Below are positions 1-54,245 of a stretch of 54,245 bases of DNA, piece after piece. The first letter of the stretch is position 1; every line of letters begins with the position of its first letter. The translations under genes were made by a program, and so were the position numbers. The notes under the pieces were generated by a model that was not told the origin of the DNA, searched no databases, and saw nothing but the letters and a program-made list of their open reading frames with translations. The DNA is from a virus: positions 1-54,245 of IMG/VR virus record IMGVR_UViG_3300046170_000042, one strand, 5' to 3'.

Positions 1-385
1 CTCGCCCGAAAACAAAACAAACGGATATGATATTTTCTTGTAATTTCAATGGCTTACAATAGTCAACTGATACTGTAACACTTGGTTATTGAAACATAAA
101 GCATTGATATCATTAGCTTTTCTGCATTCAATGTGGATTTATCCTAGTTTTTCTGATTCACATTGATGAATTTTGCAGGGAAAAAAGAGAAAAGAATCAA
201 AATGAGTGCGATACGGGCAGGACACCACCCCGGTGTACGTAGATATATACACAGAGAAGCACACAGATGAGGAAATTAAAGTGTTAACCACAAGTGCAAC
301 TGTTAGTGTCAACCTATTAGTGTAGAATATTTTACTAATATATACCCATATAAGAAATTATTTTTCTGTATATGCATTTTATGTA
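1..385. other. Gene-free left-end leader
   Basis: No convincing gene lies here. The stretch is AT-rich, has stops in all frames, and its only ATG with a plausible upstream purine tract (202-270) gives 22 codons. An 8-bp inverted repeat TCAATGTG/CACATTGA lies at 128-135 and 159-166 with a 23-nt spacer. GTGT-type half-sites at 276-286, 303-310 and 317-324 precede the promoter at 386 and resemble operator sites. The first 190 bases could be phage control DNA, an attachment region or flanking DNA; nothing in the sequence decides this. Confidence 0.5.
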
Positions 386-527
386 TTGACAGCTATATAG
401 AAATCGAGTATAATTATAGTATAAAACAGAAAAACATACACTTAAAGTGTTACATATGTAAATGTTTATTAAACTTTTATTATAGATTCTTTGTTAAGTA
501 CACTTAAATGAAACACTATAAGTGTAC
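276..527. repeat. Operator-like repeat cluster around the left promoter
   Basis: The 11-mer TTAAAGTGTTA occurs at 276-286 and again at 442-452, where it is part of the near-palindrome ACACTT-A-AAGTGT (438-450), just downstream of the predicted start site. A 9-bp perfect inverted repeat GTACACTTA/TAAGTGTAC lies at 498-506 and 519-527 and uses the same half-site. Two more TTAGTGT copies lie at 303-309 and 317-323. Flanking a strong promoter on both sides is the arrangement expected for repressor or activator binding sites. The binding protein is not identified. Confidence 0.55.
386..414 (+). promoter_or_regulatory. Perfect sigma70-type promoter, left early promoter
   Basis: TTGACA at 386-391 and TATAAT at 409-414 are separated by 17 nt, matching the full consensus of the host housekeeping sigma factor. 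Predicted start of transcription is near 421. It reads right into the small-gene cluster starting at 539, leaving a leader of about 118 nt. Candidate operator repeats sit both upstream and downstream. No phage RNA polymerase gene is visible, which fits reliance on host polymerase. Confidence 0.85.
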
Positions 528-538
528 AGTAATATATT

Positions 539-673
539 ATGGCTTGTAATTCTTGTATATACAGTAAAGATAACGTCCTTGTAAAGCTTTGTGGCTTGTG
601 TGAAGCTAAAGCTATTGCCGAAAGAATACGTTGGTGGCAAGAAGGTAAAGAAAAATTGCAGAAAAAGAGTTGA
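539..673 (+). CDS. Small double-CxxC protein (44 aa)
   Basis: This is the first gene after the left promoter. The 44-residue product has two CxxC knuckles (C3/C6 and C18/C21) followed by a Trp/Lys-rich helix-like tail, a layout typical of a tiny zinc ribbon. A nucleic-acid or protein-binding role is only an inference. The stop TGA (671-673) ends just before the ATG of the next gene at 676, so the two are probably translated together. I do not recognise a named family. Confidence 0.6.
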   Translation: MACNSCIYSKDNVLVKLCGLCEAKAIAERIRWWQEGKEKLQKKS

Positions 674-675
674 CA

Positions 676-882
676 ATGGCTAAAAAATCTGTAAAACTAT
701 ACACAGACAATGTACTTTCAGCTTTCTATGAAGCTATTCGTACCAATACTCTTGACCGATTGCACATACCACACAGTGATGTGTATTATGTTCGTAATGC
801 ATTGGAGACTAAATTCTCTCCACGTAAATTTACACTTAAAGAAACAGAAGATTATATGAGATTAGAAGGCTGGACTGACTAA
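676..882 (+). CDS. Hypothetical protein (68 aa)
   Basis: A 68-residue soluble, mixed-charge protein of no recognised family. A TTG two codons upstream (670) is possible, but ATG 676 avoids overlap with the preceding stop and is preferred. Its stop TAA shares one base with the next ATG (TAATG at 880-884), a coupling typical of compact phage operons. Its position directly behind the early promoter suggests early expression. Confidence 0.6.
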   Translation: MAKKSVKLYTDNVLSAFYEAIRTNTLDRLHIPHSDVYYVRNALETKFSPRKFTLKETEDYMRLEGWTD

Positions 883-1073
883 TGTTTACTACATTTGTAA
901 TGGCATGTTCAATGATGACAGGTCAATGTATAATAGTTGAAGATGCATACGGACCGTACTCAAAAGAAGTACACTGCGTAGAACGTGCTGCAGTAATAGT
1001 CACAGATGTAGCAGAAGCATTGGGAACACCACACTCGTTTTCATTTAAATGCAAAGAGGAAAAGGGTATTTAG
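882..1073 (+). CDS. Small cysteine-containing hypothetical protein (63 aa)
   Basis: A 63-residue protein with four cysteines (residues 9, 16, 31 and 57), a hydrophobic beginning, and an acidic middle containing the segment EDAYGPYSKEVHC. It begins inside the stop of the preceding gene. The pattern resembles short conserved phage proteins that contain an amphipathic helix with an Arg-Ala core, but I cannot assign a family or function. Confidence 0.6.
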   Translation: MFTTFVMACSMMTGQCIIVEDAYGPYSKEVHCVERAAVIVTDVAEALGTPHSFSFKCKEEKGI

Positions 1074-1075
1074 TA

Positions 1076-1361
1076 ATGGCACGTCAACCTAGCACCATGC
1101 CAAAGCGAAATAAGAAGAACTTTCGCCCTACTAAAGCTGGTGCAGGTATGACTGCTGCAGGTGTTGCTGCGTACAGAAGAAAAAAACCCCGGTAGCAAGC
1201 TACAAACGGCTGTAACAGGCAAGGTAAAGAAAGGCAGTAAGGATGCAAAAAGACGTAAGTCTTTCTGTGCTAGGTCTGCTGGACAAATGAAACAATTTCC
1301 TAAAGCGGCTAACGACCCAAACAGTCGTTTACGTCAAGCACGTAGACGATGGAAATGTTAA
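1076..1361 (+). pseudogene. Basic DUF6321-like protein, frame broken by one extra A
   Basis: The first frame starts at ATG 1076 with a Lys/Arg-rich sequence ending in GVAAYRRK, then stops at 1193-1195. The adjacent frame carries NPGSKLQTAVTGKVKKGSK, a Cys-Ala-Arg motif (FCARSAGQMK) and the ending RQARRRWKC, which I recognise as the DUF6321 pattern of marine phages. Removing one A from the seven-A run at 1180-1186 joins them into a 94-residue protein (285 nt, a whole number of codons). The family is short, basic and of unknown function. A homopolymer error is likelier than real inactivation; programmed frameshifting is possible but there is no classic slippery site for the direction needed. 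Confidence 0.65.
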
Positions 1362-1376
1362 AGGAGAAATATTAAA

Positions 1377-1958
1377 ATGGCCCCATTACCACTATTAGCA
1401 CCAGCATTATTCTTTTTTGGTGGACAGGTATTTAGAGTAGGCAGTAAAAAAATGGCAGATAAACTGCTAAAGCTAGGTTATAAACGAGCTACCTCAAAAC
1501 AGATTAAAGCTGCTCCTAAAGCTAAACCAACTGTAAATAGTTTAGAAGACGTTAAAAAACTTAAAGGCACTAAGGTTGCGAATACAGCATTAGGCGCAAT
1601 ATCTACTGCAGGAGCTATAACAGCGGCTAAACCTGCTGGTGGTGATAAAACAAAAAGGAAACGCAAAGCACCTGACAGGTCAGCAGATACCAATGAAAGA
1701 CAACAGAGAGTATTTGAAAAACGTGGTGGAGTAGATGCTAAGAAACCTAAAAAGACTGCAGCACAAGTAAATAAAACACTTGGCGGTTCTATGGATAAGA
1801 AAACATGGAGAGATGTTAAGTCAGTTGCTGGGGCAAAGTCAGCAGGTTTAAATCACTTTACAGGAAAAGATGGCAAGAAAAAGATTGCAGTAACGCAAGC
1901 AGACCTAGATAAAAAAGGTATGACTTTAAGACAATATGCAAACAGTTTAAGGAAGTAG
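1377..1958 (+). CDS. Lysine-rich hypothetical protein (193 aa)
   Basis: The start is supported by AAGGAG about 10 nt upstream. The protein has a short hydrophobic beginning (residues 2-16, rich in Pro, Leu and Phe), then a strongly basic Ala/Lys/Thr-rich body with low predicted order. The C-terminal 50 residues look more structured. It could be a DNA- or membrane-associated minor virion protein, but no domain is recognised. Confidence 0.65.
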   Translation: MAPLPLLAPALFFFGGQVFRVGSKKMADKLLKLGYKRATSKQIKAAPKAKPTVNSLEDVKKLKGTKVANTALGAISTAGAITAAKPAGGDKTKRKRKAPDRSADTNERQQRVFEKRGGVDAKKPKKTAAQVNKTLGGSMDKKTWRDVKSVAGAKSAGLNHFTGKDGKKKIAVTQADLDKKGMTLRQYANSLRK

Positions 1959-1962
1959 TATA

Positions 1963-2184
1963 ATGGCTAAAGATGATGTAACTGTATTATCCATAGGTAT
2001 AGGTAAAATGCCAAAGAAAAAACTTAAAGCGATGGGTATGGGCAAAGCAAAGATGGCTAGTGGTGGTATGGCATATGGCAAAGCACATATGTATGCAGCA
2101 GGTGGTAGTGTCACAATGAACCCCGGACTAAAAGCATTAAAGTCAGCAAGCCCAGAAGCATTTAATAAAATCACTGGGAACTAA
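1963..2184 (+). CDS. Met/Gly/Lys-rich small protein (73 aa)
   Basis: A 73-residue basic protein with an internal Gly/Met/Ala-rich segment (residues 24-48: KMASGGMAYGK and AAGGS). Short Met-Gly-Lys segments with a GG core recur in several neighbours and in later virion proteins. The final A of its stop is the first base of the next ATG (2184). The function is unknown; a small structural or nucleic-acid-associated peptide is a guess. Confidence 0.6.
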   Translation: MAKDDVTVLSIGIGKMPKKKLKAMGMGKAKMASGGMAYGKAHMYAAGGSVTMNPGLKALKSASPEAFNKITGN

Positions 2185-2714
2185 TGCACCCAATAGAACA
2201 AGACATACGTAATTGGTCACATAACTTTCTTGAGATACCAAACGTAAAGTTAAACGGATTACCACCATGCCCATACGCAGCTAAAGCGTGGGCAGATAAT
2301 CAGGTGATGTTCAGTGTTAACACAGGTCTTGAAGGTCTACGTGCAGAGATACAGATATTTGATAGCCACGATTACGACATAGTTGTATGGGCTGACGAAG
2401 ATATGCCAAGCATGGAATACCTAGATGGTTTATGTGACGGTATGAATGAAGCATTAAGCCTAGCAGGTATAGATTTACACCTAATGGTGTTTCATCCAGA
2501 GTTTGATGCTAGTGATGCAGGTCTTGACTTTTTAGAAGAAGATGGTATAACTAGTAGTGAATTAGAATACTGCATGGTGTTTGTGCAGCGTTTGTCAGTG
2601 TTAGATGATGCTGCACTGAGTTTAGAGAAGTCAGGATATTATAAGCATTTTCCTGATGATACATACGAAGCCTTAGTTCTTGATAGAAGGAGATTACGAA
2701 ATGGCAATGGGTAA
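2184..2714 (+). CDS. Acidic protein, weakly DUF1415-like (176 aa)
   Basis: Unlike its basic neighbours this is an acidic globular protein. It has an N-terminal CPYA motif, a central hydrophobic strand pattern, and a later VFHPEFD segment followed by QRLSVLDDA. The order of these short motifs recalls the DUF1415 family (CPFA, FHP, then an Arg-containing helix), but the match is from memory and weak. No catalytic function is established for that family. The gene overlaps the next by 14 nt. Confidence 0.6.
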   Translation: MHPIEQDIRNWSHNFLEIPNVKLNGLPPCPYAAKAWADNQVMFSVNTGLEGLRAEIQIFDSHDYDIVVWADEDMPSMEYLDGLCDGMNEALSLAGIDLHLMVFHPEFDASDAGLDFLEEDGITSSELEYCMVFVQRLSVLDDAALSLEKSGYYKHFPDDTYEALVLDRRRLRNGNG

Positions 2715-2841
2715 AACAAAAGTAGCTAAAAAGAAAATGATGCGTGGTGGTGTTGCACAAAAGAAGATGCGTGGCGGTGGCATGGCTAAGATGGCTAAGA
2801 AGAAAATGATGCGTGGTGGAATGCTAAAGAAAAAGAAGTAA
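2701..2841 (+). CDS. MRGG-repeat micro-protein (46 aa)
   Basis: A 46-residue peptide made almost only of Met, Arg, Lys and Gly. KKMMRGG occurs twice and KKMRGGG once, and it ends in a poly-Lys tail. An AGAAGGAGA purine stretch 5 nt upstream acts as ribosome-binding site. It starts inside the previous gene. The strong positive charge suggests binding to DNA, RNA or capsid interior; nothing shows this directly. Confidence 0.6.
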   Translation: MAMGKTKVAKKKMMRGGVAQKKMRGGGMAKMAKKKMMRGGMLKKKK

Positions 2842-2853
2842 GGAAATTATGTA

Positions 2854-3126
2854 ATGCCTATTAACACAACAAGAGCAAAACAAATCCAGAAAAAATTCCG
2901 TAAAAACTATGGCCCAAAGCCAAAAATAACAACATCAGAAATTAAAGGAAGACGTAGAGCAGTTAAGGCTGGGCAGAAAACTTATGCAAAAAAAGATGGA
3001 ACTATAGGCCAACTAACTCGTGAGCAAACATTACGCACTAAGCGAAAGTTAAATCAAATAGCAAAGAATAAACCAAAAACACCTATAAGTCCCATACTTG
3101 GGCTGACAAGGCTAAAGAAGAAGTAA
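2854..3126 (+). CDS. Basic hypothetical protein (90 aa)
   Basis: A 90-residue very basic protein (about a third Lys/Arg) with helical stretches, and an RBS AAGGAA just upstream. It ends in LKKK, and its stop shares a base with the ATG of the next gene (TAATG). The family is not recognised; the pattern is that of small DNA-associated proteins. Confidence 0.6.
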   Translation: MPINTTRAKQIQKKFRKNYGPKPKITTSEIKGRRRAVKAGQKTYAKKDGTIGQLTREQTLRTKRKLNQIAKNKPKTPISPILGLTRLKKK

Positions 3127-3272
3127 TGTCTGATTTAAAGAATATCATAGTAGATGCTTACTGGACATTTTTAAGTCATCTATTTCTGAAGACGGCTAGA
3201 CTGCTTGGCAGGTGGAATGTAAAACTACACAAGTGGTCAGTCATCTGTATAGATAAAGTGCGGATAAATTAA
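3126..3272 (+). CDS. Small hypothetical protein (48 aa)
   Basis: A 48-residue ORF that begins at the preceding stop and ends exactly at the next ATG, so it tiles the space between two genes with one-base overlaps. It is rich in Trp, Leu and His, with an amphipathic helix pattern. The tight tiling is the main evidence that it is translated. Confidence 0.5.
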   Translation: MSDLKNIIVDAYWTFLSHLFLKTARLLGRWNVKLHKWSVICIDKVRIN

Positions 3273-3625
3273 TGCCTAAAATAGATACTATTAAATTTAC
3301 AAATGTAGTTATCCCATTAGGCACTAGTTCTACAGTTATATATACTGCACCAGCAAACTTTACGGCCGCGATAAAGCTATTAGCATTGTCAAATATAGAT
3401 ACGTCAGATAGAACATTTGATTTATCATATACACCTTCAGGCGGTTCTATTCAACAAATTATAGATGCCTATAGCCTAACTACAAGTGCAAATATTGTGT
3501 ATATATTTGAAGATGGAAAACCATTCTTTATGAATGCAGGAGATGCTTTATCAGGTGTTGGCTCAACAGCTAGTACCATTATTGCAACAGTTTCAGTAGA
3601 AGAATATTTCGACCCTAATAGGTAA
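3272..3625 (+). CDS. Beta-rich putative virion protein (117 aa)
   Basis: A 117-residue protein dominated by Val/Ile/Thr/Ser strand patterns and short turns, with a conserved-looking GDALSGVGS segment near the end. Proteins of this type, about 110 residues and all-beta, commonly sit on phage particles as tail or decoration proteins. It lies among early-transcribed small genes rather than in the tail block, so a structural role is an inference from composition. Confidence 0.6.
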   Translation: MPKIDTIKFTNVVIPLGTSSTVIYTAPANFTAAIKLLALSNIDTSDRTFDLSYTPSGGSIQQIIDAYSLTTSANIVYIFEDGKPFFMNAGDALSGVGSTASTIIATVSVEEYFDPNR

Positions 3626-3629
3626 GAAT

Positions 3630-3809
3630 ATGAAAAAAAATAAATCAACAGTAAATAAAGCAGGTAATTACACAAAACCAACAATGCGTAAGAACTTGTT
3701 TAATAGAATAAAATCAGGCACTAGTGGTGGTCGTTCAGGTCAATGGTCTGCGAGAAAAGCCCAAATGTTAGCCAAACAATACAAAGCCAAGGGTGGTGGG
3801 TACAAGTAA
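3630..3809 (+). CDS. Conserved basic phage protein with SARKAQMLAKQYK motif (59 aa)
   Basis: A 59-residue basic protein. Its second half has the segment GQWSARKAQMLAKQYKAKGG, a pattern I recall from small uncharacterised proteins of many marine phages and from domains in large DNA viruses. The first half (TVNKAGNYTKP) also fits that family. Function is unknown; the basic helical end suggests nucleic-acid contact. Confidence 0.65.
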   Translation: MKKNKSTVNKAGNYTKPTMRKNLFNRIKSGTSGGRSGQWSARKAQMLAKQYKAKGGGYK

Positions 3810-3835
3810 ACTGCTACACGTGAAAGGGGAAACAC

Positions 3836-4294
3836 ATGTTAGCAGAATTAGCAGCAGCAAATGCTGCATTCGGTATTATAAAACAAACCGTAATGAATGG
3901 AAAAGATTTAGCCAGTGCCGCACATAGTATTGGTGAATACATTGGAATCAAAGAAAAGCTAGAAAAAGAAGGACACAAAAAGAAAAACTCATTCTGGTCA
4001 GCATTTAAAGGACAAGGTGCAAATGATTTAGATGAGTTTATGGTACTTGAAAAGATAAAAGAACAGGAAGCCGAACTTAAACAGTTAATGCAATTATATG
4101 GTAGATACCATTTGTGGGATGATTGGCAAAGATTTCAAGCAGAAATGAGAAAGAAAAGACGTGCGGCAGAAGAAACAGCACGTAAGAAAAGAAAACAAAT
4201 AATAGAAATAACACTTATTACTTTACTTATTATTGTAGGATTAGGCGGTGTAGCTTTAATATTTTGGTTTGCTGTTTTCTTGAAAGGTTTATAA
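3836..4294 (+). CDS. Coiled-coil protein with C-terminal membrane anchor (152 aa)
   Basis: Residues 1-120 are helical and highly charged, with a conserved-looking KKKNSFWSAFKG segment and a coiled-coil-like Lys/Glu region. The last 28 residues form one strong transmembrane helix (start ITLITLLIIVG). This gives a tail-anchored cytoplasmic protein. The family recurs in marine phages without known function; closeness to the holin and endolysin suggests, but does not prove, a role at the inner membrane during lysis. Confidence 0.65.
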   Translation: MLAELAAANAAFGIIKQTVMNGKDLASAAHSIGEYIGIKEKLEKEGHKKKNSFWSAFKGQGANDLDEFMVLEKIKEQEAELKQLMQLYGRYHLWDDWQRFQAEMRKKRRAAEETARKKRKQIIEITLITLLIIVGLGGVALIFWFAVFLKGL

Positions 4295-4542
4295 TGGCAT
4301 TAGCTAAATCACAAAAGAGTTTAAAGTCATGGACAAAGCAAAAGTGGAGAACCAAATCTGGGAAACCATCAGCAGAAACTGGAGAGCGTTACCTTCCTAC
4401 TTCAGCGATACAGAGCCTGTCATCTGCGGAGTATGCGGCAACATCACGAGCGAAACGCCAAGGAACAAAAAAGGGCAAACAGTTTGTCAAACAACCGAAG
4501 AATATTGCGAAGAAAACTGCTAGATTTAGGAGAATAGGATGA
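4294..4542 (+). CDS. Conserved lysine-rich small protein (83 aa)
   Basis: ATG 4294 overlaps the preceding stop by one base; an upstream in-frame ATG at 4264 would lie inside that gene and is not favoured. The protein has the ordered motifs WTKQKWRTKSGK, TGERYLP, AATSRAKRQGTKKGKQF and KQPKNIAKKTARFRRIG, which match a small basic family seen across phages and large DNA viruses. I recall the family but not its number with certainty. Function unknown. Confidence 0.7.
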   Translation: MALAKSQKSLKSWTKQKWRTKSGKPSAETGERYLPTSAIQSLSSAEYAATSRAKRQGTKKGKQFVKQPKNIAKKTARFRRIG

Positions 4543-4913
4543 GTTTAGTCAGAAGAAGAACAAGACGGACACCACAACAAAAAGCTGATATCGTGGCTAG
4601 ACGTAATGCTATGGCAGACAAAAAAAGAGCTGAACGCATGGCAAGAGCTAAAGCTAGAGCCGAAGCTAGAGCCGAAGCTATAGCTAAAAGACGAAGACAA
4701 AAACCAAGGCGAACAATAACACGAACAGTAGACCCTATGCCTAACTCACCAGAAAGACAACGCAGAGGAAATAGACAACCTGCAATAGACCCACCAAAAG
4801 GAGCAGGTAAAAAACCTACAAGACCTGTACGACCAAAACGGGATAATAAGAAGGTAACACCTGTAAGAAGAGCAAGAAGAAAACCATCAGAAAGATTTAA
4901 TCGTGGCTTTTAA
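4539..4913 (+). CDS. Arg-rich basic protein (124 aa)
   Basis: A protamine-like sequence of about 40 percent Arg/Lys, including Ala-Arg/Glu-Ala repeats at residues 30-48 (ARAKARAEARAEA) and Pro/Arg-rich linkers after residue 55. It starts 4 nt before the previous stop and its end overlaps the holin start. Probably disordered and able to bind nucleic acid; no named family. Confidence 0.6.
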   Translation: MSLVRRRTRRTPQQKADIVARRNAMADKKRAERMARAKARAEARAEAIAKRRRQKPRRTITRTVDPMPNSPERQRRGNRQPAIDPPKGAGKKPTRPVRPKRDNKKVTPVRRARRKPSERFNRGF

Positions 4914-5289
4914 TCTACTCATAGGACCTGTAGCAGATTTAGCTGGTACATGGTTAAAAGGTAAGGTAGAAGAGAAGAAAGCACAGTCAGCTACTAAGGT
5001 AGCCAAGGCACAAGCTGAAGCTGTAGTAATGCAGAAGAAAGCTACAGGTGAAATTGATTGGGATTTGGAGATGGCTAAAGGTAGTCAGTCTTCGTGGAAA
5101 GATGAGTGGCTTACCATACTATTTAGTATTCCATTAATCTTAGCATTCATACCGGGAATGGAAGAGGTAGTAGCAAATGGTTTTGCCCAGTTGGAAGCAA
5201 TGCCTCAGTGGTATCAGTATAGTCTTGGCATTATTGTGGCTGCTTCTTTTGGAGTACGTAGCGCAACTAAATTCTTCGGAAAGAAATAA
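4903..5289 (+). CDS. Putative holin (128 aa, GTG start)
   Basis: GTG 4903 begins inside the previous gene. The product has an amphipathic N-terminal segment, a charged Ala/Lys/Glu helix (residues 20-50), the segment QSSWKDEWLT, and two strong transmembrane helices near residues 68-85 and 103-121, ending in KKFFGKK-like basic residues. The pattern resembles three-helix phage and gene-transfer-agent holins. Holins form inner-membrane holes that let endolysin reach the wall. It is followed by another membrane protein and the endolysin, which makes this the lysis cassette. Confidence 0.7.
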   Translation: MAFNLLIGPVADLAGTWLKGKVEEKKAQSATKVAKAQAEAVVMQKKATGEIDWDLEMAKGSQSSWKDEWLTILFSIPLILAFIPGMEEVVANGFAQLEAMPQWYQYSLGIIVAASFGVRSATKFFGKK

Positions 5290-5291
5290 AG

Positions 5292-5489
5292 ATGGCTGCA
5301 AAGACAATATTAGAGTACAAGATTCTACCACGCTTAATGATGCTTGTAATGACGATAATGTACATACGAGTAATTGAGTGGGGTATTTCATTAGATGATA
5401 TCAGTACACAACAGAGTGCGATGATATCTGTAGTTAGCGGTGCAATGACAGGTGCATTTGCAGTTTGGTTAAGCAGTGAGAAGAAATGA
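5292..5489 (+). CDS. Small two-helix membrane protein of the lysis cassette (65 aa)
   Basis: A 65-residue protein with two predicted membrane helices (about residues 13-28 and 41-60) and a charged C-terminus (SSEKK). It lies 2 nt after the putative holin and overlaps the endolysin start by 4 nt. It could be a second holin, an antiholin or a spanin-like helper. The sequence alone does not separate these. Confidence 0.6.
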   Translation: MAAKTILEYKILPRLMMLVMTIMYIRVIEWGISLDDISTQQSAMISVVSGAMTGAFAVWLSSEKK

Positions 5490-5974
5490 AATACGATAGA
5501 GAAACCTTTATAAAGAAGCTGATTGATGGAGAAGGTCTTGTGCTTACAGTGTACCAAGATACGCTAGGCATTGATACAATTGGCATCGGAAGAAACCTAA
5601 AAGACCGTGGCATCAGTAAAGCAGAACTTGACCATATGGATATACCCAATATGGATGTTGTATATGAACACGGAATTACTAAAGAAGATGCGGTCTATTT
5701 AGCAACGAATGACGTACAGATTGTCGAAGAAGAACTATGTCGAGCGCACCCTTGCGTGGATAGCTTAGACAGTGTACGTCAACTTGTAGTAATGGACATG
5801 GCATTTAATATGGGTGTTCCAAGATTAAAGAAGTTTAAAAATATGTGGGCAGCTATCCATGACAATGACTTCAAGACTGCAGCAAAAGAAATGCTAGACA
5901 GCAGGTGGGCAAGGCAAGTAAAAGGACGTGCCACACGTTTAGCTCATGCTATGGCAACAGGAGAAATGAAGTGA
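5486..5974 (+). CDS. Endolysin, T4-type lysozyme (GH24, 162 aa)
   Basis: A muramidase that cleaves the glycan strand of peptidoglycan at lysis. The catalytic triad of GH24 lysozymes is visible as E16, D25 and T31 in the segment from DGEGL to TIGIGRNL; spacing (9 and 6) equals that of T4 lysozyme E11, D20 and T26. The C-terminal half has the expected helices, with MAFNMG and KGRATRLAHAM close to the end. No signal peptide or transmembrane anchor is seen, so export through the holin lesion is likely. Length is normal for the family. Its stop overlaps the GTG of the next gene. Confidence 0.93.
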   Translation: MKYDRETFIKKLIDGEGLVLTVYQDTLGIDTIGIGRNLKDRGISKAELDHMDIPNMDVVYEHGITKEDAVYLATNDVQIVEEELCRAHPCVDSLDSVRQLVVMDMAFNMGVPRLKKFKNMWAAIHDNDFKTAAKEMLDSRWARQVKGRATRLAHAMATGEMK

Positions 5975-6342
5975 CACGACAGCTAAATGAAAGACAGCAG
6001 AAGTTCTTAGCAGTTCTGTTTGAAGAAGCAGGTGGTGATGTAGTACAAGCAAAGAAGATTGCTGGGTACGCAGAGAACACTCCTACCACTTCTATTGTCA
6101 AAGGACTGAAGGATGAGATACTAGAAGCTACTTCTATGTACATGGCACGTAATGCACCAAAGGCGGCAATGGCTATGACAGGTGCATTGTATGACCCAAC
6201 AGAACTAGGCATACGCGATAAGATGTCAGCGGCAAAAGAATTGCTAGACCGTTCAGGTTTGGTAAAGACAGAGAAAATGCAGGTAGAAGCATCAGGTGGT
6301 GTTATGCTTATGCCACCTAAAGCAGTAAGTGAGGATGACTAA
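5971..6342 (+). CDS. Terminase small subunit (123 aa, GTG start)
   Basis: GTG 5971 overlaps the endolysin stop (GTGA). The N-terminal region LNERQQKFLAVL, followed by a segment with VQAKKIAGYAE, is the helix-turn-helix signature of phage small terminases that recognise packaging DNA. The middle is helical and suits oligomerisation. It lies three genes before the large terminase, the usual arrangement. An in-frame ATG at 5905 would lie deep within the endolysin gene and is rejected. Confidence 0.75.
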   Translation: MTRQLNERQQKFLAVLFEEAGGDVVQAKKIAGYAENTPTTSIVKGLKDEILEATSMYMARNAPKAAMAMTGALYDPTELGIRDKMSAAKELLDRSGLVKTEKMQVEASGGVMLMPPKAVSEDD

Positions 6343-6599
6343 TGGCTTCAGGTTTTAAAAAAACTAGTTATGGAAGTTACTATATACTTACTCCAAGTGG
6401 AGATAAGGTATATATTGATAAGTCAGATGACCGTAAAGGAATGTGGACTTCTGGTGGTCAACTCTATTCACGATTACGTGAGGCAAAAGCTGATGTTATT
6501 CAAAGAATAGGCAGTGGTCAAGGTTTTAGTAGTGGTGGGCTTACTACTAAAAAGTATGTAAACCCTGTAAAAGTTGTAGATAACCGTAAAAACATATGA
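6342..6599 (+). CDS. Hypothetical protein between the terminase genes (85 aa)
   Basis: An 85-residue protein starting on the last base of the preceding stop and overlapping the next start by 4 nt. It has Tyr-rich strands at the beginning and a GFSSGGLTTKKY segment that resembles the GG[L/V/M] motif found in other proteins of this phage. No function is recognised. Confidence 0.55.
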   Translation: MASGFKKTSYGSYYILTPSGDKVYIDKSDDRKGMWTSGGQLYSRLREAKADVIQRIGSGQGFSSGGLTTKKYVNPVKVVDNRKNI

Positions 6600-6994
6600 C
6601 TAGAAGTATAGGCAAGTGGAAACTTCCACAACCGACAGATATAAAAGAAGAGAACGAGTGGGTACAGATACCGCGCATAGCACGTACCGTACCATTTGGA
6701 TATAAACAGAATGAAGAAGACCCTGACATTCTTGACCCCATACCCACAGAATTAGATTTGTTAGAAAAAGCTAGACAGCATGTAAATCAATATAGTTATC
6801 GTGAGGTAGCTAACTGGTTAAGTAAAAATAGCGATAGATACATATCACATGTAGGATTAAGGAAACGGTTAGAGAATGAGCGACAGCGTAAGAACAAGGT
6901 TGCAAGCATCCGCAAGTGGGCAGAATATGCGGAAACGGCAATCGCCAAAGCGAAAGAGCTTGAAGAAAGAACAGGCGCAAAAGCCAACGGTTGA
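6596..6994 (+). CDS. Putative helix-turn-helix protein upstream of the large terminase (132 aa)
   Basis: The first half is Pro-rich with acidic patches (PFGYKQNEEDPD). Residues 66-92 (YSYREVANWL, then ISHVGLRKRL) look like a resolvase-type helix-turn-helix, and the end is a charged coiled coil. Similar genes accompany terminases in marine phages, so a packaging or DNA-recognition helper role is plausible. The end overlaps the terminase start by about 70 nt. Confidence 0.6.
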   Translation: MTRSIGKWKLPQPTDIKEENEWVQIPRIARTVPFGYKQNEEDPDILDPIPTELDLLEKARQHVNQYSYREVANWLSKNSDRYISHVGLRKRLENERQRKNKVASIRKWAEYAETAIAKAKELEERTGAKANG

Positions 6995-8432
6995 GATTAA
7001 AGACATTGACTTAGATGAGTTTCAAGAAGAGGAACACGCTAATGTGCTATTTAAACCAAACGAAGGACCTCAAACAGATTTCTTAGCGGCAGGGGAACGT
7101 GAAGTATTATATGGTGGTTCAGCAGGTGGCGGTAAATCCTATGCCATGTTAGCAGACCCACTACGTTATATGGGGCATCCAGCATTTAGCGGATTGTTGT
7201 TGAGACATACAACAGAAGAACTTCGTGAACTTATCTTTAAGTCACAAGAGTTGTACCCACAAATATGGCCGGGCATTAAGTGGTCGGAAAGAAAGATGCA
7301 GTGGACTGCCCCTTCTGGTGCGAGACTGTGGATGTCTTATCTTGATAGAGATGATGACGTTCTTCGCTATCAGGGTCTAGCGTTTAGCTGGATAGGCTTT
7401 GACGAGTTAACACAGTGGCAGTCACCTTATGCATGGAATTACATGCGTTCTCGTCTTAGGTCTACTGCACCAGATTTGCCTATCTTTATGAGGGCAACAA
7501 CAAACCCGGGTGGAAGAGGTCACGCTTGGGTTAAGAAGATGTTTATTGACCCGTCATCTTATGGAAAGGCTTTTGATGCGACAGATATTGAAACAGGTGA
7601 AGTTCTCAAATATCCTGCAGGTCATAGCAAAGCAGGGAAGTCTCTTTTCAAAAGGCGGTTTATACCTGCTAGGTTATCTGATAACCCCTATCTCTCAGAT
7701 GCTGGTGACTACGAAGCCATGCTCCTGTCGCTCCCAGAGCAACAAAGAAGACAACTCTTGGACGGTGACTGGGATATTAAAGAAGGTGCAGCGTTCACAG
7801 AGTTTAATCGTGATATTCATGTTGTTGAACCTTTTAATATTCCTAGCAATTGGGTTAAGTTTAGAGCATGTGATTATGGGTATGGCTCTTACAGTGCTGT
7901 TGTATGGTTTGCTGTCTCACCGTCTGAGCAACTTATTGTGTACAGGGAATTGTATGTGTCAAAAGTCTTAGCTACAGACTTAGCAGACATGATATTAGAT
8001 TTAGAAGCTGAAGATGGCAATATTAAGTATGGTGTGCTTGATAGCTCTCTTTGGCATAAGCGTGGTGATACTGGTCCTAGCCTTGCAGAGCAAATGATAC
8101 AAAAGGGTTGCAGGTGGCGGCCATCAGACAGAAGCAAAGGTAGCCGTGTTTCTGGTAAAAATGAGATACATAGACGGCTGCAGGTTGATGAATTTACGGA
8201 AGAGCCTAGACTTGTTTTCTTTAGTAGTTGCACAGACATTATCTCACAGTTACCATCATTGCCACTGGATAAAAAAAATCCAGAGGATATTGACACGAAA
8301 GCAGAAGACCACTTGTACGATGCGATGAGATATGGTATAATGTCACGACCAAGGTTTAGTATATTTGACTATGACCCACATGGAAGACCGGGTGGTGGTA
8401 TGCCAATAGCAGATTCAACATTTGGATATTAA
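6927..8432 (+). CDS. Terminase large subunit (501 aa; start could be 6876)
   Basis: The packaging motor ATPase and nuclease. Counting from the longer start at 6876 (518 aa), Walker A is GGSAGGGKS at residues 80-88, Walker B is WIGFDEL with D176/E177, and the coupling segment ATTNPGG follows at 207-213. The RNase H-like nuclease has acidic residues at D333 (RACDYGYG), D389 (GVLDS) and D478/D482 (EDHLYDAMRY). The ATG at 6927 is my choice because it reduces overlap with the previous gene. Length and motif order match podovirus large terminases. It is complete. Confidence 0.92.
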   Translation: MRKRQSPKRKSLKKEQAQKPTVEIKDIDLDEFQEEEHANVLFKPNEGPQTDFLAAGEREVLYGGSAGGGKSYAMLADPLRYMGHPAFSGLLLRHTTEELRELIFKSQELYPQIWPGIKWSERKMQWTAPSGARLWMSYLDRDDDVLRYQGLAFSWIGFDELTQWQSPYAWNYMRSRLRSTAPDLPIFMRATTNPGGRGHAWVKKMFIDPSSYGKAFDATDIETGEVLKYPAGHSKAGKSLFKRRFIPARLSDNPYLSDAGDYEAMLLSLPEQQRRQLLDGDWDIKEGAAFTEFNRDIHVVEPFNIPSNWVKFRACDYGYGSYSAVVWFAVSPSEQLIVYRELYVSKVLATDLADMILDLEAEDGNIKYGVLDSSLWHKRGDTGPSLAEQMIQKGCRWRPSDRSKGSRVSGKNEIHRRLQVDEFTEEPRLVFFSSCTDIISQLPSLPLDKKNPEDIDTKAEDHLYDAMRYGIMSRPRFSIFDYDPHGRPGGGMPIADSTFGY

Positions 8433-8442
8433 GGATATTAAA

Positions 8443-10579
8443 ATGGCAGAAGATGAAAATGTAATGATTGAAGACGATGCTATCTCACTAGAAGATGTAG
8501 ACGATAGCAATGTTGAAGATGCGGATGTTTCTTCTATTATACCTTTTATTAAAGATAGATTTAAACGAGCAGAAGATTATAGATATCAAGATGAACAGCG
8601 TTGGCTAAAAGCCTATCGCAATTACCGTGGGTTATACGGACCTGACGTAGCTTTTACTGAATCTGAAAAGTCACGGGTCTTTATTAAAGTTACTAAAACA
8701 AAAACACTTGCGGCTTATGGTCAAATTGTTGATGTACTTTTTGCTAATAATAGGTTTCCTTTATCTGTTGACCCTACTGAATTACCAGAAGGAGTTGTTG
8801 CAGATGTCAACTTTGACCCTAAAGAACCAGAGCAATTGCGTGGTGATACTTCATTAAGTAGTCCATATGGATTTGCAGGTGATGGTAAAGACCTACCAGC
8901 AGGTGCTACTGCAAAGACACTAGAAGAAATGCTTGGTCCTTTAACGGACAAATTAAGCGGTATAGACGGGCTTAAAGAAGGGTCCGGGCATGACACCTAC
9001 CTCAGTGACCTTTAGCCCAGCTATGGTGGCTGCAAAGATGATGCAGAAGAAGATACATGACCAGCTAGAAGAATCTGGTGCAAGTAAGCATCTTAGAAAC
9101 TCTGCATTTGAAATGTCATTATTTGGAACTGGTGTTATGAAAGGTCCATTTGCTGTTGACAAAGAATATCCTAACTGGAATGAGGATGGTGAATATGACC
9201 CAGTTTTCAAAACAATGCCACAAGTTTCCCATGTTTCTGTATGGAATTTCTATCCTGACCCTGATGCCAATAATATGGATGAAGCGCAGTATGTCATTGA
9301 ACGACACAAGATGTCAAGGTCGCAATTACGGAATCTTAAAAAGAGGCCGATGTTCAGAGCAAATGTAATTGATGAAGTCATTCAGATGGGTGAGAACTAC
9401 ATCAAAGAATACTGGGAAGATGATTTATCTGACTATGCACCAGAACACGGTGTAGAAAGATTTGACGTACTAGAATACTGGGGTATGGTAGATACAGATG
9501 CTATGGAAGAAGCAGGTGTTGAGATACCTAAAGAACTAATGGAGTTAGATGAGTTACAAGCAAACGTGTGGATTTGTAATGGTAAGTTACTACGTATGGT
9601 GCTTAACCCATTTAAACCTGCTAGGATACCATATCATGCCGCACCTTATGAGCTAAACCCATACTCATTCTTTGGTGTAGGTATAGCTGAAAACATGGAC
9701 GATACACAGACTTTGATGAATGGCTTTATGCGTATGGCGGTTGACAATGCTGTATTGTCTGGCAATCTTATTGTAGAGGTGGATGAAACAAACCTAGTGC
9801 CGGGTCAAGACTTGTCACTATATCCCGGCAAGGTGTTCCGAAGACAAGGTGGCGCACCCGGTCAGGCTATATTTGGTACAAAGTTCCCGAATGTGTCTAG
9901 TGAAAACATGATGCTGTTTGACAAGGCTCGTGTACTTGCAGATGAAAGCACAGGCTTCCCATCGTTTGCACATGGACAAACAGGTGTGCAAGGTGTAGGT
10001 AGAACTGCGTCAGGCATATCTATGTTAATGAATGCCGCAGCAGGTGGCACAAAAACTGTTATAAAGAATGTGGATGATTATCTACTACGTCCTCTAGGAG
10101 AAGGACTGTTTAGATTTAATATGCAGTTTGATTTTGACCCACAAATAAAAGGTGACTTAGAAGTAAGAGCAAGAGGTACAGAAAGTCTAATGGCTAACGA
10201 AGTACGTAGTCAGAGACTAATGCAGTTCTTACAGGTAGCAAGCAATCCAGCACTTGCACCGTTTGCTAAGTTTCAATACATTATCCGTGAGATTGCAAAG
10301 TCTATGGAGTTAGACCCCGACAAAGTTACCAACAATATGAATGAAGCAGCTATTCAGGCAGAACTGATGAAAGGCTTCCAACAAGAACAGCCACAAGAAC
10401 AAGGCGCACCAGCAGGGGCTAATCCGCTAGACCCAACAGGTGCAGGTGGTGGTAACATAGGAACAGGACAAGTACCAGTTCCGGGCGAACAAGGATTTAG
10501 TGCAAATGGACAGACAGCAGGTACTCAGCAAACTCAAGCCCCTAGTGAACAACAACCGCCAGTGGGAAGCGTTCAGTGA
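8443..10579 (+). pseudogene. Portal protein, one frame break at 8980-8982 (711 aa when restored)
   Basis: The portal is the dodecameric head vertex through which DNA enters and leaves. The first frame (8443-9015) and the second (from about 8990) are clearly one protein. Removing one G from the GGG at 8980-8982 gives the join EGPGMTPTSV and a 711-residue protein (2136 nt), close to the P22 portal in length. Recognisable features are the Asp-rich N-terminus, FANNRFPLSVDP, LFGTGVMKGPFAV, VSVWNFYPDPDA and the Gln/Pro-rich tail. The gene is essential, so the single-base break is probably a sequence error. Confidence 0.85.
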
Positions 10580-10739
10580 TTATATAGACTTAACAATAGA
10601 ACAGCATCAGAAAGTGTTGGAACAAACAGATGATTCAATACTAGTACATAGACAACAAGGCGCAATAGCAGTACTCCGAAAACTTAAATATCTACGGGAT
10701 GAAGTAAATGGCACTAAAGGAACAAATGGAACTATTTGA
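10506..10739 (+). CDS. Small protein overlapping the portal end (77 aa)
   Basis: The start lies in the low-complexity end of the portal gene and the last 32 codons overlap nothing upstream. The unique part has a well-formed helical pattern (YIDLTIEQHQKVLEQ, then AVLRKLKYLRDEV). Small helical genes in this position accompany portals in related marine podoviruses. The end overlaps the next gene by 32 nt. Function unknown; a portal or connector accessory is possible. Confidence 0.6.
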   Translation: MDRQQVLSKLKPLVNNNRQWEAFSDYIDLTIEQHQKVLEQTDDSILVHRQQGAIAVLRKLKYLRDEVNGTKGTNGTI

Positions 10740-12936
10740 AGATGGCGGTCTTAAAGACGAAGGCAATACAATAGACCCCATATCTGGTAATGATGTTCCA
10801 CCCGGCTCTACACAAGAAGAAGTACGAGATGATATACCTGCACAATTAAGTGAAGGCGAGTTTGTATTTCCTGCTGACGTAGTACGTTACATAGGTCTTG
10901 AAAAGTTAATGCAGATGAGACAGCAAGCTAAGATGGGTTTGCAAACAATGGATGACATGGGGCAAATGGGTAATAATGATGAAGCTATTATACCAGATAC
11001 TATACCATTTGAACTATCAGACCTTGACATGGAAGATGACTTAGTGGAAATGCAACAAGGTGGTTTGTTAGACCCTAAATCTCCATCTGTAGGGATAGAC
11101 CCAATAAAAGAACCAGATGAAGAAAAAGAAAAAAGTGGTTTATTAGACCCTGTTAAATCAAAAGTAGATAGTAACATACTTACACGTGATGTTGAACAAG
11201 ATGATATATCTAATTTACCTATGACATATACACCAGCTACACAACAAGATGTTCCTATGCAACCTGATTATTCAGGATTAACTTACAAAGATGTTATGCC
11301 TGAAATAACACCATCCTATTTTAAAACGGGAGAAAGAAGTTATAGACCTGCAACATCAACGGCAACTCCTGAAACAGTTACACCAACTGTATCAACTCCG
11401 TCAGAACCTGCTCTTACTATAGAAGAGCAAGATATATTATATGAACCACCTGCACCAGCAGCTCCACCAACTACACCATCTGGTTTAACTCCTGATGACC
11501 CTGAGTCACCTTTTAATTTAGAAAATACTTCTGGATACAAGGGAGATACAGTTCAAGAACAACAGACCACTTCTGATGAACAGATGGCAGATTTATTTGA
11601 AGGTCCTACACAGGCTGAACAAGACGCACAGGAACTTATAAATATAGACCCTGTTCGTGATGAAGTGTTTAACCAGTTTAATAATTTAGGAGAAGTAGAT
11701 AAATCTAAAATATATGATGCTTATGGTATAGACCAAGGTAACTTTGAAAGTCTTTTAAATAAAGCAGGAACAAATTTCATTAAGCAATTTACAACTAGTG
11801 TGGTTGGAGGTATGGTTGGGGGTATTCCCGGATTACTAACAGGAAGTCAAGTAGGAAAATTATTTGAGGATAAAGACGAGGATACACCAAAAGACCCCGT
11901 ACTTACAGGTACACAAACTGTAAATCGTGAAAGGGCGGCAATGGCTCTTGGCATAGAGATGACAGGTGAAGTAGGACACGGTAAAGGTGATATAGACCCA
12001 GTAACAGGATACGTATATAATAGATATGGTGTGCCTATTAATCCTTCTACAGGTGATGCATTAAATAAAATTAAATTTGCTGATTTGGATTCTTTGTCAA
12101 AAAGTTTACAGGCTAATGGAAAATCAGGATGGCGAGGTGGTTATATAGGCACTAAAGACAGTAACAGATATAAAAATTTAAATGACATACAAAAAGCAAA
12201 CTATGATAAATATGTTACTGAACTTGATAAGATATATGGGTTTACGGATGAACCAGCTACATATGCAACAACACAGCAAGTAGCAGGTAGACCTCTTAAA
12301 ATAGATGATGAGGATGCAGGTGGAAAAACTCCATCACCAGAATTTACTACACCTGCAACCTACGACCAAATAATGCAAGAACTAATGGATGAAGATGCAG
12401 ATATTACGGATAACACGGGTGTAGATATATTTGGAAATGTTGTTGTATCTGCTAAAAGTAATGTGGGTAGACCAGAGGATGTGGCATCTGACCAAGCACT
12501 AGCTAATATGTATGAGGGTGTAGGTGAGGTTGATAAAGACATGTATGATGAAGCTTTATTTCAAGCAACCCAAGCAGACATAAGCAAAGCTATACAGGAA
12601 GAAAAAGCATTAGAAAGAGAACAAGAAAAAAAACAAGAAGACGCAAGATTAGCCGCTATCGCTGAAGCTAATAAAATTAAAGATTTAGAGGCAAAAAGAA
12701 AAGCAGATGCAAAAAGAAAAGCAGAAGCTGCGGCACTAGCGGCAGAAGTAGCAAGAATGAAAAGACTAGAAGAGCAAAGAATAGCTAAAGAAAAAAAGCA
12801 AGATAAAAAAGAAGAAAAAAAGAGAAAAGAATTAGAAGACAGGTACGATTCTTTTGATAATGCAAAAGGTGGTTTAATACCCAAGAAGAAACCAAAGCCT
12901 AAGAAGATGAGGTCAGGTGGATTAGCCTCAAGATAA
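10708..12936 (+). CDS. Large acidic virion-assembly protein with GG motifs (742 aa)
   Basis: An acidic, repeat-poor protein lying between portal and scaffold. Residues 45-80 carry the pattern QLSEGEFVFPADVVRYIG, which recurs in structural proteins of marine phages. The middle has many Pro/Thr linkers, residues 360-385 are a Gly/hydrophobic segment, and residues 620-720 form a long Lys/Glu/Ala coiled coil. GG[L]-type motifs occur at residues 13-15, near 117, near 722 and at the very end (RSGGLASR). A role in head assembly or as an internal component is inferred from position. Confidence 0.6.
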   Translation: MALKEQMELFEDGGLKDEGNTIDPISGNDVPPGSTQEEVRDDIPAQLSEGEFVFPADVVRYIGLEKLMQMRQQAKMGLQTMDDMGQMGNNDEAIIPDTIPFELSDLDMEDDLVEMQQGGLLDPKSPSVGIDPIKEPDEEKEKSGLLDPVKSKVDSNILTRDVEQDDISNLPMTYTPATQQDVPMQPDYSGLTYKDVMPEITPSYFKTGERSYRPATSTATPETVTPTVSTPSEPALTIEEQDILYEPPAPAAPPTTPSGLTPDDPESPFNLENTSGYKGDTVQEQQTTSDEQMADLFEGPTQAEQDAQELINIDPVRDEVFNQFNNLGEVDKSKIYDAYGIDQGNFESLLNKAGTNFIKQFTTSVVGGMVGGIPGLLTGSQVGKLFEDKDEDTPKDPVLTGTQTVNRERAAMALGIEMTGEVGHGKGDIDPVTGYVYNRYGVPINPSTGDALNKIKFADLDSLSKSLQANGKSGWRGGYIGTKDSNRYKNLNDIQKANYDKYVTELDKIYGFTDEPATYATTQQVAGRPLKIDDEDAGGKTPSPEFTTPATYDQIMQELMDEDADITDNTGVDIFGNVVVSAKSNVGRPEDVASDQALANMYEGVGEVDKDMYDEALFQATQADISKAIQEEKALEREQEKKQEDARLAAIAEANKIKDLEAKRKADAKRKAEAAALAAEVARMKRLEEQRIAKEKKQDKKEEKKRKELEDRYDSFDNAKGGLIPKKKPKPKKMRSGGLASR

Positions 12937-13012
12937 TTAATCCACATTAACTGGCTACCTAACTCCCCACCCCAACGTGGCTACGGTTAGCCCCAGAAAA
13001 AGGAGACATAGT

Positions 13013-13882
13013 ATGTCTGACACAATCATGGCTGAAGAAATGCAGCCCCAAAAGAAAGCAGCATTTGTATCTAAACCTTATTCACAAGAGGAACGCATTA
13101 AGCGTGACGAAGAAGAGTTAGAACAGATGATGAAAGAGCAGAAAGGTGAAGTAGAAAATGCTAAACCTGAAGAAGCAGAACCTACTAACGCAGAAGAAAA
13201 AACTTTTAAGAAAAGATACTCTGACTTACGTAGGCATCAACAGAAACAATCTGAAGAATTTAAAGCAGAACTGGAAAGTTTAAAACGCCAGTTATCTGAA
13301 GCTACTAAAAAAGAAATGAAGTTGCCTAAGTCCGATGAGGACATTGAAAAATGGGCAACAGAATATCCTGATGTAGCACAAATAGTAGAAACAATTGCTA
13401 TGAAGAAAGCTAGAGAACAATCTAGTGATTTAGAAGAAAGAATAAAAGCAATTGATGAGATGCAACTTTCGGCTATGAAGGAGAAAGCAGAAGCCGAATT
13501 GATGAGACTACATCCTGACTTTGGTGATATCAGAGACAGTGATGACTTTCACGAGTGGGCAGAAGAACAACCTAAATGGGTGCAGGAGGCACTATACGAG
13601 AATGACAACGATGCAAAATCTGCCGCACGAGCAATTGACTTATATAAGTCAGATAGAAATATTAGCAAAGCAAAATCAAGCAAAAATGGCAAAGGTGCTG
13701 CTGAAGCGGTTAATACGAAAAATACAAGGACTAAGCCACAAGAGAATGAGGCTTCTTCCTTCCTGAAAGAATCAGATGTCCAAAAGATGTCACCACAAGA
13801 ATACGAAAAACAATCAGACGAAATAATGGAAGCCATTAGGTCTGGTAAGTTTATCTACGATATATCTGGCTCTGCTAGATAA
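13013..13882 (+). CDS. Scaffolding protein (289 aa)
   Basis: ATG 13013 follows a strong AAAGGAGA ribosome-binding site; an upstream in-frame start at 12977 lacks one. The protein is highly charged, Glu/Lys-rich and mostly helical with coiled-coil segments (residues 20-150), a Trp-containing DFHEWAEEQPKWVQ segment, and a basic/helical end, as in podovirus scaffolds that guide coat assembly and then leave. It sits immediately before the capsid gene, the standard arrangement. Confidence 0.8.
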   Translation: MSDTIMAEEMQPQKKAAFVSKPYSQEERIKRDEEELEQMMKEQKGEVENAKPEEAEPTNAEEKTFKKRYSDLRRHQQKQSEEFKAELESLKRQLSEATKKEMKLPKSDEDIEKWATEYPDVAQIVETIAMKKAREQSSDLEERIKAIDEMQLSAMKEKAEAELMRLHPDFGDIRDSDDFHEWAEEQPKWVQEALYENDNDAKSAARAIDLYKSDRNISKAKSSKNGKGAAEAVNTKNTRTKPQENEASSFLKESDVQKMSPQEYEKQSDEIMEAIRSGKFIYDISGSAR

Positions 13883-13888
13883 AAACTG

Positions 13889-13916
13889 TTGACAAAGAAA
13901 TATTTACAGGTATAAC
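13889..13916 (+). promoter_or_regulatory. Sigma70-type promoter for the capsid gene
   Basis: TTGACA (13889-13894) and TATAAC (13911-13916) are separated by 16 nt, in the only sizeable plus-strand gap (13883-14118) of the structural block. Transcription would begin near 13923, giving a leader of about 195 nt before the capsid ATG. This placement would boost the most abundant virion protein. Confidence 0.7.
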
Positions 13917-13928
13917 TATAGTCAACAC

Positions 13929-13957
13929 GTGTAGATGGAATAGCTATCTGTCTACAC
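13929..13957 (+). promoter_or_regulatory. 5' hairpin in the capsid mRNA leader
   Basis: A perfect 7-bp inverted repeat, GTGTAGA (13929-13935) and TCTACAC (13951-13957), with a 15-nt loop, begins about six bases after the predicted start of the capsid transcript. There is no following U-tract, so it is not a standard terminator. A 5' stem-loop that protects an abundant mRNA from decay is a reasonable inference. Confidence 0.5.
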
Positions 13958-14118
13958 AAATTCCAGCAAACGAACAACGTCTTCGGATTACCTAATGGAA
14001 TTGGCCTGTTGAAAGTTTAGGCGGCCACCTTAACTGAATGCACACCCAATGAAATTAGCCTCTAATAGTCTTGTGAGTTTGTATCTGTAACAATGCTAAT
14101 AACTTAGGAGAACATATC

Positions 14119-15222
14119 ATGGCATTTACAACCGCTGCTGGGTATGGTAATCTTCCTAACGGTAACTTTAGCCCAGTTATTTACAGCAAACAGGTACAAC
14201 TTGCTTTCCGCAAGTCTGCCGTTGCTGAAGCAATTTCAAACTCCGATTACTTCGGTGAGATTGCTAACATGGGTGATTCCGTTAAGATTATCAAAGAACC
14301 CGAAATTTCAGTTCAAGCCTACAGTCGTGGAACAACAATTACTCCACAAGACTTGGACGATGAAGACTTTTCATTAACTATTGACAAAGCTAATTACTTT
14401 GCATTTAAAGTTGATGATATCGAAGAAGCACATTCACATGTGAATTTTCAATCACTAGCATCAGACCGTGCGGCATACCGTTTAGCTGACCAGTTTGACC
14501 AAGAGGTTCTTGGTTACTTGTCAGGTTTTAAGCAGTCTGCTTTACATGCAAATGCTAATGCTGTTAACACAACTGTTAATGGTTCAAAGGCTGTAACAAC
14601 AGCATCTGATGGTGCAAACTTAGTTGGTGCTGAATTGCTTACAACTATGGCACTAGATGCGTCAGACTTCGTTGCAGAAGATGGAAGTGCAGGTTCTGCC
14701 AATAACTCTATAGGTATTAAACCAAGAGTGCCGGGTCAGACAACTGCAACCATGCATGCAACTACAGGTGGTCTAGCAAGTCCGTTGCAAATTCTTGCAC
14801 GGATGTCACGTCTACTTGACCAACAGAATGTAGATACTCAAGGACGTTGGATTGTTCTTGACCCAGTATTTATTGAAGTTCTAAAGGATGAAGACTCACG
14901 TCTTCTAAATTCAGACTTTGGTGGTTCTGGACTACAGAATGGTCTTGTTATAAATAACCTTCACGGTTTCCAAGTGTATCAGTCGAATAACCTACCTTCA
15001 TTAGGTACAGGTTCTTCAACAACTGGTGGTCCTAATACTACTAACTTGGGTGTAATCGTGGCTGGTCATACTTCTGCTATTGCTACTGCAGAGCAGATTA
15101 ACAAGACTGAAACTTACCGTGACCCTGACAGCTTTGCTGACATTGTTCGTGGTATGCACTTATACGGTAGAAAGATTCTTCGTCCTGAAGCAATCGTAAC
15201 TGCCGCATACAACTTAGCGTAA
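14119..15222 (+). CDS. Major capsid protein (367 aa)
   Basis: Preceded by TAGGAGAAC 8 nt before the ATG. The segment PVIYSKQVQLAFRKSAVAEAI followed by IANMGDSVKIIKEPEI is typical of HK97-fold coat proteins of podoviruses. The central LTIDKANYFAFKVDDIEE strand-helix pattern and the late HTSAIATAEQINKTE segment also fit coat proteins. It follows scaffold and portal, has its own promoter, and is followed by a putative decoration protein and a terminator. The length is within the usual range. Assembly into the icosahedral shell is established for the family. Confidence 0.9.
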   Translation: MAFTTAAGYGNLPNGNFSPVIYSKQVQLAFRKSAVAEAISNSDYFGEIANMGDSVKIIKEPEISVQAYSRGTTITPQDLDDEDFSLTIDKANYFAFKVDDIEEAHSHVNFQSLASDRAAYRLADQFDQEVLGYLSGFKQSALHANANAVNTTVNGSKAVTTASDGANLVGAELLTTMALDASDFVAEDGSAGSANNSIGIKPRVPGQTTATMHATTGGLASPLQILARMSRLLDQQNVDTQGRWIVLDPVFIEVLKDEDSRLLNSDFGGSGLQNGLVINNLHGFQVYQSNNLPSLGTGSSTTGGPNTTNLGVIVAGHTSAIATAEQINKTETYRDPDSFADIVRGMHLYGRKILRPEAIVTAAYNLA

Positions 15223-15236
15223 GGGAGGATTGAGAT

Positions 15237-15731
15237 ATGGCTGCAACAACAACCGTGTTGGCAACAACAAATACTAATCATGGTCCTACCTATGGTGTAA
15301 GTTCACGTGTTAAACCTTATCTAGTTGAGCAAACAATTAACTTTGCAGACCAGAATATCGATGCCAATGGTAGTACCATTGAGTGTGTAGATATTCCTGC
15401 AAACTGTGTATGTATGTTTGCTGGTATTGAGGTAGTGACTGCTCTTACCAATACAGCAAGTGATGCTACTGTGGACTTAGGTCCTAAGAGTGGTGACGTT
15501 GATGCTTGGGTAGATGGTTTTGACATTGACGGTGCATCTGCAGGTACATACGCAACTGTACTTGTAGCTACCGCAAATCCACAAGTTGTGGATGGTGCTG
15601 ACCCATTAATACTAACTTTTGCAGGTACTGCTGGTACAATTAGCGCAGGTGTGCTACGTGTATTTGCAGTTGTTATGCCTGTCGGTGGCTTAGATAAAGC
15701 TACTGAAGTAAGTCGTGATGCACTCGCTTAA
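15237..15731 (+). CDS. Putative capsid decoration protein (164 aa)
   Basis: AGGGAGGATTGAG precedes the ATG. A mainly beta, Thr/Ala/Val-rich protein with few charges and the late segment LRVFAVVMPVGG. Its position between the coat gene and a terminator, on the same transcript, suggests a head-decoration or head-associated protein made in large amounts. I do not recognise a named family. Confidence 0.65.
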   Translation: MAATTTVLATTNTNHGPTYGVSSRVKPYLVEQTINFADQNIDANGSTIECVDIPANCVCMFAGIEVVTALTNTASDATVDLGPKSGDVDAWVDGFDIDGASAGTYATVLVATANPQVVDGADPLILTFAGTAGTISAGVLRVFAVVMPVGGLDKATEVSRDALA

Positions 15732-15738
15732 CTTAAAT

Positions 15739-15766
15739 AGGGGGCAGGGAAACTTGCCCCTTTCTT
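15739..15766 (+). terminator. Intrinsic terminator after the capsid operon
   Basis: GGGGCA (15741-15746) pairs with TGCCCC (15755-15760) around an 8-nt loop, with flanking A/G-T pairs, then TTTCTT. This is a good Rho-independent terminator directly after the stop at 15731. Together with the promoter at 13889 it delimits a short head-protein transcript. Confidence 0.85.
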
Positions 15767-15785
15767 AACTTTATAGGAGAAAAGA

Positions 15786-16172
15786 ATGTCTGCAAAATCC
15801 GATTATTTGGAATTAAAAGTGTTAGACCATTTCTTAGGAACATCAGCAACATCAGCACCTAGCAACGTATATCTTGCTTTACATACTGCTGACCCTACAG
15901 ACGCAGGTAGTGGAGCAGAAGTATCGGGAAACGGATATGCTAGGCAAGCAATTACATTTGCCGCAGCTTCTGGTGGTTCTGCCGCAAGTAGTTCAGCAGA
16001 AGAATTTACAGCAAGCGGTGGAAATTTTGGAACTATAACACACTTTGGTATATGGGATGCTAGTACTTCAGGCAACTTATTATATCATGGTGCGCTGACA
16101 GCTTCAAAAACAATTGCTGATGGTGATACACTAAGATTTGCATCAGGTAATATAACTATAACAGAGGCATAA
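15786..16172 (+). CDS. Conserved tail/virion protein (128 aa)
   Basis: RBS TAGGAGAAAAG. The order of segments VYLALHTADPTDAGSG, NGYARQAITFAAA, THFGIWDAS, LLYHGAL and DGDTLRFASG matches a widespread phage virion protein family, usually found among tail or fibre genes. The family is small and beta-rich, with no known enzymatic activity. Its place at the head of the fibre block supports a tail role. Confidence 0.75.
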   Translation: MSAKSDYLELKVLDHFLGTSATSAPSNVYLALHTADPTDAGSGAEVSGNGYARQAITFAAASGGSAASSSAEEFTASGGNFGTITHFGIWDASTSGNLLYHGALTASKTIADGDTLRFASGNITITEA

Positions 16173-16176
16173 TACA

Positions 16177-17814
16177 ATGGCTTTGGTAGTCGCTGACAGA
16201 GTAAAAGAAACTACTACTACGACTAGTACAGGTACATACACTCTTGCAGGTGCGGTTACTGGTTTTGAATCTTTTGCATCAATTGGAAATGGAAATACTA
16301 CTTACTACTGTTGTACGGACGGGAGTGATTTTGAGGTAGGTATAGGAACGTATACCTCTTCAGGAACTACTCTTGCCCGTACAACTATTTTGCAGTCCAG
16401 TAATTCGGATAGTGCCGTCAACTGGGGTTCAGGTACACGAGATATATTTGTAACACAACCTGCAGAAAAAGCAGTATACAAAGAAGCAAGTGAATACGTA
16501 GATGCATTTTTGTTGTCTAGCAGTTATGGAAGTTCTTCTAGTCCTATAAATTTTACAGTAACTGTAGCATCTAAAACAGCGGCACACCCATACTACGGAG
16601 ATGGAAGTAGTAGTGCTTACTTTATAAACGGTGTTGAATCACCTGCGTTAACACTATCTGGTGTTGATAACGTAACCGCTAATTCAGAATATTACTATAG
16701 ATTTACTCTTAGCTCAAGTGATATGTCAAGTCATCCGTTTAGGCTTTACTTAGACGCAGATAAAACAACAGCATATACAACAGGTGTCACAACAACAAGC
16801 ACATACTTACAGATAGCAGTAACTGAAGATACTCCAAACATACTATATTATCAATGTTCAAGTCATGCTTACATGGGTAATCATGCGATTGTTCTTGGTT
16901 CTAATAAGATAAATCATTCAGAAGCACTCTTGACATTTCCCACAACTTCTGGTACACTAGTAGGCACAGGAGATACAGGTTCTGTTGCTACAGGTATGAT
17001 AGCAGATGATGCTGTCACAGCCGATAAACTTGCTAACACTTCTGTTAGTGCAGGTAGTTACACTAACACTAGTATCACTGTGGATGCACAAGGAAGACTT
17101 ACTGCCGCAAGCACAGGTTCAGGTGGTGGCGGTATAACTGTTCAAGAAGAAGGTAGCTCACTATCTACTACTGCAACCACATTAAACTTCGTAGGTACTA
17201 ACGTAACAGCATCAGGAACAGGTGCAACTAAAACTATTACAGTTAGCGGTGGTGGTAGTGGAACACCTATTACTATAAATACATATGAATACACAGCTAC
17301 AGCTAATCAAACAACTTTTAGTGGTAGCGATGCTAATTCATCTACACTATCTTATACTGCAGGAAATATATTTGTATATTTAAATGGGGTGTTACTAGTA
17401 GATACAGACGACTATACTGCTACTAACGGCACATCTATAGTTTTACAATCGGGTGTGGCTGTTAATGATAAAGTACAAATTGCTTCATTTTTTGGGAGTA
17501 CTGTTAAAAGTATTAATACACAGACAGGAACAACATATACTCCAGTTTTAACTGATGATGCTAAGTTAATAACTTTAAATAATGGTTCGGCAATTACACT
17601 TACAATACCACCAAATTCTAGTGTAGCTTATCCTATTGGCACACAATTAGAATTTATTCAAATAGGGGCTGGGCAAGTAACAGTAGCAGGTGGTGCTGGT
17701 GTTACGGTTAATTCAACACCAACATTAAAACTTCGTACACAACACAGTCAAGCAAGCTGTATTAAAATTGCATCAGATACGTGGCAGTTATTTGGAGATT
17801 TAGCTGCAAGTTAA
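16177..17814 (+). CDS. Tail fibre-like protein with cupredoxin-like domain (545 aa)
   Basis: The N-terminal 100 residues (RVKETTTTTSTGTYTLAGAV, later FVTQPAEKAVY) are a module common to fibre proteins of marine phages. Residues about 124-240 are a beta domain with H186 (SSHPFRLYL) and YYQCSSHAYMG, giving C227, H230 and M233: the His...Cys-x2-His-x2-Met ligand set of type 1 copper proteins, spaced as in amicyanin. After that come Gly/Thr-rich linkers and a second beta region with the phrase VYLNGVLLVDTDDYT, usual in fibre proteins. Probably a virion fibre or appendage; copper binding is untested. Confidence 0.75.
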   Translation: MALVVADRVKETTTTTSTGTYTLAGAVTGFESFASIGNGNTTYYCCTDGSDFEVGIGTYTSSGTTLARTTILQSSNSDSAVNWGSGTRDIFVTQPAEKAVYKEASEYVDAFLLSSSYGSSSSPINFTVTVASKTAAHPYYGDGSSSAYFINGVESPALTLSGVDNVTANSEYYYRFTLSSSDMSSHPFRLYLDADKTTAYTTGVTTTSTYLQIAVTEDTPNILYYQCSSHAYMGNHAIVLGSNKINHSEALLTFPTTSGTLVGTGDTGSVATGMIADDAVTADKLANTSVSAGSYTNTSITVDAQGRLTAASTGSGGGGITVQEEGSSLSTTATTLNFVGTNVTASGTGATKTITVSGGGSGTPITINTYEYTATANQTTFSGSDANSSTLSYTAGNIFVYLNGVLLVDTDDYTATNGTSIVLQSGVAVNDKVQIASFFGSTVKSINTQTGTTYTPVLTDDAKLITLNNGSAITLTIPPNSSVAYPIGTQLEFIQIGAGQVTVAGGAGVTVNSTPTLKLRTQHSQASCIKIASDTWQLFGDLAAS

Positions 17815-17831
17815 TGAGGATAATTAATTGA

Positions 17832-20800
17832 ATGACAGAATCACGTAATAGAGATTTAGCTACAAGTATAGGTGCGGCAGTTGCGTCTGACAACATTGCA
17901 ACTGACGGTACACTTGCTATCAGTGGTGTTGTTACCTATACTAATCTCTCTGACTTACCAAGTTCAGGTGTTAGTGCAGGTGACTTAGGATTTGTTACAG
18001 CAAACAACGGTTTGTACATTAGGGGTTCATCAGGTTGGTATGTAATAGCACTTATCAATACATCACCTTCATATACTACATCTCCTGACTCATCTTATGA
18101 CTTAGCTACAGATGGTAGCACAACAACTGTAATCACAATAGTTGCTACTGACCCTGAAGGTTTTACTATTACATATAGTGTTACAGCAGATAGTGATTTT
18201 AATGGGCTTGCTACTGTAGCACAAGGTACAGGTAACAATACAAATGTATTTACAGTTACACCTAAAGCAGAGGGTGTTGCTACAACTACAAGTGGTACAT
18301 TAACTTTTAGAGCAACAGATGGCGTAAATAACACAGATGTTGTCTCTACATTTAATTTAACTTTTGGAAGCATTATTATAGGTAATAGACATACTTTAGT
18401 TCTCGCAAAAGCAAGCGGAAATAATGGAAATAACTTAACATTTACAGATGCTTCTTCAAGCTCTCACACAATTACACCAAGTGGAAATGTACAGGGGCAA
18501 ACGTTTTCTCCCTATAGGTCTGGTGGGTATTGCACTAATTTTGATGGTAGTGGCGACCAGATTAGTGTAACTACACCTGATAGCACTTTTAATTTTGGGA
18601 CTGGTGATTTTACTGTAGAAACGTGGTTTTGGATTGATAGTGCTTCTAGTTCTGAACCAACTATGTTTGAGTTAAACACAACTCCTTATAGTGATTCTTT
18701 TATCGTTAACCATCGAGATGGCTATGGAATTGCGGCATATTTAAATAGTAGTAGTATCGGTGGCGCACTACATGGTCACGATGATAATACTATGGGTAGC
18801 GAGGCTTCTGTAGCTAGTACTGACTGGACGCATCTTGCTATCGTAAGAAATGGAAATACTATTACATTATATTTAAATGGTATATCGGTATCTTCAGGTA
18901 GTTACTCTACAGATTTTACAAATCAATCGGAGATAATATTTGGTGGTAGTAACAATGGGAATTTTATTGGAAAATTATTCGATTTAAGAATAGTTAAAGG
19001 AACAGCAGTATACACTGCTAATTTTACACCACCAGCTACATTTTTAGAAAATATTTCTGGAACATCTTTACTTACCTTCCGCACAGCAGTGCCTTATGAC
19101 GAATCAGATAATTCTCATGCTCTTACTTTTGCTGGCAACCCTACAACACTTCCGCAGACTACAATTTATGACTATTTTAATTATTCTACTTCCAACCATT
19201 CTGGTTCAGTATACTTAAATGGTAGTGGCGACTACTTAACTATTCCTTGGAGCAGTGACTTTGAATTTGGTTCTGGGGATTTTACCATTGAAATGTGGTA
19301 TAATTTAAGTGATATAGAAGGACTTATTAGTTGGGGACCAGATGTAAACAATAGATTTGATATAACTGGAACAAGTCAGACAATATTAAGAGTTTTATAT
19401 ACTCATGCTAGTCATACGAATTTTGATAATCGCAATGGTGTTCCAACTGCTAATACTTGGCAACATTTTGCTTGCGCTAGAGAAAATGATAATCTTAGAT
19501 ACTTTATTAATGGAGTTCTTCAAGCGACTGTTGCTATGTCTACTGGGGCAGTTATGCCTAATGATTCTAGTAATGGTATCTCGATAGGTGTGAGAAGGTA
19601 TGGTACTACAAAATCGGATTATTCTGTAGGATACATTTCAAATCTTAGAATATTAAAAGGCACGGCACTATATACAGCTACGTTTACTCCCCCTGCCTCT
19701 TCGCTAGGTGCTATCACAAATACAAAACTTTTAGCATTTCAAGGAAACGGTTTATCTATATTTGACTCTTCTCAGAGTACTCGTTTAATACACGGTACTA
19801 ATATTAAATCATCTACAGCGCAAACAAAAAATGCTTCATCCTCTATAGTTTTTGATGATTCTGGAGATGGTCTGACAGGAGAAATAGAGGCTCTAGGTAC
19901 TGGGTCATTTACTATAGAAGGATGGTTTTATGCAGGAGCGCAAGGAAGTAATAATAGAATTTTTACTACAGGTGGTAATAATCATGCTGGTGGATTTAGT
20001 TTAGTTTTAAGAACTACTGGAAATTTACAATTACAAGGGCCGGGTGGAACATCATTATATCAATCAGGTGCTTATGCTGACAGTGCATGGCATCATTTTG
20101 CACTTGTAAAGATTGATGGTAGTAATACACTTACAGCAAATCAATTTAGATTTTTTATTGATGGAGCATCTGTCTACTCATCAGGAAGTTTTAGCACAAA
20201 CTTGACTGCAACAAATTTATACATTGGTCACTCAAATGGCTCATTTGAATTTGGTGGTTATATAGAAGATTTTAGAATCTCAAAAGGTATAGCAAGATAT
20301 CCTTTTGCTATATTGCCAGCAACATTAACAAGTGACAGCAATACATTTTTACTTGCTTGTCATTCTGATAGTGCTACAACCGCTGTTGGCGATTGGACTG
20401 TAACAACACCCGATTCAAGCGCACCAACAGTAAGTAATTTTGCTCCTTTTGCAGGTGGTAAATCTTTAAGATTTACTTCTAATGATGATATGCTATTATT
20501 TACTCATACAGGAAGTTCATCGGATTATCGAATAGGAGATAGAAACGATAATGCCGCAGGTAATTTTTCTATAGAATTTTGGGCATATTATGATGCTGCT
20601 TCTATAGGAGGTACTACTTATATGTTTTCTAATTATGGTGGTGGGGCTGGTGCGGCTAATAATCAAACTATAATGCTTGGTTATAGGACAACAGGAACTA
20701 ATTTACTACAATATAGAGTGAATAGTGCTAGTGGTTCTAATGGTAGTAATGCTACACAAATTACGAATGGAGCAACTTTCCAAACATGGACGCATCATTA

Positions 20801-21068
20801 TATAGTGCAAGAATACGATAGTAGTAATTCAAATACCTATGTTGCATATTATATAGATGGTGTTCGTGTACACAACTATACTAAAACTTCAAATGAACCA
20901 CTAGACATGCAACGTTTTGTAATAGGGAGTGGCACAGGCAGTGGGTCTAGCGGTGGCAATTATTGGAATGGGTATATATCTAATTTTAGAATACAGACAG
21001 GAACAGTAGCATTTCCTAATACTGCTCAACTTAAATACACATTACCCACTGCAGAACTAGAGGGTTAA
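17832..21068 (+). CDS. Tail fibre with four LamG-like domains (1078 aa)
   Basis: Residues 1-72 are a short N-terminal module copied in the next gene. Residues 78-180 look like an Ig/cadherin-type domain (ATDPEGFTITYSV). Four concanavalin/LamG-like repeats follow at about 235-405, 457-625, 670-832 and 875-1062. Each has a GDFT-[V/I]-E-W strand, a W-[T/Q/H]-H-[L/F]-A strand, an [L/I]-NG turn, and an end like LRI-KGTA-Y-FTPP. LamG folds bind carbohydrates, so this is a good candidate for the main host-recognition fibre. There is no catalytic signature. Confidence 0.85.
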   Translation: MTESRNRDLATSIGAAVASDNIATDGTLAISGVVTYTNLSDLPSSGVSAGDLGFVTANNGLYIRGSSGWYVIALINTSPSYTTSPDSSYDLATDGSTTTVITIVATDPEGFTITYSVTADSDFNGLATVAQGTGNNTNVFTVTPKAEGVATTTSGTLTFRATDGVNNTDVVSTFNLTFGSIIIGNRHTLVLAKASGNNGNNLTFTDASSSSHTITPSGNVQGQTFSPYRSGGYCTNFDGSGDQISVTTPDSTFNFGTGDFTVETWFWIDSASSSEPTMFELNTTPYSDSFIVNHRDGYGIAAYLNSSSIGGALHGHDDNTMGSEASVASTDWTHLAIVRNGNTITLYLNGISVSSGSYSTDFTNQSEIIFGGSNNGNFIGKLFDLRIVKGTAVYTANFTPPATFLENISGTSLLTFRTAVPYDESDNSHALTFAGNPTTLPQTTIYDYFNYSTSNHSGSVYLNGSGDYLTIPWSSDFEFGSGDFTIEMWYNLSDIEGLISWGPDVNNRFDITGTSQTILRVLYTHASHTNFDNRNGVPTANTWQHFACARENDNLRYFINGVLQATVAMSTGAVMPNDSSNGISIGVRRYGTTKSDYSVGYISNLRILKGTALYTATFTPPASSLGAITNTKLLAFQGNGLSIFDSSQSTRLIHGTNIKSSTAQTKNASSSIVFDDSGDGLTGEIEALGTGSFTIEGWFYAGAQGSNNRIFTTGGNNHAGGFSLVLRTTGNLQLQGPGGTSLYQSGAYADSAWHHFALVKIDGSNTLTANQFRFFIDGASVYSSGSFSTNLTATNLYIGHSNGSFEFGGYIEDFRISKGIARYPFAILPATLTSDSNTFLLACHSDSATTAVGDWTVTTPDSSAPTVSNFAPFAGGKSLRFTSNDDMLLFTHTGSSSDYRIGDRNDNAAGNFSIEFWAYYDAASIGGTTYMFSNYGGGAGAANNQTIMLGYRTTGTNLLQYRVNSASGSNGSNATQITNGATFQTWTHHYIVQEYDSSNSNTYVAYYIDGVRVHNYTKTSNEPLDMQRFVIGSGTGSGSSGGNYWNGYISNFRIQTGTVAFPNTAQLKYTLPTAELEG

Positions 21069-21072
21069 TATA

Positions 21073-21303
21073 ATGCCAGAAAGTAGAAACAGAGACATAG
21101 CAACAAGTGCTGGTCAAGCTGTTGCTAATGATATTATAGCAACTGATGGTTCGCTAACAGGCAATGTAGTAACTGCTTATACCAATGCTTCAGACATACC
21201 AGCATCAGCGAGTGTAGGTGACATGGCTTACGTAACTAGCACAAACAAACTATTCTTTTGGCGAGGTGCATGGTACGGTATTACTATAGGTGACGCAGTA
21301 TGA
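21073..21303 (+). CDS. Stand-alone copy of the fibre N-terminal module (76 aa)
   Basis: The sequence aligns with the first 72 residues of the preceding 1078-residue fibre: ESRNRD(L/I)ATS, AVA-D-IATDG, a Tyr-Thr-Asn segment, then GD and a W-Y strand near the end. It has its own ATG and ends overlapping the next gene by 4 nt. It may be a separate adaptor or the remnant of a duplicated fibre attachment domain. Confidence 0.75.
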   Translation: MPESRNRDIATSAGQAVANDIIATDGSLTGNVVTAYTNASDIPASASVGDMAYVTSTNKLFFWRGAWYGITIGDAV

Positions 21304-22904
21304 CGTTCTCTATTGCTCCTTTTTCCTCTGCTCCGTTTTCTGCTGAAGCAGGTAGAATATTAACAGCGGATGCATCCGTATCGGGTTCAGCATCTGTTAG
21401 TGTCGTAGGAGTAAGAGTACAACCTGCAGGTGCTAGTGTATCAGGCGCAGGTACAGTATCAGAAAGTTCCGTAAGAATACATAATTCTTCTGCATCAGTT
21501 TCGGGTGCAGGTACACAGTCTAACACTGCCGTTGCAATACTAGTTGTCGGTGCTTCAATATCTGCAAATGGCACATCAACTTCTATAGGCACAGGTCTAA
21601 GACCGGGTGAATCGCAGATATCTGGTGTAGGTACAGTATCTGCAGTAGCTACTTTAAAAGCAGTAGTTGATGCATCTGCATCAGGTGCAGGTACAGTTTC
21701 AGCAACAGAGGCTGAAATATCAAAAGGTGAAGCATCAGTATCTGGTGCAGGTAGTGTAAGTTCTACTGCCGTAAGAGTACAATCTGCTGTATCAAGTATT
21801 TCAGGTGCAGGTACAGTATCAAGTACTGCAACATTATTAGGTGTAGTAAGTTCATCTGTATCAGGTGCAGGTACAACATCAAGTACTGCTACACAAAGAT
21901 TTGTAGGTGAAGCATCTGTATCGGGTAGCGCAAGTGCTACAGCTATTCCAGCACAAGAAGCAGAAGCTAGTGTATCAGGTTCAGCAAGTGTATCTAGCGT
22001 TGGTACATTACGCACTTTAGGTACAGGAAGTGTTTCAGGTGCAGGTACTACAAACACAGCAGACGTAACAGTTAGACAAGTTGCTTTCGCTAGTGTGTCG
22101 GGTTCAGCATCTGTTAGTGCTGATACTACATCAACTGCTAGTGCATCTATATCAGGTTCAGCAACTGTAAGCACTACAGGAACATTACTTGCAAATGTAC
22201 AATCAAGTGTTAGTGGTGCAGGTACACAATCTAATACGGCTGTTGGAGTATTTGTAGCAAATGTAAGTGTATCTGCATCTGGTACATCTAGTTCAAATGG
22301 TACAGGTTTACTAGATGGTGACACAGCTATCAATGGTGTTGCTACAGTTTCGAGTGAAGCTACATTAAAAGCTAAAGGTATTACATCTGTAAGTGGTGCA
22401 ACAACTGTATCAGCAATTGCAGATAGGTTAAAAGATGTAGACAGTTCAGTATCAGGCGCAGGTACAACATCTAGTTCTGCAGATAGAGTTGCTAATGCTG
22501 ACAGTTCTGTATTCGGTGCAGGTACAACAGCTATTACACCAAACCATATACAACCTGTTGATAGCAGTGTAGATGGTTCAGCTACAGTTATATCACTAGC
22601 TACTAGAAGATTATTAGACAGTAGTTCAGTATCAGGCACGGGTACTACAAGCGGTGATGCTATTGTTGTTAAACTTGTTAGTGCGACAATTACAGGAATT
22701 GGTTCTACTGCTGGTGACAGCATAAAAATAACTTATGAAGCAATAAGAGATTTTTACACCAGAGAAAGAACTGTGTTTGTAGAATCAAGAAGCGATGATA
22801 CACCAATAGATAGAAGAGTATTTGTATTAGGGCAAAATAGAAAAGTTATTGTACCGTCACGGGTAGACCGTACTAGTTCATCCAGACGTGTGAGTGTAAG
22901 ATAA
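21300..22904 (+). CDS. SGAG-repeat fibre protein (534 aa)
   Basis: After about 20 N-terminal residues the protein contains about 23 tandem units of some 19-22 residues, each starting with a pattern such as ASVSGAGTVS. The unit composition (Ser, Gly, Ala, Thr, Val) suits a repetitive beta fibre. The last 65 residues leave the repeat and carry charged strands (RERTVFVESRSDD, then RKVIVPSRVDRTSSSRRVSV). Probably a long fibre or shaft on the virion. The reverse strand lacks stops here because of the repeat codons, giving a false antisense ORF. Confidence 0.75.
   Translation: MTFSIAPFSSAPFSAEAGRILTADASVSGSASVSVVGVRVQPAGASVSGAGTVSESSVRIHNSSASVSGAGTQSNTAVAILVVGASISANGTSTSIGTGLRPGESQISGVGTVSAVATLKAVVDASASGAGTVSATEAEISKGEASVSGAGSVSSTAVRVQSAVSSISGAGTVSSTATLLGVVSSSVSGAGTTSSTATQRFVGEASVSGSASATAIPAQEAEASVSGSASVSSVGTLRTLGTGSVSGAGTTNTADVTVRQVAFASVSGSASVSADTTSTASASISGSATVSTTGTLLANVQSSVSGAGTQSNTAVGVFVANVSVSASGTSSSNGTGLLDGDTAINGVATVSSEATLKAKGITSVSGATTVSAIADRLKDVDSSVSGAGTTSSSADRVANADSSVFGAGTTAITPNHIQPVDSSVDGSATVISLATRRLLDSSSVSGTGTTSGDAIVVKLVSATITGIGSTAGDSIKITYEAIRDFYTRERTVFVESRSDDTPIDRRVFVLGQNRKVIVPSRVDRTSSSRRVSVR
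21372..22733 (+). repeat. Degenerate tandem repeat, about 23 units of 57-66 bp
   Basis: Units begin with codons for (A/S)S-(V/I)-SG-(A/S)-(G/A)-(T/S). A higher-order pattern exists: a three-unit block starting near 21490 (GAGTQSNTAV..., ANGTSTSIGTGL..., GVGTVS...ATLKA) recurs about 710 bp later near 22203 (GAGTQSNTAV..., ASGTSSSNGTGL..., GVATVS...ATLKA). This suggests the array grew by duplicating a block of about twelve units. Confidence 0.75.
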
Positions 22905-22919
22905 ATAAGGAGATAAATA

Positions 22920-23243
22920 ATGGCTTTAAGATGGCCTAATAAAGACCCCGATGAAACACTAGACTATAGTATAGATTGGAGTAGGTTTTTAAGAACAGGT
23001 ACAACTATATCTCAAGTTATTTGGTTTGTAAAAAATGAAAATGACGTTAAAACACGCTTTGACGCAGGAACAACTGTTAACGGTTTAACAAGCACAGCAC
23101 AAACTATATCTACAAATGGTACAGTAGCATCTATATTTTTATCTGGGGGAACTACTTCTAAGTATACTCTATTTTGTAATATGACGGATAACAGAGGTGT
23201 TACAGCAGAACGTAGCGTAACGATTTTTATAAGAGAGCAATAA
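22920..23243 (+). CDS. Ig-like virion protein (107 aa)
   Basis: RBS AAGGAGATAA. The start RWPNKDPDETLDYSIDWS is a recurring motif of a small structural protein in T7-like and marine podoviruses. The rest is a single beta sandwich-like domain ending in RGVTAERSVTIFIREQ, a typical Ig-like final strand. It sits between the repeat fibre and the tail-tube genes. Likely a connector or fibre-associated component. Confidence 0.7.
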   Translation: MALRWPNKDPDETLDYSIDWSRFLRTGTTISQVIWFVKNENDVKTRFDAGTTVNGLTSTAQTISTNGTVASIFLSGGTTSKYTLFCNMTDNRGVTAERSVTIFIREQ

Positions 23244-23244
23244 T

Positions 23245-23955
23245 ATGGCCTATGATTTTTTAGGATTAGTTAATCAAGTAAACAGAAGATTAAATGAGGT
23301 TGAGTTAACTACTGATAACTTTGCCACAGCTACGGGTTTCTATGCTCATGCTAAAGATGCAGTTAATTCAGCTATTAGAGATATCAATCAAATTGAATAT
23401 AACTGGCCTTTTAATCATGTAGAAGAAGAGGAAGATGTTTCTGTAAATACAATGCGTTACGAATTTGCGTCTGATGCAAAAACGGTTTCAATGGATACAT
23501 TCAGAATAAAAGAAAGCAGTACGTTAGGGGTAGCAACAAAAAAATTAAAGCATATATCATATGAAGAATACCTTGACAAATATATACACTTAGAATATAA
23601 TAATAATAATACAGGTGTTCCAGATTATGTGTTTCGCGCACCTAATTTACAATATGGATTAGTACCTGCTCCCGATAAAGCCTATACTATTATTTATGAG
23701 TATTATGTATTTCCAAGCGATTTAGAATTACAAGACGATATACCTTCCATACCTGAAAGATTTGCACATGTTATTGTAAATGGTGCTATGTTTTATGCTT
23801 ATCTGTTTAGAGGAAATACACAAGATTCTTTAGTAGCAAAAGAAAAATTTGAAGAAGGCTTAAAAAGTATGAGAAGTTTATTAATTAATCGTTATGACTA
23901 TGTGCGTTCTAATATGATAAACAGAAATACGTTTGCGTCAAACATACTTTCTTAA
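23245..23955 (+). CDS. Tail tubular protein A-like / head-tail adaptor (236 aa)
   Basis: A mixed alpha/beta protein with an N-terminal helix bundle (LVNQVNRRLNEVEL, AVNSAIRDINQIEYNWPFN) and a YEFASDAKTVSMDTFRIK segment. This layout matches podovirus adaptor/TTPA proteins that join the portal to the tail tube. The following gene is the expected partner. Assignment rests on motif memory and gene order. Confidence 0.72.
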   Translation: MAYDFLGLVNQVNRRLNEVELTTDNFATATGFYAHAKDAVNSAIRDINQIEYNWPFNHVEEEEDVSVNTMRYEFASDAKTVSMDTFRIKESSTLGVATKKLKHISYEEYLDKYIHLEYNNNNTGVPDYVFRAPNLQYGLVPAPDKAYTIIYEYYVFPSDLELQDDIPSIPERFAHVIVNGAMFYAYLFRGNTQDSLVAKEKFEEGLKSMRSLLINRYDYVRSNMINRNTFASNILS

Positions 23956-23992
23956 TTTTTACTTGACAAAATAATTAAAATGGATACAACTA

Positions 23993-25528
23993 ATGGCAGA
24001 CGCATGGCAAACTTTTCCAATACAGTTTCAAGGTGGATTAATAACTAATATCAGTCCTGTACAGTTAGGTCTTCAATCACCGGGTGCAGCAACCACGTTA
24101 AGAAACTTTGAACCGTCTGTAGAAGGAGGGTACAAAAAAGTATTAGGGTACACAAAGTATGATAGCAACGCTTTAACAGGAAGTGGTGTAATAAGAGGAG
24201 TATTTTTATTTGGGGCTGATGTACTAGCAGCCAGAGGAACTCACTTATACAAATCTGCAGGTAGTGGTTGGACACAATTAACAGATAGTGGTTCTTTTAG
24301 TAGTACAGGTATTACGTTAGGCGGTTCAGGTAAAGTAAGATTTGCAAAGTTTAACTTTAATGGAACAGAAAAAGTTTTAATTACCGACGGTAATGGTAAA
24401 CCTTTTTTATATGACGGAACTACTTTTTCACAACTTACATCTTTAGGAACAGACTTTGTTGGTTGTAATAAGGTAATTATATTTAATACTCATGTAGTAT
24501 TTGTTAAAGGAACAAAACTTTTATATTCTGCACCTTTAGACCTAACCTTTACGTCAGCATCTGGTGCTGGTACAATTGATTTTACAGATACAATTACAGA
24601 TATTATAGAGTTTAGAGAACAACTTATAATATTTTCTAAAAGTAAAATTAAAAGAGTTAGCGGTGGGTTTACTGGTAACTTTGTACTTGAATCCGTATCA
24701 GATGATATGGGGTGCATTGCGGAAGATACAGCAAAAGAAGTAGCAGGAGATGTTGTATTTTTAGGACCTGATGGTTTACGTACATTAGGCGGTACAGAAA
24801 GAATAGGAGATTTTAATCTCGCATTAATATCTCGTAACATACAAAGAGAAGTTACAAAGTTTACAGATACGTTTACTAATTTTGCTAGTTTAGTAATCAG
24901 AGGAAAAAGCCAGTATAGAATATTTGCATATGAATCTACTATACCATCAACTTCTAGCGCAGGTTTACTAGCAACACAAACAGAGAATGGGTTTTCTTGG
25001 GCAGAACTTAGAGGGTTTAAAGTACACGTAGCACATAGCGAATATAAATCTATTACCGATAACGAAGTTATATATTTTGCTAATGATGATGGTTATGTAT
25101 ATCAAATGGAATCTGGATTTACTTTTGATACAGCAAATATAAATGCATCATATGTAGGACCTGATATATCAATTACAGACCCTAGAATTAGAAAGACATT
25201 ATATAAAGCAAACCTATATATTAAATCAGATGATAGTGTGTTAATTAAGTATGGCAATGTTACTGCTCAGTATGGTAGTTCAATATACTCACAAGCATCT
25301 TCTAGTTTTGACTTTAATGTTTTATTTGATTATAGTGAACAGAGTACAAATACAGTGCAACCAGATTTAATTACGCTTACAGGTAAATCACCTTTTCAAA
25401 ATAAATTTTCCTTTCCTTTAATTGGTTCGGGGTTTACCACAACAATACAGGTAAGTGCTAACAATGCACAACCATCTTTTTCTTTGGACTCTATAATGTT
25501 TGATTACACTAACCACGATAGGAGATAA
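23993..25528 (+). CDS. Tail tubular protein B-like / tail nozzle protein (511 aa)
   Basis: The N-terminus FPIQFQGGLITNISPVQLGLQSPGAATTLRNFEPS followed by GYKKVLGY is the hallmark of a widespread podovirus tail protein (T7 gp12- or P22 gp10-like) that forms the distal tube. Several blade-like beta repeats follow (VFLFGADVLAARGTHLY, VVFLGPDGLRTLGG). Length and place after the adaptor fit. A weak TTGACA at 23963 is too close to the ATG to serve this gene. Confidence 0.8.
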   Translation: MADAWQTFPIQFQGGLITNISPVQLGLQSPGAATTLRNFEPSVEGGYKKVLGYTKYDSNALTGSGVIRGVFLFGADVLAARGTHLYKSAGSGWTQLTDSGSFSSTGITLGGSGKVRFAKFNFNGTEKVLITDGNGKPFLYDGTTFSQLTSLGTDFVGCNKVIIFNTHVVFVKGTKLLYSAPLDLTFTSASGAGTIDFTDTITDIIEFREQLIIFSKSKIKRVSGGFTGNFVLESVSDDMGCIAEDTAKEVAGDVVFLGPDGLRTLGGTERIGDFNLALISRNIQREVTKFTDTFTNFASLVIRGKSQYRIFAYESTIPSTSSAGLLATQTENGFSWAELRGFKVHVAHSEYKSITDNEVIYFANDDGYVYQMESGFTFDTANINASYVGPDISITDPRIRKTLYKANLYIKSDDSVLIKYGNVTAQYGSSIYSQASSSFDFNVLFDYSEQSTNTVQPDLITLTGKSPFQNKFSFPLIGSGFTTTIQVSANNAQPSFSLDSIMFDYTNHDRR

Positions 25529-25530
25529 CA

Positions 25531-26415
25531 GTGGGCAACGAATACACAAGGCAAAGTTCATCTGCTATAGTGGATGGTTCAACTATACAAGCGGCAGATT
25601 TAAACAGCGAGTTTAATGCATTAGAAAACGCTTTCAGTAATAGTGCAGGACATACGCATGATGGAACTGCGGCTGAAGGTGGTAGAATAACTACCATAGG
25701 ACCAGCAGGTGAGTTTACTACAACTGCTACCGCTTTATCTCCAAGTACAACTAAAACAAAAGATTTAGGAACATTAACTGCGGCATATAGAGTTACGTAT
25801 ACTAACGGTGTTACAAGTACAGATGGAGATAATCTTGTATTAACACCGACAGGTACAGCTAATGTTGTTGTTGACGAGGTTACATTTAACGGTTCTAATC
25901 TTACCGCTACAAATAATCTGTCAATAAATAGTTTAACATTTCCTACAGTAGATGGCAGTGCAGGTCAAGTTATAAAAACAGACGGTTCTGGTAATTTAGA
26001 ATTTGCATCACTATCTAATACTGCAGGTACATTATCACAGTTAGCGGATGATACTTCACCGCAATTAGCTGGTAATCTTGATGTGCAAACACATTCAATA
26101 GTAAGCACATCAAATAGAAACATTAGTATAAGTCCTAACGGCACAGGTAAAGTTAGGATTGGTAATGGTGCTATTGAATATCCTAATACAGATGGAAGTA
26201 ATGGTCAAGTGCTTACTACTAACGGTGCTGGTGCATTAAGTTTTTCAACTATAACTCAAAACGGTTTTCCTACAGGTGGTAGCGGTTGGTCTGCAACAAC
26301 TGATGGCAGTAATAATTTAATTATTAGCTATGGTTCAAGCACCTTATTTAAGTTAACAACTACTGGAGCATTGACCGTAGAGGGTGATATTACTGCATTT
26401 GGCACTGTAGCATAA
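25531..26415 (+). CDS. Tail fibre/appendage protein (294 aa, GTG start)
   Basis: GTG 25531 follows TAGGAGATAACA, an excellent RBS placed over the previous stop. Residues 15-50 (DGSTIQAADLNSEFNALENAF, then GHTHDGTA) are the common start of fibre proteins that trimerise and attach to the tail. The middle has Gly/Asn/Thr-rich beta repeats (TDGSGNLEF, TNGAGALSF). The end SSTLFKLTTTGALTVEGDITAFG is typical of fibre tips. No chaperone domain is seen. Confidence 0.8.
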   Translation: MGNEYTRQSSSAIVDGSTIQAADLNSEFNALENAFSNSAGHTHDGTAAEGGRITTIGPAGEFTTTATALSPSTTKTKDLGTLTAAYRVTYTNGVTSTDGDNLVLTPTGTANVVVDEVTFNGSNLTATNNLSINSLTFPTVDGSAGQVIKTDGSGNLEFASLSNTAGTLSQLADDTSPQLAGNLDVQTHSIVSTSNRNISISPNGTGKVRIGNGAIEYPNTDGSNGQVLTTNGAGALSFSTITQNGFPTGGSGWSATTDGSNNLIISYGSSTLFKLTTTGALTVEGDITAFGTVA

Positions 26416-26424
26416 GGAACTAAA

Positions 26425-27666
26425 ATGGCTTTACAATCTTCAGGAGCAATTAGTTTTAGAGACTTACAACAAGAGTATGGCGGTCCTGCTAACTCTAACG
26501 AAGGTTCTATTAGTTTAAGTCAATATTATGCAGGTGCAAGTGGTAATGGCACTACAACCGCAAAAGTGCCTACTAGTCCAGCATATTCTGAATCACTAGG
26601 AGCAGAAATAAATTGGAATAGTTCCTCTAATCCTCTGTATGGAGATACGGACACTAAATTTAGAATAGTAACATCCGATAATAAAACTTATTATGGTAGT
26701 AGAGAAGGCATTATAAGTTCTAGTAGAAATCCTCAATGGTATGGATGGGGTACAGTAACAGGTACAAATAGTAGTGTTACAGATAGTAGTAATTATAGAC
26801 TTTGGAACTCAGCAGGTGGTTGGAGTTTTAATGATGGAGATAATCAAATTCATCAAAGTCAACCTTTTATAGTAATTGTTACCTTAACTGCTAGTGGTTC
26901 TGGAAATACTAATGCAGGTGTAACAATTTCAGGCGCACATGCTGGTTCAAGTGATTTATATAATTCAGAAGGTGGAACAGGTGGAGTTGTAACAGGTTTA
27001 AATCTAGCAGATGGAGAAACATATACTGTTACTTATTTTTCTGATGATGGTATAACATTTTTTGGGGCAATTTTTACTAATGAAAGTACAAATATTAAAG
27101 TAACAAATTTTAAAGGAACATTTAAAATAAGGCAAGTTAATTTTCATTCTGTTAGAATACAACCTGCAAGCGATAGTACTGGAACTACTCAAAAACCAAT
27201 ACTTAAACAGTCACGGTCATCTCCAACAGGTGCGTATACGTATGGTGCAAGATTTGTTAATAATGGAACATTTGACTCTCATAGTAATCTAGGTGAAAAC
27301 GATTTAGATACATCTCCAAGTACATTTTCGGCTACATCTTTAGTAACTACTAAGCATAATTTTGCTGTTTTACCTCTTAAATCTCACTTACCTTCTGGTT
27401 CAGGTGTAGATTTATATACTAACTTTGAAGACTATATGCCTAAAACAACAATAGCCCAAGCGCAAGCAGGGGAAGATGGGGGCTTTATGAAGTGGGGTAC
27501 AAGTCATAGTGTTCCGTCATCTGGTACTGTTTCAATGAGCAATCATCATGGTGGATTTCAGGTAGCACCTGTTCCTACATTTATTATGCCTGATGGTAAA
27601 CAACATGGTATAACATTAACACAGAATGGTGTAGCCACAGCAACCGCAACAGGAGTAATAGTATAA
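26425..27666 (+). CDS. Fibre protein with ISLSQYY start motif (413 aa)
   Basis: The N-terminus SSGAISFRDLQQEYGG, then GSISLSQYYAG, is a recurrent attachment motif in marine phage fibres. The rest is Ser/Gly/Thr-rich and beta, with His/Gly pairs near the end (SNHHGGFQVAP). It ends on the first base of the following gene. Possibly the distal fibre partner of the preceding gene. Confidence 0.72.
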   Translation: MALQSSGAISFRDLQQEYGGPANSNEGSISLSQYYAGASGNGTTTAKVPTSPAYSESLGAEINWNSSSNPLYGDTDTKFRIVTSDNKTYYGSREGIISSSRNPQWYGWGTVTGTNSSVTDSSNYRLWNSAGGWSFNDGDNQIHQSQPFIVIVTLTASGSGNTNAGVTISGAHAGSSDLYNSEGGTGGVVTGLNLADGETYTVTYFSDDGITFFGAIFTNESTNIKVTNFKGTFKIRQVNFHSVRIQPASDSTGTTQKPILKQSRSSPTGAYTYGARFVNNGTFDSHSNLGENDLDTSPSTFSATSLVTTKHNFAVLPLKSHLPSGSGVDLYTNFEDYMPKTTIAQAQAGEDGGFMKWGTSHSVPSSGTVSMSNHHGGFQVAPVPTFIMPDGKQHGITLTQNGVATATATGVIV

Positions 27667-27896
27667 TGGAACTAGACGCAATGCTATTCTGGAACATAAT
27701 ACTAACAATGGTAATTGCACCAGCATTCTGGGCATTCCGTCAAATGTTTACTGAAGTTAAACGATTACAAATATTACTAAACAAAACTCGTGAAGACTAT
27801 GCTACCAAGAATGAACTACGTGATGACATGGATAGAGTTATGGAAGCACTACATAGAGTAGAAGATAAATTAGATAGAGCATTAGATAGGAAATAA
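27666..27896 (+). CDS. Small membrane-anchored coiled-coil protein (76 aa)
   Basis: Residues 7-25 form one transmembrane helix (FWNIILTMVIAPAFWAF). Residues 28-76 are a charged coiled coil (KNELRDDMDRVMEALHRVEDKLDRALDRK). The topology fits an i-spanin-like or single-pass accessory protein, but it lies far from the lysis cassette and beside the ejection genes, so a role in DNA delivery is equally possible. Confidence 0.6.
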   Translation: MELDAMLFWNIILTMVIAPAFWAFRQMFTEVKRLQILLNKTREDYATKNELRDDMDRVMEALHRVEDKLDRALDRK

Positions 27897-27898
27897 AT

Positions 27899-29806
27899 AT
27901 GGCTATGTTCAAAGCATTTAAACCTAGTGGCATGGAAAAGATAGCACGTTCAATGGGCTATCAAGGTAACATGCAAGGCTTCCAAGATTACATTTCACAA
28001 GACCCAATGCGTCAACAGCGTATGCAACAGTTTACTAATCAGGCTATGCAGATGGCACGTGGTGGTGTAGTCAAGATGCAAGAAGGTGGTACAACGGAGA
28101 CTACAACAGAACAACCTACAACAGAGACAACACAGCCTGAAGAACCGCCAAAGCCAACTATAGGTGACATAACAACGCAGAGAGCAACAACTCCGGGTGT
28201 ACCTGAAGGTGGTAAAACGGTAGCCGCAACAACACCTATATCCCAAGACCAAATGATAAAAACAGGAACGGGTACATTAGACCCAAGAGAGGGTATATCT
28301 ACAGCTATAGCAGGTGTTACAAAGGCTGATGATGTAAGTGCTACTGCGGCAAATACTATGGATGCAGAGACAAGTTCAGAAGAAGTTAGTACAGCACTTG
28401 ATGCAACACAAGCGGCACAGACAGACCCTAATGACCCACGTTCTAAGGTAATTGCCGCACAACAAACTAAATCATCTGTGGGAGATTTAGAGGCGGCACA
28501 AGGAACTGGCATATTAATTGACAACCCCGTACAGCGTGAGCTACAGGACGGTGAACTAATTACAGGTGTTGCAGATGCTGAAAGAGCATCTAAATTTACT
28601 GAGCAAATACAAGCGGCAGAAGCTACTCCATCACAGAAAGCAACTGTGCAAGGTCAGCTAGAAGGACTGATGCAAGACTTTGAGGGTGGACAGACACCAG
28701 CATGGGCGGCAGGTGCTATGCGTAGAGCTAATGATATACTAGCACAGCGCGGTTTAGGTGCATCTTCTATAGCAGGGCAAGCTGTAGTACAAGCGGCAAT
28801 GGAATCAGCATTACCTATAGCACAAGCTGATGCATCTACTGTGGCACAATTTGAAGCGCAGAACTTGTCTAACAGACAGCAACGTAATATGCTTGCGGCA
28901 CAACAACGTGCAGAGTTTATGGGTATGGAGTTTGACCAAGCATTTCAAGCGCGTGTACAAAATGCTGGACGCATAGCTGATGTAGCTAATATGAACTTTA
29001 CTGCTGAACAACAGATAGCATTAGAGAATAGTCGTATTGCTAATACAATGAACTTGCAAAATTTGTCTAATAAACAGGCAATGGTTATAGCAGAAGCAAG
29101 TGCATTATCAAATTTGGACTTGTCTAACCTGAACAACAGACAACAGGCATCTGTACAAAATGCTCAGAACTTTATGCAAATGGATTTAACTAACTTATCT
29201 AATAAACAACAAACAGAATTGTTTAAGGCACAACAAAGAGTACAGTCTTTGTTTACAGACCAAGCGGCAGAGAATGCGTCTAGGCAATTTAATGCTACAT
29301 CTCAAAATCAAGTAGACCAATTTTTTGCAAGCTTACAATCTCAGACCTCACAGTATAATGCATCACAAGCAAATGCACAGGCACAGTTTAATGCAGGTCA
29401 GGTTAATGCTGTAGAAAAATTTAATCAAGATATAGCAAATCAACGTGACCAATTTAATGCACAGAACCAGTTAGTGATAGCACAAAGCAATGCACAGTGG
29501 CGAAGAGAAATTGCTACAGCAGACACTGCTACAATTAATCGTACTAACGAATTAAATGCTAAAGCTATACTTGACATTAGTGATACTGCTTATAATAATC
29601 TGTGGAATTACTATGCAGATACTATGGAGTGGGCATGGACTAGTGCGGATAACGAAGAAGAAAGAATAAAAGATTTAGCTGTTGCAAAACTAAATGCCTC
29701 TACAGAAAAAGAAATGGTTGAGATGAGAAATGACCATGAGAATAGTGCTAGTACTGGTGGTTTCTTTTACGATGTAACTAAATTTTTATTAACAGGTAGT
29801 TTTTAG
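27899..29806 (+). CDS. Internal virion protein, Gln/Asn repeat-rich (635 aa)
   Basis: The first 65 residues are basic and Met/Gln-rich and include MARGGVVKMQEGG, the GG motif shared with other proteins here. Thr/Pro/Glu-rich linkers follow, then a long Ala/Gln/Asn-rich helical region (about residues 230-560) with repeated phrases such as NLSNKQQ and LNNRQQ. This composition, and its place before two very large helical proteins, resembles podovirus internal core proteins ejected with DNA. Function by analogy only. Confidence 0.68.
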   Translation: MAMFKAFKPSGMEKIARSMGYQGNMQGFQDYISQDPMRQQRMQQFTNQAMQMARGGVVKMQEGGTTETTTEQPTTETTQPEEPPKPTIGDITTQRATTPGVPEGGKTVAATTPISQDQMIKTGTGTLDPREGISTAIAGVTKADDVSATAANTMDAETSSEEVSTALDATQAAQTDPNDPRSKVIAAQQTKSSVGDLEAAQGTGILIDNPVQRELQDGELITGVADAERASKFTEQIQAAEATPSQKATVQGQLEGLMQDFEGGQTPAWAAGAMRRANDILAQRGLGASSIAGQAVVQAAMESALPIAQADASTVAQFEAQNLSNRQQRNMLAAQQRAEFMGMEFDQAFQARVQNAGRIADVANMNFTAEQQIALENSRIANTMNLQNLSNKQAMVIAEASALSNLDLSNLNNRQQASVQNAQNFMQMDLTNLSNKQQTELFKAQQRVQSLFTDQAAENASRQFNATSQNQVDQFFASLQSQTSQYNASQANAQAQFNAGQVNAVEKFNQDIANQRDQFNAQNQLVIAQSNAQWRREIATADTATINRTNELNAKAILDISDTAYNNLWNYYADTMEWAWTSADNEEERIKDLAVAKLNASTEKEMVEMRNDHENSASTGGFFYDVTKFLLTGSF

Positions 29807-29815
29807 GAAAGTAAA

Positions 29816-29998
29816 ATGAATGTATTAAAAGCTTCTATAGCAAACACATATAGTGAAATTCAAAGAATGGGTTCACAAAAAACTAAGCAACCTAAAGTGA
29901 ATAGCTTTATGGCAAAACCCATGAAAGAAAAAGAACCTGAAGTAAATGATTCAGTTCGTTTAACACTAGCTGTAAGAGAGGCATTTGGAAATGATTAA
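29816..29998 (+). CDS. Hypothetical protein (60 aa)
   Basis: A 60-residue basic then acidic protein with RBS AGGAAAGT. It overlaps the next gene by 8 nt. The family is not recognised. It lies inside the internal-virion gene cluster, so it may be a minor virion component. Confidence 0.55.
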   Translation: MNVLKASIANTYSEIQRMGSQKTKQPKVNSFMAKPMKEKEPEVNDSVRLTLAVREAFGND

Positions 29999-30494
29999 TG
30001 ATAAACCTGCACAACCACTTTTAGATGCGCCTATTGCAGGTCAGGCACTGACCGCAGGTTTAGGTGATAGACCTTGGCAACAACCAGCAAGATACTCTAC
30101 ACCAGATGAGGCATTGACATACTATGTACAAAGACTAACGCAACCTGAATTAGCTAATAAACTTTTTGATATACTAGAGTTAGGTGTGCCAGTAAATGAA
30201 GTAGTAGATGGTCTTCAGCTAACAAGCGTAATGGAAGGTATACATAGTATTGATGTAGGTGTTATAGTAGCTCCTGCTCTGGCAGAGACAATAACTCAAC
30301 TTGCTAAATCAGCAGGAGTTGAGTATGTTGGTATGGGTACACCTCAAAATAAAGATAGGCTTAGTGAATCAGAGGTAGCATTAGCTCTAAAAAAATCAAG
30401 AGATGAACTACCTGAAGTTGATAAGTTAGTTGAGGAAACAATGCAATTGCCTGAAGAAGAAGCACCATCAGGCTTAATGTCAAGGAGAGTGTAA
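29991..30494 (+). CDS. Conserved marine-phage protein with HSIDVGVIVAP motif (167 aa)
   Basis: ATG 29991 is preferred over the TTG two codons earlier. Motifs in order: APIAGQALTAGLGDRPWQQPARY, EALTYYVQRLTQPE, LELGVPVNEVVDGL, GIHSIDVGVIVAPALAE. I recall this order from proteins of T4-like and podovirus marine phages, where the gene is linked with structural genes. Function unknown. The first base of the next ATG is the last base of its stop. Confidence 0.7.
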   Translation: MINDKPAQPLLDAPIAGQALTAGLGDRPWQQPARYSTPDEALTYYVQRLTQPELANKLFDILELGVPVNEVVDGLQLTSVMEGIHSIDVGVIVAPALAETITQLAKSAGVEYVGMGTPQNKDRLSESEVALALKKSRDELPEVDKLVEETMQLPEEEAPSGLMSRRV

Positions 30495-31606
30495 TGAAAA
30501 TAGGTTCATTTGCAGGTGGTTTTTTTGCACGTGGTAGGCAAGATATTGAAGATATAAGAGAATCAAATAGAGAGATGGTAAACTTTACTGTTCAAACATG
30601 GGTACAAAATGGTTTATCAGAAAGCAAATCTCGTAAAGAAAAACGAAGAGAGACTGATTCCCTAGTAAAAAAATTAAAATCAGAATTTACTCCTGACCAA
30701 GTAGGTGTCATCTTAAAACAAGGCGATGGTGACAAGATGGTAAACCACCTAGATACTTTGAAAGGGCAAGGCTCACCTGTTAATGCTAAAGAAATTGTAA
30801 CTTTTGCTGATGGTTATGAAGAGTCAGGTTTAACTTACTCAGATATAGTTGATAGGTATATGGGTAAAGTTAATAGTGGTGTAGATAGTTCAACAGCATT
30901 AGCAGAAGCAACAGGTAGTAGCAGATTTATGAAGAAAAGAATACAAGCATTTGAAAATGCTTTTGGTGTTCCTATGTCTCAGCTACGTGCATTAGCTCAA
31001 CAAGATATTACGTATGACGACATGCCAACTACAGGAAATATTAATATGACAAACCCTGTAGCAGTAGCACAGGCTAGAGATGTAATATCAGGTAGAGGAA
31101 CAACTCAGGGTATTAAAAATGACCTCGTAGATTTTTCTATTAAACTTCATGGTGGTTCTTCTACTAGAGTATATGACCCTGCAACTGGTACTATGGAATA
31201 TAGAACTGAAGGTATCAAGCGCAGTGATGAACTAATTGCAACGCAATTTGCTGCTCAAGCAGGTATAGAATATGATAATTTTAAAAGAATACAACAAATG
31301 ACACCTGACCAAGCATATCTTGAAACTCTAAATTGGATGAGAAAGAACGCTCCAGATTTACCAAGTACCCCTAAAATTACACAACAACCTACGGGCGGTT
31401 CTACACAACAACCTACGGGTGGTTCTACACAATCTACAATGACACAAGCTCAAATCTTAGCACCTTTAACCTCTTCATCCTTTCGACAATTAAGAAATAA
31501 AAAAGACAAACAACAACAGGTAGATATGGTTAGGAACAATTTAGTAACTATGCTTAATATAACTGTAGCCGAAGCAGATAAATTAGTAGAACCTTATAGG
31601 AAATAG
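30494..31606 (+). CDS. Putative internal virion protein (370 aa)
   Basis: Helical, basic N-terminus starting MKIGSFAGGFFARGRQDIED, the pattern of a capsid-interior protein, followed by mixed charged helices and a Gln/Pro/Thr linker containing two exact TQQPTGGS repeats near residue 300. The C-terminal 50 residues form a helical end. It lies between the conserved 167-residue protein and the 1023-residue core protein, on the same transcript. Confidence 0.62.
   Translation: MKIGSFAGGFFARGRQDIEDIRESNREMVNFTVQTWVQNGLSESKSRKEKRRETDSLVKKLKSEFTPDQVGVILKQGDGDKMVNHLDTLKGQGSPVNAKEIVTFADGYEESGLTYSDIVDRYMGKVNSGVDSSTALAEATGSSRFMKKRIQAFENAFGVPMSQLRALAQQDITYDDMPTTGNINMTNPVAVAQARDVISGRGTTQGIKNDLVDFSIKLHGGSSTRVYDPATGTMEYRTEGIKRSDELIATQFAAQAGIEYDNFKRIQQMTPDQAYLETLNWMRKNAPDLPSTPKITQQPTGGSTQQPTGGSTQSTMTQAQILAPLTSSSFRQLRNKKDKQQQVDMVRNNLVTMLNITVAEADKLVEPYRK
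31379..31426 (+). repeat. 24-bp tandem duplication inside the internal virion gene
   Basis: Two head-to-tail 24-bp copies (31379-31402 and 31403-31426) differ by one base and encode TQQPTGGS twice. The repeat adds eight codons and keeps the frame, so it is a length-variable linker rather than a disruption. Confidence 0.85.
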
Positions 31607-31607
31607 T

Positions 31608-34600
31608 ATGTCTTTAAAACCATATAACTTTAAAGAAGAATTAACTGAAAAAGATTTAGTTAACGACTTAGACTTTCTAAGTGATGCTTCTATGTTCTTG
31701 CACGAGCGTCAGGGTTTAGATGAAGTATTAAGTGGGCAAGAAACATATGAAAAATTTATGGAGCATATGCGCTTCCAAGATGTTAATGAGATAACAGCTT
31801 TACGTGATTTAGAGTATGCTCAGAACTCAGAGCTATCTGGCAAACATAGATTTGGTAGACTGATAGATGCGTACGATAAAGTAAATGAAGATGTATCAGG
31901 ACGCATGATGTGGGATTATGCATCAGGAGTTTTGCAAGCTCCCTCTACTTATATAGGTTTAGCTACAGGTGGTGTAGGTAAAGCATCCGCTTTGGCAGGT
32001 ACACAAGTTGCAAAGCTAGGTGTTAGAAAAATTTTATCAGAAGGGTTAAAGTCATCGGCACAAGCGGCAGTAGCTGAAGGAGCTATAGGTGCTGTGCAAG
32101 GTGGCTTGCAAGAACTTACTCGTGTCGAGACAGGAGTGCAGGAAGAGTTTACAGGTGGCAGAACAGCAATGACAGGTCTATCATCTGCCGCTGTTGCTGG
32201 TCTTATAAATTTTCCAATAGGCGTGGTTCAAGCAAAACAAGCTAGTAAGTCAAATGAATTGTATGAACAAGGACAATTATCGTCAGCAAGAAAAGCTAAT
32301 GAAGCAAGTAAAGTAAGTAAAGAAGTATTAGCAAATGCTGATGAAGCTACTAAAAATAAAATAAAATTAACACTAGATGAACTAGACCCTACTAAAGTAA
32401 AAATAGGAAGAATGTTAAAACAAAATTTAGCTAAAGGTGAGACAATGACATCTGCTTTAGGGTCAGAAGTTGTTGAAAATATTTCAGCCGCAGCTATAAG
32501 AGTAAAAGATAAATTAAATATAGGTGATACAGAAAGAGTTACATCTGCCGTTGCAAGGTTAATATCTGAAGATAAATTTGTAGAATTACAGGATGTTCGT
32601 AAAATACTAGATGAACATAATTTAACACCAGACCAATTTTCTTTGGTATATATGGCAGAAATTTCAGAAGCAGGTAGAACACTGGGTTCTCAAAGTAGAA
32701 TAGCTAAAGCACTAAGACCTAGAACAATAGTAGATGATTTAATAAACGATGTTGATAATTTAGAAAAAGCAGGACAGAGTGGTTTTAGTGCAGGAGATGC
32801 TATTAGTTTAAGTAAAGGTAAAAGGGTTCTAAGAGATTTAGATACATTTAGATTAGGTATGATGACTATACAACCAGCAACCACAATGCGAAACAATCTT
32901 AATGGTGGTATGCGAATGGCTGTTGATGCCGCAACCAGAACTATGGATAATATTTTAAATCTTAGAAATCCTTTAGATGGAACATTTGATGTTTACAAAT
33001 ATGCTTTTAATCCGTATGAAGCGAGTGCTATGCGTAAGTTATTTACTGAAGCTATGCCTGTTGAAGCGTCACAATTATTTAGACAAGCGGCAGACATAGC
33101 AGGTAAGACATCACAAGAAGGTGCGTTAGCAAGGATAGGAAGAAAAGCAAATTTTCTTAATACAGCGTCTGATAACTTTTTTAAACGTGCAGTATTATCT
33201 GCCTCATTAAAAAGAAGATTATCAGATGAAGGTAAAGATTTATACAAGATAATAGAAAACGCAGAATGGAATACAATACCCGATGACATTTTAAAAAATT
33301 CAATAAAAGATGCATACGAATTTACATATCAAAGTTCTATTGAAGGCTCTGGTATTTTTAGTCGTATCGGTAAAGGTGTGATGAATCTGCATAGAGATAT
33401 GCCATTTCTCGTATCTTCATTTATTCCTTTTCCTAGATATATAGCAAATCAATTAAAGTTTCAGTTTGAGTATGCTCCATTAATCGGTATGTTACCTGTA
33501 GGTGGTATCAAAGGACAGTATACTAAAAAAAGATTAGCTAAACAATTAGTAGGAGCAGGTATGTTTGCTGCCGCATACCAATGGAGAGACTTACAAGGCG
33601 ATACTGCAAATTGGTATGATATTAAAACTAATGATGGCAACATTATAGATGGACGTGCAGTGTATGGTCCTTTCGGTCTTTTTATGTTAGCGGCAGATTT
33701 ATATTATAGACACCAAAGAGGAACAATGCCTACTAGTATTGATGACTATGTTAAGTCTGGTCTACAAGCAACTATAGGCTCTACCTTTAGAGTAGGTCTA
33801 GGCTTATATGCATTGGATAAATTTTATCAAGATGCTAGAGATGGTAAGTTTCAAAAGATAGGTGGAGAATTAGCAGGAAATATAATTAATACTTTTAGTA
33901 TACCTCTTTCAGTAATAAAAGATTTTGAAGGTCAAGTAAGTCCTGAACTAAGAGAGATTCCTGAAACTAGTCCTGCGGTTGTAGGTAGAAGTGGTGAGGT
34001 TAACTTTTTAGATTACATGTTATTGCGAGGGGGTAGGTCACTTCCAGATTTTGCCCAAGAAAGAGTTATGCCTTTCTTTGGACAAGAACAATTTGCCGCT
34101 AATGTAGCTGCAAGGTCGCCTTTCCAAACAGGAAAGTTAATGTCTATTCACCCTATAGAGAAACAACTATTTGGATTTAATATGCGTCCAAAGAAAAATT
34201 CATTACAAGAAGAGATGTCAAAACTTAATGTAACACCTTTTCAAATTTACAAACGTGACTCCAATCCAACAGTAGACTTTTATATGCGTCAAGAATTGTC
34301 AAGAGAAGGAAGTGAATTAAATTTAAATGAAGGGATGGAACGCTTTATACAAAGTGAAGATTATACAGGCTTACAGTCTGTACCCGAAAAAAGAAATGCT
34401 TTAATTGACCACGCTAGAAACCAGTATATAAATACAGCAAAAGCTACTACTATAGAAAGAATAGCTAATGAAGATGCTATCTCAGGAAGAAGTTATAACG
34501 AAGTAGATTTTATAATCTATTCAAAACTACCAGCTAGAAAAAAAGAAGCTCTTAATGAACAATATAAGAGAGAGTTTGGTGGTAGAAGTATAAGTCAAGA

Positions 34601-34679
34601 TAAAGACTTATATATAATAGAAGATGGTGCATACATAAATGTAATGACGTGGGCGGCTGGAAGAGCTAGGGGGAACTGA
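31608..34679 (+). CDS. Large internal/ejection protein (1023 aa)
   Basis: A long mainly helical protein. Residues 100-205 contain Gly/Ala-rich hydrophobic segments (YASGVLQAPSTYIGLATGG and AVAGLINFPIGV) that could insert in a membrane. Residues 570-720 have further amphipathic regions (FPRYIANQLKFQF). The C-terminal quarter is charged and helical. Size, composition and place fit the podovirus inner-core proteins that form a channel across the periplasm during DNA entry. No lytic transglycosylase motif was seen in it. Confidence 0.68.
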   Translation: MSLKPYNFKEELTEKDLVNDLDFLSDASMFLHERQGLDEVLSGQETYEKFMEHMRFQDVNEITALRDLEYAQNSELSGKHRFGRLIDAYDKVNEDVSGRMMWDYASGVLQAPSTYIGLATGGVGKASALAGTQVAKLGVRKILSEGLKSSAQAAVAEGAIGAVQGGLQELTRVETGVQEEFTGGRTAMTGLSSAAVAGLINFPIGVVQAKQASKSNELYEQGQLSSARKANEASKVSKEVLANADEATKNKIKLTLDELDPTKVKIGRMLKQNLAKGETMTSALGSEVVENISAAAIRVKDKLNIGDTERVTSAVARLISEDKFVELQDVRKILDEHNLTPDQFSLVYMAEISEAGRTLGSQSRIAKALRPRTIVDDLINDVDNLEKAGQSGFSAGDAISLSKGKRVLRDLDTFRLGMMTIQPATTMRNNLNGGMRMAVDAATRTMDNILNLRNPLDGTFDVYKYAFNPYEASAMRKLFTEAMPVEASQLFRQAADIAGKTSQEGALARIGRKANFLNTASDNFFKRAVLSASLKRRLSDEGKDLYKIIENAEWNTIPDDILKNSIKDAYEFTYQSSIEGSGIFSRIGKGVMNLHRDMPFLVSSFIPFPRYIANQLKFQFEYAPLIGMLPVGGIKGQYTKKRLAKQLVGAGMFAAAYQWRDLQGDTANWYDIKTNDGNIIDGRAVYGPFGLFMLAADLYYRHQRGTMPTSIDDYVKSGLQATIGSTFRVGLGLYALDKFYQDARDGKFQKIGGELAGNIINTFSIPLSVIKDFEGQVSPELREIPETSPAVVGRSGEVNFLDYMLLRGGRSLPDFAQERVMPFFGQEQFAANVAARSPFQTGKLMSIHPIEKQLFGFNMRPKKNSLQEEMSKLNVTPFQIYKRDSNPTVDFYMRQELSREGSELNLNEGMERFIQSEDYTGLQSVPEKRNALIDHARNQYINTAKATTIERIANEDAISGRSYNEVDFIIYSKLPARKKEALNEQYKREFGGRSISQDKDLYIIEDGAYINVMTWAAGRARGN

Positions 34680-34682
34680 TAG

Positions 34683-37001
34683 ATGGTATCATTTAGAGAA
34701 ATGATGGAGTCAGAAAATCTTGCTAACGCAGACATAGAAACTGCAGTACGGGAAATAACTCCTCAAGAGTTGCAGTTACTATCTGAACCCCCAGAAATAT
34801 CCTACACAGGTGAGCAACAAGAAAAACGTGAAGCACTAGCAAGAGGCATGGCACGTGCTACTGCGGATATGACTCCGTTTCTAGGCACATCTATTGCCGC
34901 TGCAGAATTACCTGAAGACATAGAGACTGTTAAAGGTCTAGTGTCACAAGGGTATGAAGAAAAAGATATTGTTAAGATGGGATTAGGTAGTGCATATGGT
35001 GCGCTTATCGCTTTAGGTTTTATACCAGCGGCAAAAATTGCTACCGATATAGGCAAAGGTGCAATTAAAAGTAGCGTAGCAAAACAAACTAAAGAAGCCT
35101 TCCAAACACCAACACGTGTTGAACAAATAGAAATGTCTAAGAAATTGTTTCCTAGTTCAAAACAATCACGTGAAAGAAGGCAATATTTAAAACAAGTAAA
35201 TCGTCCTACTCCTGTTGTATATCATGGTGCGCCTGAGTTAGGAGTAAGAAAAATACCTAAAGATGCTATTTACATTGATGAAAATTTGTATGGTATGTCA
35301 ACCTATGCAGGTGAAAAGAATAACAGACAGATACGTGAATCTTTAGATGAAAATGTAACCAATGTGAATAGAAATTTTATCAACTCAAGTCATAAAATGA
35401 GTAAGTATCTATCGTATTCTGATGGCACAAAAACTAGTATGAAGTATATAGGTATTAAAGATTTTAATGGCTTGCAAGACGGCACGAAAATTTTATACTC
35501 CGTACCACGTATACCGCGTATGTTATATACTTCCTATGATGAAAAATATAATCAAATAGAACAAAGAGGTTTTTATTTAGGTGACTTTGTGCTTGACCCA
35601 GATTCTCCAAATAGAAACGGGGGTTATATTCCTGTCTATGATGATGAAAGCGGTAAGCAAGTTGGTAGAATGCTTGCTACAGAAGAATTTAAAGACTCTG
35701 TTAGTGTAGTTCAATTTACAAAATTTTTAAATGACAAAGGAGATGAAGCGCAAGAACTTAGTCAACAACAAAATATGACCGTACACGAAGCAGGAACTTC
35801 AAGAGCAGATAAATTAGTTAGTGATGGTTTTGATGTATATGGTGACTACGCTGGAAGATATTCTCCACAATCACTAGCAGGTAAAAATATATTTACTACA
35901 GCAAAAGGGTTACAGGGTGACAGTGTAGGAATACATATGGAGTTAGGAAATAAGGCTCTATCAACTTCTCGTGACTCACTTGTTTCTATCAAAGGTGGAT
36001 TCGGTGGATTTAAAACATCCAATGTAGTTTTTATGGAATTGCCTAGTGCAAGAACACTAAATATGTCACGGAAAAACTATGATAATTACAATGCTGGGTT
36101 TGGTAATATGATGGAAGATAAAGTATTTGATGATACAGAAGGTAAGTTAGTAGGGTATAATCTTCCTAAATCTTCTCACTTAGAAGCTGAAACTGCTGTA
36201 CTAAGACCTGATGAGTTACGTGTAAGAAAGCTTGACCCAGATAATAAGTATCCTAGTGAAGAAGATTTAGATTTAAGAGACAGTAAAGAAATCGAAGACC
36301 TTATGGAAGAATACGGTGTGCCTAAAGCTACAGATAAATTCCCTGCTACAGGGCAATTATCCAGAGTAGACAGAGTGGTTCAAGGTCAGCAACTAGCAAA
36401 TAAATTAGTACGAGATGCAGACAATATACGAACAAATATTTTACCTGACATGGTTTACTTTAACACTAAAACTTCTTTAGAAGCTTACGATAAATTAAAA
36501 AATTATTTTAATCAATTGCAAATGTTAGGTAAGTACACAGAACAATATGCTGCAAGAGGTACATTCGATTCTCTGCTAACAAAACAAAATTTTAATATTG
36601 AATCTATGAACACACTTGCTATGGCTTTAGCTAAGAGTGGAGCAAAACAAAAAGCAAGAAATGTTGTGGTGTTAAAAGAAATATTAAAAGAAATAAAATT
36701 GAATACACCAAAACAATCAGTGTATCCTATGACGGATATTACACCCAGTGCTTCTATAGTAGAGACAAGTAGTCTTAGAAATATTCCTAAGTCTTTAATA
36801 AAGAAAGCCTTGTTTGAAGATAGTAGCTTGAATGACTTTAGTAAGGATGAAATAAATATGTTAAGAACAGCAGGTATAAATTTAGTAGACAAACAAAATC
36901 CACTTGACGGTGGTCTTATGCAATATAAAGGATTAAAACAATTGCTGTTTATGTCAGCCGACACATTTAAAAAAGGTGGGTTAGTAAAAAGGGGCAATTA
37001 A
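34683..37001 (+). CDS. Large virion protein with possible ADP-ribosyltransferase-like domain (772 aa)
   Basis: Residues 53-130 are Ala/Gly-rich hydrophobic. Residues 177-515 form a distinct globular region that starts with PVVYHGAPELG (Y180, H181), includes YSPQSLAGKNIFTTAKGL near 393-410, and ends with HLEAETAVLRPDEL (E501, E503). The order Tyr-His-Gly, central aromatic/FTT strand, then a Glu before a V-x-P strand recalls the H-Y-E class of ADP-ribosyltransferases and phage toxins delivered from the head. The match is by eye and unproven. The protein ends with FKKGGLVKRGN. It is the last gene before the terminator. Confidence 0.55.
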   Translation: MVSFREMMESENLANADIETAVREITPQELQLLSEPPEISYTGEQQEKREALARGMARATADMTPFLGTSIAAAELPEDIETVKGLVSQGYEEKDIVKMGLGSAYGALIALGFIPAAKIATDIGKGAIKSSVAKQTKEAFQTPTRVEQIEMSKKLFPSSKQSRERRQYLKQVNRPTPVVYHGAPELGVRKIPKDAIYIDENLYGMSTYAGEKNNRQIRESLDENVTNVNRNFINSSHKMSKYLSYSDGTKTSMKYIGIKDFNGLQDGTKILYSVPRIPRMLYTSYDEKYNQIEQRGFYLGDFVLDPDSPNRNGGYIPVYDDESGKQVGRMLATEEFKDSVSVVQFTKFLNDKGDEAQELSQQQNMTVHEAGTSRADKLVSDGFDVYGDYAGRYSPQSLAGKNIFTTAKGLQGDSVGIHMELGNKALSTSRDSLVSIKGGFGGFKTSNVVFMELPSARTLNMSRKNYDNYNAGFGNMMEDKVFDDTEGKLVGYNLPKSSHLEAETAVLRPDELRVRKLDPDNKYPSEEDLDLRDSKEIEDLMEEYGVPKATDKFPATGQLSRVDRVVQGQQLANKLVRDADNIRTNILPDMVYFNTKTSLEAYDKLKNYFNQLQMLGKYTEQYAARGTFDSLLTKQNFNIESMNTLAMALAKSGAKQKARNVVVLKEILKEIKLNTPKQSVYPMTDITPSASIVETSSLRNIPKSLIKKALFEDSSLNDFSKDEINMLRTAGINLVDKQNPLDGGLMQYKGLKQLLFMSADTFKKGGLVKRGN

Positions 37002-37015
37002 GCCCCTTCTTTTTT
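36991..37015. terminator. Bidirectional terminator between convergent operons
   Basis: GGGGC (36991-36995) pairs with GCCCC (37002-37006) around AATTAA, followed by TTCTTTTTT on the plus strand. The minus strand has AAAAA upstream of GGGGC, which gives a U-tract in the opposite direction. The stem spans the stop codon of the plus-strand gene (ending 37001), and the MazG gene ends at 37018. Confidence 0.88.
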
Positions 37016-37017
37016 CT

Positions 37018-37419
37018 CTACCTATTATCCCCATCACCGTGAATAGCATTGCGTTGTTTCCTATCCTCTAGCTTATCTAAGTTCTGAGTAGCAATAACGG
37101 ATAAAGGTACGTCCAAGTCTTGTGCAAGTGTGGCACAGTACCATAACACATCCCCTATCTCAAAGGCTATGTCTATCTTCTTCTGTTCATAGTCTTCTTG
37201 ATTGTAGCCATCACGTATTAACTTCTTAACCTTGTTGGCTATCTCACCTGCCTCACCTGCTAATCCAAGAGCAGGATAAGTTATCCTGTATGATTCAGGA
37301 TAGATTGCATATGACTTTGCTTTCTTTTGATATTCATTTAATTGCATGTTAGGATATTTCTCCTCTTGCCATTTAGCCATTTCATATTCAAGCCACGTTA
37401 GTTTGGTTTTCGTATTCAT
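37018..37419 (-). CDS. mazG: MazG-type nucleotide pyrophosphohydrolase (133 aa)
   Basis: ATG 37419 has a weak AAGAGAG RBS; longer in-frame starts lie inside the neighbouring gene. The MazG motif is present as GLAGEAGE (E56, E59) and FEIGDVLWY (E87, D90), the acidic residues that bind Mg2+ and hydrolyse NTPs to NMP and pyrophosphate. Length is that of the single-domain phage form. Phage MazG proteins are thought to adjust the host nucleotide pool. It is the last gene of the leftward operon. Confidence 0.88.
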   Translation of the reverse strand: MNTKTKLTWLEYEMAKWQEEKYPNMQLNEYQKKAKSYAIYPESYRITYPALGLAGEAGEIANKVKKLIRDGYNQEDYEQKKIDIAFEIGDVLWYCATLAQDLDVPLSVIATQNLDKLEDRKQRNAIHGDGDNR

Positions 37420-37906
37420 TGAATAACTCTCTTGTAGTATCTTTTGATATTTTAAACCATTCACCTTTTCTTTCTTTAGCATATTGGCTAAATAATTTGT
37501 GCATAAACTGTTCAGCCTCATGCCTGTTAGTTACTTTCATTGCTATAAAAACTTCATAGTCTCTAAAAGGTGAGGATGTTTGATAGTTATTTAATCTATC
37601 CTCAGAATCCACAGCTTTACCAATTTTAATCCAACCTTTCCACGCTTTGTTTGTTATAGCATATACCTCTCCTTCATTAACTGTTTCAATCTTATTGTGT
37701 GACCAAGCGTCATCAAGAGATTTATATCTTCCGGGTTTATGCAATGGGTGAGATTTAGAAATCTCTTTCCCATTAACATACATTCTTTTTTCATCTCTCT
37801 TTTTTACTGCTTCGGGATTATCTTTATAGTACATAGGTTTTCCTGTATAAGGGTTTGCTTCGTACCGTAAATTATTTTCTTCCAATTTTTTCTCCTTTAA
37901 AACCAT
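37388..37906 (-). CDS. T5orf172 / GIY-YIG-like protein (172 aa)
   Basis: Residues about 77-160 have GEVYAITNKAWKGWIKIGKA, DSEDRLNNYQTSSPF and GEWFKIS, the pattern of the T5orf172 domain, a relative of GIY-YIG nucleases. Many such proteins are of unknown role; a homing or structure-specific nuclease is possible. An AAGGAG placed 6 nt before TTG 37885 suggests that codon as an alternative start. The end overlaps MazG by 32 nt. Confidence 0.8.
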   Translation of the reverse strand: MVLKEKKLEENNLRYEANPYTGKPMYYKDNPEAVKKRDEKRMYVNGKEISKSHPLHKPGRYKSLDDAWSHNKIETVNEGEVYAITNKAWKGWIKIGKAVDSEDRLNNYQTSSPFRDYEVFIAMKVTNRHEAEQFMHKLFSQYAKERKGEWFKISKDTTRELFNEYENQTNVA

Positions 37907-38067
37907 CCTAGCTTGACCCCATTATGTATAATAATAAAAAAGCAAGCAACCAGATGAGTGAGTACCCAAAAGGTACGTAGCATAGCGGCAATATCGCTTT
38001 CACTTTCATCATCTGATATCTTGCTCCCAATTGTTTTTGCCCATACTCGCCATGCTTTACTTCTCAT
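37897..38067 (-). CDS. Small membrane protein (56 aa)
   Basis: A 56-residue product with charged N-terminus, a DDESESD acidic patch and one transmembrane helix near residues 30-49 (TFWVLTHLVACFFIII). It overlaps the gene before and after it by about ten bases and has an AAAGAAAG RBS. No family is recognised. Confidence 0.6.
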   Translation of the reverse strand: MRSKAWRVWAKTIGSKISDDESESDIAAMLRTFWVLTHLVACFFIIIHNGVKLGWF

Positions 38068-38311
38068 AGTTCTTTCTTTGTATCTCCGTATAAGCTAGTC
38101 TTTCTATCTCGTGTCTATTGACACCTATATCTTCTAGTTCTCTATCAGATAGATTGTGTAGTTGACGTATCACATTTCTAGTCTTACGCCAATCTATAAC
38201 ATATCTTATGAACCTTGTCAAGTAATTTTCTAGTGCTAATTTTTTCATTGTATCTCCTGTTGTATATATGTGTTCTCTTTTGTTTCCTAAATATCCGGGA
38301 ACGTATTTCAT
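38057..38311 (-). CDS. DUF1127 protein (84 aa, or 63 aa from 38248)
   Basis: Residues 37-75 have the DUF1127 (YjiS-like) signature: W-x-K-x-R, a LxxLSDRELEDIGVNR motif, then a short helix. DUF1127 proteins are small Arg-rich proteins abundant in Alphaproteobacteria, some of which bind RNA. Two starts are plausible: 38311, with GGAGGAAAA, and 38248, with ACAGGAG. The overlap TGA/ATG with the upstream gene favours 38311; the domain is intact in both. Confidence 0.8.
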   Translation of the reverse strand: MKYVPGYLGNKREHIYTTGDTMKKLALENYLTRFIRYVIDWRKTRNVIRQLHNLSDRELEDIGVNRHEIERLAYTEIQRKNYEK

Positions 38312-38469
38312 TTTTCCTCCATCTCATCTATGTGTTTGTTCAGAAGAGAGATGATACCAGCCTCTATGAGCATAGCTTGTGCTTGTGTACACATATTTAG
38401 GTGCATTGTGACTGAACCGTCTTTATTTTCAATCATCTCAACTACTTTGATTTCAATTGCGTCACTCAT
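38308..38469 (-). CDS. Small helical protein (53 aa)
   Basis: A 53-residue acidic protein starting on the ribonucleotide reductase stop (ATGA). It looks like a beta strand (IEIKVVEMI), turn, then a helix (CTQAQAMLIEAG). The overlap with genes on both sides supports translation. Family not recognised. Confidence 0.65.
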   Translation of the reverse strand: MSDAIEIKVVEMIENKDGSVTMHLNMCTQAQAMLIEAGIISLLNKHIDEMEEK

Positions 38470-40415
38470 GCCGCAGTCAAATCCACTACTTCACACACTC
38501 CTGCTGAACAAGCTAACTCACGTCCACCTGATGTATTATCTTCTTTCTCAAACTCAGGCAACAAAGACCAGTCAACTGCGTCAGGCATACGTGCAAACAG
38601 TTCAGTGTATTTGTCTTTGTTGATATCCTGATAAGGTGCTTGCTGATATGTATGCTCACTAAATGGTAAGAAGCTAATGCCTGATACCTCATCAAAGTTT
38701 TCATACACCCATGAACCTACTTCCATCCACTCATGCTCTTTCACAGAGATAGTGACAGATGGTTTATGCTCACACCAGTGTCTCTGATATAGTAGCCACA
38801 AGTCAAGCTGTTCAATAGCTGTCATACCTGTACGTGTTACTGCACCAGAGGGTGACTGCATTGGAAAACTAAACACTGTAGTGCTGTCAGGCTTCATTAC
38901 GTCAGGCTCTGCTGGTATACCTTCTGCTACTAAGAACTGTGTTAGTGGGTCTTTGTTATCACCACGTACAGTACGAATGTAGTGTGGGTTGTGCCTAGCA
39001 TGAATGCCTGATGCACTGTCAACAAGCTGTGACACTGTACCACTAGGCTTGACACATGTGATAGCTGTTGACTGTGGAATACCTAGCTGTTCAGCCATAG
39101 CTAGCATTAGTCTCTACTGCTCTGTCACTGCAATGCTTCCAGTGTCTGCACTAATGTTCTTGCCAAGTGTGCGACTGTACCCTGAGCAGAGTCATTGTCC
39201 ATGATACCTGTCAGTGACACACCAAGCAAACGCTCTTCCTCTGTGTTCTTCTTCCATACATTACGCAGAGTATTTGAAGTCAGTCAGTGTAGACTGGAAC
39301 GTACCCAAGATTGTAGCAAGCGTACCTTCTCACGCAGTGTCTGCTGTGTATCACTAGCACGTGCTACTACCTCTGACAGATTACAGAACTGATATGGACG
39401 TAAGATAATTTCACTGCAAGGGATTGCAGCCGAAATCTATGTTCAGTATCACGTCTGCCATTCTTAGCTGCTTGTCTTTGCTGCTTCACGATTGAAGATA
39501 CCACGCTCACCTGACTTACTCTCATACAGTGACACCCACTCACGCATGAATGTACCCATCTCTGGCTTGCCTTTGTAGGCTACAGAGTTATTAGCCAACG
39601 CACGTTGTCCTTCATTCTCCCACCACTGACCTGACTTAGCATGTGCCATCTGGTCATCATTCAAGATTAGACAGGCTGAATAAGTGCAGCTACGGCGTAC
39701 ACCACCGACAACTACAACCTCACCAATCTTACACATGATATCGTGACACTCAATAGGGATATAGTCTACGACCTGCTGCACCCTTGAACTTGCTCAATGA
39801 CAAACTCAAACAGTTCTTCTAGTGGTGCTGGGCCACTGAGCACGACCACCAAATGTCTTTAGTCTTGCACCTGCAGGACGCACCTCTGATACATCCCACT
39901 TGGTATCTGACCAGCGTATAGCAAGAGATAAGTTCACGCAGAGACTTTGACCAACCGGGGCGGCTGTCACCTACTTTGATTACTGTATCTGTGTCGTGCA
40001 TTACCTCATTAACAATTGGCAGCTTTATCCACGTTCTCACGCTCTACAGAGAAGCCTACACCTGTTCCACACATAAGTATGTACATAGTCTCATCAAAGG
40101 CTCTAGGGCTGTCTACAGGCACGTAGGAACAGTTGTATGCACCCACGTGGCAGCGGTCTAGTGCAGGGCCAGCAGTCATCAAGGCTCTCATGCTAGGCAT
40201 GATGTCTTGGTTTCAGTACAGCCTCTTCTAGTTCGCCACGTAAGTTCTTCTGGCATAGCATATCTGCACGTACTAGTACAGATGTTCTTCATGTAGTCAA
40301 AGTAGCGTTCTACTGTCTCACCCCATGTCTCACGGCGTTGTTCATCTTCTTTCCATCGGGCATACCGTGATAGCGCGATGAAGTTTTGGTAGTCTGTTGG
40401 TAGATAATTGTTCAT
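38466..40415 (-). pseudogene. nrdJ: Class II ribonucleotide reductase, frame broken by many single-base indels
   Basis: The adenosylcobalamin-dependent monomeric enzyme that reduces ribonucleoside triphosphates. Visible signatures: PSMRALMTAGPALDR, AYNCSYVP, MCGTGVGFSVE, HDIMCKIGEVV, GERGIFNRE, CNPCSEI with the thiyl Cys and Glu, QFCNLSEV with the second Cys, CVKPSGTVSQL, and a C-terminal ACSAGVCEVVDL redox pair. ATG 40415 lies 8 nt after CGGAG. Reading through, I count about sixteen extra bases and one missing base. Correcting them gives 1935 nt, 644 aa. Probably a functional gene with sequence errors; the encoded protein feeds phage DNA synthesis. Confidence 0.82.
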
Positions 40416-40420
40416 ATCTG

Positions 40421-40567
40421 TCACTCCGTTATTGTTCTCATTGTTCTAATGTCGGCACCGTTTACATCATAAAAGTATTCACGTATGCCATCCTCTATCT
40501 CCTCCCCAACCTGCCCATCAGCGGGTACGGGGTATTCCTCCTCGTCAATATCCAATGTGATGAACAT
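40421..40567 (-). CDS. Small acidic protein (48 aa)
   Basis: Acidic protein (IDEEEYPVPADGQVGEEIED) with ATG 40567 following GGTGAGAG. Its stop at 40421-40423 overlaps the reductase leader and it lies only 2 nt after DUF3310. No recognised family. Confidence 0.55.
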   Translation of the reverse strand: MFITLDIDEEEYPVPADGQVGEEIEDGIREYFYDVNGADIRTMRTITE

Positions 40568-40568
40568 T

Positions 40569-40865
40569 TTAACTCTCACCATTTGCCATTACCTCTTCAA
40601 TCAACTTATCCAGATACCACTGGGCCTTCTTCAAATCCTCAAGCGGTTTATCTTTGTAGTCAAAACGCCACAGGTACTTGAGGATGTTTCCCTGTAGGTA
40701 GTACTTGAAGCCATCGTTAGTGGCTGCAGAGATAGCATGAATACACTCAATACCTGTTTGATTGTAGTGTGGTGGGCTGTTCACCATGTCCACATTGCCA
40801 TAGGCTTCCTTGCCAGCTTTCTCCGCTTCTTCCATCATCTGTTTCATGTACGCCTCGTGTCTCAT
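40569..40865 (-). CDS. DUF3310 protein, T7 gp1.7-like (98 aa)
   Basis: Motif order VNSPPHYNQTGIECIHAI, then YLQGNILKYLWR and PLEDLKKAQWYLDKLI, is the DUF3310 pattern. T7 gp1.7, a member, is a nucleotide kinase, so a role in nucleotide metabolism is plausible beside the reductase and MazG. Its ATG overlaps the stop of the preceding gene (ATGA). Length is normal and the frame is intact. Confidence 0.85.
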   Translation of the reverse strand: MRHEAYMKQMMEEAEKAGKEAYGNVDMVNSPPHYNQTGIECIHAISAATNDGFKYYLQGNILKYLWRFDYKDKPLEDLKKAQWYLDKLIEEVMANGES

Positions 40866-40984
40866 GCATTACCTCCTGTCTTAGTGTTGAAGTTGAGATG
40901 AACTACGTTACCGTCATACTCTTTCTCTACGCCCATCTCTACCTCTATCTCTTCTAACTTCATCTCATTGTCCTTACATCTCAT
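40862..40984 (-). CDS. Micro-protein (40 aa)
   Basis: A 40-codon acidic ORF between DUF3310 and a broken upstream gene. It overlaps both by 3-11 nt, and AGGAGG within its end forms the RBS of DUF3310. The beta pattern YDGNVVHLNFNTK is coherent. No family recognised. Confidence 0.55.
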   Translation of the reverse strand: MRCKDNEMKLEEIEVEMGVEKEYDGNVVHLNFNTKTGGNA

Positions 40985-41211
40985 AACATAATTGATGCAC
41001 TAAGTCTCTAGCTTCTTGTGCTTCCATAATAGGTACAGTAGCAGCACATCATCTTACAAAGTGCATTACCTGACTATAGTCTTCATCATCAAAGGATTAT
41101 CTGCTGGTTATGATATAGATATATCAATCTCTCCTGTCCATTCCCCATCTTCTAGCTTAGAGGTCTGATCAATATAAAATCTTCATTTCATTGGTATATC
41201 TTCATTGTCAT
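40974..41211 (-). pseudogene. Disrupted small protein (about 75-80 aa)
   Basis: ATG 41211 follows an excellent AAAAAGGAGAATAG RBS. The frames read MTMKIYQ, then DQTSKLEDGEWTGEIDISIS, then (after extra bases) DEDYSQVMHFVR and MCAATVPIMEAQEARDLVHQ. Each join needs one or two extra bases removed. The pattern of a beta-hairpin followed by helices resembles small proteins found at this place in related phages. Function unknown. Confidence 0.55.
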
Positions 41212-41226
41212 TTACTATTCTCCTTT

Positions 41227-41674
41227 TTACTTTGTTCCAGTGAACTTGATAAACTTTGGGTGTTTGTTCTTACCTTTCTCTTTTAGCCAATCCTCTGGTA
41301 TGATGCGGTCATAGTATCTGAAACCATACTTGATACACCACTCTGCATATGTAGACTTAGCACCTTTACGTAGCTTACGTCTGCTGTTCTCAAACACAAA
41401 TCGTATATCTAACTTAGGGTGTTGCTTCTTATTGCAAGATGCTTGCGTCTATCTGCTGCTGTAAACATACCCTTTGTCTCAATGATGATACCGTTATCCA
41501 GCACGAAGTCTGGAGTATAGGTGCGATATGCAAGGTCTTCCCATTCAATCTTGTACTTTTCATACTCATACTTATATCTTTCAGTTCGTCAACGATAGAT
41601 AGAAACCTTGTGTCCCAGACCACTCCTATATCGATACTTCCGTGCGGCACGAAATTGCTTTGGCGTTAGGCCAT
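41227..41674 (-). pseudogene. T7 endonuclease I-like Holliday junction resolvase, frame-broken
   Basis: Across the frames the sequence reads RYRSGLxxKV, YKYEYEKYKIEWEDL, TYTPDFVLDNGIIIETKG, ADRRKHLAIR, HPKLDIRFVFENSRRKLRKGAKSTYAEWCIKYGF and IIPEDWLKEKGKNKH, closely following T7 endonuclease I, including the TPDF aspartate and the E-x-K catalytic pair. The enzyme cuts branched DNA and helps packaging. Breaks are single-base; at least one is a missing A (IRKQHP). The start region at 41660-41674 is uncertain. Confidence 0.78.
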
Positions 41675-42568
41675 TACATTGACGCGTCCTTGAAGAACGT
41701 CCTTGTCCTTATACTCGTCAGCAAGTGACACGTATGCGACAGTCTTAGGTTGCTTGGCTTGTGATGCAACGGCAGATAGTTTCCTGCAGTCGGGCACAGC
41801 CATGTGAACTTGTAACGGCAGAAGCCACACTCAGTACCTAACACGGTGTGCCTGTAGGCTTCACCACGGAATGTCTCAGGCACTGCCTCAAAGCAACGCT
41901 CAAACCTGTTTCTCTTCCATAGTATCGGCCTGTGTCTTTAATCATTGCCAACTCATGCATCAACGGTCAAGTCCTGCCGCTGGCACATACTTGAATTGAC
42001 CGTTGGCTTTATTGACTACCCACCAGCCACCTACATACTTACCAGATGCCTTAGCATAACCAGCTAGTTGCCCTACATAACCAAAGCCATCTCCATCAGC
42101 CAGCGTTTCATATGATTCAAACTTGTTAGTATAGGACCAATTAGATGCTGACTTAACATCATCGACTGCACCATCAACAACAATATCATATGTTCCATTA
42201 ACGGATGCACCATCCAGTTCAAGTGTGACATGTTCAGGTTCTTCATATTGTACTCCTGCTTCTCTCAACAGACCCTTGAATACTGCCTCAACAATATCGC
42301 CAAGCATCATGTTCATTATGAATGTAGTCGGCATCGGCAATGCCGCCTCTGGCTTATTCTTTTCATACCAAAGTTGGCAAGTGGGGCGACCTACGTTTGA
42401 CATCCGTAGTTTAAAGTCGCCCCGCTTTTTACCGCTGCCGAACTGCTTGTGCAGTGCTTCAGCAATGTCGGAAGAGACTTGTTCAATTGTCTCCTCAGAC
42501 ATCTCTGTTTTGCCTTTGACTGCATCCTCCATATATTGATGGAGTGCAAGTTCAGCACGGTGATGCAT
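41666..42568 (-). pseudogene. Fe-S PD-(D/E)XK nuclease (Cas4/AddB-like), 3' part frame-broken
   Basis: The first 202 residues (42568-41960) are intact. They contain RPTCQLWYEK, GDIVEAVFKGLL, GTYDIVVDG, DDVKSAS (the D...D-x-K nuclease core) and QLAGYAKASG. Downstream, over four frame changes, come RFERCFEAVPETFRG, ECGFCRYKFT, a further C-P-D-C and QGRVNVMA before the stop. One N-terminal and three or four C-terminal cysteines in this arrangement are those of Fe-S cluster exonucleases. Such enzymes process DNA ends in replication or recombination. Confidence 0.78.
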
Positions 42569-43466
42569 TACGCTACCTCTTCATCAATTTCAATGTCAAC
42601 CATGTCATCGACAACATCAACATCGTCATCTTCCATTTTGGAGTTAGCCTTCTCTGCCCATGCATTGATAATGTAGTTGTTGTAGTTATCAATCCATGAC
42701 ATGAAGTCACCGAACAATGCCTGATCCTGTTCAGTCAACTCAATGGTATTTGAGACATCCAGCGATGCCACAGGCACAAAGTAGGAGGCACCTGTTGGAA
42801 TCTTACGCTCACTGGTGTTAGCAGTGATTATGTGCTGAATGGGCAAGCGTTGCATCTTTGCCAAAGTAGTGAAGCTGGAACCGATTTCCTTAAAGGCATC
42901 ACGGTTATCAATCTCCCAGATGAACGGGGTAGGTGCTACTTCAACAGGCTCACCGTTCTCATTCGTTGGGTTAATCAACTCAACTCCACCTCACCAAAGA
43001 CAACACGTACACGCTTGATCTGCTTGAGCAGGTCTTGCTGTGACTGCGGGAGTGCTTTGAAGTCTTTGATGTATCCTGCGGGTTTACCACAGTTGAACCC
43101 ACCGTCATTGTCCTTGAGGTCAATGTCCAGTGTGTCAGCCATCACGCTCTTCACGTAACGATTAGGGTTCTTTACATCACCCTGCACGAAACGCTTGTGC
43201 ATGAAGCGTTGCATGAAAGGACGCATCTTGATAGCGGTAGCGTAATGTGTAGGTCCGTCAGGAATCTCTAGCTTATATGCGCCGCCTTCTACCACTTCTA
43301 CGTTCACCTTCTTGCCGTTAACTTCAGCCGTACCCATGATGGGTGAATGGCTAATGCGTAGACGTGCAAGTGAACTAGAAGAAGATGAAGTCTTCTCATG
43401 TGCTATGCCCATAGCTTTCGCCATAGCGGCATAGTTGTTCGTATCTACTGTTGTCAATTGTGTCAT
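42568..43466 (-). pseudogene. Single-stranded DNA-binding protein, broken by a 5-bp duplication
   Basis: The 163-residue frame (43466-42975) and the 136-residue frame (42978-42568) join when one of the tandem copies of CAACT (42976-42985, plus strand) is removed, giving EVELINPTNENG and exactly 894 nt (297 aa). The body is an OB-fold-like protein. The end is strongly acidic (MEDDDVDVVDDMVDIEIDEE), as in T7 gp2.5 and other SSBs where that tail recruits replication proteins. Position between nuclease and polymerase fits. The ssDNA-binding role is inferred. Confidence 0.72.
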
Positions 43467-43505
43467 ACATTTCTCCTTTCTTCAGAGTTTAGAACCGTAG
43501 TTATA

Positions 43506-45548
43506 TCACGCTACGTCTTTAGTGTCAAGCCAATTTGATCCTATTTTTGACTCAAGTAAGAGAGGAACATTGAAGTCAATGCCCCATCTCAATGTAATCA
43601 AATTAGGCAGTTCTTTGTTAGTCAAGTCAATTATATCTAGCACCTTCCTTTCTTCATCTGGGTGTACATCTATGACAATAGAATCATGTACTGTGTTTAC
43701 TACACACGACTGCATGTTGTCAAGCAGGTTATCAATATGTAATAGGGCAATTGGTACAATATCAGCCGTAGCAAAAGACTGTACCGGGTAGTTTTTTATC
43801 TGTGTAAAGTATGAAACACGGCCATTTGCTTTACGTACAACATCGGGGAATGAAAACTCACGTCCAGATGGGGTTACTATTTTCTGTGTTGTGATAGCTT
43901 CCGTAGCCAACTTGGAATGCCAAGTGGCAACCCCCGTGTACTTGTCGTTGAAGTGTTCGTAGTAGGCTGCTTCTGCTGCCGTCCTTCCGAACCCAGTGGC
44001 CCCGTAGAGTGGCGCAAATGTATGCGCTTTTGCATCCTGTCTACTCGTAGGCTGACCAGCATTGGTAATAACTTCAGCGGTGTATGCATGTACATCAAAT
44101 CCAGTAGAAACTTCTTCAATTGCAACTCCATCCTGTGATAAGTATGCGGCAGCACGAAACTCTAGCTGTGCAAAGTCAGCCTCAAGTATCTTACCACCAT
44201 CCCATCGTGACACAAATACCTTCTTTACAGGAAACGTGCCGCCACGTGGCATGTTCTGCATATTTGGATTAGCACCAGACAGACGACCTGTCGCAGTGCG
44301 ATGTTGTAGTAGGCTGACATGCAGCATACCATCTTGCTTGGTGTAGTTCTTGATGCCATCAACAAACGATGACAGGTAAGTGTCAACAGCACTAAGCCGC
44401 TTAACCTTTGCCAAGAACTCAACTGCATCTTCCATACCTTTTGACTTAGCACCTGCCTCAAGCAATTGCAAGTTGTTCTTGCTGGTTGAGAAGCCATTAG
44501 CACTTGCCCACTTTGGTGTAGGTGGTTTGAATTTAAGTCCTGCTCTTTCACTTGTGTTCTTGAATAAGAACCCTTTGGTGTCACAGATTTGACATTTGTT
44601 TTTTCGTGCGTAGGGTTTACCATCTTTCTTAAACTTTTGAACATATCCTTCTCCTCTGCATTCATCACATTGTTCTGCTTTTGTTTTATACAAAACAGAA
44701 GTGTGGCTCTGTACTAAATTTCGGAATAAACTTTGCTCCATGTAATTGTCAATACAATTAGCCCACTCTGTTTTATCAATAACTTTCCTACCATATATAA
44801 CCCAAGACAACTGCTCTGGACTATTGAGATTGATAGGAGTGTCACCCATTAATTTATTTACATGTATACTTAGTTTTGATTCTAGTTCTAATTTCTCCTT
44901 TTCAAATTCTTTCTTAACTTCATCTAACTTGTATAGGTCTACCTTGAATCCTCTATGATATATCTTAGCTAATGACACTGCTACTTTATTAGTAAGAATA
45001 GCAGTAGACATTAGACTAGCATCTTTATGTGTATTCAATCTAGTGTATAGCCTATCTGATAATTGTTGAGTGGCATGTAAGTCTGACGACAGATACATAG
45101 ACAATTCAACTAATGGTATATCACGAGTAGTGTAACCTTTAGCAAAGTATTGTTTCAATGTATCTTGTTTCTTAGTATCTAATTCATACCTATTTGCACA
45201 AGCCTCTAGTGATAGAGGTTCTTTTATTCCTCTCTGTAAGACGTACTCAACAAGCATTGTATCAAACACTGCACCGTCATACTTGAAGCCCGACTCCCAC
45301 AACCAAACTAAATCATAGGCAATGTTATGTCCTATTAATATAGTAGCTTTGTCTAACCATTCTTGCACTTGCTCATGCCCATTAGGTGTTGGCATAACCT
45401 CACTGTGGTCAAATGTAATGCGTCTTTCTAAACCTGTATCTGTTAACATACCAACCATAGTTAAAGAATTAGTAGGCTCAAATGGGTCAAGATGTAACTT
45501 ACCATTTCTTTTTGTTGTTGTGTTCTCTACGTCTAGTGTTAGTTTCAT
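43506..45548 (-). CDS. polA: DNA polymerase, family A, with DnaJ-type zinc finger (680 aa)
   Basis: Phage replicative polymerase. ATG 45548 has GAGG 8 nt upstream, and overlaps the helicase stop (ATGA). The 3'-5' exonuclease has LDVE (D6/E8), IGHNIAYDL and YLSSDL. Residues about 290-326 hold CDECRGEG (C294, C297) and CQICDTKG (C319, C322), a DnaJ-type zinc finger. The polymerase domain has motif A EADFAQLEFR (D458), motif B RQDAKAHTFAPLYGATG and motif C NTVHDSI (D622). The residue four after the motif B Lys is Phe (E. coli position 762). This architecture marks HMO-2011-type phages. The frame is intact over 2 kb. Confidence 0.94.
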   Translation of the reverse strand: MKLTLDVENTTTKRNGKLHLDPFEPTNSLTMVGMLTDTGLERRITFDHSEVMPTPNGHEQVQEWLDKATILIGHNIAYDLVWLWESGFKYDGAVFDTMLVEYVLQRGIKEPLSLEACANRYELDTKKQDTLKQYFAKGYTTRDIPLVELSMYLSSDLHATQQLSDRLYTRLNTHKDASLMSTAILTNKVAVSLAKIYHRGFKVDLYKLDEVKKEFEKEKLELESKLSIHVNKLMGDTPINLNSPEQLSWVIYGRKVIDKTEWANCIDNYMEQSLFRNLVQSHTSVLYKTKAEQCDECRGEGYVQKFKKDGKPYARKNKCQICDTKGFLFKNTSERAGLKFKPPTPKWASANGFSTSKNNLQLLEAGAKSKGMEDAVEFLAKVKRLSAVDTYLSSFVDGIKNYTKQDGMLHVSLLQHRTATGRLSGANPNMQNMPRGGTFPVKKVFVSRWDGGKILEADFAQLEFRAAAYLSQDGVAIEEVSTGFDVHAYTAEVITNAGQPTSRQDAKAHTFAPLYGATGFGRTAAEAAYYEHFNDKYTGVATWHSKLATEAITTQKIVTPSGREFSFPDVVRKANGRVSYFTQIKNYPVQSFATADIVPIALLHIDNLLDNMQSCVVNTVHDSIVIDVHPDEERKVLDIIDLTNKELPNLITLRWGIDFNVPLLLESKIGSNWLDTKDVA

Positions 45549-46771
45549 GCTGTATACCTCGCTGTCTGATATTCTAGCTGACATGTTACATCACCATGCC
45601 ATCCTGTCAACTTATTTTTTACCACGTTCAGATGGCGTTCAATATCCTCTTCTTCCTGACCCTGCAGAGGTGGGTTCTTGGCGATCAGTATCATTAGGTC
45701 AGCCTCTGCTGCCTTTACCTGTCCTACTACCTTCCATCATGCTCTGATTCAGTATGACCTTACCTTCTGCCTCTGCAGATAGCTGAGACATGTAAAATAC
45801 AGCGCAGCTCATGCTGCTTGGCAATCATACGTGCAGTGTACTGCATTAGCCTTCAAAGCCTCGTCAGGTCTTGCAAAGCCACCTGTCTTGGCAAACTTGT
45901 CACCCATGTCCAGAAGCACCAGATCAGGCTTGTACGCCTTACATATAGACTCCACCCACGCCATGTCACGACCTGTAGCATCCTTGATCTTGATACGTTC
46001 TTTGACAGGTGCATACAAGTCACGTGCCTTGCTTGGGTTCTTCTTGATTTCCTGCATAGTCATACCAGTAGCGGCAGTCAGGTATCTAGCACCGACACGG
46101 TGATAGCCTTCCTCGTTACACAAGATAATGCAGTTAGCACCCTGATGTGCAAAGCCGCCGGGCGATGCAATCAGTGAGGCATGAAATGATGTCTTACCTG
46201 TGTTGGGTCTAGCACCCACCTCAATCAAGTGACCAGCGTTCACACCTTCCACCTTACGTGTCAGGCTGGGGATATTGAATGTCCATCGTGCCTCAAGGTC
46301 ATTACGTGCAAGCAATGTCTCAAGTTCGATGTCATCCCACTCAACCTTGGCACTAGGTGTAAAGTCATCACCATACTGCTCAAGTATCTGACGCAGTGGG
46401 TCAAGGCTAGTCTGCATACCATCCACGTAGTCACATCCTAGTGTGGCAATCTCTTCGCCAATGACCTTCTGGAACAGCTTGGATAGCACCTCTTGTGCTA
46501 CGTCACTGCCCATCGGCTGTTCACGTTTGATGTTGTTGAACAGGGATGAATAGGCTTGCTTCTGTGCAGTAGTCAGCGTTGGATTGTTTGCCATGAACAA
46601 CGCCTCAATTTCATCGGGTGTCACAGTACGTTCATATCGTTCCATAGCACTGTCGATAGACTGCTTTATTTTACGTACATCTTTACTGAACAAGCGGTCA
46701 GGACAACGTGCGCCACGATGCTCCTCGTAAAACTCCCTGTTCATTAGGCTTCTGATTAGTGATAATTCCAT
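45545..46771 (-). pseudogene. Replicative DnaB-like helicase, frame-broken in the 3' third (407 aa restored)
   Basis: Walker A is GARPNTGKT (186-194), a glutamate follows in LCNEEGYHR, Walker B ends PDLVLLDMGD (D288). After residue about 305 the frame breaks. Removing three extra bases (near 45845, 45795 and 45715) restores IYMSQLSAEAEGKV, MMEGSRTGKAAEADLMIL, NVVKNKLTG and RYTA, then a stop overlapping the polymerase ATG. The result is 1224 nt, a whole number of codons. Helicase and primase are separate here, unlike T7 gp4. It unwinds DNA at the fork. Confidence 0.85.
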
Positions 46772-46775
46772 GTGG

Positions 46776-47543
46776 TTATTCTCCTATCTGTTTGTGGATA
46801 GCATCTAGCTTATCCATGTCTGTCGGGTTTCTGTATTTTATATCATCTTGCAACTTTAGCAACCGTACATTTTCTACGTAGCCTCTCAGTTCTTTTACCA
46901 TCTGTATTGATTTTACTAGCGCATCGGGGTCTAGTGCAATCACTGCCGTTGAGAACTGTGCAAGATACCTTTTATGCGAATCTTGGAGAGATGTACCAAG
47001 AAGCGCAACCCCGACAAAGGAACCATAACCAACAATGGCCGCACTCACACAGTCCTCAACAACTACGGCGACTTTACCACAACCTGACGTGTATGGCAAG
47101 CCACTTTTTCCATATCTTTTCCATTTAGGAATACGTTTACTCAATGTCCTGCCTGTTGCATCAACTAACTTGCCATCATGTACGACAGGGAATACCACGC
47201 GGTCTTCCTTTACATCATACATCAGGGCATGTTCATCCTCATTGATACCCCACTCAGCGCACCACTTAACAACGGCACGTTTATTACGATGTGGGACTAC
47301 GTATGCAGGTAACTCAAATGTATCCTCTGTTGTATCAGTAACAGGGTTAAGGCGTTTCTGTACGTCACTGATAGACAATGGCACACGAGTACCACCACTG
47401 ACAGTACAACTCACCTTGTAGCAGTTCCATACAAGATTACCCATATCATTAGTGATACTAAATGTTCTGTCACCCTTACAGACAGGACAGTTCATGCGTT
47501 TAGTCTCGCCATTGGCAACATCATAGTCACTTGGATTAATCAT
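46776..47543 (-). CDS. DNA primase, zinc-finger and TOPRIM (255 aa)
   Basis: RBS AGAAAGGACA. The N-terminal zinc ribbon has C19, C22, C41 and C46 (MNCPVCKGD...WNCYKVSC). The TOPRIM core follows with AVVVEDCVSA (E163) and VIALDPDAL (D205, D207). The C-terminus is short. This is a primase equal to the front half of T7 gp4, with the helicase in the next gene, four bases away. First gene of the leftward replication operon. Confidence 0.9.
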   Translation of the reverse strand: MINPSDYDVANGETKRMNCPVCKGDRTFSITNDMGNLVWNCYKVSCTVSGGTRVPLSISDVQKRLNPVTDTTEDTFELPAYVVPHRNKRAVVKWCAEWGINEDEHALMYDVKEDRVVFPVVHDGKLVDATGRTLSKRIPKWKRYGKSGLPYTSGCGKVAVVVEDCVSAAIVGYGSFVGVALLGTSLQDSHKRYLAQFSTAVIALDPDALVKSIQMVKELRGYVENVRLLKLQDDIKYRNPTDMDKLDAIHKQIGE

Positions 47544-47618
47544 ATACGTGTCCTTTCTATATACAGTTATATATTATTATAGTTATATAATATATTAGTT
47601 CCCTGCGGCAGTTTAGTG

Positions 47619-47648
47619 CTTATATCATGTATTCTTACGTGCTGTCAA
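47619..47648 (-). promoter_or_regulatory. Sigma70-type promoter of the leftward replication operon
   Basis: On the minus strand TTGACA (47648-47643) and TATAAG (47624-47619) are separated by 18 nt. The start would be near 47612, giving a 69-nt AT-rich leader before the primase ATG. The promoter lies across the end of the integrase gene, so replication genes can be transcribed independently of it. Confidence 0.65.
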
Positions 47649-48722
47649 GGCATTATTTGCACTGACATATGTATTTTTTAGGTACGGCTTTACTGATTGT
47701 GGGTCAGCATGTCCTGTAACCGACATGATTTGTCCTATACCTACCTCTGCATCAACCATTTCAGTCACACCTGTACGCCTTAGATCAGATAAGCGTAGTT
47801 CCTTAGATAATCCAGCGTCATCCATCAGCTTACGTGCATGTAATGGTAATTTATACATCGTGTATGGTTCATACACACCCCTGTATGCTGTAGGTCTAGG
47901 TGCAACGTAAGGTTGAAAGCCAAAGTCTTGCTCCTGTTGTACTAACATATCATACAGGTCATCATCAATGGGTAGTTCTACCTGTGCATCACGCTTAGAT
48001 TGTAAAATAATTACACGCTTCTTCTCAAAGTCAATAGCATCCCAAGTTAATACACGCATATCACCTACACGCTGACACCATTCGTATGTCATTTGAAATA
48101 TCAATCCCACATTTCTGTACTCAAAATCTGAGTATGCAATGTCAAGAAACTTAGTTATATTTTCTTTTGTCCAAACAATTTTTCTCTGTTGTGGTGTCTC
48201 CTTCTTAATGCGTGAGAAGGGATTCACCTCACAATACCCTGTATTTATTGCATAATTATACACCATACTCATAGCACTACATATATGGTTAGCCATGTGT
48301 ACACCTCGCGTTAACCACTCTTGGTATGCACGATTAGCAGTTACAGCAGAGATATCTTTTACATCTATCTTCGACAACTGACGATTGTTTATACAAGTAG
48401 ATAAAGCTGTATCAATAAATTGCTTGTACTGTAACTGCGTTTTAGGTTTCAACTTAATGAAGTAATAAGATTGATAGTACACCGCTACTACTTGACGCAT
48501 AGTTCTTGGTACATTTTGTTTTGCTTGTCTCTCCATTTCTTGATGTTCAGATATAATATTGTTTAGTTCTTTGGCACGAGCAAAGGCAGGTTTGCCCATG
48601 CTACCTAAACTCTCACGCTCCACTAAACCTAACTCAATATATTTTTGAGGTGGGTTAAAGCGATAGAACCTAGTGCCATCAGCATATTTCTGTGCTTGTG
48701 TATATCTAGGTAAGTTTGTCAT
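47625..48722 (-). CDS. Tyrosine recombinase/integrase (365 aa)
   Basis: N-terminal SAM-like/arm-binding regions are followed by a catalytic domain with EWCQRVGDM (R218), QSKRD (K243), LSDLRRTG (R315), SVTGHADP (H338) and KPYLKNTY (Y347 is a likely nucleophile). The first His of the usual HxxR motif is Ser312. It resembles integrases of alphaproteobacterial phages. It would integrate the genome at a host att site, but no attP core or repressor was identified. The end overlaps the downstream promoter. Confidence 0.87.
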   Translation of the reverse strand: MTNLPRYTQAQKYADGTRFYRFNPPQKYIELGLVERESLGSMGKPAFARAKELNNIISEHQEMERQAKQNVPRTMRQVVAVYYQSYYFIKLKPKTQLQYKQFIDTALSTCINNRQLSKIDVKDISAVTANRAYQEWLTRGVHMANHICSAMSMVYNYAINTGYCEVNPFSRIKKETPQQRKIVWTKENITKFLDIAYSDFEYRNVGLIFQMTYEWCQRVGDMRVLTWDAIDFEKKRVIILQSKRDAQVELPIDDDLYDMLVQQEQDFGFQPYVAPRPTAYRGVYEPYTMYKLPLHARKLMDDAGLSKELRLSDLRRTGVTEMVDAEVGIGQIMSVTGHADPQSVKPYLKNTYVSANNALTARKNT

Positions 48723-49581
48723 GCTTTCCTCTCAATTCGTATAGTTGTATTGCTGTTTTAAATATCTCATCATACCATTGTAGATTATCTCTAAAATGTT
48801 TTGGTATATTTTCGATACCGTACCAAGCACCTGCAATCATACCTGCAACAGCACCTGTTGTATCAGTATCGTGACCTAGATTAACTGCTTCTATAACACA
48901 GTCCTCAAATGTTTTGGTATTTAGAAAGCACCACCATGCAGCTTGGAAGGTTTCTTTTACGTATCCACCAGACATAACGTCTTCTCGTGGTGTATTCTTA
49001 GGTAATCGATACTTATCATTAGCTCTTCTATGAAAGCCAAACCATATTTCTTCTGCTAATAATCTAGCATACCTGATACATTCAGGTGAAGCATGGGTAA
49101 GCATGGTAGAACACACTGCATACTCAACAGCCTGACATAAACTATCTGCCACAATTATAGCAGGTGCTAGACGCATGATGCCACCATTGCCAGATGAATC
49201 AGAACTATTTAAACCTACGTAAGGGTTGTCTTTTTTACCTAGTGCTTCGTAGTGACGCAACGCTTTTACTGTAGTCATTCCAATATCAAAGCACACTCCT
49301 CTTGGTATATATTCTCCTTCGTTTTTCCAAGCAACAAAGTTGTCCATAATATCTGATGCATTGAATGCACCCTTATTTTTTATAAGGGCATCTGCCATTG
49401 CCATTGCCATAGCTGTGTCATCTGTCCACTCTCCTATGGTGACACCATGAGTGCCACCAGTTGTATATTCTCTTACGTAGTTATCCTCATCCCTTCTGGG
49501 TCTGAACTCAAGGGGTGCGCCTAAAGCGTCACCCACTGCAAGTCCTACAAGCATACCTACTGATTTGCTTCTATCTAACAT
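48706..49581 (-). CDS. ADP-ribosylglycohydrolase (291 aa)
   Basis: DraG/ARH-family enzyme that removes ADP-ribose from modified side chains. Metal-binding motifs are visible: GEWTDDTAMA (T53, D54, D55) and GHDTDTTGAVAG (D238, D240); GNGGIMRLAP (131-140) is the family substrate loop. Full length, with no frame breaks. It overlaps the integrase by 17 nt and shares one base with the DUF932 gene. It could undo host or phage ADP-ribosylation. Confidence 0.9.
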   Translation of the reverse strand: MLDRSKSVGMLVGLAVGDALGAPLEFRPRRDEDNYVREYTTGGTHGVTIGEWTDDTAMAMAMADALIKNKGAFNASDIMDNFVAWKNEGEYIPRGVCFDIGMTTVKALRHYEALGKKDNPYVGLNSSDSSGNGGIMRLAPAIIVADSLCQAVEYAVCSTMLTHASPECIRYARLLAEEIWFGFHRRANDKYRLPKNTPREDVMSGGYVKETFQAAWWCFLNTKTFEDCVIEAVNLGHDTDTTGAVAGMIAGAWYGIENIPKHFRDNLQWYDEIFKTAIQLYELRGKHDKLT

Positions 49582-50429
49582 TAAGCTACTAACTCCTTAA
49601 AATATTTGCTTTCTGTCCATTGTAGAACCTCATGCTCTCGCTTGAACATAGACTCTGATGCTGTATCGTTGCCTGTGTTACGTAACTTGAAACCATTGCG
49701 CTCATCTGCATAGGTTGCATAGTTTGTAAAGGCTGAGTACAATGCCCAACCATTGTGTCCACGTATGGATGTTTCTTGGAAGTACAACTGCATCATCTTC
49801 TCTACTCTTTTATCTGACTTGAATAGCTTTTCAAGCATAGCTTTCACATCACCAGACCATAACGCTTTATTGGCTAGTGTCTGTAGTCTATGCGAATAGT
49901 TATGAAAGGAATGTTCTGAGTTTCTCAAGTCCTGTATGAACCTATCCATGCTAAAGTTAGATGTGTTCTTACGTCTAACCTTGTCATGCTCACCTCGTAT
50001 CTGTCCATTTGTACAGAAGAAATCTATCGCACCAAAGTATGCTTGGTTGGAACAGCTACCATCTATACCACGTAATGCTATGATACGCTGTGCTATAGTA
50101 GTAGAATGTTTTTCTGTTGTGATGTTTGTCTTCACATTTGGTAATGTAATGTCCATCAAAGCCCAAGCATTATTGTGAGAATCTTTCCATGCAATCTCTG
50201 CATCAGCAGTTTGATGAGGTTGAAGTGTATTAACTATCTCCTCTTGCACCTGCGTAAAGAACTTTGCATGTCCTATTGCAGGGAAGTTATCCCCTACTAT
50301 GCCGATGTACTCTCCTGTATTTTTATTGATGACATACTTCTTGCCCTTAAACTTGGTAGGCTCATGCTCTACCTCAAAGTCTAGGTGTTCTGGTATTGGG
50401 TCTAGTGTGTTTGTAAAATCAAGTGGCAT
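49581..50429 (-). CDS. DUF932 protein (282 aa)
   Basis: ATG 50429 follows AAAGGAGAATAAAT, a strong RBS, and is preferred to a start 21 nt earlier. The pattern KYVINKNTGEYIGIVGDNF, EKHSTTIAQRIIALRGIDGS and NGQIRGEHDKVRRKNT fits DUF932 (phage/plasmid-like protein). Function unknown. Complete and intact. Confidence 0.82.
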   Translation of the reverse strand: MPLDFTNTLDPIPEHLDFEVEHEPTKFKGKKYVINKNTGEYIGIVGDNFPAIGHAKFFTQVQEEIVNTLQPHQTADAEIAWKDSHNNAWALMDITLPNVKTNITTEKHSTTIAQRIIALRGIDGSCSNQAYFGAIDFFCTNGQIRGEHDKVRRKNTSNFSMDRFIQDLRNSEHSFHNYSHRLQTLANKALWSGDVKAMLEKLFKSDKRVEKMMQLYFQETSIRGHNGWALYSAFTNYATYADERNGFKLRNTGNDTASESMFKREHEVLQWTESKYFKELVA

Positions 50430-50952
50430 ATTTATTCTCCTTTTCTGCAACTGATATTGTTTTATATAACCATTGTGGCATGTTACGTCCTCTATTGTAT
50501 CGTGCGAATCTTAACTTGTCAACCCTATAAAAGGCACGATATGCTTGTATAGGATAATCTTCTTCTGTCTTTAGTTCATCGTGTCCACTGAAACACTGTG
50601 GGTGTGCTGTCACGTCACCATCTGGTAACAGATGCCGTCCTCTGTACAAAGCGATGCTATGCTTACCTGCACCATGCCACTTGCCATACCTGTGGTGATA
50701 CTCACCTAGCATGGCTGTGTATAGACTGTAAGCCCATCTGTAATTGGCACGATTCTCCATTGCCCACAGGGTGCATGGATGCTTCTGATGTACAGGCTTG
50801 TACAAATCACAGGCTTCTGCATACTCTGGTGCATGATGCCATAGGCTAGTGCATAGCATCTGCGCTTCTTCCAATGGCATCTTGACAACGTGTTGGTCAC
50901 ATAGTGACTTAGCTATATCGTTGACATCTTCTTCTATAATAAATCTATTCAT
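50419..50952 (-). CDS. Conserved phage protein with DQHVVKMPLEEAQML motif (177 aa)
   Basis: ATG 50952 has AGGAG 7 nt upstream; earlier in-frame ATGs lie in the neighbour. Motifs in order: SLCDQHVVKMPLEEAQML, HPCTLWAMENRANYRWAYSL, EYHHRYGKWH, then DYPIQAYRAFYRVDK. This order is common to a phage family of unknown function; some entries are annotated as glycosylase-like, which I cannot confirm. Confidence 0.75.
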   Translation of the reverse strand: MNRFIIEEDVNDIAKSLCDQHVVKMPLEEAQMLCTSLWHHAPEYAEACDLYKPVHQKHPCTLWAMENRANYRWAYSLYTAMLGEYHHRYGKWHGAGKHSIALYRGRHLLPDGDVTAHPQCFSGHDELKTEEDYPIQAYRAFYRVDKLRFARYNRGRNMPQWLYKTISVAEKENKYAT

Positions 50953-51115
50953 GCTCATTCTCCTGCATAAACTCATTAAGCGTATCTTCATCCGCATCTT
51001 GTGTGTAGAATTTATACATCTCATCATATGCAAAACGCAATAGTGTTTTCATATCCCAATCATCCACATATTTCATGCAAGCATTGGCTATCTGGTCATC
51101 TGTATATCTATTCAT
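50945..51115 (-). CDS. Small acidic protein (56 aa)
   Basis: ATG 51115 follows GGAGGTGAGC. The 56-residue product starts MNRYTDDQIANACMKYVDDWDM and has a long acidic helical end. Its start region copies that of the next gene (AGGAG, TGAGC, ATGAATAGA). Not a recognised family. Confidence 0.65.
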   Translation of the reverse strand: MNRYTDDQIANACMKYVDDWDMKTLLRFAYDEMYKFYTQDADEDTLNEFMQENEHE

Positions 51116-51389
51116 GCTCACCTCCTGCACCTCTGCCAAGTCCACCAAAATACTGTGGCTTACGCTTGGCTGTTTGAAACACACCGACAGTAATAAACAC
51201 TCCTGCCAGTAATAGTGTATGTGCTATGGCACTGATGCCAAATGCTACGATAGAGCCTAATGACATACTGAATATGATACACCACATCCACGCTAATACC
51301 TGCATTATCATATGCCTTGTGTTGATATCAGGTATGTTAGACAATGGATTCTTTGCATCATCCATAATCATATTATATAACTTTAGCAT
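51108..51389 (-). CDS. Small membrane protein (93 aa)
   Basis: Two transmembrane helices (about residues 29-52 and 54-72) between a charged N-terminus and a Gly-rich end GGLGRGAGGEHE. AAAGGAATATGTGA precedes the ATG. Overlaps the next gene by 8 nt. Function unknown; an inner-membrane protein from the early region. Confidence 0.62.
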   Translation of the reverse strand: MLKLYNMIMDDAKNPLSNIPDINTRHMIMQVLAWMWCIIFSMSLGSIVAFGISAIAHTLLLAGVFITVGVFQTAKRKPQYFGGLGRGAGGEHE

Positions 51390-51538
51390 TCACATATTCC
51401 TTTCTTTAATAACTCTATCACAACTATGTATGCACCACAAGCAAACACAAACATTATAGCAAAGCGTAACACATTATCCATGCTTGGGTCTTGCATCTCA
51501 TCCTTGTTCATCCAGAATGTAAGTATCTTTTTAATCAT
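51383..51538 (-). CDS. Small membrane protein (51 aa)
   Basis: A charged N-terminal segment and one transmembrane helix (residues 26-43, FAIMFVFACGAYIVVIEL). Starts inside the preceding stop region and ends within the next start, with four- to seven-base overlaps. No family recognised. Confidence 0.6.
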   Translation of the reverse strand: MIKKILTFWMNKDEMQDPSMDNVLRFAIMFVFACGAYIVVIELLKKGICEC

Positions 51539-51668
51539 TAGGTTTCTCCATCAATACTGCATGGCTACCATGATGTGCGTGTAGCTGTTGTATAACTACC
51601 CACCCCATAAGTTTGTATGCTTCTATGTCGTAGTGTGATACGTATCTATACACTCTCATCTTCATCAT
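51531..51668 (-). CDS. Small hypothetical protein (45 aa)
   Basis: RBS AAAGGAATCAA before ATG 51668. A compact 45-residue sequence with several His residues (LHAHHGSHAV) and a strand-helix-strand pattern. Overlaps the methyltransferase stop by 4 nt. Not recognised. Confidence 0.58.
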   Translation of the reverse strand: MMKMRVYRYVSHYDIEAYKLMGWVVIQQLHAHHGSHAVLMEKPND

Positions 51669-52750
51669 TTGATTCCTTTCAATATGTGTGCTATCACGTC
51701 AACTGTAAAGCCATTGCCTAACATCTTGTATCGTTGCGTGTTGGACACATGATTGGTGTAGTTGTCGGGTAATGTCTGCAATCTCTCGCACTCAAGTGGT
51801 GTTAGCTTACGCCATTGTAACTCTGATATATCTACTGCCACGTTATCTTTCTGTACTGTGGTCAAGCTATTGGTCTTGCCATCCATGCGTACTTCCAGAC
51901 GTTGCTCTGTCATACCTGCCACCTTGTGCTTGTGGTCTTGTCTGATACCATCGACTGTGTACCTGCCTCGCCATGCACCACACAATATCTTGGGTTCATG
52001 GTTGCCCCCTGTACCTGTCGTTAGCGTAGGTGCTTTACCTAGTGGGTGATAAACACGCTTGATGCTATCGTTACCATTGAGGTCAGCGTCTGCAACATGA
52101 CATAAGCCATCACTACTAAACACTAACTGTCTGCGGTGCTTGGTAAAGTATGTCTTGAGATTGCCACCCTTGAAGTAGTTGGCATCAAGGCAATGTGACT
52201 TCTCTCTATCAGCAAAGCCATACTCAAGTATATCCTGTAGCACAAGCCCTTTGTCATCTGGCTGTGTGACATTGGGTATGTTTGTCCAATACAAACGCTG
52301 TCGGTTCTGTGCAGACATAAGCCTACTGTTGATAGCGATAGGCTTGACACCTAGTGCATCAGATATCACGTCCTGATACTCCTGTTTCATACGTACATTC
52401 TCAAGCAAGAAATACTTAGGCTTGAGTTTGCGTAACACTCTGACATACTCCCAGAATAATTTACTACGTGGGTCATCAAAGTTTAACTGCTTACCTGCAA
52501 AGCTAAACCCCTGACATGGTGAGCCACCTACAAGCAGGTCAATCTTACCTTGTGGTGCGACTGCATTTAGCCAGTTGGCAAAAGCCCTACTTGTAATGTC
52601 ACCCATCTGTACAATGTCAGGATAGTTTGCCATTGCTACCTTGATAGCATACTTATCTATCTCTGACGCATAATACTTAGTAACGGGTATGCCTAGTCTG
52701 TCTAAGGCAACACGAGTACAAGCACTCCCATCAAATAAACTTAGTACATT
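51665..52750 (-). CDS. DNA cytosine-C5 methyltransferase (361 aa)
   Basis: ATG 52750 has GGGAG upstream. Motif I is LSLFDGSACTRVAL; motif IV is GGSPCQGFSF (catalytic C80); motif VI is FLLENV; motif VIII QNRQRLYW; the C-terminus has LTPLECERLQTLPDNYT and MLGNGFTVDV. The target-recognition region lies between residues about 180 and 315. It transfers a methyl group to C5 of cytosine, likely protecting phage DNA from host restriction. No cognate endonuclease is present, so it is a solitary enzyme. Confidence 0.92.
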   Translation of the reverse strand, partial: NVLSLFDGSACTRVALDRLGIPVTKYYASEIDKYAIKVAMANYPDIVQMGDITSRAFANWLNAVAPQGKIDLLVGGSPCQGFSFAGKQLNFDDPRSKLFWEYVRVLRKLKPKYFLLENVRMKQEYQDVISDALGVKPIAINSRLMSAQNRQRLYWTNIPNVTQPDDKGLVLQDILEYGFADREKSHCLDANYFKGGNLKTYFTKHRRQLVFSSDGLCHVADADLNGNDSIKRVYHPLGKAPTLTTGTGGNHEPKILCGAWRGRYTVDGIRQDHKHKVAGMTEQRLEVRMDGKTNSLTTVQKDNVAVDISELQWRKLTPLECERLQTLPDNYTNHVSNTQRYKMLGNGFTVDVIAHILKGIK

Positions 52751-52754
52751 CATA

Positions 52755-53177
52755 TCAATACTCCCATCTGTAGAAAACGTGGTCATCTATTCGTACCACA
52801 TACTGTTTTGATTCTGCCCATTCTGGCATGACATATGTAGCATGGTAGTGTGTTGCACCCTCAACAAAGTCATCTAGGTGTCCAAGCAACACACCCCCTG
52901 CCACTAGCTTAGACATCTCCCATGCCTCTGCATCACGTGGCTTGTCACTCTTGCCGTCACAGTACCATGAGAAGTGACACCTATTCCTTATAGGTACATC
53001 AGGCTTCCATGAGTACGTCTGTCCTTGTGTAACTACCTCACACACATCATTAGGAAAGCGGTTATCCTTTACACGATTCATCACAACTTGTGCCACTGCC
53101 ACTTGCCCAATAAAAGATTGGTTACGTGCTTCATGGTACACATTCATAGCAAGGCATAGAAAAACAGTTTCTAACAT
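52755..53177 (-). CDS. SleB/CwlJ-type cell wall hydrolase (140 aa)
   Basis: Hydrolase_2 family: AMNVYHEARNQSFIGQVAVAQVVMNRV (E16 catalytic), the PNDVCEVVTQG loop, FSWYCDGK and THYHATYVMPEW. The family cuts peptidoglycan as a lytic transglycosylase-like enzyme. This is a second wall-degrading enzyme beside the GH24 endolysin. It lies in the early minus-strand operon, so its time of expression is probably different. Mature-size domain, no signal peptide. Confidence 0.88.
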   Translation of the reverse strand: MLETVFLCLAMNVYHEARNQSFIGQVAVAQVVMNRVKDNRFPNDVCEVVTQGQTYSWKPDVPIRNRCHFSWYCDGKSDKPRDAEAWEMSKLVAGGVLLGHLDDFVEGATHYHATYVMPEWAESKQYVVRIDDHVFYRWEY

Positions 53178-53338
53178 AGGTCTAGCTCCTTCTGTGTTGG
53201 TTCTTTTTTCTTTCTGTCATAGCTACCCTTACCCTTCTTGGGTGGCACTACGCTTGCCCTTCTCCTGTTCTGTAGCATGGCTTTTGCTATTGGATTAATC
53301 CTTCGTATCATATCCAAAATCCTGTTTAAAATTTTCAT
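53171..53338 (-). CDS. Basic small protein (55 aa)
   Basis: ATG 53338 is the likely start, in a mainly basic protein (IRRINPIAKAMLQNRRR, then KKGKGSYDRKKK). It overlaps genes on both sides (43 nt upstream, 7 nt downstream). Similar Arg/Lys-rich micro-proteins exist in other phages; no function is known. An extended start at 53374 is possible. Confidence 0.55.
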   Translation of the reverse strand: MKILNRILDMIRRINPIAKAMLQNRRRASVVPPKKGKGSYDRKKKEPTQKELDLC

Positions 53339-53498
53339 ACAAATCCATCCATGCTTGTTGCATATAATCATCAAAAACGTGTTGACGTTCCATTACATAG
53401 TCAGCAAACTCTTTTTTCTCTGACCTTTCCATATATGGGTTCACTCTGTTGGAACATTCTTGTCTAACAATTTCTATATGGTCAATTTCGTAAGTCAT
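53295..53498 (-). CDS. Small acidic helical protein (67 aa)
   Basis: RBS ACAGGAGAAACACC before ATG 53498. An acidic, aromatic-rich helical protein (RQHVFDDYMQQAWMDLYENFKQD). It is the first gene after the structured spacer at 53499-53724. Not recognised. Confidence 0.65.
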   Translation of the reverse strand: MTYEIDHIEIVRQECSNRVNPYMERSEKKEFADYVMERQHVFDDYMQQAWMDLYENFKQDFGYDTKD

Positions 53499-53724
53499 GG
53501 TGTTTCTCCTGTATGATAAAGGGCAAGGGGTGACAGTTTTATCTACGAATAGGTAGAACCAGTGCCACCCCTCTGGAAAGCTGTATGATATCTTTATTCA
53601 AGACCAACAACCTTCGTAATTATGTGACGGTTTTCTCGTGAAGCCACCGTCAAAGCTACCTACGTTTTATTTATAGTCGTGTATAGGCTTAACCATGTTT
53701 ATACTCATTCGACTTGGGGAAACC
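53499..53724 (-). promoter_or_regulatory. Structured gene-free spacer with two hairpins
   Basis: No ORF of useful length. On the minus strand, TGACGGT/ACCGTCA (7-bp perfect arms, 53652-53646 and 53631-53625, 14-nt loop) is followed by a larger fold: arms GGGGTGGCA and TGTCACCCC (53571-53563 and 53535-53527, one mismatch) enclose an inner stem TCTAC/GTAGA around CTATTC (53557-53542). No U-tract follows, so these are not simple terminators. It could be a regulatory leader, an RNA element or an origin. Confidence 0.6.
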
Positions 53725-54245
53725 CTATGCGTCAATCACAAAGCCTGACGTGTCATGCTTCGCTTTGCCTTTTGCTTTTAGTCCTACTACTACACCTTTA
53801 GGGTCAAGGAATCTCAAATCGTCTGCATCCCCATTGATAACACGCAACCCTCTGAATGTTTTGGGTAGCTTGTCTCTGAATACTACAGCCATGTTGACAC
53901 CTGTGTCAAGTACAGCTTGATATACTTGTTCTGCATAGTCCTTGTCTGCTTCGCTGTAGGATAACGTCAAGTGATAATTCTTGGGTAGCTTGGCATACGC
54001 ACGTTTTACAATCTTGGTATAATCGTAAAACTGTATCTCTGGAAATCGTTCCATGATACCTGTCTTTTCATACTGAATATCGCTAGTGCCATTCAGTCTG
54101 ATACATGGCTTGACATCACGCTTAGTGTTGCGTGTGCTAAAGCGTGTCAAGTCCTTGTACAATGCGTCCATGAAACCTATCTTGTCGGATAGGTAAAGCA
54201 TAGTCTTGCGCTTGCGTCCACGCTGTACTACACCCATCTGTCCAC
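53725..54245 (-). CDS. Conserved phage protein, N-terminus off the window
   Basis: The open frame runs to the right edge; an internal ATG at 54237 gives 170 residues. The C-terminal phrases RGLRVINGDADDLRFLDP and GVVVGLKAKGKAKHD are well conserved in my memory of phage proteins of about 250 residues, so 5' codons are probably missing. Residues FYDYTKIVKRA and LTLSYSEADKDYA also match that family. Function unknown. Confidence 0.7.
   Translation of the reverse strand, partial: GQMGVVQRGRKRKTMLYLSDKIGFMDALYKDLTRFSTRNTKRDVKPCIRLNGTSDIQYEKTGIMERFPEIQFYDYTKIVKRAYAKLPKNYHLTLSYSEADKDYAEQVYQAVLDTGVNMAVVFRDKLPKTFRGLRVINGDADDLRFLDPKGVVVGLKAKGKAKHDTSGFVIDA

Follow-up and report, generated by a model that had tools for sequence, protein, structure and literature searches.

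The 54,245-bp virus record IMGVR_UViG_3300046170_000042, analyzed at its full length (the window), codes for a 545-residue tail fibre protein in which residues ~117–241 probably make up a genuine cupredoxin-fold domain, its type 1 ligand set intact; this mobile module of marine virions would act as a metal-pinned bead. Copper binding by the module is most likely, with the fold predicted and the ligand set aligned on known type 1 sites. The fold is known and its context is new; a literature search identified no paper that describes a phage fibre with a cupredoxin domain—most subscription papers lay outside its coverage, and its outcome does not prove novelty—and as far as that search shows, use of the fold as a widespread marine virion module is apparently undescribed. 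The viral nirK gene (PMC8115048) codes for an enzyme and is unrelated to the fibre module.

The fibre gene and its candidate copper ligands

The fibre gene (positions 16177–17814, plus strand) is a single open frame. Its product matches PHROG 30742, 'tail fiber protein' (6e-32, residues 120–314), and PHROG 677, 'baseplate wedge tail fiber protein connector' (residues 172–240), and because of these matches to tail fibre families we judge the label 'tail fibre' to be sound on sequence grounds; the gene has both the family similarity of a phage tail fibre and a location in the tail gene cluster. Residues 1–105 (16177–16491, plus strand) form a conserved N-terminal segment, 80–86% identical in many viral contigs, which is probably the fibre anchor. 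The cupredoxin-fold module (16525–16899, plus strand) is recognized in an AlphaFold2 model, in structural matches, and in a profile search of its own genome (16525–16896, E 9.5e-50). Residues 263–545 (16963–17811, plus strand) make up the C-terminal shaft and tip region and match the C-terminal parts of phage tail and virion families (PHROGs 8780, 21510, 21978, and 18179).

The window has a podophage-type structural cluster, including genes for a portal, a major capsid protein, fibres, and adaptors. Directly upstream of the fibre gene is a gene for a Gp80-like fibre I protein of GP4-type podophages (15786–16172, plus strand; Pfam PF23140, 2.1e-46), and on its 3′ side lies a Laminin-G fibre-like gene (17832–21068, plus strand), directly downstream and coding for a 1,078-residue protein with four Laminin-G/ConA-like lectin domains. 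Further downstream are a Gp77-like fibre-tail adaptor gene (22920–23243, plus strand; PF23148, 4.8e-15) and an SU10-like adaptor gene. At 21284–22904, a 534-residue open reading frame is built of repeated SVSGAGT-like units; the 479-residue mirror frame on the opposite strand is probably an artefact of the repeats. The minus-strand segment at 43506–52786 codes for a family A DNA polymerase, a DnaB-like helicase match, a tyrosine integrase (47625–48722, minus strand), and a C5 cytosine methylase (51665–52786, minus strand), and the phage may be temperate.

A preliminary description of this DNA had placed a cupredoxin-like domain in the fibre at 16546–16896, with His, Cys, His, and Met at residues 186, 227, 230, and 233 as ligands. 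Translation of 16177–17814 confirmed the four residues, and the proposed span (residues 124–240) fits a conserved block (residues ~117–256) of related contigs. His186 (16732–16734), in an H-P-F motif just before a strand, is the predicted copper ligand 1; Cys227 (16855–16857), the sole Cys of the module, is the predicted thiolate ligand; His230 (16864–16866) is a further predicted copper ligand, and Met233 (16873–16875) the predicted axial ligand, all on the plus strand. The C-x2-H-x2-M pattern occurs once in the 545-residue protein, and the remaining six-frame matches in the window have nearby stop codons or fall in frames that make unconvincing genes.

Predicted fold and relationship to blue copper proteins

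An AlphaFold2 model of the module, built with 65 homologues, is a beta-sandwich (mean pLDDT 89.5, pTM 0.84) with strands at 16–24, 38–42, 50–53, 64–69, 80–83, 96–98, 102–107, 114–119, and 127–132 (model numbering). The first His lies two residues ahead of strand 80–83, the Cys ends strand 114–119, and the second His and the Met are in the next loop, with the Met just before strand 127–132. As predicted, this arrangement of strands and ligands is the cupredoxin order, and the ligands follow the type 1 succession, in which a His by the beginning of a middle strand precedes a Cys that closes the penultimate strand, with a second His and the axial Met ahead of the last strand. The preliminary description had proposed a strand-rich domain of cupredoxin fold and suggested structure prediction and structural searches; the model and its cupredoxin matches support that proposal, the prediction being in agreement with the Greek-key beta-sandwich of ~100–150 residues that characterizes the cupredoxin superfamily, although the Foldseek E value is only 4e-3.

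That value belongs to rusticyanins, which head the Foldseek matches of the window domain in PDB (probability up to 0.97) and are followed mainly by multicopper oxidases and nitrite reductases; no PDB match reached E 0.001 or better. In VIA-align the best match (Z 8.2, 3.1 Å over 95 residues) is the N-terminal domain of the three-domain nitrite reductase of H. denitrificans, and the best 50 chains listed are all made of cupredoxin-type domains, nearly all of them copper cupredoxins: nitrite reductases, laccases and other multicopper oxidases, rusticyanins, and one coagulation factor VIII. A Z near 8 is middling on VIA-align's own scale, and we therefore also modeled a cellular relative, a 154-residue Marinifilum lipoprotein. 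This model (pLDDT 94.3) matches rusticyanin with a Foldseek probability of 1.00 and reaches Z 9.2 in VIA-align, where 119 chains have a Z of at least 8 and are again cupredoxins. The folds nearest to the fibre module are the nitrite reductase N-terminal domain, rusticyanin, and laccase domains. The first two, although the best fold matches, share 11–18% identity with the module and are redox proteins of respiratory chains, and the Cys-His-Met loop is longer in rusticyanin than in the fibre. Among viral structure models (BFVD), the fold of the module is matched with E values of 1e-7 to 1e-8 by A0A481Z6J5, A0A481Z7Q7, and A0A481YWX9, short proteins from Pithovirus and Marseillevirus assemblies that bear the name 'beta-sandwich protein'.

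Searched as a single sequence against PDB and Pfam, the window domain returned nothing meaningful and no amicyanin match, and it stays below the cut-offs of both PF00127 (Copper-bind) and PF13473 (Cupredoxin_1). Homologues were therefore collected before blue copper proteins were compared by profile. When a broad profile (A4) of 14 phage and cellular domains was searched against PDB, the first six matches were all blue copper proteins, led by nitrite reductases (E 0.001, 0.0012, and 0.002) and followed by plastocyanin (0.0043), pseudoazurin (0.013), and rusticyanin (0.029); amicyanin, at E 0.37, is not significant. The alignments to nitrite reductase 2vmj and plastocyanin 1kdi set His, Cys, His, and Met on the known ligands, with His186 on the type 1 copper His of each, and the loop of 2vmj, the top match, reads C-T-P-H-P-F-M with the same spacing as in the fibre module.

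A related domain in the tail spike of phage P-SSM2 comes closer to Pfam, with E values of 3e-4 for Cupredoxin_1 and 6e-4 for Copper-bind, both just below the cut-offs (21.1 of 27 bits for PF13473 and 20.7 of 21.2 bits for PF00127), and it matches cupredoxin, auracyanin, rusticyanin, and amicyanin entries in PDB. Four blue copper sequences, whose own profile has rusticyanin, plastocyanin, amicyanin, and pseudoazurin as its top PDB matches, were used for a profile–profile comparison; this gave a probability of 85 over the Cys-His-Met loop only and a long, weak alignment at 36, and it does not count among the main evidence. The case rests on the agreement of fold, sequence, and ligands. By sequence the closest Pfam family is PF25489 (At5g54830-like), which is matched by 26 of the 65 module family members and whose name indicates no copper function; its 27-bit cut-off is passed by two cellular domains, L188 (31.8 bits) and L225 (37.5 bits), and the window domain fails it at 16 bits.

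The ligand pattern had been described as amicyanin-type, and this stands for the spacing of C227, H230, and M233 (x2, x2) but not for the surroundings of the first His, which is followed by Pro. Asn follows the first ligand His in amicyanin, plastocyanin, and pseudoazurin, whereas 96% of the module homologues have Pro at that place. The module and amicyanin (PF00127) have in common a His...Cys-x2-His-x2-Met pattern, a beta-sandwich, and a similar Y-x-C-x-x-H run, and the distance from the first His to the Cys is 41 positions in the fibre and 39 in amicyanin; the two differ in H-P for H-N and in context, the one being part of a phage fibre and the other a periplasmic electron carrier.

Conservation and loss of the ligand set

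H186, Y225, C227, H230, M233, and G234 are invariant in a 65-row alignment reaching down to 27% identity, and the four ligands are invariant also in the 14-domain alignment behind profile A4. The fibre is rich in Ser, Thr, and Gly, and single motifs of this kind do arise in six-frame translation, as a chance origin of the ligand pattern in a low-complexity Ser/Thr-rich protein would have it; however, the pattern is conserved down to that identity across phages, bacteria, and archaea, the AlphaFold2 and VIA-align results are independent evidence of the fold, and we reject chance as having next to no probability. Our early conservation counts were biased in that some of the search patterns contained C-x2-H or H-P, and we therefore repeated the search with the N-terminal 96 residues of the domain, all of which precede Cys227. 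All 55 complete distinct domains found in this way have H-C-H-M, and in a larger homologue set the ligands are kept in 182 of 183. Among 237 distinct DNA sequences both synonymous codons are in use for His and for Cys, although the motif was required in these, so that only codon variation is shown. Exactly one Cys is present in 179 of 187 distinct homologous domains, which rules out an internal disulfide in most of them.

In divergent homologues the His and Met are separated by two, three, or four residues, a variation (x2/x3/x4) that parallels amicyanin and plastocyanin type sites. This bears on the alternative of a site that only stabilizes the fibre and holds zinc or some other metal in place of copper, or else Cu(I) lacking blue-copper character. 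A Cys/His/His/Met site can take Zn or Cu(I), and recombinant azurin takes up Zn; against this, zinc sites rarely use Met, and both the ligand set and the variants of its spacing are those of type 1 copper sites. Metals other than copper do occur on tail proteins, as with the iron and calcium in the spike of phage P2 (cited in PMC5797145). Overall, we consider occupancy of this other kind quite unlikely.

Searching annotated phages by tblastn, for which no motif was needed, yielded 20 copies with complete ligand sets and eight without the Cys, His, and Met. The domain signature persists in these eight, three of which retain the first His, and the usual L-Y-Y-Y-C run reads, for example, L-Y-Y-Y-N or L-Y-Y-Y-S. 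All eight are within giant cyanophage baseplate or virion proteins, at residues 658–820 of L237, 854–925 of L238 (phage S-H9-2), and 1550–1638 of L086, and in L241 (two copies), L236, L243, and L244. In one natural fibre domain (L036/L039) the Cys is replaced by Ser with the His and Met retained. The four ligand residues are, judging from these comparisons, under selection, and the signature of the domain persists where the site is gone, the site itself being retained or lost as one unit. This is what a functional metal site predicts, as relics or packing residues would decay singly.

These patterns are pertinent to the idea that the cupredoxin fold serves as a stable beta-sandwich spacer, metal-free in the virion, with the four residues as relics or packing. 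Inert beta-sandwich domains are freely reused in phage structural proteins, a Cys-to-Ser variant is present in fibres, and the giant baseplate copies keep the signature without Cys, His, and Met, from which it follows that metal is probably not needed for the fold. However, Cys-His-Met is either complete or absent in the 28 copies found without a motif, and none of the 55 fibre-type relatives retrieved without C, H, or M in the search patterns lacks any part of it; moreover, packing would hardly favour a single Cys in a protein of the virion surface. We therefore regard a metal-free spacer as unlikely. The paralogues that keep the domain signature without the ligand residues also weaken the notion that these residues are needed purely for fold stability, and the natural ligand-less baseplate copies are ready-made controls.

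Distribution of the module and its possible roles

In related viral contigs, residues ~117–286 or a shorter part of them reappear as one unit within proteins that otherwise differ, and residues 1–105 recur independently of the module. Of 79 open reading frames that match the N-terminal segment, 36 also bear the module, many of the others being truncated contigs or weak matches, so that the counts do not give a frequency; several long frames (e.g., in L048, L056, L067, and L069) continue from the N-terminal segment into other sequence with no module. A consensus query of 50,697 phage records identified 105 that carry it, and all are Synechococcus or Prochlorococcus phages and other cyanophages, Pelagibacter and Methylophilales phages, or marine single-cell viruses, which bears out the earlier expectation of relatives in marine phage fibres. 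The phage proteins concerned are tail fibres, gp9-like proteins, gp7-type baseplate proteins, connectors, and other virion proteins. T4-like cyanophages (P-SSM2, P-TIM68, Bellamy, S-RIM2, and P-HM1) and Pelagibacter and Methylophilales phages have the same module with the same ligands, although their module proteins are often much larger than the fibre and some contain ligand-less paralogous copies. In the gp9-like protein of S-RIM2 (L244, 14300–15535), the C-terminal ~95 residues are a module with all four ligands. The records examined annotate these proteins only as tail fibre, baseplate, virion structural, or hypothetical proteins, and the present assignment would give the domain a name.

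Within the fibre shaft the module most likely serves as a modular unit of decoration or adhesion, by analogy with Ig-like domains such as T4 Hoc, which are optional, mobile beta-sandwich beads thought to attach weakly to cells (PMC10385173). It shares their optional-bead habit, but the fold differs and Hoc-type domains are without a metal site. Electron transfer is unlikely as a main role because there is no known redox partner and the module is found in many unrelated virion proteins. The cytoplasm in which virions assemble contains almost no free copper, and copper loading would therefore have to occur outside the cell. We suggest that the domain folds as an apo-protein inside the infected cell and would take up one copper ion once the virion reaches sea water; it would then form a metal-pinned bead of the shaft, flanked by the N-terminal segment and the C-terminal region, and may either offer a surface that attaches weakly to cells or space the receptor-binding tip.

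A more active part for the copper center can be envisaged, in which it works in adsorption by docking on host copper-uptake or redox proteins, or by sensing copper or redox state, as the preliminary description had proposed. The fibre that holds the site belongs to a marine phage and faces the host, and inspection of the sequence around a cellular homologue (L225) shows genes with c-type haem motifs. Such a role would transfer to copper the Ferrojan horse idea (cited in PMC5797145), in which metal-bearing phages exploit host metal receptors. The iron-loaded P2 tail spike cited there is likewise a metal on a phage tail protein, but the metal is iron rather than copper and the protein is unrelated. 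However, the module is one optional shaft segment and is present in baseplate and connector proteins too, not in host-binding fibres alone, and we find a role in adsorption very unlikely. It is similarly very doubtful that marine phages as a group have functional virion copper centers, with the copper state of the fibre acting in adsorption or switching the fibre.

If the metal-pinned bead does bind copper, abundant marine phage particles may be carriers of protein-bound copper on their outside, and metalloprotein biochemistry would gain a place in phage adsorption. The presence of trace metals on marine phage fibres, so far argued mainly for iron, becomes a testable question.

Beyond phages, the module is found in small predicted lipoproteins of Marinifilum, SAR86, and a marine Euryarchaeote, and in very large predicted surface proteins (adhesins) of marine Flavobacteria; some of the module-bearing contigs among cellular genomes are likely phage-derived. 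The L225 gene (4716–6194) codes for a gammaproteobacterial lipoprotein with the module (PF25489, 2.6e-9), and by inspection its flanks hold genes with C-x-x-C-H haem motifs and one for an outer-membrane-like protein, a setting that might be one of extracellular electron transfer. Contigs L203, L205, L183, L212, L209, L219, and L204, which are attributed to marine bacteria or to a single archaeal-type bin, code for short proteins that have a zinc-ribbon-like or related start (e.g., CDRCGF...EWNG) and end in one or two modules; these short zinc-ribbon/cupredoxin proteins look like phage structural proteins.
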